Source of the DNA: Verrucomicrobiaceae bacterium
Lineage (GTDB): Bacteria; Verrucomicrobiota; Verrucomicrobiia; Verrucomicrobiales; Verrucomicrobiaceae
Direction of reading: 5' to 3'
Length of the DNA: 64,000 nucleotides
Assembly: GCA_019694165.1 (NCBI GenBank)
Contig: JAIBCL010000005.1
Location: forward strand, 124,001-188,000
The notes below the pieces were generated by a model. It was not told the DNA's origin. It saw nothing but the letters and a program-made list of their open reading frames with translations, and searched no databases. The translations under genes were made by a program, and so were the position numbers. Of this stretch, positions 1-64,000 are shown piece by piece; positions within the stretch are counted from its first letter, which is position 1, and each line of letters opens with the position of its first letter.

Positions 1-245
1 AAGTCCTTCACCTGGTTGCTCTGGCGCGCGACATCGTTGTCGGCGCTGACCACGAGTGTGTCCCAGCCGTTCTTCTTTGCCTCGGCGGTCAGTTCGTCGC
101 CGATGACTTTGAAAAACGGATTTTGCAAGGTGAGCAGCGAGGCGCCGATGAGGCCGCGCCCGGGCGCTGAAGCGGCAGGCTGTTTGCCGCAGCCCGGCAG
201 CAGAATGCAGATGCCGGCGGTGAAAATGAGAAACGTGCGGTGCAT
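1..245 (-). CDS. Sugar ABC transporter substrate-binding lipoprotein, N-terminal part
   Basis: Partial gene: the 5' end is at 245 and the gene runs off the left edge after about 81 residues. The product begins with a lipoprotein signal peptide (hydrophobic stretch ending LLPGCG, Cys being the predicted lipidated residue). It continues with GLIGASLLTLQNPFF and a VVSADND segment. This is the beginning of a periplasmic-binding-protein type I domain of the ribose/autoinducer (RbsB/LsrB) group, in which the region after the first strand contacts a sugar. Expected role: solute capture at the outer face of the inner membrane for a sugar ABC importer. The permease and ATPase genes would lie outside the window. 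The gene lies 43 bp downstream of the Sel1-repeat gene on the same strand, so the two may be co-transcribed. The substrate cannot be told. Confidence 0.8.
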   Translation of the reverse strand, partial: MHRTFLIFTAGICILLPGCGKQPAASAPGRGLIGASLLTLQNPFFKVIGDELTAEAKKNGWDTLVVSADNDVARQSNQVKD

Positions 246-288
246 GAGGGAAGGTCGGGCGTGGGTGCTGGCGCTGGGGGCGCGGTGA

Positions 289-1449
289 TCAGGCCGGGGG
301 CTGGCCGACGGCAACGCGGACCAGAGAAACCACGGAGCCGCCGCTGCTCTTCGGTTTCGCTCCGGGCTTCGGCTTCTTTTGCTGCGGCGGTTCTCCTTCC
401 TCCTGGAGGATCGTGTCGCCGGGCAGCGGCGCGGTGCCTTCCTCGGCCTTGGGTTCCTTCTCGGTGAATGCTTCCTCCTTCTGGTAGAGCTTGAGTCGGT
501 CGCTGAATTCCTTGTCGAGCTTCTCGCGCTCGGAATCCTTCACCTCCTTGTCCTCGGCCAGCAGGGTGATGGCTTTTTTTTGCCAGAGCACCGCACCGAG
601 AAAGTCGCCGCTGCGCGCCATGGCGGCGGCGAGGGTGTCGAGCATCTCGTGGCGCTGCTCGCCCGTGTCTTCTGAAATGGCCTTCACCGCCGCCTTTGCC
701 AGCGTGAGCGCCGTGTCGCCATCGTGAAAAGCCGAGTCCGGACAGGTGGAAAGGAACCACGCGAGATCGTTCGTGGCCCATGGCTCGCCGGCGCGCGCCG
801 CGCGGCGATACCACGCCTGGGTGCGACGGTAGTCGAGCGGCACGCCGGTGCCCGTGTAATACATGTAGGCCAGTTTGGTCATGGCCGGCACAAAGCCGGT
901 CTTGGCGGCGCGCAGGTACCAGCCCGCAGCTTTCACCGTGCTCTTCTCGACTCCGTCGCCGCGCTCGAGCTTGTTCGCGTATGCCGCCTGCGCGGGAGGA
1001 AAATCCTGGTTCGCCGCCATGCGGAACCACTGGGCGGACTCCTTGGCGTCCTTCGTCACGCCCTTGCCGGTGTCGTAGAGAATGCCGAGGCTGTGCTGCG
1101 ACATGGCAAATCCGTTGCCCGCCGCCTTGCGGTACCACTCCACCGCCTTCGCCGTGTCCTGCTTCACGCCCACGCCTTCTTCGTAGAGCGATCCGAGCAC
1201 ATGCTGCGCGCGCAGATGGTTCTGGGCAGCGGCTTTCTGGATGAAGTCCACACCCTGCTTCTCGCTTTTCTTGACGCCCTCGCCAGTTACGAGGCGCACG
1301 CCGAGCTCGAACTGCGCATCCGGATCGCCGCGATCCGCCCACTGGCGCATCTCCTTCTCGTCAAAACGCTCCTGCTGCGCGGCGGCACCCGTCCAGGCTG
1401 CGAACACGAAAAATACAACGGCGATCAAACACGACACGGATTTTTGCAT
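289..1449 (-). CDS. Exported Sel1-repeat protein
   Basis: 386 residues. A signal peptide is followed by about five consecutive Sel1-like (TPR-related) repeats between residues 35 and 220, each with the pattern A-x3-LG-x2-Y-x2-G-x-GV and a KA-x2-W-x2-KAA helix. A charged segment and a Lys/Pro-rich C-terminal tail follow. Sel1 repeats form alpha-solenoids that mediate protein-protein contacts, often as adaptors at the cell envelope. No catalytic motif is seen, so a scaffold role is inferred. The start is supported by the signal peptide (MQKSVSCLIAVVFF). It lies just upstream of the sugar-binding lipoprotein gene on the same strand. Confidence 0.8.
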   Translation of the reverse strand: MQKSVSCLIAVVFFVFAAWTGAAAQQERFDEKEMRQWADRGDPDAQFELGVRLVTGEGVKKSEKQGVDFIQKAAAQNHLRAQHVLGSLYEEGVGVKQDTAKAVEWYRKAAGNGFAMSQHSLGILYDTGKGVTKDAKESAQWFRMAANQDFPPAQAAYANKLERGDGVEKSTVKAAGWYLRAAKTGFVPAMTKLAYMYYTGTGVPLDYRRTQAWYRRAARAGEPWATNDLAWFLSTCPDSAFHDGDTALTLAKAAVKAISEDTGEQRHEMLDTLAAAMARSGDFLGAVLWQKKAITLLAEDKEVKDSEREKLDKEFSDRLKLYQKEEAFTEKEPKAEEGTAPLPGDTILQEEGEPPQQKKPKPGAKPKSSGGSVVSLVRVAVGQPPA

Positions 1450-1697
1450 GGCCCGAAGTCTAGCCGAAGATTCACACCCGTCTCGGCTTTTGCGTGTTTT
1501 TTACGGACTTCCGTGTCGGAAGCCGTCCCTCGATACAACGCGGAGTGCCGGGCCGGTTGTTACCATCCCGCCGTTTCTTTGCTTGTCTGTCGGGACGCGG
1601 ACTGGTTTAATCCACTCCGCCATAAACGAAACTGGCCGATCGCCGCGGCTACCCGGCGGCAGCAGGGCCTTCCGTGCCGGCAACAGTCCAACGCGCC

Positions 1698-4283
1698 ATG
1701 AAGAAGTTCGCCCGTTTCCTCGCACCACCGCTTGCCGGCCTGACCATCTCTTTGTCGGGAGTGGCATCCGCGGTTTTTCCCACGGTTTACTTGAAGCCAG
1801 TCGTGCTGAAGCAAATCCACTCGCCCACCACCATCACGTATGCGCCGGACGGCAGCGGTCGCGTGTTCGTGTGCGATCAACCTGGCAAGATCTACATCAT
1901 CCAGGGTGGCATGATGCTGCCGACGCCGTTTCTCGACATCAGTGCGACGGCTTCGCAAGTTTCGGACCGCAAGGTGGTTTCCGTGGGCACGGGCTACAAC
2001 GAGCGCGGGCTGCTGGGCCTGGCGTTTCATCCCGGGTTCGCCAATCAACTCTCACCCGGCTACGGGAAGTTCTACGTGAACTACAACAAGAACTACGTGT
2101 CCGGCAGCCCGGACTTTGACCCTGCGCCGCCACAGACGGGTGATCCCACGAACTGCACGACAGTGATCGCCGAGTTTCAGGTGTCTGCCACGAATCCCAA
2201 CCTCGCGGACAGCGGCAGCGAACGGCGCATCCTCCGCTTCACGCAGCCGCAGAACAACCACAACGGCGGACAGCTTGAGTTCGGGCCTGACGGCTATCTT
2301 TACATTGGCGCGGGCGACGGCGGCAGTGCGAACGACAACAATGCCGGGCACACCGGAGGCAGTTCCTTGCAGCCCACCAACGGCCTGGGCAACGGGCAGG
2401 ACAAGACGCGCTTCCTCGGCAAGATCCTCCGCATCGACCCGCTTGATCCGGATGGTGCGGGGCCGTTGACGTACGGCATCCCGGCGGACAATCCGTTCGT
2501 CGGAGCTGGCGGAGGCGTAAAAGAAGAGATTTACGCCTACGGCATGAGGAATCCCTGGCGCTTCTCTTTCGACAAACGCCCGGGAGGCACCAACCGCTGT
2601 TTTTGTGGTGACGTCGGCCAGGGGCGCATCGAGGAGATCGATCTCATTGAGAAGGGCGGCAACTACGGCTGGCGTTACCTCGAGGGGCATGAGTTCCCGT
2701 CATTCTCGTCCGGCGCAGGTTCGAACCCGATGCCCGATCCGCTCCAGGGACCCTACAAGGCGCCCATCGCCGAATATGCGCATCCCGGCGTGACCACCGC
2801 GGCTCCGGTTCTTCCGCAGCTTGGCCTGTCGGTGACGGGCGGCTTTGTGTACAGGGGTGCGGCGATTCCGGCCTTGCAGGGCAAGTACGTCTTTGGCGAC
2901 TACGGCTCCACCTCCGGTGCATCCGACGGGCGCATGATGGGCCTCGAGGAGACTGCTCCCCTCAGCGGCGTCTTCACGCTCACGCAGGCGATTCCCTTGG
3001 TACACTCCGCTTCCTCGCCGAATGTCGCCGCGAACAACAATTCCAACCCCATCATCGGCCAGCGCATTCTTTGCCTCGGTGAAGATGAGGCGGGAGAAAT
3101 CTACGTCGGCCTCAAGTCCAACTCGGGTGTGCTGGCGCTGGACTCAGGGCTGCCCGCCGGCGGGATTTACAAAATCGTGCCCCTGACAAGTGGCAGCACC
3201 ACTCTCACTGCCAACAAGGACAACACCATTTTCTCCGAGCCGAACACGATCCCGTACCAGGGCATCTCCGGATACGCGAGCGACGCTCTCGGGTACATCT
3301 ACGCCGGACAGACGGGCACAAATCACGGACCCTACTTGCGGCGTGGCTTGATTTCGTTCGACCTCTCCGCGATGCCTGCGGGAGCGGTCATCCAGTCTGC
3401 GCAGCTCACCCTGCGGATGACGAAACTTGGGCCGAGCAGCTTCGGGTCGCCCATCTCCGTGCATCGCCTCAGCGAGACTTGGGGAGAGGGCACATCGCAA
3501 AACGCCGCCGACGTCGGCTATGGTGCGCAGGCCACCACCGGCGACGCCACCTGGGTGCGGCGATTCTTCGACACCCAGTCTTGGACCACGGCCGGCGGGA
3601 CCTACAACAGCACGGCCTCGGCCAGCGCCACCGTGGGCTACCCGAACACGACCTTCACGACCAGCGCACAGCTCGTGAGCGACGTGCAGGGCTGGCTGAC
3701 CACCCCGGCGAGCAATGCCGGCTGGATCGTGCGGGGCGACGAATCCAACGAGGAGACCGTCGCCCAGATTTCCAGTGTGCAGAAGGGAGGCTCGCCGCCG
3801 TCCCTGCTCGTCGGCTACAATGTCGCGCCACCGCCCACGCACTTCGAGTCGTGGCTCGCCACGTATTTCCCGGGCAATGTCACCGGCCAGTGGGTCGATC
3901 CGAATGGCGACATCGACGGCGACGGGATCAAGAACCAGATCGAGTACTCGTGGGGCCTGAGTCCGACGAGCTTCGATGCCTCCGGCGGATTCTCGTCCGC
4001 ACAAGCGCCGGCCGCCGGTGGTGCGACAGATCTCACCGTCACCTTCCGCCGCGACAGCGCGGCCACCGATCTGACTTACAGGCTGCAGACGAGTTCCAAT
4101 CTCGTCACATGGACCACCATCGCGCAGAGCGTCGCAGGAGCTACGGCGACGGGCCAGAACGGCGGGGTGATCGTGTCCGATGTGGTCTTCAGCGGTGCCA
4201 TCCGCACCGTCACGGCGAAACAGACGCTGCCGGCGGGCAGCAACGACAAGAAGTTCGTCCGCCTCCAAGTGGACCGGCAGTAG
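1698..4283 (+). CDS. Secreted PQQ-type glucose/sorbosone dehydrogenase with DNRLRE domain
   Basis: 861 residues, read from MKKFARF, which gives a clean signal peptide (residues 1-26). Residues about 30-495 are a six-bladed glucose/sorbosone dehydrogenase propeller: the family landmarks NNHNGGQLEFGPDGYLYIG, YGMRNPWRFSFD and GDVGQGRIEEI are all visible. Residues about 500-705 form a DNRLRE domain (beta-sandwich adhesion or structural module ending in PPSLLVGY). The C-terminus has a calcium-binding-like DPNGDIDGDGI stretch near residue 738 and a beta-rich tail. The family oxidises sugars or aldoses with PQQ in the periplasm or outside the cell; the substrate is unknown. It is convergent with a second, shorter dehydrogenase of the same family, with 19 bp between the stops. 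Confidence 0.85.
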   Translation: MKKFARFLAPPLAGLTISLSGVASAVFPTVYLKPVVLKQIHSPTTITYAPDGSGRVFVCDQPGKIYIIQGGMMLPTPFLDISATASQVSDRKVVSVGTGYNERGLLGLAFHPGFANQLSPGYGKFYVNYNKNYVSGSPDFDPAPPQTGDPTNCTTVIAEFQVSATNPNLADSGSERRILRFTQPQNNHNGGQLEFGPDGYLYIGAGDGGSANDNNAGHTGGSSLQPTNGLGNGQDKTRFLGKILRIDPLDPDGAGPLTYGIPADNPFVGAGGGVKEEIYAYGMRNPWRFSFDKRPGGTNRCFCGDVGQGRIEEIDLIEKGGNYGWRYLEGHEFPSFSSGAGSNPMPDPLQGPYKAPIAEYAHPGVTTAAPVLPQLGLSVTGGFVYRGAAIPALQGKYVFGDYGSTSGASDGRMMGLEETAPLSGVFTLTQAIPLVHSASSPNVAANNNSNPIIGQRILCLGEDEAGEIYVGLKSNSGVLALDSGLPAGGIYKIVPLTSGSTTLTANKDNTIFSEPNTIPYQGISGYASDALGYIYAGQTGTNHGPYLRRGLISFDLSAMPAGAVIQSAQLTLRMTKLGPSSFGSPISVHRLSETWGEGTSQNAADVGYGAQATTGDATWVRRFFDTQSWTTAGGTYNSTASASATVGYPNTTFTTSAQLVSDVQGWLTTPASNAGWIVRGDESNEETVAQISSVQKGGSPPSLLVGYNVAPPPTHFESWLATYFPGNVTGQWVDPNGDIDGDGIKNQIEYSWGLSPTSFDASGGFSSAQAPAAGGATDLTVTFRRDSAATDLTYRLQTSSNLVTWTTIAQSVAGATATGQNGGVIVSDVVFSGAIRTVTAKQTLPAGSNDKKFVRLQVDRQ

Positions 4284-4302
4284 GCACCTTTTGCAAAGAG
4301 GC

Positions 4303-5499
4303 CTACTCGATGCGATACACGGCACCGTTCCAGTCGAGCACGAACAGCTCCTTGTCGGCGCCTTCGCAAATGCCGGTGGGCTTCACGAGCACGGTGGGCT
4401 TCTTCTTCGGATTGTCCGCGGCCTGCTGCGGGCTGGTGTAGATGAGTTCGTTCTTCTTCACCTTGCCACCGTCATCCACCCGGAGTGCCCAAAGCTTGCC
4501 GATCACGAAGTCGCCGTAAATGTAGGCACCCTTGAGTCCGGGATGCTTTTCACCACGGTAGATCACACCGCCGGTGATGCTGAGACCCTCGCCGTGATTG
4601 TACTCGAAGATGGGGTCGATGAGTTTCACACCTTCCGGCGGCGCATCGGTGCGCAGTGCGAAGGGGCGCGCGCCTTCGCGAAAGCTCCATCCGTAGTTCC
4701 CGCCTTTTTCGATCCAGTTGATCTCCTCCCAGAGGTCCTGGCCCACGTCGGCGCACCACAGACGGCCTTTCTCGTCGAAGTGCAGGCCCCACGGATTGCG
4801 GATGCCGCTTGCCCAGATTTGCGGCAGAGCGTTCACGCCGCTGGCGTACGGATTGTCGGCGGGAATTCCGTAGGCGCTGATGTACTCGCGCGAGTCCACG
4901 TCGATGCGCATGATTTTGCCGTTGAGGGAGGCGAGGTTTTGCGCGAGGCGCAGCTCGTCGTTCTTCTTCGAGTTGTCGCCGATGCCGAAGTAAAGGAAAC
5001 CATCCGGGCCGAAGACGAGATTGCCGCCGTGGTGGTTCCAGTTCACCAGCGGCCACTCGATGATCGGGCGCTCAGTCGCGGGATCCGCCCTGTCGGCATC
5101 CGCCTTGGAGACTCGCATCTCGGTCACCACGATGCGCTTCGGTTTCTGGCGCGTGTAGCAAAGGTAGAAGAAGCCGTTATCCTTGAACTTCGGGTGAAAC
5201 GCGAAGCCATTCACCCCCTCCTCGAACCTGCCGTCCGGCGCCTCCATCTGATGGCCGCTCATGTCGAGGAAGAGTTTCGCCTCGCCACCGGCCCGCTTCG
5301 GCAAGATGAAGACCTGCCCGCGTTGGAGCACGAGAAACTCGCGCGCGCTGCCATCCGGCGGCACCGCCACGGCGATAGGCCATTTCGTTTCCAAATTCTC
5401 ATGATGACGAGTGAGCTTCACCTTGTCCGGCTGTTGCGCGCGGGCGGAAGTTTCGACGAGGCACAGGAGCGAGACGGCGGCTGCAAGAATGCGGTTCAT
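4303..5499 (-). CDS. Exported PQQ-dependent sugar dehydrogenase (YliI-like)
   Basis: 398 residues starting at MNRILAAAV, which gives a signal peptide ending ARAQQ; an in-frame ATG three codons earlier is possible. The rest is a single glucose/sorbosone dehydrogenase propeller with WNHHGGNLVFGPDGFLY, GIRNPWGLHFDEKG and DVGQDLWEEINWIEKGGNYG. E. coli YliI (Asd), a soluble aldose sugar dehydrogenase, is the best-known relative. It lacks the DNRLRE and C-terminal modules of the convergent paralogue at 1698-4283, so the pair is one core enzyme in two architectures. Divergent from the methyltransferase gene at 5591. Confidence 0.85.
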   Translation of the reverse strand: MNRILAAAVSLLCLVETSARAQQPDKVKLTRHHENLETKWPIAVAVPPDGSAREFLVLQRGQVFILPKRAGGEAKLFLDMSGHQMEAPDGRFEEGVNGFAFHPKFKDNGFFYLCYTRQKPKRIVVTEMRVSKADADRADPATERPIIEWPLVNWNHHGGNLVFGPDGFLYFGIGDNSKKNDELRLAQNLASLNGKIMRIDVDSREYISAYGIPADNPYASGVNALPQIWASGIRNPWGLHFDEKGRLWCADVGQDLWEEINWIEKGGNYGWSFREGARPFALRTDAPPEGVKLIDPIFEYNHGEGLSITGGVIYRGEKHPGLKGAYIYGDFVIGKLWALRVDDGGKVKKNELIYTSPQQAADNPKKKPTVLVKPTGICEGADKELFVLDWNGAVYRIE

Positions 5500-5590
5500 G
5501 GGCGGCATGATGACGATCGGGAAACGAAAAGTAAACGGTGGATTTCGCGCGCTGGCTTCACGCCCGGGCCGCGTTTATGGAAAGCCGCCC

Positions 5591-6340
5591 ATGGAGGAAC
5601 CACCCACAGCCAGCATCTACGAGACGCGCAAGCTGCTCGATGAGTACCTGCTCTTTCATTACGGCAGCCCGCGGGAGGTGCTGCCCTGGGAGTTCGGACC
5701 ACACGAGGCGCTCGGCTTTCCGATACGCACGGTGCGTGAGCTGATCGATCCGGCACGCGCCATCGACTCGGCGCTCGATCTCGGCTGCGCCGTCGGGCGC
5801 TCGTCCTTCGAGCTGGCGGCATTCGGCGCGGAAGTGACCGGCATCGACTTCTCCGTCGCGTTCATCGAAGCCGCGCGCACGCTGCAAGCCACGGGCAGCC
5901 TCGCCTATCGGCGCCTCGACGAAGCCGCTGACTCAACACCACTCGTCGCCGAGGTGCCCGCGCATCTGCCGCGTAAACGCGTGCATTTTGAGACGGGTGA
6001 CGCTACGCGCCTGCGCATCGACCTGGGGTCCTTTGACGTCGTCCATGCAGCCAATCTGCTCTGCCGTCTCACGCATCCGGAAAAGCTGCTGGCCCGCCTG
6101 CCCGCGCTCGTAAAACCGTGCGGCCAGCTCCTGCTCGCCACGCCATGCACATGGCTGGAGGAATTCACCCCGCGCGAGCACTGGCCCGCAGGCCCGACGC
6201 GCGACTGGCTGCTCGCCCGCCTCGGCGAGCACTTCACGCTCGACCATCAGACGGACATGCCCTTTCTCATTCGCGAGCACGCGAGAAAATTCCAGTGGAG
6301 CGTGGCCTTGGGCACGCGGTGGATTCGTGGCACCGGCTGA
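5591..6340 (+). CDS. Stand-alone OvoA C-terminal-type (4-mercaptohistidine N1-)methyltransferase
   Basis: 249 residues. The N-terminus reads IYETRKLLDEYLLFHYG, EVLPWEFGP, ALGFPIR, the hallmark of the C-terminal methyltransferase domain of OvoA (family TIGR04345). A class I SAM-binding motif follows (LDLGCAVGRSSFELA, residues about 60-74) with an acidic partner in GDATRLR. In OvoA this domain N-methylates 5-thiohistidine in the last step of ovothiol A synthesis. Here it is encoded alone: no sulfoxide-synthase (DinB/FGE-like) domain is present in this gene or the window. The start at MEEPPTASIYE was chosen because homology begins right after it; longer upstream starts would add basic sequence without similarity. 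Family membership is seen; the substrate is inferred. Confidence 0.8.
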   Translation: MEEPPTASIYETRKLLDEYLLFHYGSPREVLPWEFGPHEALGFPIRTVRELIDPARAIDSALDLGCAVGRSSFELAAFGAEVTGIDFSVAFIEAARTLQATGSLAYRRLDEAADSTPLVAEVPAHLPRKRVHFETGDATRLRIDLGSFDVVHAANLLCRLTHPEKLLARLPALVKPCGQLLLATPCTWLEEFTPREHWPAGPTRDWLLARLGEHFTLDHQTDMPFLIREHARKFQWSVALGTRWIRGTG

Positions 6341-6450
6341 GACACGAGCGGCCGGCACCAACGCCCCACATGTGCATCGGCCTCCGTTTTGCCCCTGCCC
6401 GGGATATCACCGGTCCGGACCGACTTCACAGCGCCACGAACCGTAATCGC

Positions 6451-6918
6451 TCAACCCGGCAACAGCACATGCGCGGCCTCGGCGGCGAGGTCCATGAGGC
6501 GGGTCTTCTCGTCGTCGCTGAAATCATAGGGCACCATCTTGCCAATGCCGAGGGTGCCGCAGAGTCGCTCGCCATCAAGAACGGGCACGGCGATTGATCC
6601 CTGCACCTGGGTCTGCTTGGCCCCTGGCTTGGCGACTCCGGAAGTGTCGGTCTGCAGATTGCATATCTCGACGGGCTCACGGCGTTGCGCGGCCGCGCCG
6701 GCGATGCCTTTGCCGATGGGGATGGACTTGATGACCGGCACCAGCACCTCCGGGATTCGGCGGCTGGCGACGATCTTGAGGTGATTGTCCACGGGATCAA
6801 AGCGGTGCAGCGTGCCCGTGGTGCAATCAAAGGCTGCGATGATGCTGTCAAGGAACCCGCTCCATTCGGAGTCGGGGCTCCCGGCGGCGGGCGGATGGAT
6901 GGCGGCGGCGGCGTTCAT
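6451..6918 (-). CDS. Single-domain GAF protein
   Basis: 155 residues consisting of essentially one GAF domain (residues about 20-150). Landmarks are an early TGTLHRFD strand, IPIGKGIAGAAAQRREPVEI and the closing strand SIAVPVLDGERLCGTLGI. GAF domains bind small ligands such as cyclic nucleotides, or sense redox or light. This copy has no attached output domain, so it may be a regulatory subunit or a free-methionine-(R)-sulfoxide-reductase-type protein. The three cysteines expected of fRMsr are not clearly present: cysteines are at about 32, 86 and 120. The reading frame continues upstream without family similarity, so MNAAAAIH was taken as the start. Confidence 0.65.
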   Translation of the reverse strand: MNAAAAIHPPAAGSPDSEWSGFLDSIIAAFDCTTGTLHRFDPVDNHLKIVASRRIPEVLVPVIKSIPIGKGIAGAAAQRREPVEICNLQTDTSGVAKPGAKQTQVQGSIAVPVLDGERLCGTLGIGKMVPYDFSDDEKTRLMDLAAEAAHVLLPG

Positions 6919-7026
6919 GGCGGCGGAGGTTCTTGGGTATGGATCGAAAACGAAAAGCACGGCCTGGATTTGTCGTTGTCGCGGAGATCGCAGGCCGTTA
7001 CTCTGGCGATAATCTTCGTCTGCCGT

Positions 7027-7622
7027 ATGAAACATCTCTCCGCTTTTCTTGGCGTTCTCTTGCTGGCCTCTGCCGCTCATGGCCAGGGTGCGCGCCTGGG
7101 ATCGAATGCCATCCAGGCCCGCACGATCTACCACTCCGACCACACCCGCACCGAGTCGGTGAGAAATCCGGAGACGCACGAGCTGACGGAGACCACCTAC
7201 GACGTGAACAACGTGGTCATCTCCCGCCACATCTATCTGCTCAATGACGCAGGCCAGGTCATGCAGGGGAACATCTACGACGGCGCCGGCAATCAGATCG
7301 CACGCTCGCAGAGCTGGTTCGATGAATTTGGCCGTGTGAAGGAAAGCCGCCTGATGAATCCGCAGGGCGAGACCTTCCAGCAGACGCTCTACGAATACGG
7401 CCCCGACGGCAAGGCGAAGAAACCGAAGGTCATCAATTACAACGTGAAGACTCCCACCATGCGCCCAGCGGTGGTGGATTTCACGGGCACCACGGCACCA
7501 GCCGGGGGGACACCGCCGACGGGCCGCGCGGCCGGGAGCGCCGCGACGGCACCCCCGGCCGCCGAAGAGAAGCCGAAGAGATCCTTCTTCGGCCGCCTGT
7601 TCGGCAAGAAGGAGAAAAAGCA

Positions 7623-7626
<4 letters not shown>
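7027..7626 (+). CDS. Exported protein of unknown function with YD/MORN-like repeats
   Basis: 199 residues with a signal peptide (MKHLSAFLGVLLLASAAHG). The middle has repeated short beta-hairpin units of the type Y-D/N-x-G-x2-I/V (AGQVMQGNIYDGAGNQI, FDEFGRVKESRLMN, TLYEYGPDGK), resembling YD or MORN-like repeats. A Pro/Ala-rich linker and a very basic end (RSFFGRLFGKKEKKQ) follow. The function is not recognised. Its stop overlaps the start of the PSD1 gene by ATGA, so the two are translationally coupled and probably act together at the envelope. Confidence 0.6.
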
Positions 7627-9738
<2,112 letters not shown>

Positions 9739-9749
<11 letters not shown>

Positions 9750-10233
9750 GACGCCACAACGCGGCGAAGCGATCAGCCAAATAAGGCGCTTCGCGTGGTT
9801 CGTCCTTGGACTGAACACTGTCACCATCCTGGGTGTTTGTGTGTTGCCGTGGTTGGTAGCTATTGGAGACCGTGCCCGATTGGGATCCTTTCTCACGCCG
9901 GACCAAATGGGAGAATTAGCGCGACTTCGGACGCAACAGTTGTTCCCATTGTTGTTCGTTACTTCATTGTTCGCCGCGGCCGGCATTGCCTGTGGGGTTG
10001 GGTTGCTGAAGCTTCGCGGCTGGGGCCGGCACGGCTGGGTTCTCGTAACCACAGTCTGGCTGGCGTGGATCGCATGTCAGGTGCGGCGTGACTCATGGAC
10101 TTGGGTGGGTCTTCTCGGTCCTCTATTCCGATTGGTTGTGACTGTGGTCTCAATCTGGTTTCTCATGCGACGAAATGTTAGAGAGGCATTCGAGTTGGAG
10201 CTTCGCTCTCACCCAGAGGACGAACTCCGATAG
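9739..10233 (+). CDS. Small multi-pass membrane protein, unknown function
   Basis: 164 residues from the ATG at 9739, which overlaps the end of the PSD1 gene by 11 bp; an upstream ATG at 9727 would add four residues. About four hydrophobic segments can be drawn: FVLGLNTVTILGVCVLPWLV, LFPLLFVTSLFAAAGIAC, VLVTTVWLAWIAC and LFRLVVTVVSIWFLM. The C-terminus is acidic. The family is not recognised. Codon use is clearly less GC-rich than in the genes on either side, which suggests more recent acquisition or weak expression. Confidence 0.55.
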
Positions 10234-10305
10234 TTCAGTCCAGACCATTCGACGAGGGCTGGTCGCATTTCAGGCATGGTCGCGCTCACGGCGATGCTGG
10301 AGCAG

Positions 10306-10704
10306 TCACATGAGCAAACGCTTCTGCGCTGATGCGAGCGGTCGCATCATCACATCGATCGGAAGAAAGGTGTTCCCCGCGGAGATCACGGCGCTGAATA
10401 CCCTCACATCAAAGACTCCGATGCCGTGCGCTGCGCAGACGCCGGAGTCGTTGCCGGCGAGGACCAACGCCACCACACAGCCGGCCTTCATCGCCAGCAG
10501 CCACCACGGCTCCCAGAATGCGCCGGTTTGCGATTCCACGAGATCGGAGATGCTGAAGACGAAAAACGCGGGCGGTACACACCGGTGGATGCGCGCGAGT
10601 TCTTCGCGCCCGCGCCGCTTCCACGCGATGACCGCGGCGATCGCGAACCAGAGCGCGGCCTCGCCCAGGTTGAAGATTTCGGCCACGAGCGCTCTGTCCT
10701 CCAT
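10306..10704 (-). CDS. Small membrane protein, unknown function
   Basis: 132 residues with about three or four hydrophobic helices: LGEAALWFAIAAVIAWK, VPPAFFVFSISDLVESQTGAF, WWLLAMKAGCVVALVLAG, and a last amphipathic segment. No recognised family. Charged residues sit between the helices and the C-terminus is basic. It is transcribed against the YyaL-like gene that follows. A real gene is likely because the hydrophobic pattern is coherent, but antisense shadows are common in this GC-rich sequence, so confidence is moderate. Confidence 0.5.
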   Translation of the reverse strand: MEDRALVAEIFNLGEAALWFAIAAVIAWKRRGREELARIHRCVPPAFFVFSISDLVESQTGAFWEPWWLLAMKAGCVVALVLAGNDSGVCAAHGIGVFDVRVFSAVISAGNTFLPIDVMMRPLASAQKRLLM

Positions 10705-10769
10705 GTGGGCAGTTTTCCTGACGCACGCCTGCTTGCAACCGCCCTCGCGCGCCCCACGTTTACATCACG

Positions 10770-12929
10770 ATGAGTGATCCCGCAGCAGACCGACCGAAGC
10801 ACACAAACGCGCTGGCGCATGAGAAGTCGCCATACCTCCTCCAGCATGCGCACAACCCCGTGAACTGGCTGCCGTGGGGCGAGGAGGCCTTCAAGAAGGC
10901 GCGGGAGGAGGACAAGCCGGTCTTTTTGTCGTCGGGCTACTCGACATGCCACTGGTGCCATGTGATGGAGCGCGAGTCGTTCGAAAACGAAGAGATAGCG
11001 GCGCTGATCAATGAGAAGTTCGTGCCGGTGAAAGTGGATCGCGAGGAGCGGCCCGACGTGGACCTTACCTACATGACCTACGTGCAGGCGGCCAGCGGGC
11101 ACGGCGGCTGGCCGATGAGCGTGTTCCTCACGCCGGAGTTGAAGCCGTTTTACGGAGGCACCTACTACCCGCCGGAAAACGCGCAAGGCCGCGTCGGTTT
11201 CAAGACGCTGCTCACGGAGCTGGCGAAGGTGTGGGCGGAGGACCGCGACGGCGTGACGAAACGCGCGGCCACTGCGGTGGCGAAACTGCAGGAGCACCTC
11301 GACGGCGAGGCTGCTCCACATGACGCCGACGTGGCGGCGGTGCTGCAAAAGGCTTACGACGACTTGTCGGGATCGTTTGACTATCATGAGGGCGGCTTCG
11401 GCAGCGCGCCCAAGTTTCCGCGCCCCTCGGCGCTCACGCTGCTGTTCCGCATTCATCTCGGATTCCGCGCAAAGAACCAGAGCGAGTCCGACTGGGCGCT
11501 GGAGATGGCCGTGCGCACGCTGCGCGGCATGGCGCACGGCGGCATCCGTGATCACATCGGCGGCGGCTTCCATCGCTACTCGGTGGATGGCTACTGGCAC
11601 ATCCCGCACTACGAAAAAATGCTCTACGATCAGGCGCAACTGATCAACGCCTACGTGGAAGGGCATCAGCTCACCGGCTCTGCCTTCCTCGCAGACATCG
11701 CACGCGAAATCGTCGCCTACGTAAGGCGGGACATGCGGCATCCCGACGGCGGCTTCTACTCCGCCGAGGACGCCGACAGCTACACGGACGACACGCGCAC
11801 AAAGAAGGGCGAGGGCGCCTTCTACGTCTGGACCGCGGCGGAGATCGACGAGTTGCTGGGCAAGGCGGACGGCAGCATCTTCCGCTACGCATTTGGAGCA
11901 CGCCGCGACGGCAATGCGCGGCCCGAGAGCGATCCGCATGGCGAGCTGAAGGGCACAAACACGCTCTTCCGCGCGATGTCGGTGAAGAAGACGTCCGAAT
12001 ACTTCACACTGTCGCCGGAGAAGATCGACGACATCCTCGAGCGCGGGAAGAAGACCCTCCTCGAAGCACGCTCAAAACGTCCGCGGCCGCATCTCGACGA
12101 CAAGATCATCACCGCGTGGAACGGCCTCATGATATCCGGCCTCGCACGGGCCGGCGCGTCGCTCGCCGAGCAGGAATTCATCATGCTCGCCGGGCAGTCG
12201 GCGCAGTTCCTGCATGACAAGCTCTGCGACAAGCCCGGCACCGGCCTCATGCGAAGCTGGCGCGATGGAGCGCCGGGCACCAAGGCCTTTGCCATGGACT
12301 ACGCGTTTCTCATCAACGGCCTCATCGACCTGTATCAGGCCGGCTTCGAGGTGAAGTGGCTGCGCTGGGCGGAGCAATTGCAGAACGAGATGGACGCGCT
12401 CTTCCTCGACAAGGAAAAAGGCGGCTACTTCACCGTGCATACCGACATGCCAAACTCGGTGCTGCGCATCAAGGAAGACTACGACGGTGCGGAGCCGTCG
12501 CCGAACTCGATGGCCGCGCTGAATCTCACCCGTCTCGCCGCCATCCTCGGCAAAGACGTCTGGCGCGAGCAGGCCGCACGCATCTTCCACCTCTTCGGCA
12601 CCACGCTGAAGGATCACACGCAGTCCGTGCCAGCAATGGTGGCCGCCTTCGAATTCTTCCATCACGGCAAGCAGCAGATCGTGCTCGCCGGAGACAAATC
12701 GACGCCGGAATTCGCCGCGCTTGCCAAGGTCGCGCACAGCCGCCTGCTGCCGCACGCGATCATCCTCCACGCCGACGGCGGCGAAGCGCAGCACTATCTC
12801 GGCACGAACAACGAGGCGCTGCGCAACATGGCCCCAGTGAACGGCCGGCCTGCGGCCTACCTCTGCGAGAACTTCACATGTCAGGCTCCCGTCACCGATG
12901 CCGCGATGCTGAAGGTGAAGCTGGATTGA
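10770..12929 (+). CDS. YyaL/SPATA20-type DUF255 thioredoxin-domain protein
   Basis: 719 residues, the usual length for the family. The N-terminal DUF255 thioredoxin-like domain (residues 10-170) opens with [19 protein letters not shown], has CHWCH at 60-64 within [13 protein letters not shown], and [14 protein letters not shown]. The remainder is an (alpha/alpha)6 barrel of the N-acylglucosamine 2-epimerase-like class ([50 protein letters not shown]). The family is conserved from bacteria to humans (spermatogenesis-associated protein 20). The molecular function is not established, though a redox or sugar-related activity is suspected from the folds. No export signal is seen. Confidence 0.9.
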
Positions 12930-12945
12930 CATCCCGCTGCGATTT

Positions 12946-12984
12946 TGATGTAATCGGGCAAAAGGCTCAACCAGCCTTACATCA
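12946..12984. promoter_or_regulatory. Nested inverted repeats just upstream of a start codon
   Basis: TGATGTAA (12946-12953) is repeated inverted as TTACATCA (12977-12984), and inside it AAGGCT (62-67 of 129xx) pairs with AGCCTT (73-78). The structure ends two bases before the ATG of the next gene, where no clear Shine-Dalgarno sequence is visible. It could occlude the ribosome site or be an operator. There is no T-run, so it is not a typical terminator. Confidence 0.35.
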
Positions 12985-12986
12985 TC

Positions 12987-13526
12987 ATGAAAACCTACTT
13001 GCTCCGTTTTGTGTCACGGGCGGCCATCCTTGCGACGGCCGCCTTTTTTCCGGTCGCGTCGCTTGCGGGCGCGGATGCAAAGGACATCAACACCGTCTTC
13101 CAGCAGGGTCGCGCAGCATATTACCGCGGCGACATGGAGACCGCGAAGGCGCTGCTCACGCAGGTGGCCGCAGCAGCACCGAACCACTTCGAGACGAAGG
13201 CGCTGCTCGCACAGATCAACACCTACGCGAAGGCCGACGACTCGTTGAAGAAGACGTACGGCGGCGTCGTGATCCCGAAGATCGACTTCGCCGACGTGAC
13301 GCTCGCCGAGGCGGTGCAGGCGCTGGGTTTGATGTCGAAGACCGCGTCGGGCGGGAAGGTGTCACCAAACATCATCGTCAAGAATCCCGAGATGGCGAAG
13401 AAGCCGGTGACGCTGAATCTCGCGAACATTCCGATGACGGAGGTCATCGACTACCTCGCGCGCATGAGCGGCGGCAGGGCGGTGTATGAGAAGCACGCCG
13501 TGGTAATCGCACCGCTCACCGAATGA
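12987..13526 (+). CDS. Exported TPR/secretin-and-TonB-short-domain-like protein
   Basis: 179 residues. A signal peptide (to about residue 28) is followed by a TPR-like helix pair (VFQQGRAAYYRGDMETAKALLTQVAAAAPN). A C-terminal segment from about 95 has the form IPKIDFADVTLAEAVQALGLMSK...NIIVKN...VTLNLANIPMTEVIDYLARMSG...AVVIAP. That C-terminal pattern matches the short secretin/TonB (STN)-like beta-alpha-beta domain found in secretins and PVC proteins. It lacks the secretin channel itself, so it is an accessory or pilotin-like protein at best. It follows the YyaL gene on the same strand after 57 bp. Confidence 0.6.
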   Translation: MKTYLLRFVSRAAILATAAFFPVASLAGADAKDINTVFQQGRAAYYRGDMETAKALLTQVAAAAPNHFETKALLAQINTYAKADDSLKKTYGGVVIPKIDFADVTLAEAVQALGLMSKTASGGKVSPNIIVKNPEMAKKPVTLNLANIPMTEVIDYLARMSGGRAVYEKHAVVIAPLTE

Positions 13527-13550
13527 GCCGCACGATGATGCAGCGGCGCT

Positions 13551-13928
13551 TCAAAAGGCACCCGTGCGCAGAAGCACCAGGGTGCATGCGTCCTCGCAGG
13601 TGATGCCGGCGGTGGAGAGCTTCGCGGCGAGCGCGGGGTTCTCCGCGCCGGGATTGAAGATCACGCGCCGCGGCTTGAGCGCGATGAGTGCGTCCGCGAG
13701 GCCGGATGAAATCTGCGGGCCGACGTACATCGTGACGGTATCCACCGGCCCTTCAATCGAAGCGATGTCGGGCGCGACGGGCAGGCCCTCGATGGTGGCG
13801 AGCTTCGGATGCACGGGCACGACCTGGTGACCGTGCTCACGCAGCATGACCAGCGCGCGGTGCGAGTAGCGCCCGGGATTCTCGCTGGCACCGATGACTG
13901 CCACACGTTCGGGATTGCGCGCGCTCAT
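13551..13928 (-). CDS. CoA-binding (YccU-like) Rossmann protein
   Basis: 125 residues forming one CoA_binding domain: RVAVIGASENPGRYSHRA (glycine loop), GHQVVPVHPKLATIEGLP, DTVTMYVGP, RRVIFNPGAENP and a terminal C-E-D-A-C-T segment. E. coli YccU and related single-domain proteins bind CoA-like nucleotides; their role is not established. The ATG overlaps the stop of the channel-like gene upstream by ATGA, so the two are translationally coupled. Confidence 0.85.
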   Translation of the reverse strand: MSARNPERVAVIGASENPGRYSHRALVMLREHGHQVVPVHPKLATIEGLPVAPDIASIEGPVDTVTMYVGPQISSGLADALIALKPRRVIFNPGAENPALAAKLSTAGITCEDACTLVLLRTGAF

Positions 13929-14281
13929 GGTGCCTGGTCGGAGTCGTCGATGTGAAAGGCGTGCAGCACGCGATGCGCCACAGGCGCGAAGAGAATGGCG
14001 CTGGCACCGATGAACACGAGGCCGCTGAAGAGCGCGTAGAGCGATGCGAACACCTTCGCCCCGTCGCCCGGCAGCTCGCCCACCGGACCCATGCCGCCGA
14101 GGATCATCGACGCATTCAACAGCGAGTCCATCCAACTGAAGCCGGCGAAAATGTGATAACCGGCCACGCCGACGCCGAGCGCAACGCCGATGACGAGCGA
14201 CGAGAGGCAGAAGTGCCGCAGCATCCGGTGCGTGAACGCGCGGTTCGACACCATCGGCTCGTTTTTCGATTCGTAGTTCAT
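13925..14281 (-). CDS. Two-TM, potassium-channel-like membrane protein with non-canonical filter
   Basis: 118 residues. The layout is TM1 (HFCLSSLVIGVALGVGVAGY), a pore-helix-like stretch (FSWMDSLLNASMIL), a loop GGMGPVGELPGDG and TM2 (SLYALFSGLVFIGASAILFAP), ending in HRVLHAFHIDD. Spacing resembles the TM1-pore-TM2 of two-TM K+ channels, but the TVGYGD filter is absent and GGMGPV stands in its place. Ion conduction is therefore not supported; the fold resemblance is inferred. Start taken at MNYESK; a second ATG ten residues later is possible. Coupled by ATGA to the CoA-binding gene downstream. Confidence 0.6.
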   Translation of the reverse strand: MNYESKNEPMVSNRAFTHRMLRHFCLSSLVIGVALGVGVAGYHIFAGFSWMDSLLNASMILGGMGPVGELPGDGAKVFASLYALFSGLVFIGASAILFAPVAHRVLHAFHIDDSDQAP

Positions 14282-14321
14282 GGCTTCGTTTCGATCCCCC
14301 TCCCCGGCTTCATGCGATCTA

Positions 14322-14960
14322 CTAAAACCTCCACGCGCCTTGTTTTCTTGCCTTCGCCTCGCGCTCCAGCTCGCGCAAATGCTGCTCGAACTGCTTTTCG
14401 TGCCGCCCGTCAGGCAGGTTCGCACCCTTCGTGTAGATGCGGCACAATCCGGCGCGCACGAGCTTCTCCGACAAATCCTCGGTTCTGCCACTTCCTTCGT
14501 CGAAGATCACAAAGGCAAAGTAGCGCCCGCTGTCGAACACCCGCTGCCAGCGAGTCTTCACCGTAAAGTGCCGGCGCTTCAGGAGGTCGTCGGTGAATGC
14601 CTTCGCCTCCTGGCCGATGTCGATGGCTTGCGAGACGCCAAGCCCACCGAAATAGCGCGCCTGCTCCTCAAGCCGCTGGCCGTTGAACTGGTGCAGCCGC
14701 TTTTCGGGTGCATCGACGAAGTAGAGCCGGAACTCATGATCTTCGCCGCCATCGTGCTCGATGTGAAAACTGTCGCCGTCATTGTCGCGATGCTCCACGA
14801 GCCGCGCGTCGTGCAGCGTGACAAACTCGCTGCGCGTTTTCTTTTCCGTTCGCGTTCGAGCGCGCGGTGAATCCGCAGGCCCGGTCTGCAAGCGGAACGC
14901 GAGCGCGATGCCGCCGAGCATCAAAAGCAGCCACAAATAGTTTGTGATCCGGCTCCACAT
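14322..14960 (-). CDS. Membrane-anchored staphylococcal-nuclease-like (SNase) protein
   Basis: 212 residues from MWSRITNY, chosen because an AAAAGG stretch lies about ten bases upstream and the start avoids overlap with the preceding gene. One N-terminal TM helix (YLWLLLMLGGIALAF) is followed by an SNase-type OB fold: VEHRDNDGDSFHIEH, FRLYFVDAPEKR (conserved Arg and Asp of the active site), VKTRWQRVFDSGRYFAFVIF and LSEKLVRAGLCRIY. SNase-family proteins hydrolyse single- and double-stranded nucleic acids with Ca2+. The second catalytic Arg is plausibly the one in DSGRYFAF. It follows the RlmM-like gene on the same strand. Confidence 0.8.
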   Translation of the reverse strand: MWSRITNYLWLLLMLGGIALAFRLQTGPADSPRARTRTEKKTRSEFVTLHDARLVEHRDNDGDSFHIEHDGGEDHEFRLYFVDAPEKRLHQFNGQRLEEQARYFGGLGVSQAIDIGQEAKAFTDDLLKRRHFTVKTRWQRVFDSGRYFAFVIFDEGSGRTEDLSEKLVRAGLCRIYTKGANLPDGRHEKQFEQHLRELEREAKARKQGAWRF

Positions 14961-14982
14961 CAGCGCGCCTTTTGCGGATGAT

Positions 14983-16017
14983 TCAAAGCTTGATGCCAAA
15001 GGCGCACACTTCGTTCTTGTTCGCCGACAGACGCGTGAGGAAAAACTCGCGGCACAGCGGCGCGGCCTCTTTTTTGAGCTGGTCGATGAGCGGATACTCG
15101 GCGCTGCCGATGAACTTGATCGAGACGATGAAGCGCGCCATGCGATCCTCGCGCAACCACTCGAGCAGCAGGTCGATGCTGCGCTGGGGCGTGGCGATCA
15201 CGTCGCACAGCAGCCAGTCCACGCGCATATCGGCGCGGAACTTGAAGGCATCGCCGCAGTGAAAGTGCAGCTTCGGATCGCGCATCAAATCGGTGCGCAG
15301 CTCGGCGCGATCCACCGCGATCACCCGCGCGCCGCGACGCAGGGCGACGTGGCTCCAGCTTCCCGGCGATGCGCCGAGATCCACGCACGTCTCGCCTTTG
15401 CTGATGAGCTGGCCGAGCCGCTGCTCCGCCTCGACGAGTTTGGCAAAAGCACGCGATGGCGCGCCTTTGTCCACGGCCACGGGCACCGAGCCCTCTGGAA
15501 ACGCACTCACGATCGCGCGGCATTTCCACGGCAGCGGCGCGATGGCCACCGAGAGAACGCCCTCTTCAGGTGAGCGCAAGGCGAGCTGCACGAGCGATGT
15601 CTGATGGCCGATCGGCTCCATCGAATCCTCCAGCGTCTTCAGCAACTGCCGCCGCTTCTTGCGCAGCTTTTCCGTCAGTGAATCGCGAATCAGGCCGCAG
15701 CGGTTCATGCCGGCGCGACCCTCGCCATACGCGGGCCACAGATGCAGCCGCCACGGTTGTTCGGCCGGCACGGCGTCGATGATGGCCTCGGCCAGCCTTT
15801 CGGCCCATTGATTGATCGACGGTGCCTTACACGCCACGCCATCGAGGAAAGTCTGCCGCGCAAAGGCCAGCAGCGGCGCGCGCGGGCCTTCCGTCAGCGG
15901 CGCGTCTGTGGTCACCCAGAACGGGCGCTCCACCTGATGGTGCGCCCTGGGCCAGCCGCGTCGGAGTTCATCGAGCAGAAACTCCTCGCCGCCTTCATCC
16001 GTGAAGAGCTGGTGCAT
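14983..16017 (-). CDS. RlmM-like 23S rRNA 2'-O-ribose methyltransferase
   Basis: 344 residues. The C-terminal FtsJ/RrmJ-type domain shows SRAFAKLVEAEQRL, CVDLGASPGSWSHV (SAM motif I), VIAVDRAEL, HCGDAFKFR, VDWLLCDVIATP, FIVSIKFIG and KNEVCAFG. This gives the K-D-K-E tetrad used by 2'-O-methyltransferases. The order and the DAFKFR signature match E. coli RlmM, which methylates C2498 of 23S rRNA. The N-terminal part (about 1-170) is the THUMP-like region expected in RlmM but is poorly conserved. The target position is inferred from the family. Confidence 0.8.
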   Translation of the reverse strand: MHQLFTDEGGEEFLLDELRRGWPRAHHQVERPFWVTTDAPLTEGPRAPLLAFARQTFLDGVACKAPSINQWAERLAEAIIDAVPAEQPWRLHLWPAYGEGRAGMNRCGLIRDSLTEKLRKKRRQLLKTLEDSMEPIGHQTSLVQLALRSPEEGVLSVAIAPLPWKCRAIVSAFPEGSVPVAVDKGAPSRAFAKLVEAEQRLGQLISKGETCVDLGASPGSWSHVALRRGARVIAVDRAELRTDLMRDPKLHFHCGDAFKFRADMRVDWLLCDVIATPQRSIDLLLEWLREDRMARFIVSIKFIGSAEYPLIDQLKKEAAPLCREFFLTRLSANKNEVCAFGIKL

Positions 16018-16060
16018 TCAGTGGCACCCCGGGGCATGTGGACCGATGCTCGGCGGCAGA

Positions 16061-16585
16061 TCAAAATGGAATGTCATCTTCCTCCATGCCCTCGGTGATC
16101 GGGCCTTCGTTGAATTCATCGCGTGATGGCGGCGCCTGCGGACGCTGCGGCGGGCGCGCGCCAGCCGCTGCCGGCCGCTGGAACGAGCGGGCGGGCGGAC
16201 CACCCTCGTCCCCGTGATCGCCACCGTCACCGCCGCGCTGACCGCCGCCGCCCTTGCTGTCGATGAACTGCATGTTCTCGCACACGATCTTGATCTTGCT
16301 GCGCTTCTGCTGCGTGGTCTTGTCCTCCCAGGTGTCCATCTGCAGGCGGCCCTCGATGAAGACGGCCCTGCCCTTGTGCAGGTACTGGCCGGCGAGTTCC
16401 GCCTGCTTCCCCCACAGCACCACGTCGAGGAAGGTCACCTCTTCCTGGCGCTCACCGCTTTCCGTGGTGTAGCGCCGGTTCACCGCCAGCCCCAGATCGC
16501 ACACGGCGCTGCCCTTGGGCGTGTAGCGGACTTCAGGATCACGGGTGAGATTGCCGATGAGGAGAACTTTGTTGAGCGAGGCCAT
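16061..16585 (-). CDS. ssb: Single-stranded DNA-binding protein
   Basis: 174 residues. An OB fold occupies residues 1-110 (MASLNKVLLIGNLTRDPEVR, FLDVVLWGKQAELAGQYL, KGRAVFIEGRLQMDTWED). A Gly/Pro/Gln-rich linker follows and the tail EEDDIPF is the conserved acidic tip that binds partner repair and replication proteins. Length and architecture are normal. It is divergent from bioA; the 98 bp between them must hold both promoters. Confidence 0.95.
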   Translation of the reverse strand: MASLNKVLLIGNLTRDPEVRYTPKGSAVCDLGLAVNRRYTTESGERQEEVTFLDVVLWGKQAELAGQYLHKGRAVFIEGRLQMDTWEDKTTQQKRSKIKIVCENMQFIDSKGGGGQRGGDGGDHGDEGGPPARSFQRPAAAGARPPQRPQAPPSRDEFNEGPITEGMEEDDIPF

Positions 16586-16683
16586 AGTGCCGCCAGATTA
16601 GCCGCCGGGAAAGGCGGAGGGCAATCACGAAATTGCACCGCAGAACGAATTTGCGTTTCCCGCCCGGCTGCTATGGATGCCCG

Positions 16684-17955
16684 GTGATCCCCGGCCCGGA
16701 TGAACTCGCGCGCATCGACAAGACGCACCTCTGGCACCCCTTCACGCCGATGCGTGAGTGGTGCGCCGACGGGCACGAGCCGCTCATCCTCACGGAGGCA
16801 AGGGGCTGCGTGCTGCGGGATCAATACGGGCGCGAATACCTCGACGGCAACTCGTCCATCTGGACCAACATCCACGGTCACAATCATCCGGAGGTCAACG
16901 CGGCCCTGCGCGAGCAGCTCGGGCGCGTGGCGCACACGTCGTTCCTCGGTTTCAGCAATCCGCCGGCGATCCAGCTCGCCAAAGAACTCGTCGATCTGTT
17001 CCCCGGCAGAAAACTCTCTCGCGTCTTCTATTCCGACGACGGCTCAACCGCGATCGAAGTCGCCGCACGCATGGCTTTGCAATACTGGCGGCAGAGCGGA
17101 AAACCAGCACGCGACACCATCATCGCCTTCGACCGCGCTTATCACGGCGACACGCTCGGCGCGGCGAGTCTCGGCGGCATTTCCATCTTCAGAGGCAGCG
17201 CCGATGCTTGCGGCTATCGCGTGCTGCGCGTCCCGGGTCTTGACGCCCTTGACTTCTTGACGGCTGACGACCTCGCCCGCATCGCCGCCGTCATCATCGA
17301 ACCGCTCATCCAAGGCGCGGCCGGCATGAGACTCTGGCCGCAAGGCATGCTCCGCGTGCTCGAGGCCTGGTGCCGCCGCACCGACACCTTCCTGATTTTC
17401 GACGAGGTGATGACCGGCTTCGGCCGCACCGGCAAGATGTTCGCGTGCGAGCATGAAGGCGTCGTTCCGGACTTCATCGCGCTCGCGAAAGGCCTCACCG
17501 GCGGCTACCTGCCACTCGCGGCCACGCTTACCACCGAGCGGGTCTTCGATGGCTTCCTCGGCGATGGAAACACCTTCTACTACGGCCACAGCTACTGCGG
17601 CAGCCAGCTCGGCTGCGCCGCCGCGCTCGCGAGTCTGCGCGTCTTCCGCGAGGACCACGTCATCGAAAAACTCGCGCCAAAGATCACCCGCCTCGCCGGC
17701 TTGCTCGCCGAAATCGGAAAGCTGCCACACGTCATCGAAACGCGGCAGTGCGGCCTCATCGCCGCCATCGACATCGACGATGCCACCGGCCTCAAAACCG
17801 GCGCGCGCATCTGCCTCGCCGCCCGGATGCACGGCCTCCTCACCCGCCCCATCCTGAACACCCTCGTCCTCATGCCACCGCTCTGCGTCACCACCGACGA
17901 ACTCGCCGCCATGACCACCGCCCTGCGCAAAGCCATCACCGAAGTCTGCGGCTGA
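16684..17955 (+). CDS. bioA: Adenosylmethionine-8-amino-7-oxononanoate aminotransferase
   Basis: 423 residues from a GTG start; a TTG at 16633 in the same frame is less likely because homology begins at ELARIDKTHLWHPFTPM. PLP class III aminotransferase with BioA signatures: SSIWTNIHGHNHPEV, YSDDGSTAIEVAARMALQYW, YHGDTLGAASLGG, IIEPLIQGAAGM, FDEVMTGFGRTGKMFACEH and ALAKGLTGGYLPLAATL, where the Lys binds PLP. It converts KAPA to DAPA in biotin synthesis using SAM as amino donor. No other biotin gene lies in the window. Confidence 0.9.
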   Translation: MIPGPDELARIDKTHLWHPFTPMREWCADGHEPLILTEARGCVLRDQYGREYLDGNSSIWTNIHGHNHPEVNAALREQLGRVAHTSFLGFSNPPAIQLAKELVDLFPGRKLSRVFYSDDGSTAIEVAARMALQYWRQSGKPARDTIIAFDRAYHGDTLGAASLGGISIFRGSADACGYRVLRVPGLDALDFLTADDLARIAAVIIEPLIQGAAGMRLWPQGMLRVLEAWCRRTDTFLIFDEVMTGFGRTGKMFACEHEGVVPDFIALAKGLTGGYLPLAATLTTERVFDGFLGDGNTFYYGHSYCGSQLGCAAALASLRVFREDHVIEKLAPKITRLAGLLAEIGKLPHVIETRQCGLIAAIDIDDATGLKTGARICLAARMHGLLTRPILNTLVLMPPLCVTTDELAAMTTALRKAITEVCG

Positions 17956-17960
17956 TCCGG

Positions 17961-17993
17961 ACATTCGTCATCCGGCATTCTGATTTCGCCATT
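17961..17993. repeat. Short dispersed repeat in the bioA-transporter gap
   Basis: The gap holds two similar units, CCGGACATTCGTCAT and CCGGCATTCTGATTTCG. The word ACATTCGTCAT also occurs in the inverted repeat at 40294-40348. It looks like a member of a short intergenic repeat family. Confidence 0.45.
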
Positions 17994-18000
17994 ACCCGCC

Positions 18001-18783
18001 ATGTCTCCCGACCTCACCATCTGGCTTCACGACCATACGCTGCTGCGCGGCGAAGGCCCCGTGCTGCTGCTCGCCTTCATCGGCGCCTTTTGCATCGGTC
18101 TCTCGAAGTCCGGACTCGCGGGCACGGCCACGCTGACAGTGGTGCTGATGGCGCAGGCATTCGGTGCAAAGGCATCCGTCGGGCTCGTGCTGCCGCTGCT
18201 CATCGCCGCCGACTTCATGGGTGTGTGGCTGAACCGCAAAGGCGGGAGCTGGCGCAAGGTGTGGGTGATCGCGCCGCCGGCGATGGTGGGCGTGGTGATC
18301 GGCTACTTCCTGCTCGGTCACATCGACAACAACTCGGCGCGCCACATGATCGGCTGGCTCATCATCGCGCTGCTCTTCTTCAAGCTCGTCCTCGATGCCT
18401 CAAAAGACACCTTCATCGTGCTCACCAGCCATCGTGCCTTCGCGTGGACGATGGGCCTCTGCGCCGGCATCACCACCATGCTCGCGAACGCCGCAGGTCC
18501 GGTGATGACCGTCTATCTGCTGTCGCAGCGGCTGGAGAAAAAGGAACTGCTCGGTGTCTTCACGCGCTACTTCCTCTTCATGAATCTCTTCAAGGTCCCC
18601 TTCTCCGCCAACCTCGGCATCATCAACCCTGAGTCGCTGATGACGAACCTCATCCTCCTGCCCGCCGTCGTGCTCGGCATCGTGCTCGGCTGGCAGATTT
18701 TGAAGCGCATCCCGCAGAAGCCCTTCGAGTGGACGCTGTTTTTTCTCACGCTGTTTGCCGCCGTTTGGTTGATTCACGGATGA
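18001..18783 (+). CDS. TauE/SafE-family transporter
   Basis: 260 residues with about eight TM segments. Family landmarks: AFIGAFCIGLSKSGLAGTATL near the N-terminus and the symmetric second-half repeat MGLCAGITTMLANAAGPVMTVYLL. TauE/SafE proteins export or import sulfite, sulfoacetate or related organic anions across the inner membrane; the substrate cannot be told from sequence. It lies 45 bp after bioA and 21 bp before the MFS gene on the same strand. Confidence 0.85.
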   Translation: MSPDLTIWLHDHTLLRGEGPVLLLAFIGAFCIGLSKSGLAGTATLTVVLMAQAFGAKASVGLVLPLLIAADFMGVWLNRKGGSWRKVWVIAPPAMVGVVIGYFLLGHIDNNSARHMIGWLIIALLFFKLVLDASKDTFIVLTSHRAFAWTMGLCAGITTMLANAAGPVMTVYLLSQRLEKKELLGVFTRYFLFMNLFKVPFSANLGIINPESLMTNLILLPAVVLGIVLGWQILKRIPQKPFEWTLFFLTLFAAVWLIHG

Positions 18784-18804
18784 GCGGCGTTTGTTGAGCC
18801 GAGC

Positions 18805-20172
18805 ATGAGCACCGCCGCGCCGACCCGAGTCCGACTTTCCATTCTCACGATGGCCACGCTGGTGGCCTTCCTCATGTACCTCGACCGCATCTGCCTCGGC
18901 GAGATTGTGTCCTCGCGGTCGTTCAAGCAGTCCCTCCATCTCTCCCAGGACGACGTGCGCGCATGGGTGGGCACGATATTTTTCTGGCTGCCGCGCTCGT
19001 GGCAGGAGCATCTCGGCGGGCTGTCGCCCGTGGACTTGATCAAAGGTGCGTTTTTCTGGGCGTACGCACTCGCGCAGGTGCCGGCGGGCTGGCTGAGCGA
19101 CCGCTTCGGAGCGCGCGCGCTCATCACCAGCTACATCATCCTGTGGTCGCTCTTCACGGCGGCCACGGGACTCTCGTGGGGCTTCACGTCGCTGATGCTC
19201 GCGCGGCTGGGATGTGGTCTGGCGGAGGCTGGCTACTATCCGGCAAGCTGCAGCCTGCTCACGCGCTGGTCCCACATCGAGTGGCGTGGATTCTCCAGCA
19301 GCCTCATCAGTTGGGGCGGCCGCGTGGGCGGCGTGGCGGCGCCGGTTCTCACGGCGTACGTCATCGCATCGGCCGGTGACTGGCGCTGGGCGGGCTGGGT
19401 TTACGGCGCGGCCGGCGTGCTCATTGCCATCGCCTACTGGATCGTGTTCCGCGAGCATCCGCGCCAGCATCCGCGCTGCAATGACGCGGAGATCGCGCTG
19501 CTGGCCGAAGGGCGCGGCGACTTCCTGCCCGTGAAGGATCCGCCGCGGCGCTTCCCGCTCATCGCCGCGTGCCGCAGCGGAAATTTGTGGCTGGTCAATG
19601 GCGTCCAGTTTTTCACGAACGTCGGCTGGGCCTTTCTGATTCTCTCGCTGCCCGACTATCTGCGCGGGGTCATGCATCAGGACGACAAGATGAGCGGCAC
19701 CATCACCACCCTCGCCCTTGCCATCGGCGTGCTCTCGCTGCCGCTGGGCGGAATGCTCACCGACGTGCTCTCCCGCCGCATCGGCCGGCGGCTCGGCCAG
19801 GTGCTGCCGATGTCGCTCACGAAATTCATCGCCGCGGGATTTTATCTGGTGGCCGTGCAGACCCAGTCGGTGTGGGCGGCGGTAGTCGCCTTCGGGCTGG
19901 TGACGTTCTTCGTCGATTTCGGCCTGCCGGCGATGTGGACGACGATGCAGGACATCAGCGGGAAGCATCAGGCACAGTTCTTCGGCTGGGGGAACATGTG
20001 GGGAAACTTTGGCGCCGCCATCCAGCCGCTGCTGATGACCGCCGTGCTGCGGACATGGGACATGAATCATGACTTCAAGGAAGGCGTCTGGCTCTGCGCC
20101 GCCGCGCTCGTCGCCGCCGGCGTGCTGGCGCTGGGCATCAACTCGGATAGGCCGGTGATCAGCGAGCGCTGA
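18805..20172 (+). CDS. Major facilitator superfamily transporter (anion:cation symporter type)
   Basis: 455 residues, about twelve TM helices. Opening VAFLMYLDRICLGEI, motif GWLSDRFGARALIT (loop 2-3 MFS signature) and AEAGYYPASCSLLTRW are typical of the anion:cation symporter family (hexuronate, phthalate, tartrate transporters). The second half repeats the signature as GGMLTDVLSRRIGRRLGQ. An acid sugar or carboxylate substrate is inferred only at family level. Probably co-transcribed with the TauE/SafE gene. Confidence 0.85.
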   Translation: MSTAAPTRVRLSILTMATLVAFLMYLDRICLGEIVSSRSFKQSLHLSQDDVRAWVGTIFFWLPRSWQEHLGGLSPVDLIKGAFFWAYALAQVPAGWLSDRFGARALITSYIILWSLFTAATGLSWGFTSLMLARLGCGLAEAGYYPASCSLLTRWSHIEWRGFSSSLISWGGRVGGVAAPVLTAYVIASAGDWRWAGWVYGAAGVLIAIAYWIVFREHPRQHPRCNDAEIALLAEGRGDFLPVKDPPRRFPLIAACRSGNLWLVNGVQFFTNVGWAFLILSLPDYLRGVMHQDDKMSGTITTLALAIGVLSLPLGGMLTDVLSRRIGRRLGQVLPMSLTKFIAAGFYLVAVQTQSVWAAVVAFGLVTFFVDFGLPAMWTTMQDISGKHQAQFFGWGNMWGNFGAAIQPLLMTAVLRTWDMNHDFKEGVWLCAAALVAAGVLALGINSDRPVISER

Positions 20173-20192
20173 CGGCGCAAGCCTTGGTTTCA

Positions 20193-20280
20193 TCGACGCA
20201 AAGCCCGCCCGCCTCGCTTCCTCAATCCGTCAGGCCCGGTACATCGTTCGTGTCCACCAGCGCCGTTGCGTTGGCACTGC
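20193..20280 (-). pseudogene. Decayed 88-bp copy of the neighbouring peptidase gene
   Basis: An ungapped alignment of this segment with 21523-21610, inside the peptidase gene, gives 69 of 88 identical bases by eye. Read on the minus strand it encodes NATALVDTND-PGL, matching NATVLVDTND-PDL of the peptidase. It has a TGA where the intact gene has the TGG of EWGHKAG, then returns to GLCVDE against SLCVEW. No similarity continues on either side, so this is a scar of a duplicated or related gene. Confidence 0.7.
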
Positions 20281-20333
20281 ATCGCTGAACACCGCGGAGA
20301 CGCGAGGGTTTGCGTTCGTTCTGTGGTGTCACG

Positions 20334-20450
20334 ATGATTCGGGGCGTGATGCGAGTCGGCGAGCGGCGCTTTACAGTTCGTGTGTTGCCAGAGCAGCGGT
20401 CTGTTGTTTATTGGGAAGAGTATGATTATCCGTATCTAGTTGCAGCCTAA
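20334..20450 (+). CDS. Possible short cassette ORF or ORF remnant
   Basis: 38 codons beginning MIRGVMRVGERRF and ending YDYPYLVAA, with the stop inside the R'' region of the first attC. An ORF ending at an attC is the normal arrangement in an integron cassette. The frame is open from 20289, so the true start could be upstream. The family is not recognised; it may be the truncated end of a larger cassette gene. Confidence 0.35.
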   Translation: MIRGVMRVGERRFTVRVLPEQRSVVYWEEYDYPYLVAA

Positions 20451-20564
20451 TGCGCTGTAGCGAACGGCTTCAGCGCCGACCGTTCGAGCGTCTTGGGAGT
20501 TCGTGAGCGCACGGTGCGCTCCACCCGCGCCGCCGAGGCCGTCTCTGAGCTTGGGTCGTTAGCC
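20443..20564 (+). other. attC recombination site 1 (degenerate)
   Basis: The right end reads CTCTGAG (L'), CTTGGGTC spacer, GTTAGCC (R', 20558-20564). The left end reads GCCTAA, then ATGCG and CTGTAGCG (L'', 20455-20462). L'' and L' pair with one unpaired G in L'', one wobble and one mismatch. R'' is damaged relative to the GGCTAAC needed to pair with R'. The ends align closely with attC 2 (shared ATGCGCTG-AGCGAA and CTGAGCTTGG-TCGT). The cassette ORF starts eight bases after R', as usual. Confidence 0.75.
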
Positions 20565-20571
20565 GTCTTGC

Positions 20572-20913
20572 ATGTTCATGCTGCCAGCCATTTTCAATCG
20601 CAAACATCAAGCGGCTGAGGAGTCAGATTTCGGACGCCGTTTCGGTTGGTTCATCGAGCGAGACGGCGAGAGGATTGGTGAGCTTGATTACATCCGCTGG
20701 GATTCGGCGGCACAGTTTTGGCACGAGTATCGACTGGCTTGGCGCAGACCAGAGGATGCAGTGGTTGGTCCAGATGCTTGGATTGCAGCGAAGCTCGTCC
20801 TCCGGAGTCGGCGTTACACCGATGTTGTGATTGATACGTTTCTGACATCACCCGAGCGAGACGCTGGAGTGATTGCAGTTCGAGGTGCGTCTGTTCCTGA
20901 AGAGAGACTTTGA
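20572..20913 (+). CDS. Integron cassette gene, protein of unknown function
   Basis: 113 residues, flanked by attC 1 and attC 2, with start and stop close to each site as in mobile integron cassettes. The sequence is soluble and rich in aromatic and charged residues: GRRFGWFIERDGERIGELDYIRWDSAAQFWHEYRL, then PDAWIAAKLVLRSRRYTDVVIDTFL and a closing GVIAVRGASVPEERL (quoted here in parts). An antiparallel beta-rich start followed by a helix is plausible. No catalytic motif or known family is recognised. A second ATG two codons in is an equally good start. Composition is lower in GC than the chromosomal neighbours, in keeping with transfer. Confidence 0.75.
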   Translation: MFMLPAIFNRKHQAAEESDFGRRFGWFIERDGERIGELDYIRWDSAAQFWHEYRLAWRRPEDAVVGPDAWIAAKLVLRSRRYTDVVIDTFLTSPERDAGVIAVRGASVPEERL

Positions 20914-20925
20914 TACGATGACGAT

Positions 20926-21018
20926 GGCCAGCCATGCGCTGCAGCGAATCCGGCGTGAGCGTCGCGGTTGCAACCGTTGCGTCCCGCGAGCCGGGTCGCT
21001 GAGCTTGGCTCGTCAGGC
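20926..21018 (+). other. attC recombination site 2
   Basis: L'' is CTGCAGCG (20939-20946) and L' is CGCTGAG (20997-21003); they pair perfectly with a single extrahelical G at 20941, the feature that sets strand choice in attC recombination. R' is GTCAGGC (21012-21018) and the R'' region is GCCAGCC (20927-20933), complementary at five of seven positions. The centre folds further: CCGGC with GCCGG, and a perfect palindrome CGGTTGCAACCG at the tip. It ends 11 bp from the stop of the oppositely directed peptidase gene. Confidence 0.8.
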
Positions 21019-21029
21019 GTCGACTGGCT

Positions 21030-22607
21030 TCACAACATAGAGGCAAACGCCTTCCACTGTTCATCGACGCTCTTGCCGGTGATCTGGCCCCACAGCACAT
21101 CGCTGCATTCGCCTCTGCGGAGAGCCGCGTTCAGCTTCGCAACGAGTTCCGCGTGGCCTTGCTTTTCCACCCACTCGAGGAACATCGCCGTGGTCTTGTA
21201 GGCGTCTTTGTAGCTCGCTTTCGCGGGATCGAGCTTCGGTCGTGGCGCGGCGGGCTCATACTTCACGATGCGGATGTAGTCGGCGATGCCTTCGACGAGC
21301 CAGCCAGGGCCGCCGCCGGGATGCGATTGCACGACGTGCGTCAGCTCGTGAACGATCATGCCGAAGTCGTCGGGATGCGCGCGCACGTATTTGGCCGCGA
21401 TGGTTATCTTGCCGCCCGCTGCATGAGCGACGCCAGCCATCGTCGGATCAAAGTAGAGCGTCACTTCTTTCGGTGCGGTGAAGCCATCGCTCGGCAGCAG
21501 CGCGGCGATTTTGGGAAACCACTCGACGCAAAGCGAACCCGCCTTGTGGCCCCATTCCTTGAGGTCGGGCGCATCGTTCGTGTCCACCAGCACCGTCGCA
21601 TTGGCGCTGCTGATCTTGGTCATTGTTCTCTTCGAAGCGATGCCTTTGAGTTCGAGATCGTGGCGGCGCTTCGCTTCATCGCGTTTGAAGATCGGGCCCA
21701 CCTCGACCACGCAATTCTCGCCATCGGTCTTCACCCACGCGCAATCCGGCGAATCCTGCGGCGGCTTGTCCGGATAATAGGCGGACGCTTTCTTCAGCGG
21801 CACCTTTTGTCCGTTCAGTCGCGGCCAGCCAAAGGTGACATTCACCTTCGGGATGCCCGACTTCGGGATCTTCGCCGTGCTATACACCTCGACGAAGGCA
21901 CTGTGCTTCGGCCAGAACGTGAAGTCGGTTCCTTCAAAACGCAGACTGCCCACTTCATGCGTCTGACCGTCCGCTGATCGAATCGAGCAGGTGAACCAGG
22001 TGCAATCGACGTCCTTCACCTTCTCGCTTTTGCCCTTCGTCACGCACCAAGTGTAGGTGCCCTTCGTCCAGGCAAACGGACGACGCACACTCGCGAACTC
22101 GCCCTCATAGCCCGCGCTCTCGACGAGACAATCCTCAGCTGCCGTCTGCACATGATCGAGACCGATGGGAGTCTTCTTGTCGCTCGACCAACGCGAGAAG
22201 ATGCCGCCTTTGCCACGATGCACGCGCTCGCGACTCTCCTTGTTCACCCAGCCATTGATGTTGGTCTGGATGCCGCCGTAGAATTGCAGTCCGTTGATCT
22301 GCGCGATGCCGCAGGGCGAGATGTAGAGGTTGTAGTCGCCCGGCACATCGCGATCGATGGTCACATCCATCTCCAGCGAGGTGAAATGCTCCACCGGCTT
22401 CTCGAACTCCCACCAGATGTTCGCCACATGCCACGGACTGCCCGGCAGCGTGACACCCGCCGCCTTCGCCATGTCTTCCGGTGACGGCTGCTTGCACAGG
22501 TCTTCAGCAGAAGACAAGGCGACGGCGCAACAAACGGCGAGTAACCACACGAAAGGAAAAGCCAGGCGATTGGAGAACATGGCGGCAAAGAATTGAGGCG
22601 TCTTCAT
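21030..22607 (-). CDS. Secreted DUF3472 plus basic-secretory-protein-type metallopeptidase
   Basis: 525 residues with a signal peptide (ends near ALSSAED). Residues about 50-270 look like DUF3472: WWEFEKPVEHFTSLEMDV, GDYNLYISPCGIAQINGLQF and GKGGIFSRW. Residues about 325-520 match the basic secretory protein (plant/bacterial peptidase) family, with the zinc motif HELTH at 420-424, preceded by KYVRAHPDDFGMIV and followed by GGGPGWLVEGIADYIR, where the Glu after the motif is likely functional. Expected role: extracellular Zn-dependent protease. A decayed 88-bp copy of part of this gene lies beyond the adjacent integron cassette. Part of an accessory block with the two following minus-strand genes upstream. 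Confidence 0.8.
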   Translation of the reverse strand: MKTPQFFAAMFSNRLAFPFVWLLAVCCAVALSSAEDLCKQPSPEDMAKAAGVTLPGSPWHVANIWWEFEKPVEHFTSLEMDVTIDRDVPGDYNLYISPCGIAQINGLQFYGGIQTNINGWVNKESRERVHRGKGGIFSRWSSDKKTPIGLDHVQTAAEDCLVESAGYEGEFASVRRPFAWTKGTYTWCVTKGKSEKVKDVDCTWFTCSIRSADGQTHEVGSLRFEGTDFTFWPKHSAFVEVYSTAKIPKSGIPKVNVTFGWPRLNGQKVPLKKASAYYPDKPPQDSPDCAWVKTDGENCVVEVGPIFKRDEAKRRHDLELKGIASKRTMTKISSANATVLVDTNDAPDLKEWGHKAGSLCVEWFPKIAALLPSDGFTAPKEVTLYFDPTMAGVAHAAGGKITIAAKYVRAHPDDFGMIVHELTHVVQSHPGGGPGWLVEGIADYIRIVKYEPAAPRPKLDPAKASYKDAYKTTAMFLEWVEKQGHAELVAKLNAALRRGECSDVLWGQITGKSVDEQWKAFASML

Positions 22608-22759
22608 GACTCAAGCCCGCAAACGGCGCAAGTTCTTTGTCCAGTTTATCGGATTGTCTTCCGACATATTGCCAACAGCTATCTGTCGTGCGTTCGCGGC
22701 GCTTGCCCTACGCGATCAGGGTGGCGGCCGAGCGTTCCACCCGCGTCGAATCATCGACC

Positions 22760-23662
22760 TCACTTCGTCTTCGGCTCGATGCGAACAGCTTCGGGTTTAA
22801 CGGCCGAATTCTTCTTCACGGCTGGCGCTTCGGCCTGCGCTTTCTCCAGCGCCGAATCCCAATCGACTTTCAGCAACACGTCCCAGCCGGGGCTTTGGTT
22901 TTTCACGCGGCAGGAGCAGCGGCCGGTGAGGAACATGGTGATGTCTTCGAGCGCGGCATCGTCGAGGTCCTTCAGCGGGAATGATCCGAGCACGCGGCCG
23001 CGACCGAAGACGGGGGCGGCGAAGGGTTCGCCTTTCGCGAGTGCCTCGGCGCATTTCGTACCGGCGAGCATGGCGCAGAAGAGCTTCTCGGCTTCGTCCT
23101 TCATGGAGACGCGGACGGCGGTGAGTTCGAGTTTCAGTGGCGGACCAGCGCCAAGCTGGCTGTCGGGATCATTCGGATCCTGCGGCGGCAGCGCGACGAC
23201 CTGCTGGAGATAGCGCAGGCGTTTTGAGATGCGGTCAAACTCCGTCTTGTCTTCGGGCGTGCCGTTGTCGGCGAAAACCCAGATGACGGATTCACCGGTG
23301 AGGATGCGCTTGATCAATTCGGTGCGTGCGGGTGATTCGAGGAGCTTTTGCAGCGACTCGGCATTCACGGCTCCGGACCAGATCGGCGGTGCATCGAAGG
23401 TGCCGAAGAGGAGCTGTGCGTCTTTGACGGACGCATCCTTGGCGGTTTCGATCTTGATGTTCGCCGGCGGGTTTCCAATCAGCGGCACGAGCATCTTGGC
23501 GATGTCGGGCTGCTTCGCCATCGCGGCAGGAACGACGAGACGAAACGCATCGGCCGGCCAGCGGTCGAGCGCGTAGCGGAAGACGGGAATGGTGCAGGCG
23601 ACTGCGCTCGCGGCGAGAGCGACGAAGGCAAGCGTGATGAGTGCTGGAGAGCGCGGGCGCAT
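22760..23662 (-). CDS. Exported protein of unknown function
   Basis: 300 residues from MRPRSPALITLAF, chosen because this gives a signal peptide and begins just before the end of the PQQ-propeller gene. Mature start CTIPVFRYALDRWPADAFRLVV is striking and resembles an N-terminal segment seen in PVC exported proteins. Later parts include GESVIWVFADNGTPEDKTEF, a variable linker (PPQDPNDPDSQLG), PVFGRGRVLGSFPLKDLDDAAL and FLTGRCSCRVKNQ with a C-x-C pair. A thioredoxin-like or carrier fold is conceivable but not shown. Three bases after the PQQ gene stop, so surely in the same transcript. Confidence 0.65.
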   Translation of the reverse strand: MRPRSPALITLAFVALAASAVACTIPVFRYALDRWPADAFRLVVPAAMAKQPDIAKMLVPLIGNPPANIKIETAKDASVKDAQLLFGTFDAPPIWSGAVNAESLQKLLESPARTELIKRILTGESVIWVFADNGTPEDKTEFDRISKRLRYLQQVVALPPQDPNDPDSQLGAGPPLKLELTAVRVSMKDEAEKLFCAMLAGTKCAEALAKGEPFAAPVFGRGRVLGSFPLKDLDDAALEDITMFLTGRCSCRVKNQSPGWDVLLKVDWDSALEKAQAEAPAVKKNSAVKPEAVRIEPKTK

Positions 23663-23664
23663 GG

Positions 23665-26600
23665 CTATTTGGCAAAGCACTTCACGCGACCATCCACGGT
23701 GGCGACATACAGTTTGCCGCGCGCCACGATCATGCCGTCCCACGCGGGCGGGCTGTCGAGATCGAGACCGCCGACTTGCTCGCCTGTCTCCACATTCATG
23801 AGCCAGAGTTTCGCGCCGCGCTGACCATTGAGCGATGCGTCCTGCTCTTCGAGATCGTGCTGGATCGCCGGATCCTTCGCGGCCATGCGCTCGAAGGCGT
23901 ATTCTTCATCGAGCAAATCCGGCGGACCAGCGACGGCAAGTGTCTTTCCAGCCAGCGCCATCGAGCGCGTGACGATGGGCACAAAGGTGTCCCAGCCGTG
24001 CTGCACGAAACTTCCGCCGTCCTTGCCGCCTTTGCCGGCCTTCCCTTTGGCGACGGCCTCTTGCGGATTTCTAAACCACAGCGCCACGCCGACTTTGCCT
24101 TTGCCCGTCTCGACGCCGACGCTGATGCCGTTGTTGCCATTGCCGCTGTCGTCGCGCGAGTCGCCATTGTCGAAGGTGCAGATGAGCGCCGATTTCTCCG
24201 GCCTGACAGCAGGCTCGGAGACGCGCTCGAGGATCTCTCCCGCACTCAATGCGCGCATCTGGAGGACGACCTGATCGAGCATGCCGGTGAAGCCATCCAT
24301 CTTCTCCGCGCCGACACCGCTGGTAGAACCAAACTTCAGCGCGACCTTCGGGCGCGCGAGCATTCCCTTCGCCATCGCGGCAGCCATCTTTTGTCCGTCC
24401 ACGTAGAGCGTCGTGGCTTTGTCGGTGTCGAGCACGCCGGCGATGTGATGCCATCCTTCGGCAAGCGATTCGCCGGATGTGATGGTGACCAGTTCCTTGC
24501 CGCCGCGCACGTCGAACTGCGGCTTCCGATCCTTCAATGAAAGCGCGAAGCCCTGGTTCGGGCCGCCCTCGCTGATGATCACGCCATTGTCGCCATCAGG
24601 CATGATCCACGCTTCGATGGTGAACGGGTTCTTGTCGGGAAAGAGGACGCTGGCATCAGGAAACGTGACGCCGCGCTCCGCATTCTGCTGCTTCGCGGCG
24701 GCCTGGGCCTTCTTGCCTTTCTTCTTTCCGCCGCCGCCATCTTTCGCGACATCCACAACGGGCGCTTCCTTGCTCGTGGAGAAAAGCGTGTGCTCCATCG
24801 TCGTGGTCCATTTGAAGTACTTCGCTTCACGACCATACGAGTAAACGTTCTTGTCATCGAACACGAGGATGCGTCCGGTGGGCGCATACTTGCCGGGCTG
24901 GTAATAGCCGCTCGCGCCACCGGCGGAGTGCTCGCCGTAGATCCACAGGCTGCGATGGAACCACTCCTGATCGAGATAACCAAACGCGGCGAAGATGTGC
25001 GGATCGTTTCCATGCTGCGCGGCGCCTTGCTCTGCGGTGCTGCCGCTGACCGGCGCGAGATCCCAGCGCTTGCCCGTCGCGGCTTCGATCTTCTGCGAGC
25101 GCAGATACAGCGTGCCTTTGCCATTGCTGCTGAGGATGTCGTTCAGCGCGGTCGGCATCTGCACGTTCTTGTGCAGCATCTGCAGGTCCTTGCCAGTCTC
25201 AGGATCATTGTGGTCGTAGGCGACTTCGACGAGCTTCTTCCCGCTCTTCGCGTCGAGCTTGATGAATTTCATCCCGCCATCGAGGAAGCACGAGCGGCCG
25301 CAGACGAGATTCACCGTGTCGTTTTCCACCAGCACGCTGCCATGCACCGGCCACACGCTCTCGAGCGACTCGAATGCAAAGTGCCGGAGATCCGTGGGCG
25401 CGGCGTGGAAGCGCCAGACCAGCGCGCCATTGCTCGCACGCAGCGCATACACATTGCCGTCCATGCAGCCGAAGATCACGCGGCCATTCCAATACGTCGG
25501 CGGTGAATCGACGCGCGATCCAGCGATGAAGTGCCACGCTTCCTTGCCGGTGTCGGCATCGTAGGCCCACAGCGTATGCGCATCGACCTGCGAGATGTAG
25601 GCCCTGCCGCCGGCGACGGTCATCGAGCTGAGTTTGCCGCTAAGTTTCACTTCCCACGCCGGCTTCGCGTCCTTCGGCGCTTCCTGCTTCGTGTAGCCGC
25701 TGCGTTCGTTGTCGTGTCGATACGTCGGCCAGTCGTTTGGATCAGCGGGTTCATCCTTCACCCCATCATACGCCGGGCCTTTCACGAGCCGCGCGTCTTC
25801 CGCGAACGGCGCGGGCAGTGGATGTTTGGCCTTCGGCGCGAGCGCATTCATGCCGAAGAGCTTGGCCTCCGGATAGCATGCGCAGTCATGCGGTCCGGCG
25901 TAGGTCAGCCCATTGCAAGGCAGCACGCCATAGAGACACGCGCCGCGCACCCAGTGATTGATCTCCCAGTGCGCTTTAGCTGGATCGACAAACTCAATGC
26001 CTGTGCGCGACGGGATGATGTAGTTGTCGGTCGCCTTTGCGATGTAGCAGCGGTGATGAAACCAGAACGCATCGATGTCGGGATCGAATTCCTTTTTCAC
26101 CACGCCCGTCACGGGGTCGCGCCCGGTGAATTTGCCGCTCATGCTGCCGCTCGTGTCCGGCGCATTCCAGACGAGTCCGCCCGTCACGATCAAATCCTCC
26201 GGCGAGCGATAGCCCGACTTCTCGTGCGGCGCGAGCCATGCTTCCTTGCCGGTGGCCGCTTCGAGGCCCTTCATCGTGCCATCGCCGCCGGCGTAGAGAA
26301 TCATGTCGCCGTCGATCAGCAGGCGCGGGCCGAAGTTGAACTCGAAGACTTTTCTCTTCGGCTCCGGCACGCTGGCCCAGTTCTGCACACCGGTCTTTGG
26401 GTCGAGACAGATGATCTTGTCGCCATCAAAATAGACGAGCCGCTTACCGTCGCAGGAGGTCGTGATCGGCGCGACGAGGCCTTCCTTTTTCCACAGCACC
26501 TTGCCGGTGTCGGGGTTCACAGCGACCAGCACGCGTGGTTTGCGATCCCATTCGTACTCCTGCGCCACGCGGCCCTGGTCGTTCTGATTTTGCGGCGCGT

Positions 26601-27576
26601 AATCCTTCAGCACATATTGGCCCGACGGATTCGTGAGCACGTAAAGCGTGCCGCTCGAGTAGATCATCTCCTCCGCGCCCTTCGTCTCCTCAAACGTGCG
26701 GACGACTTCCCCCGTGCCCGCATCCACACAGCTCACCGGTGCCGTGATGCCGAGCGTGACGAAGATGCGGTCGCCATCGGCCACCAGCCTGCGCGTGAGC
26801 TGCGTCGGCCCTGTTTTCAGCGGCCACATGTTCGTGCTCCACTCCGCGATCGGTTTCTTCCAGAGCACGACGCCGTTGAACGCATTGCGTGCGATGAGAG
26901 AAAACTTGGCCGGCAACAGGATCGAAGTCCGCGAGCCCTCGTCCATGATGTAAAACAACCGGCCGAGCGACGACACCATCGCCGTCAGGCTGCTCATGCG
27001 GTCGTGATGCCGAGACCAGCGCGGACTGCCCAGCCATTGCAAGCGCTCCGGCGGTCCGACTTCCTTGTCGTGCGACACCGCATTGCCCGCCGCGCTGTAA
27101 TAATAATGCGTCCACCCGTCCATGTCGGCCGGCCACGCCTTCACCGCTTTCTGCCAGGCGCCGTTTTGCTTCGTCATCGTCACGCCGAGAGGCGAAACCA
27201 CGCGCTCGATCTCTTCCGGCGACACCTTCTGCCCGTCGTCGATCACCAGCAGATTCACCGAGCCCTCGACATAAGGCAGGTCCTTTCCATTCCACGCATC
27301 CACACCCACCGGCCCATACACGCCCTTCTTCAAAATCGACTCACGCACTGTCACGACACTGCCCGCGTCCGACACCAGCCCATGAACCTGATAGCCATCC
27401 CCTGCCTTCAGCGCCGCAGTCAGCGAACCATCACCCGCCCCCACATGGACCACGAAACCCCCTTTGATGCCTGATTGGGTGAGAATGTCCTTCGCCAGTT
27501 TTGCAGAGTCTGCGTCGGACGCAAAAGCGGCTGCGGCGATGAAAAACAGGGCGGCTGATAAACAGAGCGGTTTCAT
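23665..27576 (-). CDS. Exported methyltransferase-like / PQQ-propeller / LamG fusion protein
   Basis: 1303 residues with a signal peptide (MKPLCLSAALFFIAAAAFA). Residues about 25-125 resemble a Rossmann methyltransferase: FVVHVGAGDGSLTAAL, VHGLVSDAG, VNLLVIDDG. Residues 150-560 and 610-960 contain PQQ-like beta-propeller blades (AVNPDTGKVLWKKEG, CLDPKTGVQNWAS, AYDADTGKEAWHF, ALRASNGALVWRF). Residues about 965-1150 are a LamG/concanavalin-like domain (FTIEAWIMPDG, WHHIAGVLDTDKATTLYVDG), preceded by a Lys/Gly-rich linker. The C-terminus returns to a propeller-like strand (GKLYVATVDGRVKCF). The role is unknown; carbohydrate or electron-transfer function is inference. Operon with the 300-residue exported protein downstream. 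Confidence 0.75.
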   Translation of the reverse strand: MKPLCLSAALFFIAAAAFASDADSAKLAKDILTQSGIKGGFVVHVGAGDGSLTAALKAGDGYQVHGLVSDAGSVVTVRESILKKGVYGPVGVDAWNGKDLPYVEGSVNLLVIDDGQKVSPEEIERVVSPLGVTMTKQNGAWQKAVKAWPADMDGWTHYYYSAAGNAVSHDKEVGPPERLQWLGSPRWSRHHDRMSSLTAMVSSLGRLFYIMDEGSRTSILLPAKFSLIARNAFNGVVLWKKPIAEWSTNMWPLKTGPTQLTRRLVADGDRIFVTLGITAPVSCVDAGTGEVVRTFEETKGAEEMIYSSGTLYVLTNPSGQYVLKDYAPQNQNDQGRVAQEYEWDRKPRVLVAVNPDTGKVLWKKEGLVAPITTSCDGKRLVYFDGDKIICLDPKTGVQNWASVPEPKRKVFEFNFGPRLLIDGDMILYAGGDGTMKGLEAATGKEAWLAPHEKSGYRSPEDLIVTGGLVWNAPDTSGSMSGKFTGRDPVTGVVKKEFDPDIDAFWFHHRCYIAKATDNYIIPSRTGIEFVDPAKAHWEINHWVRGACLYGVLPCNGLTYAGPHDCACYPEAKLFGMNALAPKAKHPLPAPFAEDARLVKGPAYDGVKDEPADPNDWPTYRHDNERSGYTKQEAPKDAKPAWEVKLSGKLSSMTVAGGRAYISQVDAHTLWAYDADTGKEAWHFIAGSRVDSPPTYWNGRVIFGCMDGNVYALRASNGALVWRFHAAPTDLRHFAFESLESVWPVHGSVLVENDTVNLVCGRSCFLDGGMKFIKLDAKSGKKLVEVAYDHNDPETGKDLQMLHKNVQMPTALNDILSSNGKGTLYLRSQKIEAATGKRWDLAPVSGSTAEQGAAQHGNDPHIFAAFGYLDQEWFHRSLWIYGEHSAGGASGYYQPGKYAPTGRILVFDDKNVYSYGREAKYFKWTTTMEHTLFSTSKEAPVVDVAKDGGGGKKKGKKAQAAAKQQNAERGVTFPDASVLFPDKNPFTIEAWIMPDGDNGVIISEGGPNQGFALSLKDRKPQFDVRGGKELVTITSGESLAEGWHHIAGVLDTDKATTLYVDGQKMAAAMAKGMLARPKVALKFGSTSGVGAEKMDGFTGMLDQVVLQMRALSAGEILERVSEPAVRPEKSALICTFDNGDSRDDSGNGNNGISVGVETGKGKVGVALWFRNPQEAVAKGKAGKGGKDGGSFVQHGWDTFVPIVTRSMALAGKTLAVAGPPDLLDEEYAFERMAAKDPAIQHDLEEQDASLNGQRGAKLWLMNVETGEQVGGLDLDSPPAWDGMIVARGKLYVATVDGRVKCFAK

Positions 27577-27984
27577 GGAGGAGTGACTGGGATGTGACCG
27601 CGTGAAACGTCACGAGCCCGGGGTGCTATCACGATTCTATACCCGAAGGCAAGCAGGCTTGTTTGAGCCGATGATCTCAAGGGGCATGACCGGCTGGCGA
27701 ACGGTCACGCGATCCATCGGCAAAATGCACCGACAGGCCCTGCAGCACATAGCGTCCCTGCCATGAAGAAGAGAATTGCTGCCCCTGATGGCTGAGCCGG
27801 GTGATAATACCTTTTGCCTGCGCACTCGGCCGCAACTCTCGATTGGCGGCGGAATTTTCGTTTCGCGCGTCCACGAGCGGATGTCGTACGAGGCTCTACC
27901 GGCGCACCGCCCGTGCTTCAACGCACACCGCGATAGCAGCGCCGACCGCCAAACACAACATGGGCGACGCGCTCAAATCGTGCC
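27577..27984. other. Gene-free stretch between the PQQ gene and the intI remnant
   Basis: About 400 bp. It must contain the promoter of the PQQ-propeller operon at its left end. No frame shows recognisable similarity. Short minus-strand open frames here could be further decayed gene pieces, and the lost 5' half of the integrase may once have lain here. No repeats or sites were identified. Confidence 0.4.
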
Positions 27985-28519
27985 GCTCATATGGCGAGTG
28001 CTCATTTCGAAGCCACTGGCAAACCGCGGTCAACATCTCGTGGCAGGCAAAGGAGAAAATGGATCGCGTCGTCGCACTGCCAGTCGCCCTGCACGAGCCG
28101 GTGGTGATGCAGATGCGCACGGCAGAGGCGATGGCAAATCTGCCCGTGGACCTGCCTGGCTCGGTCACCAAGAAGCATCCGCGCCCAATTCGACGGCGGC
28201 AGGGCCTTGCAATTCCGGGGAGGGAGGCCGCTCGCCTATCGGCACACCGGCAAGCAAGCGCCCCGCCATATGCATGTGGTCACAATGTGCAGCGCGCAGC
28301 GCTGCAGATGGCAGCCAAAGCCAGAGTCGGAGCCAAGGTCACGCCGCACATACTGCGCCACACCTTGCCACCCATGCTCATGGCGTGGGCGCGGCGGTGC
28401 GCGATCTCCAGGCGGTGCTGGGCCACATACGGCTGGAGACGACGATGCGCTGGCTCGAGGCGCGCCCTGCGGCAGTGCGCAGCCCGCTGAATGATCTGGC
28501 ATCTGCGGCAGCAAGGTGA
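27985..28519 (+). pseudogene. Frameshifted integron integrase (intI) remnant
   Basis: Similarity to IntI is spread over three frames. In order: LVAGKGE (28040s), DRVVALPVALHEP from 28062 (deleting one T near 28059 would give GKGEKDRVV), LPGSVTKKHP matching the IntI-specific ARKYP region, RPLAYRHTGKQAPRHMHV from about 28225 in another frame, VQRAALQMAAKARVGAKVTPHILRHT, then LATH, LQAVLGH, ETTMRW and the terminal VRSPLNDLA. The HxxR and LGH boxes survive, but the catalytic Tyr position (TTMIY in IntI) is Trp, TGG at 28451-28453. The N-terminal half is missing. At least four frameshifts: not functional. The remnant stops 14 bp before the sialidase start. Confidence 0.85.
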
Positions 28520-28532
28520 ACATTCCCGAATC

Positions 28533-31493
28533 ATGAAGCTCCGCACTCTTGTCCTTCCCGTTCTCACCGCGCTCGGCTCCATCGCGCCGGCTGCCGATCC
28601 CGAGTTTTTTGATGTCTTCGTCCCTGGCAAAGACGGTTACCCGGCGATTCGCATTCCTTCCGTCCTGGTGACGAGGCAAGGCAGCGTGCTCGCCTTTGCG
28701 GAGGCGCGGAAGACGCTCGGGGATCAGAGCGAGAACGACATCGTCACGAAGCGCAGCACCGATGGCGGCGCGACGTGGAGCGCGCTGAAGCTCATTCACG
28801 ATGACGGCGCGAACTCGCTAAACAACCCCACCGCCGTCGTCGAGCAGCAAAGCGGTCGCGTCTTCCTGATGTATCAGCGCATCCCGGCGCATCTGCACGA
28901 ATCGAGCAAGGAGACCGCGACCGGGCTCGATGGCCCGAACATCTATCGTAACTTCCTCGTGTGGTCCGATGACGATGGCGTGACGTGGAGCAAGCCGTTC
29001 GATGTCACGGCAACCACGAAGCGCCCCGAGCGTGCGACGACCATTTGCAGCGGTCCCGGTGTCGGCATTCAGCTCACGCACGGACCGCAGAAAGGAAGAC
29101 TGATCATTCCCTTCAACGAAGGTCCGTTCTGGCAGTGGCAGAACTTCGCGGTGTTCAGTGACGATGCAGGCAAGACATGGAGCTATGGCAAGGATGCGCC
29201 AGGAGCCTTGCTGCCAGATGCGAAGATGAAGACCCGCAGTCAGGTCAATGAAGTCCAAATGGTGGAACTCAACGCAGGTGGTGTGCGCATCGACAGCCGC
29301 CAGTTTGCAGGCGCACGAGTGCGCAAGACGGCGACGAGTTACGACGGCGGATCGACTTGGAACAATGTGCGTGACATTGCCGACATTCGCGACCCGAGCT
29401 GCATGGCCGGCGTGTTGCGCTACTCCTTTGATGACGGCAGCGGCATGGGCAAGATCATCCACACCGGCCCCGACAGTAACAAGCGCGATCACGGCACGGT
29501 CTATCTCAGCCTCGACGACGGCGCGACCTTTCCCATCAAGCGCGAGCTGTATGCTGGCGGCTTCGCTTACAGCATGCCGACGCGTCTCGCCGATGGACGC
29601 GTGGGCGTGCTCTTCGAGGCGGACAACTACAAGCGCATCGCCTTCGCGCGCTTCGGCATCGACTGGCTTACGCGCGACGTGAACTACGCCACCGAGCCTG
29701 AGTCACGCAGCGAGCGTGCGGGCAAGTTCGGCTGGTGGATGGCGCGGCACGAGCAGAAGCTGGAGGAGATCAAAACCGGTGCCGACATCATCTTCCTCGG
29801 TGACTCGATCACGCAGAACTGGGAAGTCGCTGGCAAGGACGTTTGGCAGCAGCACTTCGGGAATCGCAAGGCGATCAACCTCGGCTTCGGCGGCGACAGC
29901 ACGCAGCATGTGCTCTGGCGTCTCGATCACGGTGAACTCGACAACGTGCATCCGAAGCTCGTCGTGCTGCTCATCGGCACCAACAACGCCCGCCACAGCG
30001 AAGCCTCGCCCGCGCAGATCGCCGCTGGCGTGGAGGAGATCGTGAAGCTCATTCATTTGAAAGCACCGAGCGCCAAGGTGTTGCTGCACGCCGTCTTCCC
30101 ACGCGGTCCAGATGCGAATGATCCGGTGCGCAAACGCTGCGAAGAGATCAGCCTCACCGTGCGTCGTCGTGCTGCGACGATGCGCGCCGAGTTCATCGAC
30201 ATCGGCGCAAAGCTCATGAACAAAGACGGCACCGTGAGCAAGCACATCATGCCCGACCTGCTGCACCTCAGCGCCAAGGGTTATGAGATCTGGGCGAAGG
30301 CGATCGAGCCGAAGATCAATGAGATTGCATCCGCAGGGTTGCGCGTGCCTGCCTTCACCGCCTACGCTGACCCTAATGCGGATGGGTTGAAGGTCTCGAA
30401 GGAGCAAGGTATCTCGAACTGGAAAGACGGCACGCAGCGTGTGCTCTGGTTTGGCGAGCTGAAGGCTGCGGGAGCACTCACGGCATCGGTGGCGGTGAAG
30501 GCCATGGACGGTGTGAAGCTGAAGCTTGCAGTGAATGGCGAGGCGCACGACGCAACGGTGAAGAGTGGCGCAGCAGAATTCGGAGGCTTCGCGATCGCGA
30601 AGGCAGGCTACACGAAGTTCGAACTGTCGCTCGTGAGCGGCGAAGTCGAAGCGGTGGATGCGCTTGTGCTCGATGGTGCGGCGGCGTCCAATGCGCATTT
30701 CAACCTGGAGCCGCGTCGCAATGCGTCATCGGTGCATCTCATGTATCCGCTGCCGAAGGACGCGGAGGTGGCGATGTTCTACAACGAGGTCACAGCGGTG
30801 AAGGATCCCGTTTACACCTTCTACATGGCCTGCGGCTTCTCGCGCGGCTACTTCGGCATGCAGGTGAACTCGGCGACGGAGCGGCGTATCATCTTCTCCG
30901 TGTGGGACTCGGGCGCAGGTCAGGGCGCGAAGGATCGCAGCACGGTGGCGGCTGATGACCAGACGCAACTCCTGGGCAAAGGTGAGGGCGTGGAGGCGAG
31001 CGTGTTCGGCAACGAAGGCACCGGCAGGCACTCGCATCTGCTGTATCCGTGGAAGACGGGCGAGGCGCAGAAGTTCATTGTCACTGCGAAGGCCGATGGC
31101 ACGCACACGATCTACTCGGGCTACTGGTTTCATCCCGAGAAACAAAGCTGGATTCTGATCGCCAGCTTCCGCGCACCGAAGGATGGCAGGCTGCTGCGCG
31201 GACTGCATTCATTCAGTGAAAACTTCGGCGGCAGCAACGGCCACCTCCAGCGCAAGGCGCTCTACGGTCCGCAGTGGATCGCTGACACCAAGGGTCAGTG
31301 GACCGAGCTGCTCGAAGCGAAGTTCAGCCACGATCCGACCGGCAAGTCAGCGCGACTCGATCGATTTATGGGCGTGGAGAACGGACGGTTCTTCCTCTCG
31401 CACGGCGGCTTCGTCGAGGGCTGCACGAAGTATGGCGAGCCCTTCACGCGCACAGCGACGAAGGCACCGGTGGTGAAGCTGCCGCAACCTTGA
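28533..31493 (+). CDS. Sialidase / SGNH esterase / DUF3472 fusion, exported
   Basis: 986 residues from MKLRTLVLPVL, which gives a signal peptide. Residues about 20-395 are a sialidase (GH33-type) propeller: IRIPS (catalytic Arg motif) near 38 and five Asp boxes of the type S-x-D-x-G-x-T-W (STDGGATW, SDDDGVTW, SDDAGKTW, SYDGGSTW, SLDDGATF). Residues about 410-600 are an SGNH/GDSL hydrolase: FLGDSIT with nucleophile Ser425, NLGFGGDST, LIGTNNA and DLLHLSAKGY with catalytic Asp and His. Residues about 610-705 resemble DUF5077 and 720-985 DUF3472 (FYMACGFSRGYFGMQVNS). Expected role: removal of sialic acid, and perhaps of its O-acetyl groups, from host or environmental glycans; esterase specificity is inferred. 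Confidence 0.85.
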   Translation: MKLRTLVLPVLTALGSIAPAADPEFFDVFVPGKDGYPAIRIPSVLVTRQGSVLAFAEARKTLGDQSENDIVTKRSTDGGATWSALKLIHDDGANSLNNPTAVVEQQSGRVFLMYQRIPAHLHESSKETATGLDGPNIYRNFLVWSDDDGVTWSKPFDVTATTKRPERATTICSGPGVGIQLTHGPQKGRLIIPFNEGPFWQWQNFAVFSDDAGKTWSYGKDAPGALLPDAKMKTRSQVNEVQMVELNAGGVRIDSRQFAGARVRKTATSYDGGSTWNNVRDIADIRDPSCMAGVLRYSFDDGSGMGKIIHTGPDSNKRDHGTVYLSLDDGATFPIKRELYAGGFAYSMPTRLADGRVGVLFEADNYKRIAFARFGIDWLTRDVNYATEPESRSERAGKFGWWMARHEQKLEEIKTGADIIFLGDSITQNWEVAGKDVWQQHFGNRKAINLGFGGDSTQHVLWRLDHGELDNVHPKLVVLLIGTNNARHSEASPAQIAAGVEEIVKLIHLKAPSAKVLLHAVFPRGPDANDPVRKRCEEISLTVRRRAATMRAEFIDIGAKLMNKDGTVSKHIMPDLLHLSAKGYEIWAKAIEPKINEIASAGLRVPAFTAYADPNADGLKVSKEQGISNWKDGTQRVLWFGELKAAGALTASVAVKAMDGVKLKLAVNGEAHDATVKSGAAEFGGFAIAKAGYTKFELSLVSGEVEAVDALVLDGAAASNAHFNLEPRRNASSVHLMYPLPKDAEVAMFYNEVTAVKDPVYTFYMACGFSRGYFGMQVNSATERRIIFSVWDSGAGQGAKDRSTVAADDQTQLLGKGEGVEASVFGNEGTGRHSHLLYPWKTGEAQKFIVTAKADGTHTIYSGYWFHPEKQSWILIASFRAPKDGRLLRGLHSFSENFGGSNGHLQRKALYGPQWIADTKGQWTELLEAKFSHDPTGKSARLDRFMGVENGRFFLSHGGFVEGCTKYGEPFTRTATKAPVVKLPQP

Positions 31494-31542
31494 ATGTCGG
31501 ACGACCCAACGGTTGCCCTGGTGACACAATCACTTGGCGCCA

Positions 31543-32028
31543 ATGATCATGAATACTTGCACCAATTCACAGAGCGTGGCGGGTTTGGCGGGTTGGATTG
31601 GCCTCACATTTCTCGCGCCGCTGACAGGTGTCCTCAGCAAGCCGGGAGCCTGGTATGCGGCATTGAACAAACCATCGTTCAATCCGCCCGCCTGGATTTT
31701 CGGCCCCGTGTGGTCGCTTCTTTACACGCTCATGGCTCTCGCGGCGTGGATAGTTTGGAAGCGCGGTGGCTTTGCGGCACATCGCCGAGCCTTGGTGCTG
31801 TATCTGATCCAACTCGCCCTCAATGCAGCCTGGACTCCGGCTTTTTTCGGCATTCACCGGCTCGACCTCGCTTTCGGGGTGATCGTCGCGTTGTGGATCG
31901 CCATCGCACTGACCCTGCGCGCGTTCTGGCAGGTGAATCGTCTGGCTGGTGGTTTCTTCGTTCCTTATCTCGCATGGGTCAGCTTTGCGGCGTTTCTAAA
32001 CTGGACTCTCTGGCGGTTGAATCCCTGA
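31543..32028 (+). CDS. tspO: TspO/MBR-family translocator protein
   Basis: 161 residues with five TM helices. Family motifs: WYAALNKPSFNPPAWIFGPVW, LYTLMALAAWIVW, LNAAWTPAFFG and AFLNWTLWRLNP. TspO proteins sit in the membrane and bind porphyrins and cholesterol-like ligands; bacterial members affect tetrapyrrole metabolism and stress responses. The start is one of two close ATGs (31543, 31549). It lies between the sialidase gene and the YdjY-like gene, all on the plus strand with short gaps. Confidence 0.9.
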   Translation: MIMNTCTNSQSVAGLAGWIGLTFLAPLTGVLSKPGAWYAALNKPSFNPPAWIFGPVWSLLYTLMALAAWIVWKRGGFAAHRRALVLYLIQLALNAAWTPAFFGIHRLDLAFGVIVALWIAIALTLRAFWQVNRLAGGFFVPYLAWVSFAAFLNWTLWRLNP

Positions 32029-32034
32029 GCGCAG

Positions 32035-32838
32035 ATGACCAGTCGCATCGCCATCATCGCAGCCCTGATCGCGCTGGCATTCATCGCCTGGATGAAGCTG
32101 CGGCCCGCGCCCCTCGTGTCGTCCCCGCCTCCCGAGGTGAAGCTGCTTGAGGGCGGCGTGGATGCTGCTGGCAAATTCACCCAAGCGCCCGAGACGAAAA
32201 CGCTGCTCACTCGCGAGGCGGCGGAGGCGGAGATGAAGAAGTCGCTGAATTTGCAGACGCTCGGGCCGGACACGTTTGCGCTGGGGCTGGTGAAGTTCGA
32301 CAAGCGAGCGCGGACGATGCGTTTTCCGGCGAGGGTGAATCTGCGTGACGAGGTGATCGAGTATGCGCTGGTCGCCAGCACCGGGAAGGCGCACGAGGCG
32401 TTGTTCGTGACGGATGCGAAGCCGGAGCATCTGCATCTCGCCTCATTGTTGCTGAATGTGCCGGCGGCTTTGCTGAACGGGCAGCTCGATGAAGCGGCGA
32501 CGTTTCCCGCATCGAACGGCGTGAAGATCACGGTGGCGTGGAAGAAGAACGGCCCCGATGCGGTGCATGATCTCGCGGAGCTGGTGCTCGTGAATGCCGC
32601 CGACGGCCAGTCCAGCGCTCCGATGACTGCGGGCACGTGGTTCTATGGCGGTTCGCGCTTCAATGCGCTGGGCTTTCTCGCCTCGCAGGAAGGCTCATTC
32701 ATCGGCCTGATCAGCGACAGCGCTGCGCTCATCGAGAATCCGCGCGTGGATCGAGCACGGGATGACATTCACTTTCCAAACAAGGCGCTGCTTCCGGCGA
32801 AGGGGACCCAGGTGGAGTTTGTGGTGCAGCTTCCGTAG
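32035..32838 (+). CDS. YdjY-domain protein, membrane-anchored
   Basis: 267 residues: an N-terminal TM/signal helix (IAIIAALIALAFIAWM), a variable stalk, and a YdjY-type domain from about residue 80. The domain shows MRFPARVNLRDEVIEYALV, GKAHEALFVTDAKPEHLHLASLLL and later GTWFYGGSRFN and SFIGLISDSAALIENPR. E. coli YdjY lies in a ferredoxin-type operon, but its function is unknown. The start is six bases after the tspO stop, so co-transcription is very likely. Confidence 0.7.
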   Translation: MTSRIAIIAALIALAFIAWMKLRPAPLVSSPPPEVKLLEGGVDAAGKFTQAPETKTLLTREAAEAEMKKSLNLQTLGPDTFALGLVKFDKRARTMRFPARVNLRDEVIEYALVASTGKAHEALFVTDAKPEHLHLASLLLNVPAALLNGQLDEAATFPASNGVKITVAWKKNGPDAVHDLAELVLVNAADGQSSAPMTAGTWFYGGSRFNALGFLASQEGSFIGLISDSAALIENPRVDRARDDIHFPNKALLPAKGTQVEFVVQLP

Positions 32839-32912
32839 CGGAGTGCCTTTTCACCTCGGGTCTTGTTTTTTCGCTGGTGGTTATGTTAGGCTTCTGGCTG
32901 TCCTACCAGCCC

Positions 32913-35900
32913 ATGCGTCTTCTTATCCTTTGCTCCCTAGTCGGCTTCGCGTCCTTCGCCGCCGAGGAAACGCGTGAGCGACCGCTCGGGCCGATCGGCG
33001 GGACGTATCGGGTGACGCCGGGCGTGAACTACGTACGCGTGACGTCGGTGACGAGCGCTGCGCCGGGCGCGACTGCGGGGCTGAAGGTGAACGACCTGAT
33101 TCACGGCGCGTTCGGGAAAGAATTCTCGCCGACTGGCGAGTTTCACAGCGGTGTGACGCAGGAGCTGGGCTATGCGATTGATCGCGCGGAGGGCAGCGAT
33201 GGCGTGCTGCCGCTGAAGGTGCTGCGGCCTGGCACGGGTGATCTTGTTTTGACGGTGAACCTGCCTGTCGCGGGCGCGTATGGGCCGGCGTATCCGCTGA
33301 ACAGCGCGAAGTTCGGCGCAATGTCTGAGAACGCGTGTGCTTATCTGCACACGACGGCGCTCTCCGCGAATGGCGACCTCGGCTACCTCACCGGATGGAC
33401 CGGCCTTTGTCTCCTGGGACATCCGAACTGGAATGATCTCACCGGAGCGAAGCCGTATCGGCTCTCCATTAACAAGATCCGCGACTACGCCGTGGCGCAG
33501 ATCAATGCCGCACTCTATGCGCCAGTGGAGGACAAGCTCATCGATGGCTCGGCGAATCCGAACTACGTCGGCGGTGCAGTGAGCAACTGGTATCTCGGCG
33601 GCTGGGTGATGTTCCTCAGCGAGTATCGCGCGAAGAGCGGTGACACGAGCGTGGACGCGGCGATCCAGCGCGGCGCGGAGATTTGCTCGAACACGGTGCA
33701 GTGGTGGAAACAGCCCGCGCTGAATGCAAACGGCTACTCACCCGAGTATGCGAACATCGCGGGCATCGTGTCGCACGGCGGCGTGACGGGCGATTACATC
33801 CACCTCGGCTGGGGCGGCGGCATCAACATCTGCGGCGTGCATTCGTTCAACGGGCTCGCCTTTGCGAAGCGTGCGGGCTCGGACATGACGGTGCGGCCGC
33901 GCGACGGTCACTACTTTGGCTACGCCACCTGTCCTACCGGCGTCGTTCCGCCCGGCATGGAAAACTACGATCACGCGCTGAGCGAGAAGTTCACGATGTG
34001 CTGGGAGTGGATGGTCGGAAAATGCGGCGGCTGGTCGCCGGGGGACATTCACGACGGTCATGTGTGCTACACCGTGCAGGGCTGGAGTTCCTACGATGCG
34101 GGTGGTCGCACACCGGCGGCATTGCTCGGCATATTGCTTTATCAAAACGGTGCCGCGCTGAACTCAACCGATGCCGATCGGGTGTCGCGCATGAAGAACT
34201 ATGTCTCGCGCAACTACATGCAGCATCAGGATGCACATGCGTTTGTCGTCGGCGCGGTGGGCTTTCAGCAGATGGTCGCGCCGTTTTTGTCGGACAGGCA
34301 GCTTCGCTACTTCATGGACAACTGGCGCTTCAGCTACGCGCTGTCGCACTCGCACACAGGCGGCTTCTTCTACTTTCCGTCGCGCAATGTGGCGGACAAC
34401 TATCTGAACGAGACGACCTGCGCCGCGATCAATTGTGCGATGCCGCTGACCGTCGCGAGTGGCGGACTGCCTCACATCCCTGGCTACAACACGGCGCGCA
34501 TCTTCGCGAACTTCACTTCGCCAAACGTGACGTGGCCGCGCATCGAGGCGCGCTATGTCAAAACCTCGACTGCCACGCTGAACATACCGGTCACCATTCA
34601 CGATGGCCAGGGCGTGGCGATCACACCGACGAGCGTGACGTGGACAAAAGTGAGCGGCCCCGGCAGCGTGACTTTCAGCGCGCCGAACGCTTCGACGACG
34701 GACATGACCTTCTCGCAAACGGGCAAGTATCAGGTGCAGCTCGCTGCGACGAGTGGTGCCTACAGCGTGACGGAGCCGCTCGATGTCGATGTGCAGCTCA
34801 CCACACCGCCTGTGGGCTATCAGGTCGGCGTCGTGAACTACGATGTTTACACCGGCATCAGCGGCACAACGGTCGCCTCGCTCACCAGCGCCGCGAAGTA
34901 TCCCGCGTCGCCGGATGTGTCGCACACGCTGACGAAGATGGAGGGCGACTACAGCGGCGACAATTACGGCGCGCGGATCACGGGCCTGGTGATTCCGCCT
35001 GTCACAGGCAGCTACGTGTTTTACATCGCATCAGACGACAACTCGCAGCTCAAGCTGAACACGAGCGGCACCAGTGCGGGTGGTGCGACGGTCATCGCAA
35101 CGGTCGGCAACTGGACGAACAAATACGAGTGGACCAAATACACGAGCCAGAAATCCGCGACGCTGAATCTCACCGCCGGTGTGCCGCTCTACATCGAGGT
35201 GCTGCAAAAGGAAGCAACCGGCGGCGACAATCTCGCTGTCGGCTGGAGCATCAATGGCGGCGCGATCGAAGTGATCGATGGCGTGTATCTCGCCGCTCCC
35301 GTTGCGCCCGCAGTGACGAGCATGGCCATCACGCAGCATCCGCAGCCGGCGAGTACGGCGATGGGTGGCAACGTCACGCTCAGCATCACGGCTACAGGCC
35401 CGTCGCCGGCCGTGTATCAATGGCGGCGCAATGGCGTGAATGTCGGACCACCGAGCACGGAGCCGACGCTGGCGATGACGAATGTCAGCGGTGGTGCCGA
35501 TGCAGACTACGACTGCGTTTTCACCACGCCGCTCGGCACGCTCACGAGCAACAGCGCGCACGTCACCATCACCGATGCCGGAGCCATCGCCGCCGGAGGA
35601 TTGTGGCGCGAGGTTTACAGTCTCATCGACGGCTCAGCCATCACCGATCTCACGAGCGCCACGGTGTTCCCCTATTTCGCGGATGTCAGTGGCGTCATCA
35701 CCAGCGCCGCCGCGCCATCGAGCTACGGCGACAGCTACGGCCAGCGCATCACGGGATGGATCAAGCCGACAGTGAGCGGCAATTACCGCTTCTACCTCAC
35801 TTCCGATGACGCCTCCGAGCTGTGGCTGAGCGTCGATGAATACCGCGCGCACAAGGTGAAGCTCACGCAGGTGAATGGCTACACCGGCGACAAAAGCTGG

Positions 35901-37367
35901 AGCAGCGTCACTCCATCGGCCTATGTGCCGCTCGTCGCTGGTCAGCGCTACTACGTCGAGGTTTTGCACAAGGAAGGCGGCGGCGGTGATCACGTCGCCT
36001 TTGCCTGGCAAAAAGAAGGCGATGCCGCGCCGGTGAATGGCAGCGGCGAGGTGGACGCCAGCGTTTTGGAATACCGCGTCGGCGGATACTACGCCGATCC
36101 AGTGCCCGTGCCGGCTTACACGAAAGCGGATGCGATGAATGCGATCGCCACTGTCGCCACTTCGCTCGACGTGCTCGCGAACGACATCGATCTCGACAAT
36201 GCATCGCTCGTTTTGCAAAGCGTCACGCAAGGCGCGAGCGGCAGCGTCGCCATCAGCGGTCGCAATGTGATCTACACCGGCCAGCCTGGCTTCGTCGGAA
36301 ACGATTCGTTCACCTACACCGTATTGAACAGCCAGGGCCAGACCGCCATCGGCACCGTGAGCGTGAAGGTCGGCGATCCCTACAGCGGGTTGCTCGGATG
36401 GTGGCGCTTGAATGAAAACACCGGCACCACCACCGCCGACACCAGCGGTAATGGCAACAACGCCACGCTCAGCGCGGGGACGACGTGGACCACTGGCAAA
36501 TTCGGCAGCGGCATCCTCATCAGTGCGAACTCGCAGTGGGCCGTCACGACCACTGGCAAGACGACGCCGTCCACCTTCACGATCGCCGCATGGATTAATC
36601 CGACGAATGCCAGCGGCATCGACACCATCCTCACGCTCGGCAGCAATGTCAGCTTCCGCACGAATGGCTCGCGACTTCGCCTCACCACCTACGGCTTTCA
36701 AGATCACGACTCCGGCACCAGCATGTTCAGCGGCAATGTGTGGACACACGTCGCCGTCACCTTCACGCCCAGCACGAGCGATGGCGTGAAATTCTACGTG
36801 AATGGCGCGCTGCGCAGCACGCTCGCCAGCTCCGCCATCACCACCGGCACCGGCGCGTGGAAGATCGGCGGCGCGACCGCCGCCAGCGAGTATTTCGCCG
36901 GCTCGCTCGACGAAGTGCGGCTCTACAATCGCATCCTCAATCCCGCCGAAATCGCCACGCTCGCGAACGCATCCCTCTTCGACGACTGGCGTGCGATCTG
37001 GTTCTCCCCCGGCGAACTCGGCAACTCGCTCGTCTCCGGTGCCAACGCCACCACACCCAACGGCGGTCTGACCGTGCTCGGTGCCTATGCCTTCGGCTTA
37101 AACCCTCGTGCAACCAACGGCCCCGACAGCGTGTGGTCGAGCAGCAGCAGCGGCACGCGCTACTTCAATTATCACCGCCGCAAAGCCCCCCACGGCCTCA
37201 CCTTCACCGAGAAGACCTCCACCGACCTCATCAACTGGACCATCGGCACGCTCACCACCACCAGCGTCACCGACGACGGCAACGGCACCACCGAAACCGT
37301 CACCCTCCAGCCCGTCACACCGCCCGGCACGAAGATGTTCTTCAAGGTCGAAGCCACCCATCCGTGA
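32913..37367 (+). CDS. Giant secreted DUF6288 / PA14 / LamG protein
   Basis: 1484 residues from MRLLILCSL, which gives a signal peptide. Modules by eye: PDZ-like segment at 25-120 (GATAGLKVNDLIHGAFGKEF); DUF6288 core at 130-530 with repeated alpha-hairpins (GLCLLGHPNWND, WYLGGWVMFLSEY, WGGGINICGVHSFNGLAF); PKD-like Ig at 545-625; PA14 at 636-800; Ig-like at 805-885; second PA14 at 897-1055; cadherin-like SLDVLANDIDLDN at 1066-1150; LamG at 1159-1340; C-terminal domain to 1484. PA14 and LamG modules bind glycans. The core fold resembles terpenoid-cyclase-like barrels, but its activity is unknown. Expected to act outside the cell in polysaccharide binding or processing. Confidence 0.75.
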   Translation: MRLLILCSLVGFASFAAEETRERPLGPIGGTYRVTPGVNYVRVTSVTSAAPGATAGLKVNDLIHGAFGKEFSPTGEFHSGVTQELGYAIDRAEGSDGVLPLKVLRPGTGDLVLTVNLPVAGAYGPAYPLNSAKFGAMSENACAYLHTTALSANGDLGYLTGWTGLCLLGHPNWNDLTGAKPYRLSINKIRDYAVAQINAALYAPVEDKLIDGSANPNYVGGAVSNWYLGGWVMFLSEYRAKSGDTSVDAAIQRGAEICSNTVQWWKQPALNANGYSPEYANIAGIVSHGGVTGDYIHLGWGGGINICGVHSFNGLAFAKRAGSDMTVRPRDGHYFGYATCPTGVVPPGMENYDHALSEKFTMCWEWMVGKCGGWSPGDIHDGHVCYTVQGWSSYDAGGRTPAALLGILLYQNGAALNSTDADRVSRMKNYVSRNYMQHQDAHAFVVGAVGFQQMVAPFLSDRQLRYFMDNWRFSYALSHSHTGGFFYFPSRNVADNYLNETTCAAINCAMPLTVASGGLPHIPGYNTARIFANFTSPNVTWPRIEARYVKTSTATLNIPVTIHDGQGVAITPTSVTWTKVSGPGSVTFSAPNASTTDMTFSQTGKYQVQLAATSGAYSVTEPLDVDVQLTTPPVGYQVGVVNYDVYTGISGTTVASLTSAAKYPASPDVSHTLTKMEGDYSGDNYGARITGLVIPPVTGSYVFYIASDDNSQLKLNTSGTSAGGATVIATVGNWTNKYEWTKYTSQKSATLNLTAGVPLYIEVLQKEATGGDNLAVGWSINGGAIEVIDGVYLAAPVAPAVTSMAITQHPQPASTAMGGNVTLSITATGPSPAVYQWRRNGVNVGPPSTEPTLAMTNVSGGADADYDCVFTTPLGTLTSNSAHVTITDAGAIAAGGLWREVYSLIDGSAITDLTSATVFPYFADVSGVITSAAAPSSYGDSYGQRITGWIKPTVSGNYRFYLTSDDASELWLSVDEYRAHKVKLTQVNGYTGDKSWSSVTPSAYVPLVAGQRYYVEVLHKEGGGGDHVAFAWQKEGDAAPVNGSGEVDASVLEYRVGGYYADPVPVPAYTKADAMNAIATVATSLDVLANDIDLDNASLVLQSVTQGASGSVAISGRNVIYTGQPGFVGNDSFTYTVLNSQGQTAIGTVSVKVGDPYSGLLGWWRLNENTGTTTADTSGNGNNATLSAGTTWTTGKFGSGILISANSQWAVTTTGKTTPSTFTIAAWINPTNASGIDTILTLGSNVSFRTNGSRLRLTTYGFQDHDSGTSMFSGNVWTHVAVTFTPSTSDGVKFYVNGALRSTLASSAITTGTGAWKIGGATAASEYFAGSLDEVRLYNRILNPAEIATLANASLFDDWRAIWFSPGELGNSLVSGANATTPNGGLTVLGAYAFGLNPRATNGPDSVWSSSSSGTRYFNYHRRKAPHGLTFTEKTSTDLINWTIGTLTTTSVTDDGNGTTETVTLQPVTPPGTKMFFKVEATHP

Positions 37368-37450
37368 TCGTTTGCGGTTACGCACGGATCCGTGGGTCCC
37401 GTTGATTGACCGGAGGGTCGATAGTGCTTCCATCCACCGATTTCCAGCAC

Positions 37451-38776
37451 ATGCCTCCGCATCGCACCGCCGCACTCACTTCCGCAGAACGCATCACGGC
37501 GATCCGGTTGGCATTTCCGGCCGGCGGCCTTTTTCATGACAAGGAGTGGGTGCTCTCCCCCGAGCCGTTCGCACTGGATGAGGTCACGCTGGATCGCATC
37601 GAGGCTCTCGGCCCTGCGTTGCTCGCTTTCCAGCGAGCGTGCAATCGTCTCTATCTCGAAAGCGCTGAAGGCCAGGTATATCCGTGGGTGGCTCGACTGC
37701 TCGACCAAGGCAAGCCGCAAGGCGTTGTCGAGCTCGGTCGCCACGCTGCATGGCGGGATGAGCTGCCGCGCGTAATCCGGCCGGATCTCGTGCTCACGGA
37801 AAGAGGCGTGTGCATCTCCGAGCTGGACTCTGTCCCGGGCGGCATTGGACTTACGGCGTGGCTGAACCTGACGTACGCGGCGCTCGGTGACGCCGTCATC
37901 GGCGGTGCCACGGGCATGATCGACGGCTTCGCCGCGGCGTTTCCGCGCGAGGACATTCTCATCTCCCGGGAGTCCGGCGACTACCAGCCGGAGATGGAAT
38001 GGCTGGCTGAGCATACGGCAGCAAGGCGGCGCGTCATCCGGACCGCGGATTACGACTCTTCGCGTCAGGTCCCCCCGCCGCATTCATTCTACCGCTTCTT
38101 TGAAATCTTTGACCTCGACAATGTGGAGCACTCCTCCGCATTCCTGCGGCAAGCCATGGCGGGAGATGCGGACTTCTCGCCACCGCTGAAGGCGTTCCTC
38201 GAGGAGAAGCTCTGGCTGGCGCTGTTCTGGACTCCGCAGCTTCAAGAATGGTGGAGCGCGGCCTTGAGCACGCCGCATCTCTCCATTCTGCGCGAGAGCA
38301 TCCCTTTCGGCTGGATCATGAATCCCCAGCCCCTGCCTGTCACGGCAGTCTATCCTGGTCTGGACATCAACTCGTGGGATGAGCTCAAGTCATTCGGCCG
38401 CCGGCAGCGTGAGCTGGTGCTGAAAATCAGCGGCTTCTCCGAGCGCGGCTGGGGATCACGCGGAGTTTTCATCGGTCACGATCTGTCGCAAGAGGCGTGG
38501 GCGGCCGCGATCGACGAGGCGCTTGCTTCCTTCGCGACGAACCCCTTCGTCCTCCAGCGCTTTCACGCCGGCCGCGTGGTGAATCATCCCGCCTGGCAAG
38601 GCGAACGGCAGGCCGCCACGCTTGAACGCTCCAGAGTACGCCTCTGCCCCTACTACTTCGTCATCGGCGGGGAATCCCGGCTCTCGGGCGTGCTCGCCAC
38701 GGTGTGTCCTGCCGACAAGAAAATCCTCCACGGCATGAAGGACGCCATGATGCTGCCGTGCACTGCGGCCCCGTGA
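37451..38776 (+). CDS. ATP-grasp-like protein of unknown function
   Basis: 441 residues from the ATG at 37451; upstream GTG/TTG starts are possible. Near residue 124 it has ELDSVPGGIGLTAWLN. From 321 comes LVLKISGFSERGWGSRGVF, then WAAAIDEALASFATNPFVLQRFH. The pattern K-x-S-G, then GSRGVF, then a helix and VLQ-x-F/H resembles the ATP-binding lysine loop and hinge of ATP-grasp ligases, including circularly permuted ones such as glutathionylspermidine synthase. The terminal part has LCPYYFVIGGESRLSGVLATV. The substrate is unknown and the fold assignment is inference. It is convergent with a DUF1501 gene. Confidence 0.5.
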   Translation: MPPHRTAALTSAERITAIRLAFPAGGLFHDKEWVLSPEPFALDEVTLDRIEALGPALLAFQRACNRLYLESAEGQVYPWVARLLDQGKPQGVVELGRHAAWRDELPRVIRPDLVLTERGVCISELDSVPGGIGLTAWLNLTYAALGDAVIGGATGMIDGFAAAFPREDILISRESGDYQPEMEWLAEHTAARRRVIRTADYDSSRQVPPPHSFYRFFEIFDLDNVEHSSAFLRQAMAGDADFSPPLKAFLEEKLWLALFWTPQLQEWWSAALSTPHLSILRESIPFGWIMNPQPLPVTAVYPGLDINSWDELKSFGRRQRELVLKISGFSERGWGSRGVFIGHDLSQEAWAAAIDEALASFATNPFVLQRFHAGRVVNHPAWQGERQAATLERSRVRLCPYYFVIGGESRLSGVLATVCPADKKILHGMKDAMMLPCTAAP

Positions 38777-38805
38777 GACAGACACGCTGCGCGCGCCCTC
38801 CCGGC

Positions 38806-40245
38806 TCACGCCACCGAAGCCGGCAGCAGTTCGCGGATCGGCTCACCGAAGGGCAGGATGGGCATCGGGCGGCCTTGGAAATCTTCGAAGCTGTCGTCGT
38901 AGTTGATGCCGAGGTGGGTGTAAACCGTCGCCCACAGATCGTTCGGGCTCATCGGTCGCTCGACGGGATATTCTGCTTTGTTGTTCGTCGCGCCGACGAT
39001 TTGTCCCGTGCGCATTCCGCCGCCGGAGACGAGGAGCGACATCGACTGAGGCCAGTGATCGCGACCGGGCTGCATCACGCCGGTTTGCGTGCCGATCTGT
39101 GAGTTGATCTTCGGCGTGCGGCCGAATTCGCCGGTGCAGACAATCATGACGTCCTTGTCGAGGCCGCGCGCATAGATGTCATCGATGAGCGCGGTGAGCG
39201 CCTGATCGTAGCACGGCATGCGCCAGCGGAGGTCGGCATACATGTCGCAATTCACCGCGTGACTGTCCCAATTGTAGCAGCAGTTCTTCGGGATGCCGGT
39301 ACGTCCGGGATTCGGATTTTCCCACACCATCGTCACAAAGCGCGCACCAGCCTCGACGAGCCGCCGCGCCATCAATCCGCGCTGGCCGTAGGCGTGCATG
39401 CCATAGCGCTCGCGCACTTTGGCAGGCTCCTTGGAGAGATCGAAGGCGTTGCGCACTTCGTCGCTCGTCAGCATGTCAAAGGCGCGCTGGCTGAACTGGT
39501 CCATCGCGCCCATGAGGCCGCTCTTGTCGGCATCGCGGCGCAGGCGATCCATGCCGCCGAGCAAATGCATGCGATCCTCGAGCCGCGTCTCCATGTCAGG
39601 CGTGAGGCCGATGTTCTGCACCTGAAAATCCGGCGCGCTCGGATCACCCGATACCATGAACGGTGTGGCGCTGGGTCCGAGATACGCCGGGCCAAATGCA
39701 AAGACATCGATGCCGCTTCGGCCATTGTCCGTGCCGGCGACACAAGTCGGCATGCCATTGCCCGGGCGCTTCAGCTTGCGCATCACGATCGAGCTGACCG
39801 CCGGCGCATCATTCACCGTGCCGACCGGCGTGGCGGGAATGCGACCGGTGAGGAAGCGTTTATGCCCGCCGCCGTGATCCGCGAAGTCGTGATGGATCGA
39901 GCGGATGATCGCATACTTGTCCGCGATCTTCGCGTGCATCGGCATCAGCTCGCAAACTTCGATGCCGCGCACGTTCGTGCGGATCGGCCGCAGGATGCCG
40001 CGATACTCCGGCGGCGCCTCCGGCTTCATGTCATAGCTCTCGAGCTGCGACATGCCACCCGGCAGCCAGATGAAGATCACCGACTTCTCCTTGAGCTTCT
40101 TCCCCGCATTTTTCGCAATCGTCTCAGCTCGCAAAAAGTCGCTCATGCCCATGCCGAGCATGCTGAGCGCACCAATCTCAAGAAAACTGCGGCGCGACAC
40201 CGGGCCGCGGCAGCGATGAGAAAACATGGAAGCGGGAGGGGGCAT
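38806..40245 (-). CDS. Tat-exported DUF1501 protein
   Basis: 479 residues. A twin-arginine signal is present (SRRSFLEIGALSMLGMG, residues 17-33). DUF1501 landmarks: SVIFIWLPGGMSQLESYDMKP, AIIRSIHHDFADHGGGHKRFLTG, ARRLVEAGARFVTMVWEN and VMIVCTGEFGRTPKIN. DUF1501 proteins belong to the alkaline-phosphatase/sulfatase-like fold group and in PVC bacteria usually pair with PSD1 proteins, but here no PSD1 gene is adjacent. Start chosen between two ATGs (40245 and 40227). The product is expected in the periplasm; the reaction is unknown. Confidence 0.85.
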   Translation of the reverse strand: MPPPASMFSHRCRGPVSRRSFLEIGALSMLGMGMSDFLRAETIAKNAGKKLKEKSVIFIWLPGGMSQLESYDMKPEAPPEYRGILRPIRTNVRGIEVCELMPMHAKIADKYAIIRSIHHDFADHGGGHKRFLTGRIPATPVGTVNDAPAVSSIVMRKLKRPGNGMPTCVAGTDNGRSGIDVFAFGPAYLGPSATPFMVSGDPSAPDFQVQNIGLTPDMETRLEDRMHLLGGMDRLRRDADKSGLMGAMDQFSQRAFDMLTSDEVRNAFDLSKEPAKVRERYGMHAYGQRGLMARRLVEAGARFVTMVWENPNPGRTGIPKNCCYNWDSHAVNCDMYADLRWRMPCYDQALTALIDDIYARGLDKDVMIVCTGEFGRTPKINSQIGTQTGVMQPGRDHWPQSMSLLVSGGGMRTGQIVGATNNKAEYPVERPMSPNDLWATVYTHLGINYDDSFEDFQGRPMPILPFGEPIRELLPASVA

Positions 40246-40293
40246 GAGGTGGGGAAGTACGCAGGAGAAGGGCCGGTTCTCTCGGGGAGCGGG

Positions 40294-40348
40294 AATGACG
40301 AATGTCGTTTTCTTCCGGGGCGGCGCTCGAACTTCGACATTCGTCATT
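40294..40348. repeat. Perfect inverted repeat in a divergent promoter region
   Basis: AATGACGAATGTCG (40294-40307) and its exact complement CGACATTCGTCATT (40335-40348) are separated by 27 bp. They lie between the divergent DUF1501 and DUF5069 genes. The core ACATTCGTCAT also occurs at 17965-17975, so this may be a dispersed repeat rather than a local operator. Confidence 0.6.
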
Positions 40349-40382
40349 TGCCCCGGCCGCCGCTCCACGTTATCAACCACCC

Positions 40383-40817
40383 ATGTCCTTCCCCATCCGT
40401 TCCCCTCGCGAAACCGTCGGCGGCATTTTTGTGTTCGGCCGCATCCTCGACAAGATCCGCCTGAACGCGAAGGAGGGAAAGCTGCCCGATGGCTACCACC
40501 TCGGTTTCATTCCCGGCAGCCGCACCTTTGATGATCGTGTGTGCCAGTTCCTCGGTGTCGATTTCGAGGCGCTCTCTGCCCGCACGCTGGAAGGCGGCAC
40601 GGACGAAGAGATTCTCGAATGGTGTTTTCAGACGTCCGGCCGCAAGCCCACTCCGGAGCAGATCGAAATCTGGAACGGCTTCATGTTCAAGCGCGGCTGG
40701 CGCGACGCCGCCTCCGCCGGCCTCCAAAAGCAAAAGGACGAAGCCGCCCTGGGCCATCGTGACGACATCCTCACCTTCTTCGACCTCATGGACGCCGAAG
40801 AAGGCCGCGCGTCGTAA
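40383..40817 (+). CDS. DUF5069 protein
   Basis: 144 residues. Landmarks of DUF5069: SPRETVGGIFVFGRILDKIRL, DGYHLGFIPGSRTFDDRVCQFLGV and GGTDEEILEWCFQ. The family is small, soluble and frequent in Verrucomicrobiota, and its function is unknown. The start at MSFPIRSPRET fits the family N-terminus. No partner gene is evident; the transporter/synthase gene follows after 60 bp on the same strand. Confidence 0.8.
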   Translation: MSFPIRSPRETVGGIFVFGRILDKIRLNAKEGKLPDGYHLGFIPGSRTFDDRVCQFLGVDFEALSARTLEGGTDEEILEWCFQTSGRKPTPEQIEIWNGFMFKRGWRDAASAGLQKQKDEAALGHRDDILTFFDLMDAEEGRAS

Positions 40818-40877
40818 CCCCGCCGGTTTTCTCTTCCCAATTGCCGCCGGACCACGCACACTCGCGCCCCATTGGTC

Positions 40878-42974
40878 ATGGCCGGTCATTCTCGCGCTTC
40901 ATCGCTTCAACTCGCGCTGCTTTCGCTGCTGAGCGCGTTTCTGCTCTTCCAGGTCCAGCCGGTGATCGGGAAGTTCATCCTGCCGTGGTTCGGTGGCGGG
41001 CCGGGCGTGTGGACGACGAGCATGCTGTTTTTCCAGGTGCTGCTTTTCGCGGGCTACGCGTATGCGCATGGGCTCACGCGCCTGCCGGGGCGCTGGCAGT
41101 TTTTGATTCACGGCGTGATTGTGCTGGCGGCCGTCTTCATGCTGCCGATCGCTCCGGGTGAAAAGTGGCGGCCGGCGAATGGGGACGATCCGGTGTCGCG
41201 CATCCTCCTGCTGCTCCTGGCAAACGTGGCCCTGCCATACTTCGCACTCTCCAGCACGAGCCCGCTGGTGCAGGTGTGGTTCAGCCGGGCCGATGAGTCG
41301 CGGAAGCCGTGGAAACTGTACGCGCTGTCGAACATCGGCTCGCTGGCCGCGCTGTTGAGCTACCCGTTTTTCTTCGAGCCGCGCTGGGATGTGGTGGAGC
41401 AGACGCGTATGTGGTCGGGCGCGTTTGTTGTCTTCGCGGTGTTGTCATGGCTTGGGGCGCGGGCGGATTTGAGGGCGCCGACCGCTCCCCTGGCTGCTGA
41501 AGTCGGGCCGGGAGCGGATGACGCGAGCACAACGGCAGTGTCGTGGTGGCGGCGCGCGCTGTGGCTCGCATTGCCGGCAGTGGCGAGCGCCCTGCTTCTG
41601 GCCACGACGAATCACCTGTGTGAGGACGTGGCGGTGATCCCCTTTCTCTGGGTGCTGCCGCTGGCGCTTTACCTCGGCACGTTCATCATCTGCTTCGAGC
41701 GCGAGCGCTGGTATGCGCGCCCCCTCTGGGCGCCTGCGGCGATGCTGCTGCTCGTCGCAGCGGGAGCGCATGAGGGCCTGGCCGATGCCGCCTGGTTTCA
41801 TCACGATCTCGCGCCGGATTTCCGGCACGAGATCGCGCTCGTCGGCGCCGCCATGTATCTGGGCTGCATGGTGTGCCATGGCGAGCTCTCGCGGTTGAAA
41901 CCCGCACCGCGTCACCTCACGGAGTTTTATCTGTTCATGTCCGCAGGGGGAGCACTGGGCGGCATGATCGTGTCGCTGCTGGCACCGCGCATTTTCAACA
42001 CGTACGCGGAGTGGCCGCTCGCGTTGGTCGTCACCTTTGCCATCGCGGCACTGTCGCTCGTGCGCGCAGCGTGGTCCCGGGCCGGCTGGGCCCGGAGAGT
42101 TGCTCTGTTCGCAGTCGTGACCGGTTCGACGGTGGCGGGGCAGTGGTTTGTCTCGAAACTGATGGGCGAGAAGGATGAGACGCGCATCGACGTCGTGCGG
42201 AACTTCTACGGTGTCGTGTCGGTGCACGAGGACTACGACGCAAACGGCGCGGGCTGGCGCACGCTCTACCACGGCAGCATCATCCACGGGCACCAGTACC
42301 TGTCGCCCGAGTGGCGGAACGAACCGCTGAGCTACTACGGGCACGACACCGGCATCGGCCGAGCCCTGCTCACGCTCAAAGGCCGCAAAGATGCCCGTGT
42401 GGGCGTGGTCGGCATGGGCACGGGCACCACGGCATCCTATGGGGAGAAAGGCCAGGTTTTCCGCTTCTACGACATCAACCCTGAAATCCCCCGCATCGCG
42501 CGGAAGCACTTCCATTTTCTCGGCGATCTCGAGAAGCGCGGCGGCCGCGTGGATGTCGTCATGGGCGATGCCCGTCAGAGTCTCGAGCACGAACCGCCGC
42601 AGAACTACGACGTCCTCCTGCTCGATGCCTTCAGTGGTGACGCGGTGCCCGTGCACCTGCTCACCCGCGAGGCCTTTGAAATCTACCGTCGCCACATGAA
42701 ACCGGACGGCATCATCGCCGTGCATGTCTCCAACCGCTACCTCGCGCTCGCGCCCGTCGTAGAGCGGCTCGCCGCGGCGATAAGCATGAAGACCACGCGT
42801 GTCGTCACCGAGCTCGACGGATTCGACGAGTACACAAGCTATGTGCTGGTGACGAACAACGATGCCTTTCTCAAGGCGAATCCGTCCGAGGCGCCGGACA
42901 AAAACGAGCCGCCCGCCCCCTCGCTCTGGACGGACCGCCGGCACAATTTGTTTGAGATTTTGCTGAAGGAGTGA
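40878..42974 (+). CDS. Fused multi-pass membrane / spermidine-synthase-like protein
   Basis: 698 residues. The first 430 or so contain about ten to twelve TM helices (LLSLLSAFLLFQVQPVIGKFILP, PYFALSSTSPLVQVWF, LYALSNIGSLAALLSYP). The remainder is a spermidine-synthase-type SAM Rossmann domain: RVGVVGMGTGTTASYG, FRFYDINPEI, VDVVMGDARQSLEH, YDVLLLDAFSGDAVPVHLLT, and IIAVHVSNRYL. This fused family is widespread; some members may release or make polyamine-like molecules, but the substrate is not known. The catalytic Asp of true SpeE corresponds to LLLDAFSG. The stop shares one base with the truA ATG. Confidence 0.8.
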   Translation: MAGHSRASSLQLALLSLLSAFLLFQVQPVIGKFILPWFGGGPGVWTTSMLFFQVLLFAGYAYAHGLTRLPGRWQFLIHGVIVLAAVFMLPIAPGEKWRPANGDDPVSRILLLLLANVALPYFALSSTSPLVQVWFSRADESRKPWKLYALSNIGSLAALLSYPFFFEPRWDVVEQTRMWSGAFVVFAVLSWLGARADLRAPTAPLAAEVGPGADDASTTAVSWWRRALWLALPAVASALLLATTNHLCEDVAVIPFLWVLPLALYLGTFIICFERERWYARPLWAPAAMLLLVAAGAHEGLADAAWFHHDLAPDFRHEIALVGAAMYLGCMVCHGELSRLKPAPRHLTEFYLFMSAGGALGGMIVSLLAPRIFNTYAEWPLALVVTFAIAALSLVRAAWSRAGWARRVALFAVVTGSTVAGQWFVSKLMGEKDETRIDVVRNFYGVVSVHEDYDANGAGWRTLYHGSIIHGHQYLSPEWRNEPLSYYGHDTGIGRALLTLKGRKDARVGVVGMGTGTTASYGEKGQVFRFYDINPEIPRIARKHFHFLGDLEKRGGRVDVVMGDARQSLEHEPPQNYDVLLLDAFSGDAVPVHLLTREAFEIYRRHMKPDGIIAVHVSNRYLALAPVVERLAAAISMKTTRVVTELDGFDEYTSYVLVTNNDAFLKANPSEAPDKNEPPAPSLWTDRRHNLFEILLKE

Positions 42975-43747
42975 TGAAGGCACACCGGCTCAAGTTCACC
43001 ATCGCCTACGAAGGCACGCCCTGGCTCGGCTGGCAGACGCTGCCGTCCGGACGGACGGTGCAGGACGCACTTGAGAGCGCGCTTTCAAAGATCGCCGGCG
43101 TCACGGTCCGCATTCAGGGATCGGGTCGCACCGACGCCGGAGTGCATGCTCTCGGCCAGGTCGCACACGGTGACGTGCCGGGGGACTCACGGCTGGGCGC
43201 ATCCGACTGGACTCGCGCCCTCAATGCCGTGCTGCCCGCCAGCATTCGCGTGATGCGCGCCGAGTTTGCCGCGGCAGACTTTCATGCGCGCTTTGATGCG
43301 AAGGCCAAAACCTACCGCTACCGCATCTGGCGCGAAGATGTGATGTCGCCCTTCGAAGCCGGGCGTGCGTGGCATGTGTACGGCACGCTCGACATGGCGG
43401 CCATGAAAAGGTGCGCGGCGCTGCTCCGTGGCAGACACGATTTTTCAAGGCTGTCCGCCAATCGCGGCGGGGTGAGCGACAGCAAGCGCCGTGAGCATCC
43501 CGAGGATGTCACCCGCACTCTCACTCGTGTGGAGATCGCCGAAGATCACGAAGTCATCGAGTTTGAAGTCGAGGGTGACGGCTTCCTCTATCGCATGGTC
43601 CGCCTGATCATGGGCAGCCTGGTCCATGTGGCCCGCGGACGCGCCTCGGAAGATTGGTTCGCTTCGCTGCTCTCCGCCCCGGACGGCGTGAAGAGCCATC
43701 ACGTGGCACCGCCAGACGGGCTGTACCTCGTGGAGGTGAAGTACTGA
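42974..43747 (+). CDS. truA: tRNA pseudouridine(38-40) synthase
   Basis: 257 residues. TruA motifs: FTIAYEGTPWLGWQTLPSGRTVQDALE, GSGRTDAGVHALGQVAH with the catalytic Asp, FHARFDAKAKTYRYRI and FLYRMVRLIMGSLVHVARG. It isomerises uridines 38-40 in the anticodon stem-loop of many tRNAs. The ATG overlaps the preceding stop by one base (GTGATGA), implying translational coupling with an unrelated membrane protein. A GTG one codon earlier is also possible. Confidence 0.92.
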   Translation: MKAHRLKFTIAYEGTPWLGWQTLPSGRTVQDALESALSKIAGVTVRIQGSGRTDAGVHALGQVAHGDVPGDSRLGASDWTRALNAVLPASIRVMRAEFAAADFHARFDAKAKTYRYRIWREDVMSPFEAGRAWHVYGTLDMAAMKRCAALLRGRHDFSRLSANRGGVSDSKRREHPEDVTRTLTRVEIAEDHEVIEFEVEGDGFLYRMVRLIMGSLVHVARGRASEDWFASLLSAPDGVKSHHVAPPDGLYLVEVKY

Positions 43748-43776
43748 CAGAGGGGACGGGTCGGCGGCAGGATCGT

Positions 43777-44397
43777 TCACGCTGCATCGCGAGACTCGAA
43801 GGCCGGAAGCGAAAGCCGGTACCGGATGGCAGCCAGCCGGATGAAGATGGCGATGCCTACGCCCGCCCACGAAGCCGCCTCATCCGGCATCACGCACCGC
43901 AAGGCACAGTATGCGCCGCTGCCGGCTATCGCAGCTGTCGCATAGTACCAGGTGTCCTGCTGGAACACCAGCGGCACCCGGCTCGTGAGCACGTCGCGGA
44001 TGATTCCTCCCGCCACGCCGGTGACCACCCCGAGCATGACAGACACCGGCGCCGCAAATCCGTGGTTCAGCCCCTTCGTCGTGCCGGCGAGGGAAAAAAA
44101 TCCGAGCGCAAAGGCATCGGCGACCTGCAACAGGCTGCCAGGCGGCTCCCATCCGCGACAGATCACAAAGGACACCAGGGCAGTCCCGCACGCGGTGGCG
44201 AACAAATGCGGAGACTTCAGCCACGATACCGGCGTGTCGCCTATCAACAGATCGCGCAACGATCCGCCGCCGAATGCGGTGACCAGCGCAAGCACCAGCA
44301 CCCCGAACAAGTCCAGCCGCCGGCCTCGCGCAGCCAGCACGCCGGTGAGGGCACCTACACAAACGCCGAAATGATCGAGCAGAAGGACGAGTTTCAT
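43777..44397 (-). CDS. TRIC/UPF0126-family cation channel protein
   Basis: 206 residues with about seven hydrophobic helices in two repeats, each containing a glycine-rich GGG-R-D signature: TAFGGGSLRDLLIGDTPV and TGVAGGIIRDVLTSRVPLVF. These are hallmarks of bacterial trimeric intracellular cation channel homologues (YicG, UPF0126), which form K+-permeable trimers. It is transcribed convergently with truA and followed on its other side by the minus-strand DUF1501 operon. Confidence 0.85.
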   Translation of the reverse strand: MKLVLLLDHFGVCVGALTGVLAARGRRLDLFGVLVLALVTAFGGGSLRDLLIGDTPVSWLKSPHLFATACGTALVSFVICRGWEPPGSLLQVADAFALGFFSLAGTTKGLNHGFAAPVSVMLGVVTGVAGGIIRDVLTSRVPLVFQQDTWYYATAAIAGSGAYCALRCVMPDEAASWAGVGIAIFIRLAAIRYRLSLPAFESRDAA

Positions 44398-44546
44398 GAG
44401 TTCGGCATATTGGAATCAATTCCGCCATATCGGCAACCCTGATTTTCCCTGACGGCCGAGGCCGATAAGCCGGGCGACCACCGAGCTGGCAGCCTTCTCG
44501 CAGTTCGAAGGGAGGCCGCACTTCGCCACATGGCACCGGTCGCGCC

Positions 44547-45899
44547 TCATCCCACGATCCCCCTCACCACCGCCCCATGGATATCCGTGAGCCGGAAATC
44601 ACGGCCGGCGTGGCGATACGTGAGTTTTTCGTGATCGAGACCGAGCAAATGCAGAATCGTCGCCTGCCAGTCGTGGATGCTCACTTTGCCATCGACGGCT
44701 TCGTAGCCGTAGTCGTCGGTGCGTCCGTGAGTGTAGCCGGCTTTCACGCCGCCACCGGCCATCCAGAGTGAGAAGCCGGCGACGTTGTGATCTCGGCCAT
44801 CGGCGCCTTCGGCGTGCGGTGTGCGACCAAACTCGCCGCTCCAGATGACGAGTGTGTCCTTCAGCAGGCCGCGTGATTTAAGATCGGCCAGCAGGCCTGC
44901 GACTGGCTTGTCCACCGAAGCGCAGCTTTCGGGCAGGGCGTTCCCGAGGTTGAAGTGGTGATCCCAATTGCCGTGTGTGATTTCGACGAACCGCACGCCG
45001 GCCTCGACCATGCGACGCGCGAGCAGGCACTTGCGACCGAAGTCGTCGGTGGTCGCCTCTCCGATGCCGTAGAGTTTCTGCGTCGCGGCGTTTTCCTTTG
45101 AGAGATCCATCACGGCCGGCATCTGCTGCTGCATGCGATAAGCGAGTTCAAAGGACTCAGTCACGCCTTCGACCTGTGCGGTCGCGCCGCCGCGAACGAG
45201 GCTCGAGCGATTCAGCGACTGGATGAGATCAAGGTCGTCGCGCTGCTCAACGGCTGACTGGCGCGGTTTCAGGTTCGGCAATTCAGCCTTGGAGATCGGC
45301 AGCAGGTCCGCGCCGATGCGCGTGGCCTGATGCACGGCAGGCAGAAAGGCGCTGCCGTAGTTCTGCGCGCCGCCGTAGCCGCTCGGTGGTGTGATCGTGA
45401 TGAAGCCCGGCACGTTTTCATTCAGAGATCCGAGTCCGTAATGCGCCCAAGCACCGAGCGATGGTCGCACAAACTGCGACGAGCCCGTGTGCATTTTCAG
45501 AAACGCCTGCGGGTGAGCCGGCAGATCGGTCGTCATGCCGTTGAGGATGCAAAGGTCGTCGGCATGTCGCGCCAGCTCGGGCAGCAGTGAAGAAATCCAG
45601 AGACCGCTGTTGCCGTGTTGCGAAAACTTCCATCGCGAGCCGAGCAAGCGCGTGCCCTCGCGACGGCCCGGCTTGCCGGTGTCGGCAATGAGCTTTGGTT
45701 TGAAATCGAGTGTATCGACATGCGACGGCGCGCCTCTCATGCAGAGAAAGATTACGCGCCTGGCTCGCGGCGCGAAATGAGTCGCCGCATTCGCCGTCTG
45801 CCGATGTGCGAGAGCGGCGAAGGCGAGATGACCGAAACCCGACGACGCGGCGGTCAGGAAGCGGCGACGGGAAAATGGAGATGCTGCCGAAGAGTTCAT
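44547..45899 (-). CDS. Tat-exported DUF1501 protein, third gene of YHYH-PSD1 operon
   Basis: 450 residues. The N-terminus has a twin-arginine-type signal (SPFSRRRFLTAASSGFG) with Arg at 11-12. DUF1501 landmarks: RRVIFLCMRGAPSHVDTLDFKP, LCILNGMTTDLPAHPQAFLKMH, ARRMVEAGVRFVEITHGNWDHH, and LVIWSGEFGRTPHAEGADGRDH. The ATG overlaps the stop of the PSD1 gene by ATGA, so the pair is co-translated. In PVC bacteria this pair is a recurrent module; the function is unknown, and an envelope complex with the haem-bearing partner is inferred. Confidence 0.88.
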   Translation of the reverse strand: MNSSAASPFSRRRFLTAASSGFGHLAFAALAHRQTANAATHFAPRARRVIFLCMRGAPSHVDTLDFKPKLIADTGKPGRREGTRLLGSRWKFSQHGNSGLWISSLLPELARHADDLCILNGMTTDLPAHPQAFLKMHTGSSQFVRPSLGAWAHYGLGSLNENVPGFITITPPSGYGGAQNYGSAFLPAVHQATRIGADLLPISKAELPNLKPRQSAVEQRDDLDLIQSLNRSSLVRGGATAQVEGVTESFELAYRMQQQMPAVMDLSKENAATQKLYGIGEATTDDFGRKCLLARRMVEAGVRFVEITHGNWDHHFNLGNALPESCASVDKPVAGLLADLKSRGLLKDTLVIWSGEFGRTPHAEGADGRDHNVAGFSLWMAGGGVKAGYTHGRTDDYGYEAVDGKVSIHDWQATILHLLGLDHEKLTYRHAGRDFRLTDIHGAVVRGIVG

Positions 45900-48502
45900 T
45901 TGAGAAAGCGGTAATCCGCCGTGGCGAAGAGGTTTCGGCACACGCGCGACCAGGTGTCGGCCATCGGCGCTGATGAATGACGAGAGACAAAATCGCGGAT
46001 GACCTTTGTCTCGTCCGCAAATGGTGGGCGGCCGAGGATGGCAAGCGTGGCGGCACGGATGAGGGCGTCGGTATTCGCAGTGGGAATGTCGCGCAGCAGG
46101 CGGCCGGCGAGTTTTTGGGACTGCTCGTGCACGAACTCGTTGTTCAGCAGGTAGAGCGCCTGCGCAGGCACGATCGTCGGCTGGCGTGCGCCGAGGACTG
46201 ATGAGGGATCGGCGAAGTCGAAGATGGCGAGCACATCGGGCGTGACGTTTCGCGCGACCGGGAGATAGATAGATCGGAAGTTACCAGTGGCTTTGGCGAT
46301 CGCCGTTTCACTGATGGCCTGATAACGCTCACCGCCGACGGGTCCATCGCCCGCGAGAGCGATGATGGAGCCGATCTGCGGTTTGAGATCGAGCGAGCCG
46401 CTGGCCGCGAGCATTGCATCGCGCATCGACTCGGCATCGAGCGGGCGGACGTTGGCGTGGGAGAGGAGCAAGTTGTCGGGGTCAATGGCTTGCGCCGATT
46501 TCAAATCTCCAATTTCAGATTTCAATTCGGCGGCATTGGATGCGCTCAATTGATAAGTGCGCGACAGCACGATCTCGCGGACGAGCTTCTTGATGGACCA
46601 GCCTTGCTCGACGAAACGCGTGGCGAGGAAGTCTAGCAATTCGGGATGACTGGGCTTCGCACCGGTGACGCCAAAATTGTCCACGCTGGTGACGAGGCCG
46701 CGACCGAAGAGCCAGTGCCACACGCGATTCACGATCACCCGTGCGGTGAGGGGATTGCGTGGCGAAGCGATCCAGTTGGCGAGTTCGAGCCGGCCGCTGC
46801 CGGTGCTCGGCATTCGATAGTCATGATCGCGAGCGAGGAACGCTGGCAGGCCGCGCGGCACTTTCTCGCCTTCTTTTGTGATGTCGCCGCGGGTGAAAAG
46901 CGGGCTGTCGGCGATGATTTCGAAGCCGCTCGATTTCTGCGAGCCTGACTGTTGTCTGCGGCGACGACTGTCCGACGGAAGGGTGAGTGGTCGGTCGAGT
47001 GCGCCCATGAGTTTCGGGATGAGCGAGCCGTCTTCGTGATACGCGCCGATCTCCATCTCGATCTGTTTCGCGTTCGTGATGAGCCGCACAATGTCGAAGC
47101 CTGTGAGTCGTGCGGTGCTCGATGTGCCGCCTTCGATTTCTCCGCGCACTTTTCCTCCCGCGCGCTCACGCAGAGCCTGATCGCGCTGCTGCTCAATGGA
47201 GGCGAGGCGATTGCTTTTCTGCCGCCACACAGCGGGATCCATGCGGCGGTTCACGATCGGGAGATTCAGCGAGTCGGGCACGGTGATGAGCGATGCGGCA
47301 TTCCTCGCCTGCACGCCGCCCGGCGTGCCGAAGCGAGTGTCGGTGGAGAGGAAAATGCCCGCGAGTGCCGTGTAGTCGCGCTGCGAGATGGGATCGAACT
47401 TGTGATCGTGGCAGCGAGCGCAGGCGATCGTGACGCCCATGAACGCCTGGGATGTTGCGTCGATCTGTTCATCGGCGAGATCGACGGCGAACTGTCGCGG
47501 ATTTGTCTCGTTCAGAGACTTCGGCCCTAGCGCGAGGAAACCGGTAGCTGTGAGGTTCTTCGCGCGTTCTTCGTCGCTGCGATCCGGCAACAGGTCGCCG
47601 GCGATTTGCTCGCGGATCAACTGGTCGAATGGTTTGTCCTCCTGGAATGCCTCGATGACGTAGTCGCGGTAACGCCAGGCTTCGGGAAAGACGACGTTCA
47701 CATCGCGACCGCTCGTCTCGGCGTAGCGTGCGACATCGAGCCAGTGGCGCGCCCAGCGGCGGCCGAACTCGGGGCTGGCGAGGAGGTCGTCCACGATGGC
47801 TTCATAGGACAAAGGGAACTCATGCGACCTATCAGACTTGTTGGTGAATCGCTCGATGGTGTCTGGCGATGGCGGCAGGCCGGTGAGATCAAAGCACACG
47901 CGGCGCAAAAGCGTGCCGGCATCCGCATCGGCGACTGGTCGAAGCGAGGTCTCTTCGAGCTTCGCCAGAATGAAGCGGTCGATTTCCGTTTGTGCCCATG
48001 ATTGATCCTTCGGCTGCGGCACGGATGGCTTTGTGATCGGCTGGTAGGCCCACCAGTTTTTCGCGACTTCGGTATCGTAAAGCTTTGCCACCTTTGCCTC
48101 GCCCTCGCGTGGGTCAGGAGCGCCGTCGCGCACCCACTGCTCGAAGTCGGCGATCACGCTGTCGGGCAGTTTACCGCCTTTGTTTTTCGGCGGCATCGCC
48201 GTGTCGGGATCGTGATAGCGGATCGCTTGAATGAGCAGGCTCTTTTCGAGATCACCAGGCACGACGGCAGGGCCATTATCGCCGCCGCGTCGTGTGCCTT
48301 CGCGGGTGTCGAGGAGCAGATTGCCTTTGAGTTTCTCTGCCTTCGACGAGTGGCAGGCGTAACATTTGTCGGCGAGGACGGGGCGGATTTTGGATTCGAA
48401 GAAGTCGAGCTGAGAACGCGTGAACGTCTCTGCGCCATGAGCGAGCGACGCCGCTGCTCCAAGCACGATGAGGCTTCGGTTTATGATCCTGATCGGCTTC
48501 AT
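45896..48502 (-). CDS. Planctomycete cytochrome c / DUF1549 / DUF1553 (PSD1) protein
   Basis: 868 residues from MKPIRIINRSL, a signal peptide start that overlaps the YHYH gene stop by ATGA. Residues 25-130 are the planctomycete cytochrome C domain with haem motif CYACH at 47-51 and a distal Met candidate in AMPPKNKGG. DUF1549 follows, with GRRWARHWLDVARYAETSG and a second haem-type motif CARCH at 361-365. DUF1553 occupies about 610-860 (NPLTARVIVNRVWHWLFGRG). After SRTYQLSASN an AT-rich in-frame insert encodes AAELKSEIGDLKSAQ, at the same position as the insert in the paralogue at 7623-9749. Exported, electron-transfer capable by motif; substrate unknown. Confidence 0.88.
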   Translation of the reverse strand: MKPIRIINRSLIVLGAAASLAHGAETFTRSQLDFFESKIRPVLADKCYACHSSKAEKLKGNLLLDTREGTRRGGDNGPAVVPGDLEKSLLIQAIRYHDPDTAMPPKNKGGKLPDSVIADFEQWVRDGAPDPREGEAKVAKLYDTEVAKNWWAYQPITKPSVPQPKDQSWAQTEIDRFILAKLEETSLRPVADADAGTLLRRVCFDLTGLPPSPDTIERFTNKSDRSHEFPLSYEAIVDDLLASPEFGRRWARHWLDVARYAETSGRDVNVVFPEAWRYRDYVIEAFQEDKPFDQLIREQIAGDLLPDRSDEERAKNLTATGFLALGPKSLNETNPRQFAVDLADEQIDATSQAFMGVTIACARCHDHKFDPISQRDYTALAGIFLSTDTRFGTPGGVQARNAASLITVPDSLNLPIVNRRMDPAVWRQKSNRLASIEQQRDQALRERAGGKVRGEIEGGTSSTARLTGFDIVRLITNAKQIEMEIGAYHEDGSLIPKLMGALDRPLTLPSDSRRRRQQSGSQKSSGFEIIADSPLFTRGDITKEGEKVPRGLPAFLARDHDYRMPSTGSGRLELANWIASPRNPLTARVIVNRVWHWLFGRGLVTSVDNFGVTGAKPSHPELLDFLATRFVEQGWSIKKLVREIVLSRTYQLSASNAAELKSEIGDLKSAQAIDPDNLLLSHANVRPLDAESMRDAMLAASGSLDLKPQIGSIIALAGDGPVGGERYQAISETAIAKATGNFRSIYLPVARNVTPDVLAIFDFADPSSVLGARQPTIVPAQALYLLNNEFVHEQSQKLAGRLLRDIPTANTDALIRAATLAILGRPPFADETKVIRDFVSRHSSAPMADTWSRVCRNLFATADYRFLK
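46497..46528. repeat. AT-rich repeat unit inserted in PSD1 coding sequence
   Basis: GATTTCAA occurs twice, 21 bp apart (46497 and 46518), within a stretch much richer in A+T than its surroundings; AAATCT and AGATTT make a short inverted repeat. The frame is kept. Such TTTCAAAT-type units look like intergenic repeats that entered the gene. Confidence 0.5.
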
Positions 48503-50001
48503 GGCGTCGTGACGGGATCGTAGGTGTTCACCGAAGTGCGCACGGCACGGAAGAAGCCGCGTGCCCCGGACGACGGGATGCTTGTCGTGGTGCTGGTGCC
48601 GTTTGCGGAGATGTTGGTCTGGCTGGCCGTCCAGTTCGCGAGGTCGCTGGAGGATTGCACATCGTAATGTCCGCCTTCGACGCTGCTCCACGTGAGTGTT
48701 ACTGAGCCTCCATTCTTTTGGAAAGTGGTCACATTGTCCGTGGCATCAGCGCCGCCGAGAAAGATCGTCGTATTCGGTGTCTCGACGCCCGTGAAGCCGA
48801 CGCTGGCCGGCGCGCCGTAATCACCGCCGGTGCGCTGGCCGTAGTATTGCAGGCCGATGATGTATGGGAATGCAGGTGTGCCGTCCGCATTGATCGTGAG
48901 GAAGTAGGCATACGTGCCATTCGGAAACTCCGGCGTCTTGCAGGTCCGTCCGTTGTAGCGGTCGAGATCGAAATCGCGCACGGTCGCACCGGTCGTCTGT
49001 GTGTAGCCGTGATCCGCGATGTGATCGAAGTCCTGCACATACCAGCCGAGCGGGTAGCTGGTGCTCACGTTCGGGCCATTCACGCTGTTCGGCTTGCCGA
49101 TGGAAATCGCCCACGCGGGATAGGTCAGACGTCCGGCTGTGTTGAGATTCGTCGTGCCGAAGTTTCCGTCGCGTGGCACAAAGCCGGTGATCATTCGGCG
49201 CACACCGCTCGTGGCATCGTTCGGATTCGAGTAGCCGTACGGGCCGTAGATGGGAAAGCCGTCAAACGACCAGCCAAGGATCGGCGAATGGTTCGGCGCG
49301 CTCGTGCTCTCGCTGTAGGTGTGCGTGGCCGGATTGTAATCGACATGATCGCCGAGTTCGTGTCGCAAGGCCGTCGGGTTCAGATGATGATGTCGCTCGC
49401 CCGTGTAGGGCTGATGCGATCCACTCGGATCCCACGTCAATCCTTCGGCGAAGGCCGCATTGCGCTGCCAGCTTTGCGTGAAGACGCTCGCGGTGTTCGC
49501 GTCAGCGGTGCCGTTGTAATAGAACGCGTCGAGCTGGTTGTGGATGATTCCGCCGTCCACCCACATGGCAATCGCACCGAGCGAAGTTTTGGTTTTCGAG
49601 GCGATGGGATTCGGCGGCGTGCGCGGAAATCGGGAGAGCTTGTTCTGATTCGACGGCCAGTTCGGGAAAATGTTCTGTGCCGTCTTCGCCGCATCGAGAT
49701 ACCACGGCCCCATCACGTAATCCGGGAGCCCGCTGCCTGTGACGTAAACCCAATTCGCCGACACACGGATGGACAGCACGCCGCCATAGACCGGAGTGGC
49801 CTGCGTGCCATTGACCACGCGACCGCTCGGTATCCAGGTGGACACGCTGTTGCCCGCCAGCGCATCGGTCTGCGTTTTGTAAATGCGCGCATACTTTGCG
49901 CCGATGGGCCGATACCACGAGTCCACCACCGGCTCGGCCTGTGCGGACAAACTCCACGCAGCGAGGACCAGCAGAGTGAGAGGAGCAAGTTTGTCTTTCA
50001 T
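48499..50001 (-). CDS. Exported YHYH-domain protein, first gene of PSD1 operon
   Basis: 500 residues from MKDKLAPLTLLVL with a signal peptide ending AQAEP. The central part resembles the YHYH family: GLTWDPSGSHQP, ERHHHLNPTALRHELGDH, HSPILGWSFDGFPIYGPYGY and CKTPEFPNGTYAYFLT. In this copy the name-giving motif reads RHHHLNP. The His cluster suggests metal binding. A C-terminal Ig/fibronectin-like stretch (GGSVTLTWSSVEGGHYDVQSSSDL) is shared with other exported proteins of PVC bacteria. Its stop overlaps the PSD1 start by ATGA. Divergent from the response-regulator gene, with a palindrome in between. Confidence 0.8.
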   Translation of the reverse strand: MKDKLAPLTLLVLAAWSLSAQAEPVVDSWYRPIGAKYARIYKTQTDALAGNSVSTWIPSGRVVNGTQATPVYGGVLSIRVSANWVYVTGSGLPDYVMGPWYLDAAKTAQNIFPNWPSNQNKLSRFPRTPPNPIASKTKTSLGAIAMWVDGGIIHNQLDAFYYNGTADANTASVFTQSWQRNAAFAEGLTWDPSGSHQPYTGERHHHLNPTALRHELGDHVDYNPATHTYSESTSAPNHSPILGWSFDGFPIYGPYGYSNPNDATSGVRRMITGFVPRDGNFGTTNLNTAGRLTYPAWAISIGKPNSVNGPNVSTSYPLGWYVQDFDHIADHGYTQTTGATVRDFDLDRYNGRTCKTPEFPNGTYAYFLTINADGTPAFPYIIGLQYYGQRTGGDYGAPASVGFTGVETPNTTIFLGGADATDNVTTFQKNGGSVTLTWSSVEGGHYDVQSSSDLANWTASQTNISANGTSTTTSIPSSGARGFFRAVRTSVNTYDPVTTP

Positions 50002-50046
50002 GACGGGATCGAACCACCGGCACTTAAACGCAGGCACTTCTCGTGG

Positions 50047-50062
50047 ATAAATTTGAATTTAT
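50047..50062. promoter_or_regulatory. AT-rich palindrome between YHYH operon and two-component genes
   Basis: ATAAATT (50047-50053) and AATTTAT (50056-50062) are perfect inverted repeats two bases apart, in a GC-rich background. The site lies in the divergent promoter region and could be the operator of the adjacent OmpR-type regulator or a -10-like AT tract. Confidence 0.4.
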
Positions 50063-50104
50063 TTTCTGCCCGCCCGTGGGGAGCCCGCTATGATCCGCGC
50101 CGTC

Positions 50105-50779
50105 ATGCGCATCCTGCTGCTCGAAGATCAGGCCCGACTGCTCGCCTCGACGAAAAAGGGGCTGGAGGAGATGGGCTTTGCCGTCGATGCCGTCGAGGAT
50201 GGCGACGCGGCGCTCGAGCTGGCGACCAGCACGCCGTATGACGCGCTGGTGCTCGACATCATGGTGCCCGGTCGCGACGGCCTCAGCATCCTGCGCGTGC
50301 TGCGCGACAAACGAAATGCCGTGCCCGTGATCCTGCTCACGGCGCGCTCGGCTTTGCCCGAGAAACTCGAAGGACTGAACCTCGGCGCGGACGACTATCT
50401 CACGAAGCCGTTCTACGTCGAGGAGCTGGCCGCGCGGCTGCGCACCATTGTGCGACGGAAGGGCGGCGAGGCGGATCATCTGCTGCGCGTGGGCGATCTC
50501 GTGATGGATCTCGTGCAGCGCAAGGTCACGCGTGGCGGCGAGGAGATCACTCTGTCAGTGCGGGAGTTTGAGCTGCTGGAGTTTCTCATGCGCGCGCCGG
50601 GTCGTGTGTTCAGCCGCGTGCAGATTTACGAGCACGTGTGGGGCTACGGCATGGATCTCGAGAGCAATCTCGTGGAGGTCTATGTGCAGCGCCTGCGCGC
50701 GAAGATCGACAAGGACCGCGAGCCGAAACTACTGCGCACGGTGCGCGGCGCGGGCTATGCGCTGGGTGAATCGCGATGA
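50105..50779 (+). CDS. OmpR-family response regulator
   Basis: 224 residues from MRILLLED; another ATG five codons upstream is possible. The receiver domain (1-118) has the acidic pair ED, phospho-acceptor Asp51 in VLDIMVPGRDGL, Thr in LLTARS and Lys in YLTKPF. The DNA-binding winged helix (about 130-222) has LSVREFELLEFLMRAPGRVFSR, VEVYVQRLRAKID and VRGAGYAL. Its stop overlaps the sensor kinase start by ATGA. The divergent palindrome at 50047 and the YHYH-PSD1-DUF1501 operon next to it make that operon a plausible target, by inference. Confidence 0.92.
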   Translation: MRILLLEDQARLLASTKKGLEEMGFAVDAVEDGDAALELATSTPYDALVLDIMVPGRDGLSILRVLRDKRNAVPVILLTARSALPEKLEGLNLGADDYLTKPFYVEELAARLRTIVRRKGGEADHLLRVGDLVMDLVQRKVTRGGEEITLSVREFELLEFLMRAPGRVFSRVQIYEHVWGYGMDLESNLVEVYVQRLRAKIDKDREPKLLRTVRGAGYALGESR

Positions 50780-52344
50780 AGACGGCTGCGCGATCATCCT
50801 TCCGCCTGCGGCTCGCACTGCAAACGATGCTTGTCGCCGGCGTGGTCGTCGCGGCGTTCGGTGTTGGCGCGTGGTGGTATGCGCGGGAGCAGCAGGCGAG
50901 AAATCAAGATCTGCGGATCACGGATGAAGCGCGCCGTTTGTGGACGCAGCTCACGCCACGCCATCGCGAGGCCGATTTCGCGGACGCGATGCGCTCGACT
51001 TTTGGCGAGGGAGTTGCGGCATTGAGATTGATCGTCGTGAGCCATGCGACGGGAAACCGGGTGCTTTTCAGCAGCAGCGGCACGGTGAGCAATGCGGATC
51101 GCGCATCACTGGCGCAAAGACTCCCCACCGGCCCGTCGGTCGTCACGCAAGCCATCGACGCCGAGATTCCTCAGCGGCAGGCACGTGCGCGATCTCCGGC
51201 TGTCGCCTCATCCGGCACGCAGCGACATCCGGTGATGCCGGAGATTCGCGCGCCATCGTTTTTCACGATGCGCGACGCGACCGGCGAGTGGCGTTTCGGC
51301 ACGTTCAGCAATCCGCACTACACCGTCTTCGCGGGCCTGCCGATGAGCGAGCTGTATGCGGAGTCGCAGCACTCGGCCGTGTGGTTCACCTGCGCGGGCG
51401 CCGCTGCGCTGCTGCTCGCCGGACTCGGCGCGTGGTGGGCCTCAGGCCGCGCGATGCGTCCTCTCGATCGCGTGGTCTCGACCGCCAGCAAGATGGGCAC
51501 GGGCAACCTCGACGAGCGCATTCCGCTGCTGGCCAACGATGATCGCGAGTTTGCCCAGCTCATCGCCACGCTGAACGACATGACGGCGCGGCTGCAAGCC
51601 AGCTTCCAGCAGGCCGCGCGCTTCACGGCCGATGCCTCGCACGAATTGAAAACGCCACTCGCCGTGATGCAGAGCACGCTGAGCGACACGTTGCGCGAAG
51701 GCAGTCTCGACGATGCGACCCGCGAGCGCGTCGAGGCGATGCTGGAGCAGACCTCGCGACTGAAACACATCACCCAGAGCCTCCTGCTTCTCTCGCAGGC
51801 AGAAGCAGGCAAGCTGCCGGTGAGTCGCGAGCGCTACGACCTCTCCGCCGATCTCGAAGGCTTGATCGAAGACGCCGCATCTCTTTGCGAACACGCCGCA
51901 CTGAAACTTGAGCAGTCGATTGACCCAGGCATCTGGATCGAAGCTGACCGCGCGCTGATGCAGCAGGTCTTTCGCAATCTCTTGAGCAACGCGATCAAAC
52001 ACAACCGGCCAGGCGGCTCTGTGAGCATTCTGCTCACCCGCGTTGATGGCCGTGCTGATTTTGTAATCGCCAACACCTGCGCGGGTCTCGCCTCGGTCGA
52101 AAAGGCACGTTTGTTCGAGCGATTCTATCGGGCGGATGCCGCGAGGGGCAGTGAGGGTTTTGGGCTGGGGCTGAACATCGCCTTGGAACTGGCACGAGTG
52201 AATGGTTTGGAACTGCGCCTGGCAGATGCGAACACCGAGCGCGTCGTTTTCTCCATTTCGATGCCGCTGGCCTCGGAAGGTCCGGCGAGCGGATTGAACG
52301 ACGGCAGTGAGAGCCGGCGGCCCTCAGGCCGAGCCGCGCTCTGA
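50776..52344 (+). CDS. Membrane sensor histidine kinase (HAMP, HisKA, HATPase_c)
   Basis: 522 residues. TM1 is at about 10-35, a periplasmic sensor region to 195, TM2 at about 200-225 and a HAMP segment (RAMRPLDRVVSTASKMGTGNLDERIPL). The H box is FTADASHELKTPLAV with phospho-acceptor His289, the N box RNLLSNAIKHN and the G2 box GFGLGLNIALELA. The G1 box is weak: IANTCAGLASVEKARLF replaces the usual D-x-G-x-G, as in some heavy-metal-type kinases. Sensed signal unknown. Its end overlaps the convergent rluE gene by about 20 bp. Confidence 0.9.
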   Translation: MKTAARSSFRLRLALQTMLVAGVVVAAFGVGAWWYAREQQARNQDLRITDEARRLWTQLTPRHREADFADAMRSTFGEGVAALRLIVVSHATGNRVLFSSSGTVSNADRASLAQRLPTGPSVVTQAIDAEIPQRQARARSPAVASSGTQRHPVMPEIRAPSFFTMRDATGEWRFGTFSNPHYTVFAGLPMSELYAESQHSAVWFTCAGAAALLLAGLGAWWASGRAMRPLDRVVSTASKMGTGNLDERIPLLANDDREFAQLIATLNDMTARLQASFQQAARFTADASHELKTPLAVMQSTLSDTLREGSLDDATRERVEAMLEQTSRLKHITQSLLLLSQAEAGKLPVSRERYDLSADLEGLIEDAASLCEHAALKLEQSIDPGIWIEADRALMQQVFRNLLSNAIKHNRPGGSVSILLTRVDGRADFVIANTCAGLASVEKARLFERFYRADAARGSEGFGLGLNIALELARVNGLELRLADANTERVVFSISMPLASEGPASGLNDGSESRRPSGRAAL

Positions 52345-52911
52345 CGCGGTAAGCAGACGGGATTCCTCAGCGGTGATCTCGCGCCATTTGCCCGGTGTCA
52401 GCCCGAGGCGTTGCAGAGTCAGCGCGCCAATGGCGACGCGGATCAAGCGCAGCGTGGGAAACCCCACGGCAGCCGTCATGCGGCGCACCTGGCGGTTCTT
52501 GCCTTCGGTGAGCGTGAGTTCGATCCACGAGGTCGGCACGGTTTTGCGAAAGCGAATCGGCGGATCGCGTGGCGGGTGGCCGGGGTCGTCTGGCAGGAGC
52601 GCGGCCTCGCACCGGCGAGTTTTGAAGTCACCGAGGTCCAGGCCGGCGCGAAGTTGGTTCAGAGCCGTGTCAGTGATCCTTCCATCGACCTGCGCGTGGT
52701 AGGTGCGGCGGTGGCCATGCCTTGGGTTGAGGAGCAGATCGTTCCAGTGGGCCTCATCACTGAGGAGCAGGAGACCTTCCGAGTCGCGATCCAGCCTGCC
52801 GATTGGATACACATCGCGCGGAAAGCCAAACTCAGCGAGCGTGTGGTGAGTGGGGTGCTCCCGCGTGAACTGCGAGAGCACGTCGAAAGGTTTGTGAAAC
52901 GCGAGGAGCAT
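52324..52911 (-). CDS. rluE: RluE-like 23S rRNA pseudouridine synthase
   Basis: 195 residues from MLLAFHKPFDVLSQF, the expected beginning of the RsuA/RluE family without an S4 domain. YPIGRLDRDSEGLLLLSDE holds the catalytic Asp; TYHAQVDGRITDTAL, IELTLTEGKNRQVRRM and GFPTLRLIRVAIGALTL complete the fold. E. coli RluE modifies U2457 of 23S rRNA. The assignment between RluE and other small RsuA-like enzymes rests on the missing S4 domain. Starts just after a terminator on the same strand. Confidence 0.8.
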   Translation of the reverse strand: MLLAFHKPFDVLSQFTREHPTHHTLAEFGFPRDVYPIGRLDRDSEGLLLLSDEAHWNDLLLNPRHGHRRTYHAQVDGRITDTALNQLRAGLDLGDFKTRRCEAALLPDDPGHPPRDPPIRFRKTVPTSWIELTLTEGKNRQVRRMTAAVGFPTLRLIRVAIGALTLQRLGLTPGKWREITAEESRLLTASERGSA

Positions 52912-52915
52912 GGGC

Positions 52916-52948
52916 AAAAAAAGAGGCAGGCCGTTGCCAGCCCGCCTC
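52916..52948 (-). terminator. Rho-independent terminator after the FKBP gene
   Basis: Read on the minus strand: GAGGCGGGC, an eight-base loop, GCCTGCCTC (one G-T wobble), then seven T. It lies between the FKBP stop (52977) and the rluE start (52911). Confidence 0.7.
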
Positions 52949-52976
52949 CGTTGGAAAAGCAATCTCCAAGCCCGGG

Positions 52977-53747
52977 CTACTTCACGATCTCCAGCAGCTC
53001 GACTTCAAAGATCAGCGTCTCATTCGGACCGATGTCGCCACCTGCGCCACGCTCGCCGTAGGCGATGTCGGAGGGGATGAAGAGCTTCCACTTCGAGCCA
53101 ACGGGCATGAGCTGCAAAGCCTCGACCCAGCCCTTGATGACGCCCTGCACCTGGAATGTGGCGGGCTCGCCGCGCTTGTAGGAACTGTCGAACTCCTTGC
53201 CATTGATGAGCGTGCCCTTGTAATGGACCTTCACGTTGTCAGTGGCGGCCGGTTTGGGGCCGTCGCCTTTCTTGAGCACTTCGTATTGGAGACCACTCGC
53301 CGTAGTGGTCACTTCTTTGCGTTTCTTGTTTTCTTCGAGGTACTTCGCGCCATCGGCCTTGGCTTTGTCGCTTCCGGCTTTCGCGGCGGCCTGACGCTGC
53401 TCGTCGGCACCGGCAAGATGTGCCTGGAATGCCTTGTAAGCCTCCTCAAGCTCAGCCTCGGAATACTTCGGCTTCGCACCGCTGAGCGCGTCCTTGGCAC
53501 CCTGTACGAAGGAGTCGGCGTCGATCTTGAGTCCCTGCTGGCTGAGCTGGCCGCCCTGCATCTTCACGATCTCGCTGGCCATCAGGTAGCTGATCTTGTC
53601 CATCGGCACAGCAGCAGGTTTGGCTCCACCCTTCGCGTCTGTCTTTTTTTCCGCCGTCTTTTCTGCGGCGGGTTTCGCCGCATCCTGGGCGGTGAGCGAG
53701 GTGACGGCCGCCATAGCGACCACGGCAAGAGTGGGACGGATTTTCAT
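52977..53747 (-). CDS. Exported FKBP-type peptidyl-prolyl isomerase
   Basis: 256 residues with a signal peptide (MKIRPTLAVVAMAAVTSLTAQ). An Ala/Lys-rich linker and helical dimerisation region (about 50-145, KISYLMASEIVKMQGGQLSQQG, quoted in part) precede the FKBP domain from 150: VHYKGTLINGKEFDSSY, GVIKGWVEALQLMPVGSKWKLF, IPSDIAYGERG and LIFEVELLEI. The architecture matches FkpA/Mip periplasmic foldases. It is divergent from ilvC and followed by a rho-independent terminator. Confidence 0.9.
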   Translation of the reverse strand: MKIRPTLAVVAMAAVTSLTAQDAAKPAAEKTAEKKTDAKGGAKPAAVPMDKISYLMASEIVKMQGGQLSQQGLKIDADSFVQGAKDALSGAKPKYSEAELEEAYKAFQAHLAGADEQRQAAAKAGSDKAKADGAKYLEENKKRKEVTTTASGLQYEVLKKGDGPKPAATDNVKVHYKGTLINGKEFDSSYKRGEPATFQVQGVIKGWVEALQLMPVGSKWKLFIPSDIAYGERGAGGDIGPNETLIFEVELLEIVK

Positions 53748-53848
53748 TGGGGCGCGAGACTAAAGCCCCGTGCTGGCATGTCAAAAGGAATCAGTTTGAC
53801 CGCTCCGAGGCCATGCACCATGATCGCCCTCCCAAAATTCAGACCATC

Positions 53849-54877
53849 ATGCCCGCGAAAATCTACACGCAAAAAGACGCCAGCCTCGCTCCGCTCAAAG
53901 GAAAAACCTGCGCCGTGATCGGCTTCGGCTCGCAAGGCCACGCACACGCCCTGAACCTTCGCGAAAGTGGAGTGAACGTCATCATCGGCCTCTATCCGGG
54001 CAGCAAGAGCCGCAAGGTGGCGGAAGAAAAAGGCCTGAAGGTCTTGGACACGGGCGATGCCGTGAAGGCCGCCGACGTCATCTTCGTGGCCGTGCCGGAT
54101 ACGAAGATCCCCGCCTGCTACGAGAAGGACATCAAGCCAAACCTTGCGAAAGGCAAGACGCTGCTGTTCTCGCACGGTTTCGCCATTCATTTCAAGACCA
54201 TCGTGCCGCCGAAGGATGTGAACGTCATCATGGTTGCGCCGAAGGGCCCGGGCCACATCGTGCGCCGCCAGTATCTTGAGGGCAAGGGCGTGCCCGCTTT
54301 GATCGCCATTTATCAGGACCCCTCGAAGAAGTCGAAGCAGATCGCGCTCGCCTGGGCGCACGGCATCGGCGGGACGCGCGGCGGCGTGATCCAGACCACC
54401 TTCAAGGAAGAGACCGAGACCGATCTGTTTGGTGAGCAGACCGTGCTCTGCGGCGGCGCGAGCGCGTTGGTGCAAGCGGGCTTTGAAGTGCTCGTCGAGG
54501 CCGGCTACTCGCCCGAGATGGCCTACTTCGAGTGCCTGCATGAACTCAAGCTCATCGTCGATCTCATGAACGAGTCCGGCATCGCCGGCATGCGCTTCTC
54601 CATTTCCGAGACCGCCAAGTGGGGCGACGTGACTGTGGGACCCAAGATCATCGACAAGAGCGTGAAGAAGCGCATGCAGTCCGCGCTGAAGGACATCCAG
54701 ACCGGCAAGTTTGCCAGGGACTGGGTGAACGAATACAAGACCGGCTACAAGCGCTACAACAAGCTGCTCAAAGACGGTGAGAAGCACCCGATCGAAAAAA
54801 CCGGCGCCCGCCTCCGCGCGCTGATGCCCTGGATCAAGAAGCGGGACATCAAGGGATCCCAGGCCAGCTACGAGTAG
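53849..54877 (+). CDS. ilvC: Ketol-acid reductoisomerase (short form, class I)
   Basis: 342 residues from MPAKIYTQKD. The Rossmann part shows VIGFGSQGHAHALNLRESG and IIGLYPGSKSRKVAEEKG, a loop with Ser and Lys that favours NADPH. Then HGFAIHF, VIMVAPKGPGHIVRRQY, FGEQTVLCGG and AYFECLHELKLIVDLM, with the Mg2+-binding acidic residues and the Glu of the knotted domain. The enzyme converts 2-acetolactate to dihydroxyisovalerate in valine, leucine and isoleucine synthesis. Length fits class I. No other ilv or leu gene is adjacent. A strong terminator follows. Confidence 0.93.
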   Translation: MPAKIYTQKDASLAPLKGKTCAVIGFGSQGHAHALNLRESGVNVIIGLYPGSKSRKVAEEKGLKVLDTGDAVKAADVIFVAVPDTKIPACYEKDIKPNLAKGKTLLFSHGFAIHFKTIVPPKDVNVIMVAPKGPGHIVRRQYLEGKGVPALIAIYQDPSKKSKQIALAWAHGIGGTRGGVIQTTFKEETETDLFGEQTVLCGGASALVQAGFEVLVEAGYSPEMAYFECLHELKLIVDLMNESGIAGMRFSISETAKWGDVTVGPKIIDKSVKKRMQSALKDIQTGKFARDWVNEYKTGYKRYNKLLKDGEKHPIEKTGARLRALMPWIKKRDIKGSQASYE

Positions 54878-54917
54878 GCGGTTTCAGATTTCTGACCGCA
54901 GGATTCAGTTCCACAAG

Positions 54918-54947
54918 ACGCGGACCGGAGACGGTCCGCGTTTTTTT
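54918..54947 (+). terminator. Rho-independent terminator after ilvC
   Basis: Ten-base perfect stem ACGCGGACCG / CGGTCCGCGT, GAGA loop, then seven T (54941-54947). It lies 40 bases past the ilvC stop. Confidence 0.9.
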
Positions 54948-55007
54948 GCGCGCGCGGCCCGCCCCGCGTCTGCCACCTTTGCGGGACTCCATTGACAGGG
55001 CGCGGAT

Positions 55008-55628
55008 TCAATTCCGGTTCAGCATCCGTGCCACGTCCGCCTCGGAGTACACGGACTTTCCGGTGGAGTCTTCCTTGGGAAGGATGGTGGGCTTCTTGTT
55101 TTGCTTCTGTGACTTCTCGGCGTCCCAGACTGCGCGAGTCCTGAAGGTCTCATCGCTGCCGGCGAAGGTCTTGTCACCTTGACGCGCCTGCTGGCCGCTG
55201 TAGCGGCTTTCCTTCGCAGCGTAATCCTTGGTTGTGTAGTCCTTTGATGCTTCCCGCGGGGTCTTCGTGGCGCCGCTCCATGTGGAGCCGGCTTCGCGGC
55301 TCACTTTTCCTGACTGGGAATACTCGCCGGCCTTGTAGCGGCTCGATCCCTCGAAGTCGTGCTTCCCGCTGAAGATGCCGGTGCTGAACTTGCGCTGGTT
55401 CAGCTCGGTGCTGGACGAAAAGTTCTTTTGATCGTACTGGCTGCGCACGTCGGCGCTGTACTTGCCTGTCTTGCGGTCGAAGCCCTTGTCCTGGAAGCGG
55501 TCCAGGCCGCTGACCGTCGCGCCCTCGGGTTCTTGCTCGTCTTTTTTCGACGACGAACAGGAGGAGGCCAGCGCGGTGAGCGCGCAGGAGAAAAGGAGCC
55601 TTCGAACTGCTGCCGGCAGAAGCATCAT
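55008..55628 (-). CDS. Lipoprotein with tandem aromatic/Lys motifs, unknown function
   Basis: 206 residues with a lipoprotein signal (ALTALASSCSSSKKDE, lipobox LASSC). The mature part is highly polar and repeats short units with an aromatic residue spaced by Lys/Ser/Gly: GFDRKTGKYS, SQYDQKNFSSS, NQRKFSTGIFSGKHDF, SRYKAGEYSQSGK, KDYTTKDYAAKESRYSGQ. It looks disordered or elongated, and it ends DVARMLNRN. Coupled by ATGA to the giant TPR gene. A linker or adaptor between outer membrane and the TPR protein is a guess; no family recognised. Confidence 0.65.
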   Translation of the reverse strand: MMLLPAAVRRLLFSCALTALASSCSSSKKDEQEPEGATVSGLDRFQDKGFDRKTGKYSADVRSQYDQKNFSSSTELNQRKFSTGIFSGKHDFEGSSRYKAGEYSQSGKVSREAGSTWSGATKTPREASKDYTTKDYAAKESRYSGQQARQGDKTFAGSDETFRTRAVWDAEKSQKQNKKPTILPKEDSTGKSVYSEADVARMLNRN

Positions 55629-58600
55629 GGGGCGGGATTCTTCGCCGACGGCTTCGCGCCCGCAAGGTGTTGCGCGGCAAGGAACCGCACCTCGCGCGCG
55701 ACGCCGCCTGGCAGATAGAATTTCGGCAGCTCCGCATCCAGCGACGCGAGCATGCCCCAGTCGCGGTAGAGGGTGAAGACGAGCGGTGCGGCGTCATGGA
55801 TCACGAGCCACGAGTCCTTCACGAGCGCGGCCTCAGCGGCCTCGAAGTCCTGCCGGCGGATGAGAAACTCCACCCAGGCCTTCAGCAGCTCGGGCTGCTG
55901 GCTCTGCCTCTGGCGCAGCGTGGTCAGCGCGTTCTCGAAGAGTTCGCGCGCCAGTTCCGGCCTGGCTGCTTCCTCAAATGCCTGCGCCCACTCGATGGTC
56001 TGCGTCTGGCCGCCCGGAAACGGCATGCGCGAGACGCTCGTGAAAAGTTCCGCCATCGCGTTCCTGTCATCGAGGGCAGCGAGCACACGCGCCGTCACCG
56101 GGAGCTTCCGGCCTTGGAGCTTCGCGGAGGGGATGCCTGCGGCCGTCGAGCAAGCCTGAAGCGCCCACCCAGCACGTTTGTTATCGAGCAGCGCTCGCGC
56201 GGCGGCATCGAGACAGATGCGGTCTTCGTCACGCGCCTGCTGCCACGCGGCTTCTACGTCCCCGGGCAGCGGGCCCTCGGGCATGTGTGCCGCGAAGCAG
56301 CAAAGCGCCGCGGCGGCCAGCAGGCGGTCCGCGCCGGATTTTGTCTCGGCGTTCAGCGCGGTGATCCATGCGGCGGCATTCTGCCCCGCGGACTCGGCCT
56401 GTAGAAACTCTCTCATCTGGTCGAGCGCCCGCCGGTCGCGTGTCGAGGCACGAAACAGGGAGGCGATCTGCGGCCTGCCACGCCCGGGACTCCACGATTT
56501 GTCCGCCACCAGCAGCCGGAGCTGCGCAAGCCGCAGGCGGAAGCGCTCTGCGTCGGACTTCAAGGTGCGCTCCGCCTGCGTGAGGAAGCTCAATGCGTCC
56601 GCCGTGCGGACGTGGGCGTGCAGTTCGTCGGCGAGCGCGATCACGGAATCTGCGGATTTTCGATCGACCGCGACGAGCATGAGGTCGCGCACCTCGTCCC
56701 AGAGTTCCTCGCCCGCCGCAAGCTTCCCACGCAGCCGCAGCGCATCGGCGGCGAAGCGCGAGAGCGGATCCTTGAGCTTCACCTCGCGCAGCGCGGCGAG
56801 AGCGGGCCTCGTCTGCCCCTGCCGCAACAGAATCTGACCGCGATGCAGGCAGCTCTCCTCGTCCGGCTCCAAGCCCGCATCAGCATTGGCCAGGAAGGCG
56901 GCGTGCAGCCGCTCCCACGCCGCCAGCGCCCGCGTGTCCTCCCCGCGCCGCTCCATGAGGAGCCCAAACTCGCGCAAGTACGCCACCTCCGGCGGGATGC
57001 GGCCCTGGAGCATCTTCGTGGGCTTTTCGAGAAAGCCGAGCCGCTGGAGTTCATCCACATCATGGGCCAGGGCGAGAAAGTGCGCGTGCTTCTCGCGCAG
57101 CGTCTCGTCACCGATGGACACGGGCTTGAAGGGCGGCACGGCCTCGATTTTCTCGATGGCGAAGCTCCTGCCGGGCTCGATCTCGAGCGCATTCTCGCAC
57201 GCGCGCAGCAGCCACGCGGCGTAGTCGGAGTTTGTCGGAGCGCGCTCGGGGAGGCGGCGGTAAACCTCGATGGCCTCGCGTGGCATGCCGCTGGCTTCGA
57301 GCTTTGCCCCCAGCTCGGTGAGAGCTTCCACCGCCGTTTCGGCCTTCATGTCCACCGGCCCGAGGTACTCGCGGATGAGGCGCAAACGGCCGGGGTGGTT
57401 TGCCTCGCGCAACCGGCGGACGAGGAGATTGATGCGCCACTCGTTGAATTCAAAACCCGTGCGCGGACCGAGCTGGGTGCCGCCCCACTTCCCATCCAGT
57501 CTTTCGTCGAGGTTGGCCGCCACCTCGCCCAAGCCCTGCTGCGCGAGGCTGGCACCGATCTCCTTGGTCTCCTCCCACACCGTGCGCAGATGCACGGCCT
57601 CGTCGTTGCGCAGCGATCCCTGCTGCGGCATCAGGCTGCCCTCGCGCAGGCCGAGCTGGCGCGAGGAAAGGAAGTCGCCCTCGATGTAGCCGCCGAGGAC
57701 GTCCGCCGCATGCTCCGTGGCTCCCGCGAGGCCTGCCACTGCGGCGCGCCGCAGGGTTGTCAGCGCGGAAGGCGGCGTCTCCTGGAGGTTCCGCCATGCG
57801 CCGTCGAGCATGCGGCTTTTCTCTTCGGCGGAGGCTGCCACGCGGCTGAGCGCTCCGAGGCCCAGGACAAAGGGATCATACGTGCCATTGTAGCGGCTCG
57901 CGTGCTTCGGTGCGGCGGCCACCTTGCCGAGGTAGTCGCGCTGCAAATCCCAGCGTTCCGCGTTTTCCGCGATGCGCGAGAGGAAGAAGGCGTACTCGCC
58001 CTCGAGTCCGGCGGAGTTGTTCCGCAGGCACTCACCCAGTACGAGCGCCTCGTCGTAGCGCTGGCGGTCTTCGAGCTTGCGCGTGATGTCGAGCAGCATG
58101 TTGCCGCGCACGAGCTTCGTGGTGCCGAACGCACGGAGATCTTCCGTGCTGAAGCGGAATGCCCCGTTGCCGCGGCGGCCGGCGGAGATCAGGCGGTCCG
58201 TCTGATTCGATCCCGTCTGCCGGGACGACGCCGGGTCGCTCATGCCGGCGAGCATCGACACGGCTGCCAGCAGCAGCCGCCTGCGTTGCTCCAGCACGCG
58301 ATCCGCGCGCTGCTTCTCGCCTGCCCACGCCAGCGCCTCCACCATTCCGTGTGAGCGCACCAGCAGCCAGACATAGGCGAACTCCATGTCGAGCGATTCC
58401 TCCCGGCCCACCGACTCCCGGAGCGCGGCGTGGAACTCCTCGTCCGCGCCGCAGTAGCAGAGAGCCCACAGGCGCTCGGCAGGCTGTGCGTCCCCTGCAT
58501 GGCTCCACTGGCGGATCCACGCGGAGAGCGCCTCGCCACCCTGCTCGCGGACCAGACCGGCCAGCTCCTCGATGGCGCGCAGCCGCACGAGCGCCGCATC

Positions 58601-61600
58601 ATCCGGCAGCTCCAAAAACTCCGCGCGCGGAAAGCTCAGCCAGCCCCGCAGCCGCTCCACCTCGGCGGACTCGATGCCGGCGGCGGTGCCGAGCGCCTCG
58701 ACGATCTCCGTGACCGGGCCGGCGTCCGCGGCCCTGCGCTGGCTGGTGAGCGGCAGCGGCCAGCGCGCCACGGGCAGCGTGTTCTTCGCCGGCGGCGTGG
58801 CTGCCAGCAGTTCCCGGAGCTGCCGCGCGGCTTCCGCATCGTCCGCCATGCCCAGGCACTTGAGTGCCAGCCGCAGCCGCGCGCGCGCATCCCATGGCCT
58901 CACGCGCACGATCTGCTCGTACACGCGGCGTTCCGCTTCGTCCTGGCCCGTCGTGCGGTAGTGTGCGGCCAGATCACCCAGCGCCTTCGTGTCCTGGGCA
59001 AAGCGGCTCTCCAGACGGCGGCGCACGCGGTCCGCTTCGGCGATTTGAAACGTCTGCTCCAGCAATTGCACGAGCTGCCGCGACTCCGCCGCCTCGTCCT
59101 TCGCCGGTGCGGCGGCGGTGATCTGCTTTTGGAAATAGATGGCCGACTTCAGATCACCCACGCGCAGCGCGGCGGCGCGGAGCTGGTCCAGCGAGAAAGG
59201 AGCGTCCGGCGCGGTGTAGTAGGCCTGCTTCATCTCGGCGAAGGCCTTTGCCGCGTCCCCGCGCCGCTCATGCACCTGCGCGAGCGCCTCATGGTAAAAG
59301 CCGTCGAAAGGATGCCGCCGCACGCGCTCCTGCACGGCCTGCTCCACCATTGTGAGGCGGTCCCGCAGCACCGTGGGCGCCAGCTCGCCGCCGCCTGAGT
59401 CGGTGAAGAGCAGACGGTCCATGAAGCGCTGGAAAAGCTCGCGCCGCCGCTTCACCTCCGTCTCGCGCTCGATGATGCTGATCTGCACGCCGATGAATTG
59501 CGGCACCTGCTGCGTGCGCAGCAGCAGCTCCGCCTGCCGCGTGAGGAACGGCACCGCGCGCGCACCCTCGGCTCTCCGCGCGGCCTCCTCCCAGAGCTTC
59601 AGCGCTTTCTCAGTCTCCCGCATCAGCGCGTAGGTCTGGCTCAGCGCCGAGAGCAGCGGCTCGGAGTCCGGATTCTCCCGCAGCGTGCGCTCGAGCAACT
59701 CCACCGCCGGCAGCAGCGGCGACGGCCGCGGACCGGTGAGAATGGCACCGCGGTCGTTTTGCAGCGCGGACTCGGCTTTCTGCGCGCCCTCCATCATCAC
59801 CTCTCCCAAACGCAGGATGTGCCGCACGCGGTTCGCAGGATCCCGCGCGGCGAGAATCTTCAACTGCCTGACTTCGAGCGCCGTGTCCTGCCCGGCGAGA
59901 GCCACGTCGAAGAGCAACTGATCGACATTCAGCGTCCTGTCCTTCCTCACCTCTCCGCGTTCGTCAAACACCAGCCGGCGCAGCAAGCGGTACGCCTCAT
60001 CGATCAGGTCCGCGCGCCAGGCCCACCAGGCGGCGCGCTCCAAACGGCGCGCCGGGGTGTCTGCCCCCGCCGCCGCGGCGATGAGCTTCTTCGCGTGGTC
60101 GGTCACCGCTTCGGGCGTGGCGTCCTTTTTTGACTCTTCATCGGTGCTGCTCGCGAAGCCGGCGCCGGAGAGAATCGTCGGGAGCTGAAACTCCGTCGTC
60201 TTCTTTGTCTTCGCGGCGTCGGCCTGCTTGGTCTGGTCGCCGATGAGCAGCGCGAGGATGCGCTCGTCCACGTCGATGCGCTCGTCGGCGCCGGCGCTGT
60301 CGCTCCAGGCGTCTTCCAGCAGCTTCAGCGCCTCCTCGCTCTCGCCTTGCTCGATGAGAAGATCGGCCAGACGGAGATGCGCCTCACGGCCCGCATCCGG
60401 CTTCGCCACGGCCTCGCGCGCCACCATGATCGCCGCGTCGAGGTCATTGCCGGCCGCGAGAAATGCCGCCACATCCGAGAGCCGCCGCGCCTTGGTTTGC
60501 TTCGGGTCGTGAGATGAGTAAGCCGCCGCGCCGTGCAGATAGTCGTCGAGCGCCTTGCGCATGGCCTCGTCGTTGCGGCGGCTGCGGTGGAAGGCGGCGA
60601 GTTCGAAGACAGCCTCGGGCTTCTCCGGTTCCCTCCCGAGGCGTGCCTCCAAGATGGTCTGGACGATCTCGTCGAGGTTGTTCTCCTGGGCGAAGGCGAG
60701 GATCTGCTTCTGCGCCTCCGGATCGCCAGGCTGCGCGTCCAGCAGCGCACGGAGCCGGCGCACGGCCTCCTTCGTCCTGCCTTGCCGCAGTTCGGCCTCG
60801 CAACGAAGCAGCACCACGGCGGACATGTCCCGGGTGTCGCCATGCAGCCGCTCGTCTATGAGCCTGGCGGCCTCCGCCGCCTCGTCATGATCGAGCAATG
60901 CACGCACCAGCAGCCAGCGGTACTCTTCCGTGCCCGGCGCGAGCTTCGCCAGCTCGCGCAGCCAGCGGATGCGCTCGTCAACATCGACCGTGATGTTGTA
61001 GAAGGTCACCAGATCGGACAGCGACTGCTCGGATGGCGGCTCCTTGCGCGCTTCTGCCAGCAATTTGTTTTTCAGGTCATCGAGCGCGCCGAAGCGCTCG
61101 TGCAACCGCACGCGCTGGCGGAAGAAGTCCATGTAGCGCCCGTCGCGGAAGTGCAGCAGACCGAGCGCCTCCCGCAGAGCTGCGTCGGCCTTTTGAAACT
61201 GATCCGCGTGACTGTGGATGCGCGCGAGATCATGCAGCGCCTCCAGCCGCTTCCCGGGATCCGCCTGCTTCGTGAGCCCTTCGAAGAAGGTCGCCGCGCG
61301 GTCTGGAAATCCGGCCTGCAGGAGCAACTGCGCCACCTGCCGTGCGAGGTCCAGATCGCCGGGCTTGAGCTTGGCCGCCGCCTCCCATGCGTCAGCCGCG
61401 TCGGCGTTTCTGCCTGCGCTGAGCGCGGCATTGCCGTACTCAATCCACGCGTCCACCTTTGCCGCGTCGCCATCGGGCAGCGTCTCGGCGAGCTTTTTCA
61501 GCAGCGGCAGCGCCGCGGCCGGCTGCTTCATCTCGCCGGCGATGTCCGCGCGCGCGCGCAGGGCGTAACGGTTCGCCGCATCAGCCTTCAGCACCTGGTC

Positions 61601-61930
61601 GTATATCTCCGACGCCGGCTTGAGGTCGCCGCTCTTGCGCAGCAGGTGCGCCTCGACGAGCCGCACGGAGGCGTGCTTCGAGTCCGCCGCCTGCGTGCGG
61701 ATGTTTTCGAGCAGCAGCTTCGTGGCGTCGTGCTTCGCATACAGATCCCACAGCAGCTCGACCACGCGGCCATACTCCGGCCGCTCGACGAGCAGCGAGA
61801 GGTACTCATTGGCCAGCCGCGTCTCTCGCTCATCCCACTTCGCACCGGGCTTCTCTTGTGCCAAAGCGGAAGCCGCGACGAGCGCCGCGGCCACGAATCG
61901 CGCGATCCGATGGAGCCATTTCCCTGACAC
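55625..61930 (-). CDS. Very large exported TPR protein
   Basis: 2101 residues from the GTG at 61930, chosen because VSGKWLHRIARFVAAALVAASALAQ, with translation begun at GTG, is a good signal peptide; upstream sequence in frame lacks similarity to anything. Nearly the whole length is made of TPR-like helix pairs, for example ASEIYDQVLKADAANRYALRARADIAGE and DLARQVAQLLLQAGFPDRAATFFEGL (quoted in parts). No enzymatic domain was recognised. Such giants act as scaffolds for envelope complexes. The ATGA-coupled lipoprotein is the likely partner. Confidence 0.75.
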   Translation of the reverse strand: MSGKWLHRIARFVAAALVAASALAQEKPGAKWDERETRLANEYLSLLVERPEYGRVVELLWDLYAKHDATKLLLENIRTQAADSKHASVRLVEAHLLRKSGDLKPASEIYDQVLKADAANRYALRARADIAGEMKQPAAALPLLKKLAETLPDGDAAKVDAWIEYGNAALSAGRNADAADAWEAAAKLKPGDLDLARQVAQLLLQAGFPDRAATFFEGLTKQADPGKRLEALHDLARIHSHADQFQKADAALREALGLLHFRDGRYMDFFRQRVRLHERFGALDDLKNKLLAEARKEPPSEQSLSDLVTFYNITVDVDERIRWLRELAKLAPGTEEYRWLLVRALLDHDEAAEAARLIDERLHGDTRDMSAVVLLRCEAELRQGRTKEAVRRLRALLDAQPGDPEAQKQILAFAQENNLDEIVQTILEARLGREPEKPEAVFELAAFHRSRRNDEAMRKALDDYLHGAAAYSSHDPKQTKARRLSDVAAFLAAGNDLDAAIMVAREAVAKPDAGREAHLRLADLLIEQGESEEALKLLEDAWSDSAGADERIDVDERILALLIGDQTKQADAAKTKKTTEFQLPTILSGAGFASSTDEESKKDATPEAVTDHAKKLIAAAAGADTPARRLERAAWWAWRADLIDEAYRLLRRLVFDERGEVRKDRTLNVDQLLFDVALAGQDTALEVRQLKILAARDPANRVRHILRLGEVMMEGAQKAESALQNDRGAILTGPRPSPLLPAVELLERTLRENPDSEPLLSALSQTYALMRETEKALKLWEEAARRAEGARAVPFLTRQAELLLRTQQVPQFIGVQISIIERETEVKRRRELFQRFMDRLLFTDSGGGELAPTVLRDRLTMVEQAVQERVRRHPFDGFYHEALAQVHERRGDAAKAFAEMKQAYYTAPDAPFSLDQLRAAALRVGDLKSAIYFQKQITAAAPAKDEAAESRQLVQLLEQTFQIAEADRVRRRLESRFAQDTKALGDLAAHYRTTGQDEAERRVYEQIVRVRPWDARARLRLALKCLGMADDAEAARQLRELLAATPPAKNTLPVARWPLPLTSQRRAADAGPVTEIVEALGTAAGIESAEVERLRGWLSFPRAEFLELPDDAALVRLRAIEELAGLVREQGGEALSAWIRQWSHAGDAQPAERLWALCYCGADEEFHAALRESVGREESLDMEFAYVWLLVRSHGMVEALAWAGEKQRADRVLEQRRRLLLAAVSMLAGMSDPASSRQTGSNQTDRLISAGRRGNGAFRFSTEDLRAFGTTKLVRGNMLLDITRKLEDRQRYDEALVLGECLRNNSAGLEGEYAFFLSRIAENAERWDLQRDYLGKVAAAPKHASRYNGTYDPFVLGLGALSRVAASAEEKSRMLDGAWRNLQETPPSALTTLRRAAVAGLAGATEHAADVLGGYIEGDFLSSRQLGLREGSLMPQQGSLRNDEAVHLRTVWEETKEIGASLAQQGLGEVAANLDERLDGKWGGTQLGPRTGFEFNEWRINLLVRRLREANHPGRLRLIREYLGPVDMKAETAVEALTELGAKLEASGMPREAIEVYRRLPERAPTNSDYAAWLLRACENALEIEPGRSFAIEKIEAVPPFKPVSIGDETLREKHAHFLALAHDVDELQRLGFLEKPTKMLQGRIPPEVAYLREFGLLMERRGEDTRALAAWERLHAAFLANADAGLEPDEESCLHRGQILLRQGQTRPALAALREVKLKDPLSRFAADALRLRGKLAAGEELWDEVRDLMLVAVDRKSADSVIALADELHAHVRTADALSFLTQAERTLKSDAERFRLRLAQLRLLVADKSWSPGRGRPQIASLFRASTRDRRALDQMREFLQAESAGQNAAAWITALNAETKSGADRLLAAAALCCFAAHMPEGPLPGDVEAAWQQARDEDRICLDAAARALLDNKRAGWALQACSTAAGIPSAKLQGRKLPVTARVLAALDDRNAMAELFTSVSRMPFPGGQTQTIEWAQAFEEAARPELARELFENALTTLRQRQSQQPELLKAWVEFLIRRQDFEAAEAALVKDSWLVIHDAAPLVFTLYRDWGMLASLDAELPKFYLPGGVAREVRFLAAQHLAGAKPSAKNPAP

Positions 61931-62131
61931 GCGGCGAGTATGGCATGACTCCACGCGGAATGCCAGCCCGCCGCGGGCCGACGGCGCGGCCCTGCCCGGA
62001 CTCACGGGCATCTCATGCTGCCCGCACTCACAGATTCTGCCGTCCTTCCCCGCTCTGCGCCCGGCCTGGCACGCCGCCCGGCGGAGACAAAACGCCGTTG
62101 CCATCGCACGCACGCCTCGTACGATCCTCGC

Positions 62132-63172
62132 ATGAAACGCAAACGACTCGGACGCAGCGGAATCGTAGTCACCGACATCTGCATGGGCACCATGACCTTC
62201 GGCCTCCAGGCGGATGAAAAGACCTCCTTTGCCATCATGGATCGCGCCATCGACGCCGGCATCGACTTTTTCGACACGGCTGAGATGTACCCTGTGCCGC
62301 CGAGTGCCGCCAAGTTCGGCATCACCGAGGAGATCGTCGGCCGCTGGCTCAAAGGCAGGCCGCGCGGAGAGATCGTGCTGGCGACGAAAGTCACCGGCCC
62401 CGGCCATGGCTGGTTTCGTCCGCCGGTGCGCAACGGCTTCACCGCCCTGGACCGCCGGCAGATATTCAAGGCGTGTGAGGACAGCCTGCGGCGGCTGCAG
62501 ACCGACTACATCGACCTCTACCAGACACACTGGCCCGACCACGGCATGAGGCACGAGGAGACGCTAGGCGCCCTCACCGAACTCGTACGGCAGGGCAAGG
62601 TGCGCGCCGCCGGCTGCAGCAACGAAACGAGCTGGGGCCTCATGAAAAACCTCTGGGAAGCTCAGAAGCACGGCCTCGTGCGCATGGACACCGTGCAGAA
62701 CAACTTCTCGCTCATCAACCGGCGCTGCGAGAACGAACTGGCCCAGGTGTGCCGGCAGGAAGGCGTGAGCCTGCTGCCCTACTCGCCGCTCGGCGGCGGC
62801 GTGCTCACTGGCAAGTATAATGGCGGCGCGCTGCCCGAGGGCGCGCGCTTCAGCCACTACGTCAAACATGGAGAGCCGCGCCAGAAGCGCATGGCCGCTC
62901 GCTTCCTCAACGAGCGCACCATTGAGACCACCGTGCGTCTGCAAAAAGTCGCCGCCGACATCGGCATGACCGTCACGGCGCTGTCGGTGGCCTGGAGCAA
63001 GCAGCATGACTTCGTCGCCTCCACCATCGTTGGAGCCACGACCGTCGCGCAATTCGAGGAAAGCCTGCAAGCCATCGACGTGACGCTCGATGCGGAAACG
63101 CTCCGCCGCATCGACGAAATCGAAGAGGCCATCCCGAATCCCATGACGGAGGACGGACTGCGGAGGTTGTAG
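62132..63172 (+). CDS. Tas-like aldo/keto reductase
   Basis: 346 residues from [13 protein letters not shown] motifs: [24 protein letters not shown] (catalytic Asp and Tyr), [13 protein letters not shown] (Lys), [13 protein letters not shown] (His) and [15 protein letters not shown]. The EMYPVPPS stretch and overall length match E. coli Tas, a NADPH-dependent reductase of unclear physiological substrate. It is divergent from the TPR gene, with 201 bp between starts. Confidence 0.88.
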
Positions 63173-63310
63173 CTGATCGGCGTCGGGCGGCGGCTCGTTC
63201 TGCTCCCTCTCCCACTGGGAACCTGGTGCCAGCGGGACAGGCAAGGATTTCACACTCATTTCACACCCGCTTCATCAAGGCACCACACGCGTGTCCGAGG
63301 ATGGGGCGTC

Positions 63311-64000
63311 ATGAAAATCCAATCGACTCTCTTCATCGGGGCCGGCCTGCTCGTGGGCTGGCAGGTTTCTCCGGCGGCCGGACCAATCGCCGGCGATGCA
63401 AAAGAAACGGCGGCAATCGCGGGCGCGGATCTGGAAAAGGCATCGGTCACGGTTCCTTACTCCGAGTTGAAGCGCCTGTTGCTCTCCACCGCCACGCACG
63501 CTGCGGTCACTGCGTCTGAGTCCACGAAGCCGCCGCCCGTTGCTGGCGGCTTGATGGCAGCCGCGCTGCGGCTCGATTGCTCCGGAGGCAGGGCGGCGCT
63601 GGAGGCGGAGTTTCGCGTGGAGAATTTCAGCGGCCAGTGGGAGAGCATCCCGCTCATGGGCGCGGGTCTTGCGGTGGCATCCATCGATCCGCCCGACTCG
63701 CGCGTGCTGGCGAAAGATGGACAGCTCTGCCTCGCGACGAAAACGATCGGCCCGGCGACGGTGACACTGCGGTTCGTCGAGCGCGAGATGCCGGCGTATT
63801 CGGACCGGCCCGTCATCGAGGCGGACGTCCTGCCATGCGCCGTCAGCACGCTGGAGATCATCGGTCTGCCGGAAGGGCGCGCGGCGATGACGCGCGCTGG
63901 CGACGAAGTGTTGAGCGGATCGGCCAGAGGCATGTTTGCCCTGCCGGCGAAGGGCGGCAGCATCAGCGTGACGATCCAGGAGCCGATGAAGATCGCCGCC
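63311..64000 (+). CDS. Exported protein, N-terminal 230 residues
   Basis: The gene runs off the right edge. A signal peptide (MKIQSTLFIGAGLLVGW) is followed by TVPYSELKRLL and a beta-rich region with repeated short strands (ALRLDCSGGRAALEAEFRVENF, GAGLAVASIDPPDSRV, LCLATKTIGPATVTLRFVERE; the first is quoted only as landmark). It resembles exported proteins of PVC bacteria that begin VPY-x-ELKRLL, but the function is not recognised. The start is the ATG at 63311. Upstream 138 bp contain no recognised gene. Confidence 0.6.
   Translation, partial: MKIQSTLFIGAGLLVGWQVSPAAGPIAGDAKETAAIAGADLEKASVTVPYSELKRLLLSTATHAAVTASESTKPPPVAGGLMAAALRLDCSGGRAALEAEFRVENFSGQWESIPLMGAGLAVASIDPPDSRVLAKDGQLCLATKTIGPATVTLRFVEREMPAYSDRPVIEADVLPCAVSTLEIIGLPEGRAAMTRAGDEVLSGSARGMFALPAKGGSISVTIQEPMKIAA

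Follow-up and report, generated by a model that had tools for sequence, protein, structure and literature searches.

The window analyzed here is a 64-kb stretch of DNA, C12:124001-188000, within a 7.8-Mb draft genome (G000). The first-pass annotation, made from the letters of the window, had placed it in a Verrucomicrobiota-type genome, which is correct, the lineage being Verrucomicrobiales. Between an MFS gene and a gene for a BSP peptidase (21030-22607), the window carries a small cluster made up of two attC sites in the same orientation, a gene of 113 codons between them, and a 38-amino-acid open reading frame (ORF) that runs into the first site (Table 1).

Table 1. Positions of the features of the cassette cluster and its left flank, in window coordinates
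Feature	Position	Strand	Details
BSP peptidase-like fragment (aa 334-362)	20192..20278	-	tblastn, 65% identity; left flank of cluster
GTTCGTT, possible left junction of first cassette	20314..20320	+	putative; resembles family R' GTTCGNC
38-aa ORF, putative short first cassette	20334..20450	+	stop codon within attC1 R'' region
attC1	20445..20564	+	covariance model R1, E 2.2e-9
attC1 R'' box	20445-20451	+	GCCTAAT
attC1 L'' box	20454-20463	+	
attC1 L' box	20542-20550	+	
attC1 R' box	20558-20564	+	GTTAGCC
Complete cassette 2, R' cut point to R' cut point	20558..21011	+	boundaries deduced from attC anatomy
113-aa cassette gene	20572..20913	+	ORF between the two attC sites
attC2	20926..21018	+	covariance model R1, match 20926-21014, E 7.9e-9
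attC2 R'' box	20926-20932	+	GGCCAGC
attC2 L'' box	20938-20947	+	GCTGCAGCGA
attC2 L' box	20996-21004	+	TCGCTGAGC
attC2 R' box	21012-21018	+	GTCAGGC

The layout is that of a gene cassette, as the first-pass annotation had described. The 113-codon ORF opens 8 bases past attC1 and closes 12 bases short of attC2; it is the single ORF between the two sites (between 20564 and 20926), and its flanks are short. We found homologues of the 113-aa protein at 58 to 63% identity in three genomes (G252, G037, and G035), one of which, G252, belongs to another family of the order and has the 63% match, and weaker homologues in two more (G180 and G274). In comparisons of the cassette gene to its homologues, pN was 0.22 to 0.25 and pS was 0.74 to 0.86; since pN is well below pS, there was selection for protein function during the divergence of this gene. 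Its GC3 is 0.50, compared to 0.76 to 0.87 in the neighboring genes, and, as judged by codon use, the gene is foreign. We found no match of the protein to a family in Pfam, NCBIfam, PHROGs, or PADLOC, none in plasmids, and, when peptide patterns were used, none in GTDB species genomes. The AlphaFold model of the protein has low confidence (pLDDT 61.6), and no attC site was seen beside homologues of the cassette gene in other genomes. The protein represents a small family that is scattered in the order and in which one stretch, FGRRFGWFIERDGERIGELDYIRWD..QFWHEY, is strongly conserved.

The 38-aa ORF also has a GC3 of 0.50, and a search for its homologues found none; it is probably part of a short first cassette. 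On the left flank, a fragment resembling aa 334-362 of the BSP peptidase at 21030-22607 lies across the cluster from that full-length gene and shares its strand. This fragment is also matched in genes of relatives, and its presence on the left flank shows a further rearrangement of the locus.

Detection and condition of the two attC sites

The two sites have the common ends reported in the first-pass annotation: the left end reads ATGCGCTG.AGCGAA, and the right end, at positions 20545-20559 and 20999-21013, reads CTGAGCTTGG.TCGT. The annotation had also proposed to check them with an attC covariance model. We searched the window with a model of our own (R1), in which the R''/R' and L''/L' pairs are modeled and which was built from eight sites in integron regions of the same family, none of them from the window. 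This search identified exactly the two sites (E values in Table 1) and a third-best match that is noise (E of 1.2), in what is partly a similarity search, since half of the R1 training sites share the attC type of the window. A second covariance model (R2), whose 72 training sites all lie outside the window and are mostly of other attC types, agreed with R1 and matched both sites, with E values of 1.1e-5 and 1.2e-6. When we used a generic model built from proteobacterial attC sites (R3), neither site reached significance at the scale of the 64-kb window, and their scores with filters removed were 12.3 and 5.2 bits; the same model does find the resident sites of this genome and intact sites of the window type in relatives. 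A search of Rfam over positions 19900-21400 returned a single chance match under the gathering score. We also scanned for a strict consensus (RYYYAAC..GTTRRRY, pairing required), but this recovered almost nothing in the arrays of the family because the native R' box is often GTTCGNC.

Both window sites have close counterparts in related genomes, with 80 to 92% identity to attC sites over 75 to 120 bp. For example, an attC site in an intI-adjacent array of G024 (L093:8812-8924) shares 89% identity with attC1 over 113 bp, and two other families of the order have sites that match attC1 at 85% (G101) and 80% (G136) identity. The attC2 site matches many attC sites in other genomes at 82 to 92% identity. 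In G024, G025, G028, and G040, sites of the window type belong to arrays that adjoin true intI genes, and near-identical attC sites are also scattered in relatives without any intI. Of 289 genomes of the order, 44 contain the pattern GTCGCTGAGCTTGGGTCGTT with up to 2 mismatches, and the reversed control pattern was nearly absent.

That similar sequences occur singly, and without an integrase, in many family genomes is what would be expected if the sites belonged to a palindromic repeat that is dispersed in genomes, has nothing to do with integrons, and only looks like attC. We regard this explanation as highly improbable, since this class of sequence separates cassettes in intI-adjacent arrays, has the spacing of cassettes, carries R', R'', L', and L'' boxes together with the extrahelical base, and in the window has a gene placed exactly between its two copies. 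A common non-integron repeat, the alternative that the first-pass annotation had itself raised, is not what we found: the sequence is present in only 2 copies, and the right-end motif CTGAGCTTGGNTCGTTAG occurs at just these two places in the 7.8-Mb genome when up to 2 mismatches are allowed.

Integron cassettes travel as folded single strands, and the integrase IntI binds the hairpin of the attC bottom strand and cuts at R'. Among the 111 attC sites that we collected, with the two window sites counted in, AAC is present in R'' in 100 and GTT in R' in 96. Both of these triplets are mutated in attC2, AAC to AGC in R'' (GGCCAGC) and GTT to GTC in R' (GTCAGGC). The R' box of attC1 (GTTAGCC) is good, and its R'' box is disrupted or shifted, with a shortened spacer and an R'' region three bases shorter than the native GCCTAACCATGCG. 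The first-pass annotation was thus right to describe the R'' boxes as degraded, and neither window site has both core boxes intact, GTTRRRY in R' and RYYYAAC in R''. Both sites are real attC sites by descent, but damaged ones; because homologous sites elsewhere mostly keep both R boxes, we file the pair as decayed attC by descent and not as functional attC.

The predicted folds of the bottom strands differ between the two sites. In attC2, L'' and L' pair around one unpaired base, as had been proposed, with pair probabilities of 0.66 to 1.0, and the extrahelical base of this stem is a single G. In attC1, the L stem is predicted to be lost (probability of approximately 0.01), and its enforced formation would cost 4.5 kcal/mol. 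The L stem forms in all of the homologues that were folded, with probabilities of 0.4 to 1.0. We also considered whether the sites could still be functional, so that the cassette could be mobilized in trans by the IntI encoded on contig C38. This genome has an intact IntI, attC2 has kept its hairpin with the extrahelical G, and the R' box of attC1 is good, but excision needs both sites, and with the attC1 stem not formed and attC2 carrying GTT to GTC and AAC to AGC changes, we think it quite unlikely that the cassette can still move. The boxes and predicted folds instead suggest that the cassette has probably become immobile, as a fixed part of the chromosome.

Integrase genes and attC arrays elsewhere in the genome

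The first-pass annotation noted that there is no functional integrase in the window, and this statement holds across the contig, as we found no integron integrase on C12; one does exist elsewhere in the genome. The intact intI gene lies at C38:247064-248002, 0.7 kb from the contig end, and its product scores 393 to 395 bits as an IntI (cutoff of 265) and has catalytic residues that align to those of IntI4 (2a3v). The carriers of the most similar integrase are Verrucomicrobiales metagenome-assembled genomes (MAGs), some of which are labeled Prosthecobacter. The integron integrase, at L010:7061-8479 (minus strand), is approximately 472 aa long and has an N-terminal extension of approximately 155 aa before the SAM-like domain, and this extension is also found in relatives (L189 to L193).

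Arrays of attC sites are also present on contigs C11, C22, C34, C46, and C56. The attI motif TTGTGGCTAAACAACGTT, which is common to the regions upstream of intI in the family, occurs four times in the genome, at C11:11536 (L111), C22:183064 (L115), C38:248569 (L010), and C56:191994 (L114). The intI genes beside three of these attI sites, all except the one on C38, are truncated after approximately 46, 97, and 5 codons, and the truncated copies have 98 to 99% nucleotide identity to the intact copy. Four attI-bearing platforms in one genome, one with intact intI and three with these nearly identical truncated copies, suggest that the integron recently multiplied or broke up.

A complete integron has intI and attI adjoining an array. 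Both elements are present on C38, and at the window we found no intI fragment and, with 3 mismatches allowed, 0 matches to the attI motif. The resident integron, spread over C38, C22, C11, C56, C34, and C46, resembles the window pair in its attC architecture, in which R and L boxes are combined with an extrahelical base. In contrast to the window pair, which is of type GCGCTGCAGCGAA and has no attI, the resident sites are almost all of type AACGGATGCAGGCAACGGCTCG, are intact, and in several cases adjoin attI; nearly all of the 24 other attC sites of the genome are of a different type than the window pair.

Class, possible origin, and relatives of the cluster

Clusters of attC sites that lack an integron integrase form the CALIN class of IntegronFinder and have been proposed to be degraded integrons (PMC9024848). 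We conclude that the stretch is very probably a decayed CALIN with two attC sites, in which one complete cassette stands behind the attC1 site of an earlier short cassette. The label of attC cluster without integrase, given in the first-pass annotation, suits two sites 361 bp apart on a contig without intI. Like a CALIN, the cluster has at least two attC sites, a cassette gene between them, and no integrase nearby. It differs in that its sites number just two and have damaged boxes, for which reason a standard model may miss it.

Three routes to a CALIN have been proposed, namely, off-target insertion by a distant IntI, loss of intI, and rearrangement (PMC8618304). The first-pass annotation had read the locus as the remains of a chromosomal integron, and of this the attC sites and the cassette stand; for an integron at the locus itself, we found no trace of attI or intI. 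The pair may nevertheless be all that is left of a complete integron at this place, from which intI, attI, and the other cassettes were deleted, and loss of intI clearly occurs in this genome, where three attI arrays have a truncated intI. We treat local loss as one of two live origins but not the favored one, and its likelihood falls clearly short of even: the window has neither an attI motif nor an intI fragment, its attC type is missing from nearly all of the other sites of the genome, and the orthologous flanks in relatives are without attC, with no site found within 1.5 kb of the orthologues of the flanking genes. These three observations lead us to favor insertion away from an integron, followed by decay, as the origin of the cluster, a reading that we hold with slightly better than even confidence. 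We judge off-integron insertion through an integrase working in trans to be no less likely than the loss of intI at the locus.

If the cluster arose by off-integron insertion, the cassettes would have entered not at an attI but at a secondary site, located between the MFS gene and the peptidase gene, through the action of an integrase in trans or through earlier recombination with foreign cassettes. Later mutations would then have removed the L stem of attC1 and both core R boxes of attC2, which would have left the cassette probably frozen in place. Just such a cluster away from the integron would result if cassettes were inserted at attG sites of the genome (Loot et al. 2024, as cited in PMC12901181). 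For the window cluster, the left junction is putative, and no empty insertion site was found in the loci of relatives that were read, in which the flanking genes are not neighbors.

Across the family, we found attC sites in 48 of 67 genomes (R1, E of 1e-4) and detected intI in 26 of 68. There are 29 attC-positive genomes without detectable intI, and these include single-contig or near-complete genomes (G061, G060, G013, and G045). Both AAC and GTT are kept in 50 of 64 sites that come from intI-free genomes or lie far from intI, and the attC type of the window accounts for 42 of these 64 when loose classes are used, a share that is inflated by the training set of R1 and that we take as no more than a lead. 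A broader proposal would be that cassettes of the window type have spread in this Verrucomicrobiales family mainly outside integrons and that the window pair is one fossil of this process, which we put forward tentatively and consider unlikely.

Since integrons in Verrucomicrobiota and the routes to CALINs have already been described (PMC8618304), the single locus is in itself ordinary. It provides a clean and checkable case of integron cassettes stranded and decaying outside Proteobacteria, in a genome with a separate integrase, and the scatter of attC sites in integrase-free family genomes would make off-integron insertion testable far from the usual models. Many attC sites in the genomes of the family also look isolated (for example, L242 to L301).

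Follow-up and report, generated by a model that had tools for sequence, protein, structure and literature searches.

A broken integron-integrase gene and two degraded attC sites in a Verrucomicrobiaceae genome, probably relics of a single dead chromosomal integron

The window analyzed here, a stretch of 64,000 nucleotides (contig C12, positions 124001-188000) from the 7.8-Mb genome of a Verrucomicrobiaceae bacterium assembled in 66 contigs, carries near 28 kb a frame-broken sequence with peptide signatures of an integrase and, about 7 kb away from it, two candidate attC sites. This locus raises the question whether the broken gene once encoded an integron integrase (IntI), and whether the gene and the sites are the remains of one and the same integron. 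In a survey of 103 integron-bearing bacteria, about one third of the intI genes were pseudogenes and more than one intI was present in more than a fifth of the lineages (PMC2426708). Clusters of attC sites lacking an integrase, that is at least two attC sites with a functional integrase absent nearby, are termed CALIN (IntegronFinder 2.0; PMC9024848). Within the bacterial family to which the window belongs, a strong intI match is carried by 28 of 68 genomes, some of these genes being truncated or containing an internal stop, and among named genomes the nearest relative of the short-type IntI of this family comes from a Prosthecobacter MAG. The features of the locus are listed in Table 1.

Table 1. 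Features of the integron relics and of the neighbouring genes (window positions).
Feature	Position	Strand	Remarks
attC site 1	20443..20567	+	decayed core GCCTAAT ... GTTAGCC; 62 bits
attC site 2	20924..21021	+	degraded R'' box, GTCAGGC instead of GTTAGGC; 51 bits
Cassette A	20334..20450	+	38-codon ORF, TAA stop within the R'' box of attC site 1; left end undefined
Cassette B	20572..20913	+	113-aa ORF between the two attC sites; GC by codon position differs from that of host genes
DUF3472 + BSP peptidase gene, intervening	21030..22607	-	stop codon 9 bases from the end of attC site 2
Conserved partner of the PQQ gene, intervening	22760..23743	-	
PQQ beta-propeller + LamG protein gene, intervening	23665..27576	-	1303 aa
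intI pseudogene, C-terminal half	28046..28519	+	at least 4 frame changes, Trp at catalytic Tyr position, N-terminal half missing
Remnant, upstream part	28046..28277	+	GKGE/DRVVALP and IntI-specific patch (LPGSVTKKHP ... TGKQAPRHMHV)
Remnant, downstream part	28278..28519	+	VTPHILRHT (HxxR), LGH, ETTMRW (Tyr to Trp), RSPLNDLA tail
BNR/sialidase-like + GDSL + DUF3472 protein gene, right-hand neighbour	28536..31493	+	

For the identification of the broken gene, a purpose-written frameshift-aware local aligner was applied to positions 27600-28560, using intact integron integrases of the same family, XerC and XerD of this genome and two other tyrosine recombinases as references. Positions 28046-28498 of the plus strand aligned with integron integrases over their C-terminal half. 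The best score of 154 was obtained with an IntI (L030); the intact intI on contig C179 of a relative (G063) was among the best matches with 147, and the genome's own intact IntI reached 126, compared to 87 for both XerC and XerD. For 194 random stretches of the window the mean score was 39 (SD 4.8, maximum 64). Due to the fact that the stretch from HxxR to LGH is common to XerC/D, the upstream part alone provides a fair test between IntI and Xer. Over positions 28040-28277, which comprise the IntI-specific patch, IntI scored 72, random stretches 41±6 (maximum 56), XerC 30 and XerD 41. The downstream part alone gave 120 for IntI and 87 for Xer versus 41±6 for random stretches.

A read-through peptide, assembled by following the IntI alignment and therefore somewhat biased to IntI, matched the NCBIfam integron integrase model TIGR02249 with 63.5 bits over 151 residues, and the XerC and XerD models with 38.9 and 35.1 bits, respectively, each over about 50 residues. 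The 63.5 bits lie below the curated cut-off of 265, as expected for half a broken gene. Single frames of the remnant also match an IntI profile. An origin of the remnant from an XerC/XerD or phage integrase can practically be dismissed: the stretch from HxxR to LGH, being common to all these families, would fit it, but Xer remains at background over the upstream patch and far below IntI over the whole remnant, the RSPLNDL tail resembles IntI, and the integron integrase is the best NCBIfam model. The patch-only and whole-remnant scores ruled this candidate out. The remnant is an integron-integrase pseudogene and neither an Xer nor a phage integrase, in agreement with the preliminary description of this DNA, which had proposed an integron integrase on the basis of peptide pieces that are indeed present, in order, in three forward frames. 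The remnant is about 31% identical to its best IntI relatives and scores alike against proteobacterial IntI and IntI of the verrucomicrobial family; it is too diverged for placement in an IntI lineage, which failed.

Changes of frame were located at about 28058, at about either 28182 and 28312 or 28242 and 28279 depending on the reference, and at 28365, and no in-frame stops were found in the aligned part of the remnant. The catalytic HxxR is kept (VTPHILRHT at about 28338-28364), LGH is present near 28415, and the position of the catalytic tyrosine is occupied by tryptophan (ATG CGC TGG at 28445). Both this substitution and a frame change near 28059 had been pointed out before and are correct; the start of the IntI sequence, formerly placed at 27985, has to be moved to 28046. 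Since positions 27577-28046 matched IntI no better than random sequence, the N-terminal half is missing, and with it the first catalytic arginine (GLR). This half was sought elsewhere in the window, including the left end of the inversion proposed below, and nothing above background was detected. The GC content by codon position of each piece, read in its own IntI frame, follows the pattern of the window's real genes (e.g. 0.78/0.40/0.80), which indicates that the pieces were once coding. Open reading frames of 229 aa and 247 aa over the remnant were rejected as functional genes, because neither contains more than a portion of the IntI sequence and the frame showing the codon GC pattern changes where that of the alignment does. 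As the lesions are many and independent, sequencing error is an improbable cause. The remnant is a dead gene, a relic of IntI that gives rise to no working enzyme.

A simple attC finder with strict criteria missed attC site 2, and the question was settled by homologues and by a covariance model built from 11 sites from other genomes, with the window excluded. In the whole 7.8-Mb genome only two strong matches to this model were found, both of them in the window. A weak third match (contig C22, 22.6 bits) is without core motifs and was not counted. The first site aligns nearly end to end with an attC in an array of G063, the second shows homology over its full length to an attC of G064, and in relatives homologous attC sites with intact cores occur in arrays beside intact intI genes, e.g. 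on contig C179 of G063. The attC sites named in the preliminary description are borne out by these independent homologues and by the covariance model, and both sites are confirmed as real, with damaged cores. Two in number and with a functional integrase absent nearby, they qualify as a CALIN. The position of the stop codon of cassette A inside the R'' box is usual for cassettes. The protein of cassette B gave no match in Pfam, NCBIfam or PHROGs; its gene has a third-position GC content of 0.49 versus 0.78 in host genes, which is expected of a foreign cassette. Neither the array nor the remnant nor cassette B was found on plasmids, where searches returned only trivial matches or none. Four genera of the bacterial family share one recurrent attC sequence family (GCCTAACCATGCGCTGCAGCGAAC ... 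GTCGCTGAGCTTGGG(G)TCGTTAGGC; L181-L190, L070, L072).

The cassettes are located on the 5' side of the remnant and on the same strand, 7 kb apart from it and with three host genes between. In eight of eight relatives (G006, G012, G031, G034, G063, G064, G070, G075), namely those whose fetched intI locus holds a match to the attC model at E<0.01, some of the matches being weak (20-31 bits), attC lies 5' of intI and is carried by the strand opposite to it. This canonical layout is also seen in three overlapping views of these intI loci. The window departs from the layout of a complete integron, in which intI adjoins the array and the cassettes lie on the opposite strand. The PQQ gene is accompanied by its downstream partner in other genomes as well. 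In G010 and G005, a homologue of the BSP peptidase gene immediately follows that of the right-hand neighbour on the same strand. In the window the BSP peptidase gene is instead situated beyond the PQQ gene and reversed; the gene order in the window has therefore changed. The preliminary description had deduced a rearrangement or an insertion of the intervening genes, a wording that covers either event and accords with the non-canonical relative orientation and the displaced neighbour gene. A DNA search of 57 genomes for the orthologous locus returned none except the window itself, and the gene order near the MFS neighbour is not conserved. The right-hand neighbour is 86-92% identical to an ORF pair in G010 (L059), which belongs to a different genus and in which the surroundings differ; horizontal transfer of this gene is possible.

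The arrangement is explained with a probability of roughly 0.65 by a single dead chromosomal integron, split most simply by an inversion of about 7.5 kb. According to this explanation, the verrucomicrobial chromosome would formerly have carried a small chromosomal integron at this locus. The integrase gene has lost its N-terminal half and gained the frameshifts and the Tyr-to-Trp change, and the two remaining attC sites have lost their core motifs, so that one whole cassette and one without a defined left end are left. A single inversion, with one end at 20.2-20.4 kb and the other at 27.6-28.0 kb, may have separated the cassettes from the integrase, and inverting this block once would bring back the canonical layout. 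A search for inverted repeats at these ends gave only weak, chance-like pairs, the missing half of IntI was not detected at the left end, and no relative keeping the uninverted order was found; therefore the inversion is an event that we infer from the layout. In this light the earlier reading, which takes the remnant for the second half of a dead integron, is likely rather than proven, since the remnant defied assignment to the integrase lineage accompanying those attC sites.

Against a single integron speaks the unequal decay of its parts, attC site 1 being still close to the site of a living relative and the remnant only about 31% identical to IntI; the remnant and the attC relics may differ in age. 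Such a difference would follow from two unrelated relics, an orphan integrase fragment and a separately acquired CALIN, to which the failed assignment to an IntI lineage, the non-canonical same-strand orientation with 7 kb spacing and the presence of a further intI with another remnant on contig C38, by which integron relics are not unique to this locus, would also conform. We regard this origin as unlikely, given that the only two strong attC sites of a 7.8-Mb genome are located no more than 7 kb from an intI remnant, of which the genome has few, and on its 5' side. It is improbable that the three host genes entered one dead integron by insertion between its intI and its array instead of being moved by an inversion: the joint travel of the PQQ gene with its partner and the displacement of the BSP gene relative to G010 and G005 favour an insertion, but this event alone leaves the same-strand position of the cassettes with respect to intI unexplained. 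The chance is very small that the integron, before its death, relocated or inverted a set of ordinary chromosomal genes by its own recombination activity and so brought them between cassettes and intI; if true, this would be a case of an integron rearranging its host chromosome.

An intact IntI of about 470 aa (395 bits) is encoded elsewhere in the genome at the end of contig C38. The relics in the window cannot recombine by themselves; the intact enzyme might in principle act on the attC sites of the window, but their cores are damaged. Directly downstream of the intact gene a second decayed integrase tail was observed (L001, G000:C38:245564-248708), which reads RHHMHGIMV...VTAHTLRHSFATHLILRG..., a stop and then ...SPLDDL and resembles the short IntI type. 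A long IntI type with open frames of 463-523 aa and about 130-150 extra N-terminal residues (L001, L026, L028, L029, L031-L033) recurs in the bacterial family alongside the type of about 340 aa. An IntI clade about 120 aa longer than usual has been described (PMC2426708) and may correspond to the long type of this family.

Pseudogenes of intI and orphan attC clusters are already well documented and dead integrons are common. Considering the published frequency of intI pseudogenes and the broken intI genes of the family, the relic in the window represents a further example of a known phenomenon. It adds to the record of integron loss in Verrucomicrobia and leaves the general understanding of integrons unchanged. 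Integrases too broken for ordinary gene finding are recoverable near attC clusters, and such recovery bears on whether these clusters are dead integrons. The remnant is similar to the frameshifted intI pseudogenes of 'pseudo-integrons', whose genomes may hold another intI (Nemergut et al. 2008, PMC2426708); unlike those, half of the intI is gone and the attC sites lie 7 kb off in a non-canonical orientation. The two attC sites without a functional integrase nearby correspond to a CALIN (PMC9024848), but a recognisable integrase relic remains 7 kb from them. With the intact integron on contig C179 of G063 the window shares homologous attC sites, whereas in G063 an intact intI has its cassettes directly beside it in divergent orientation.
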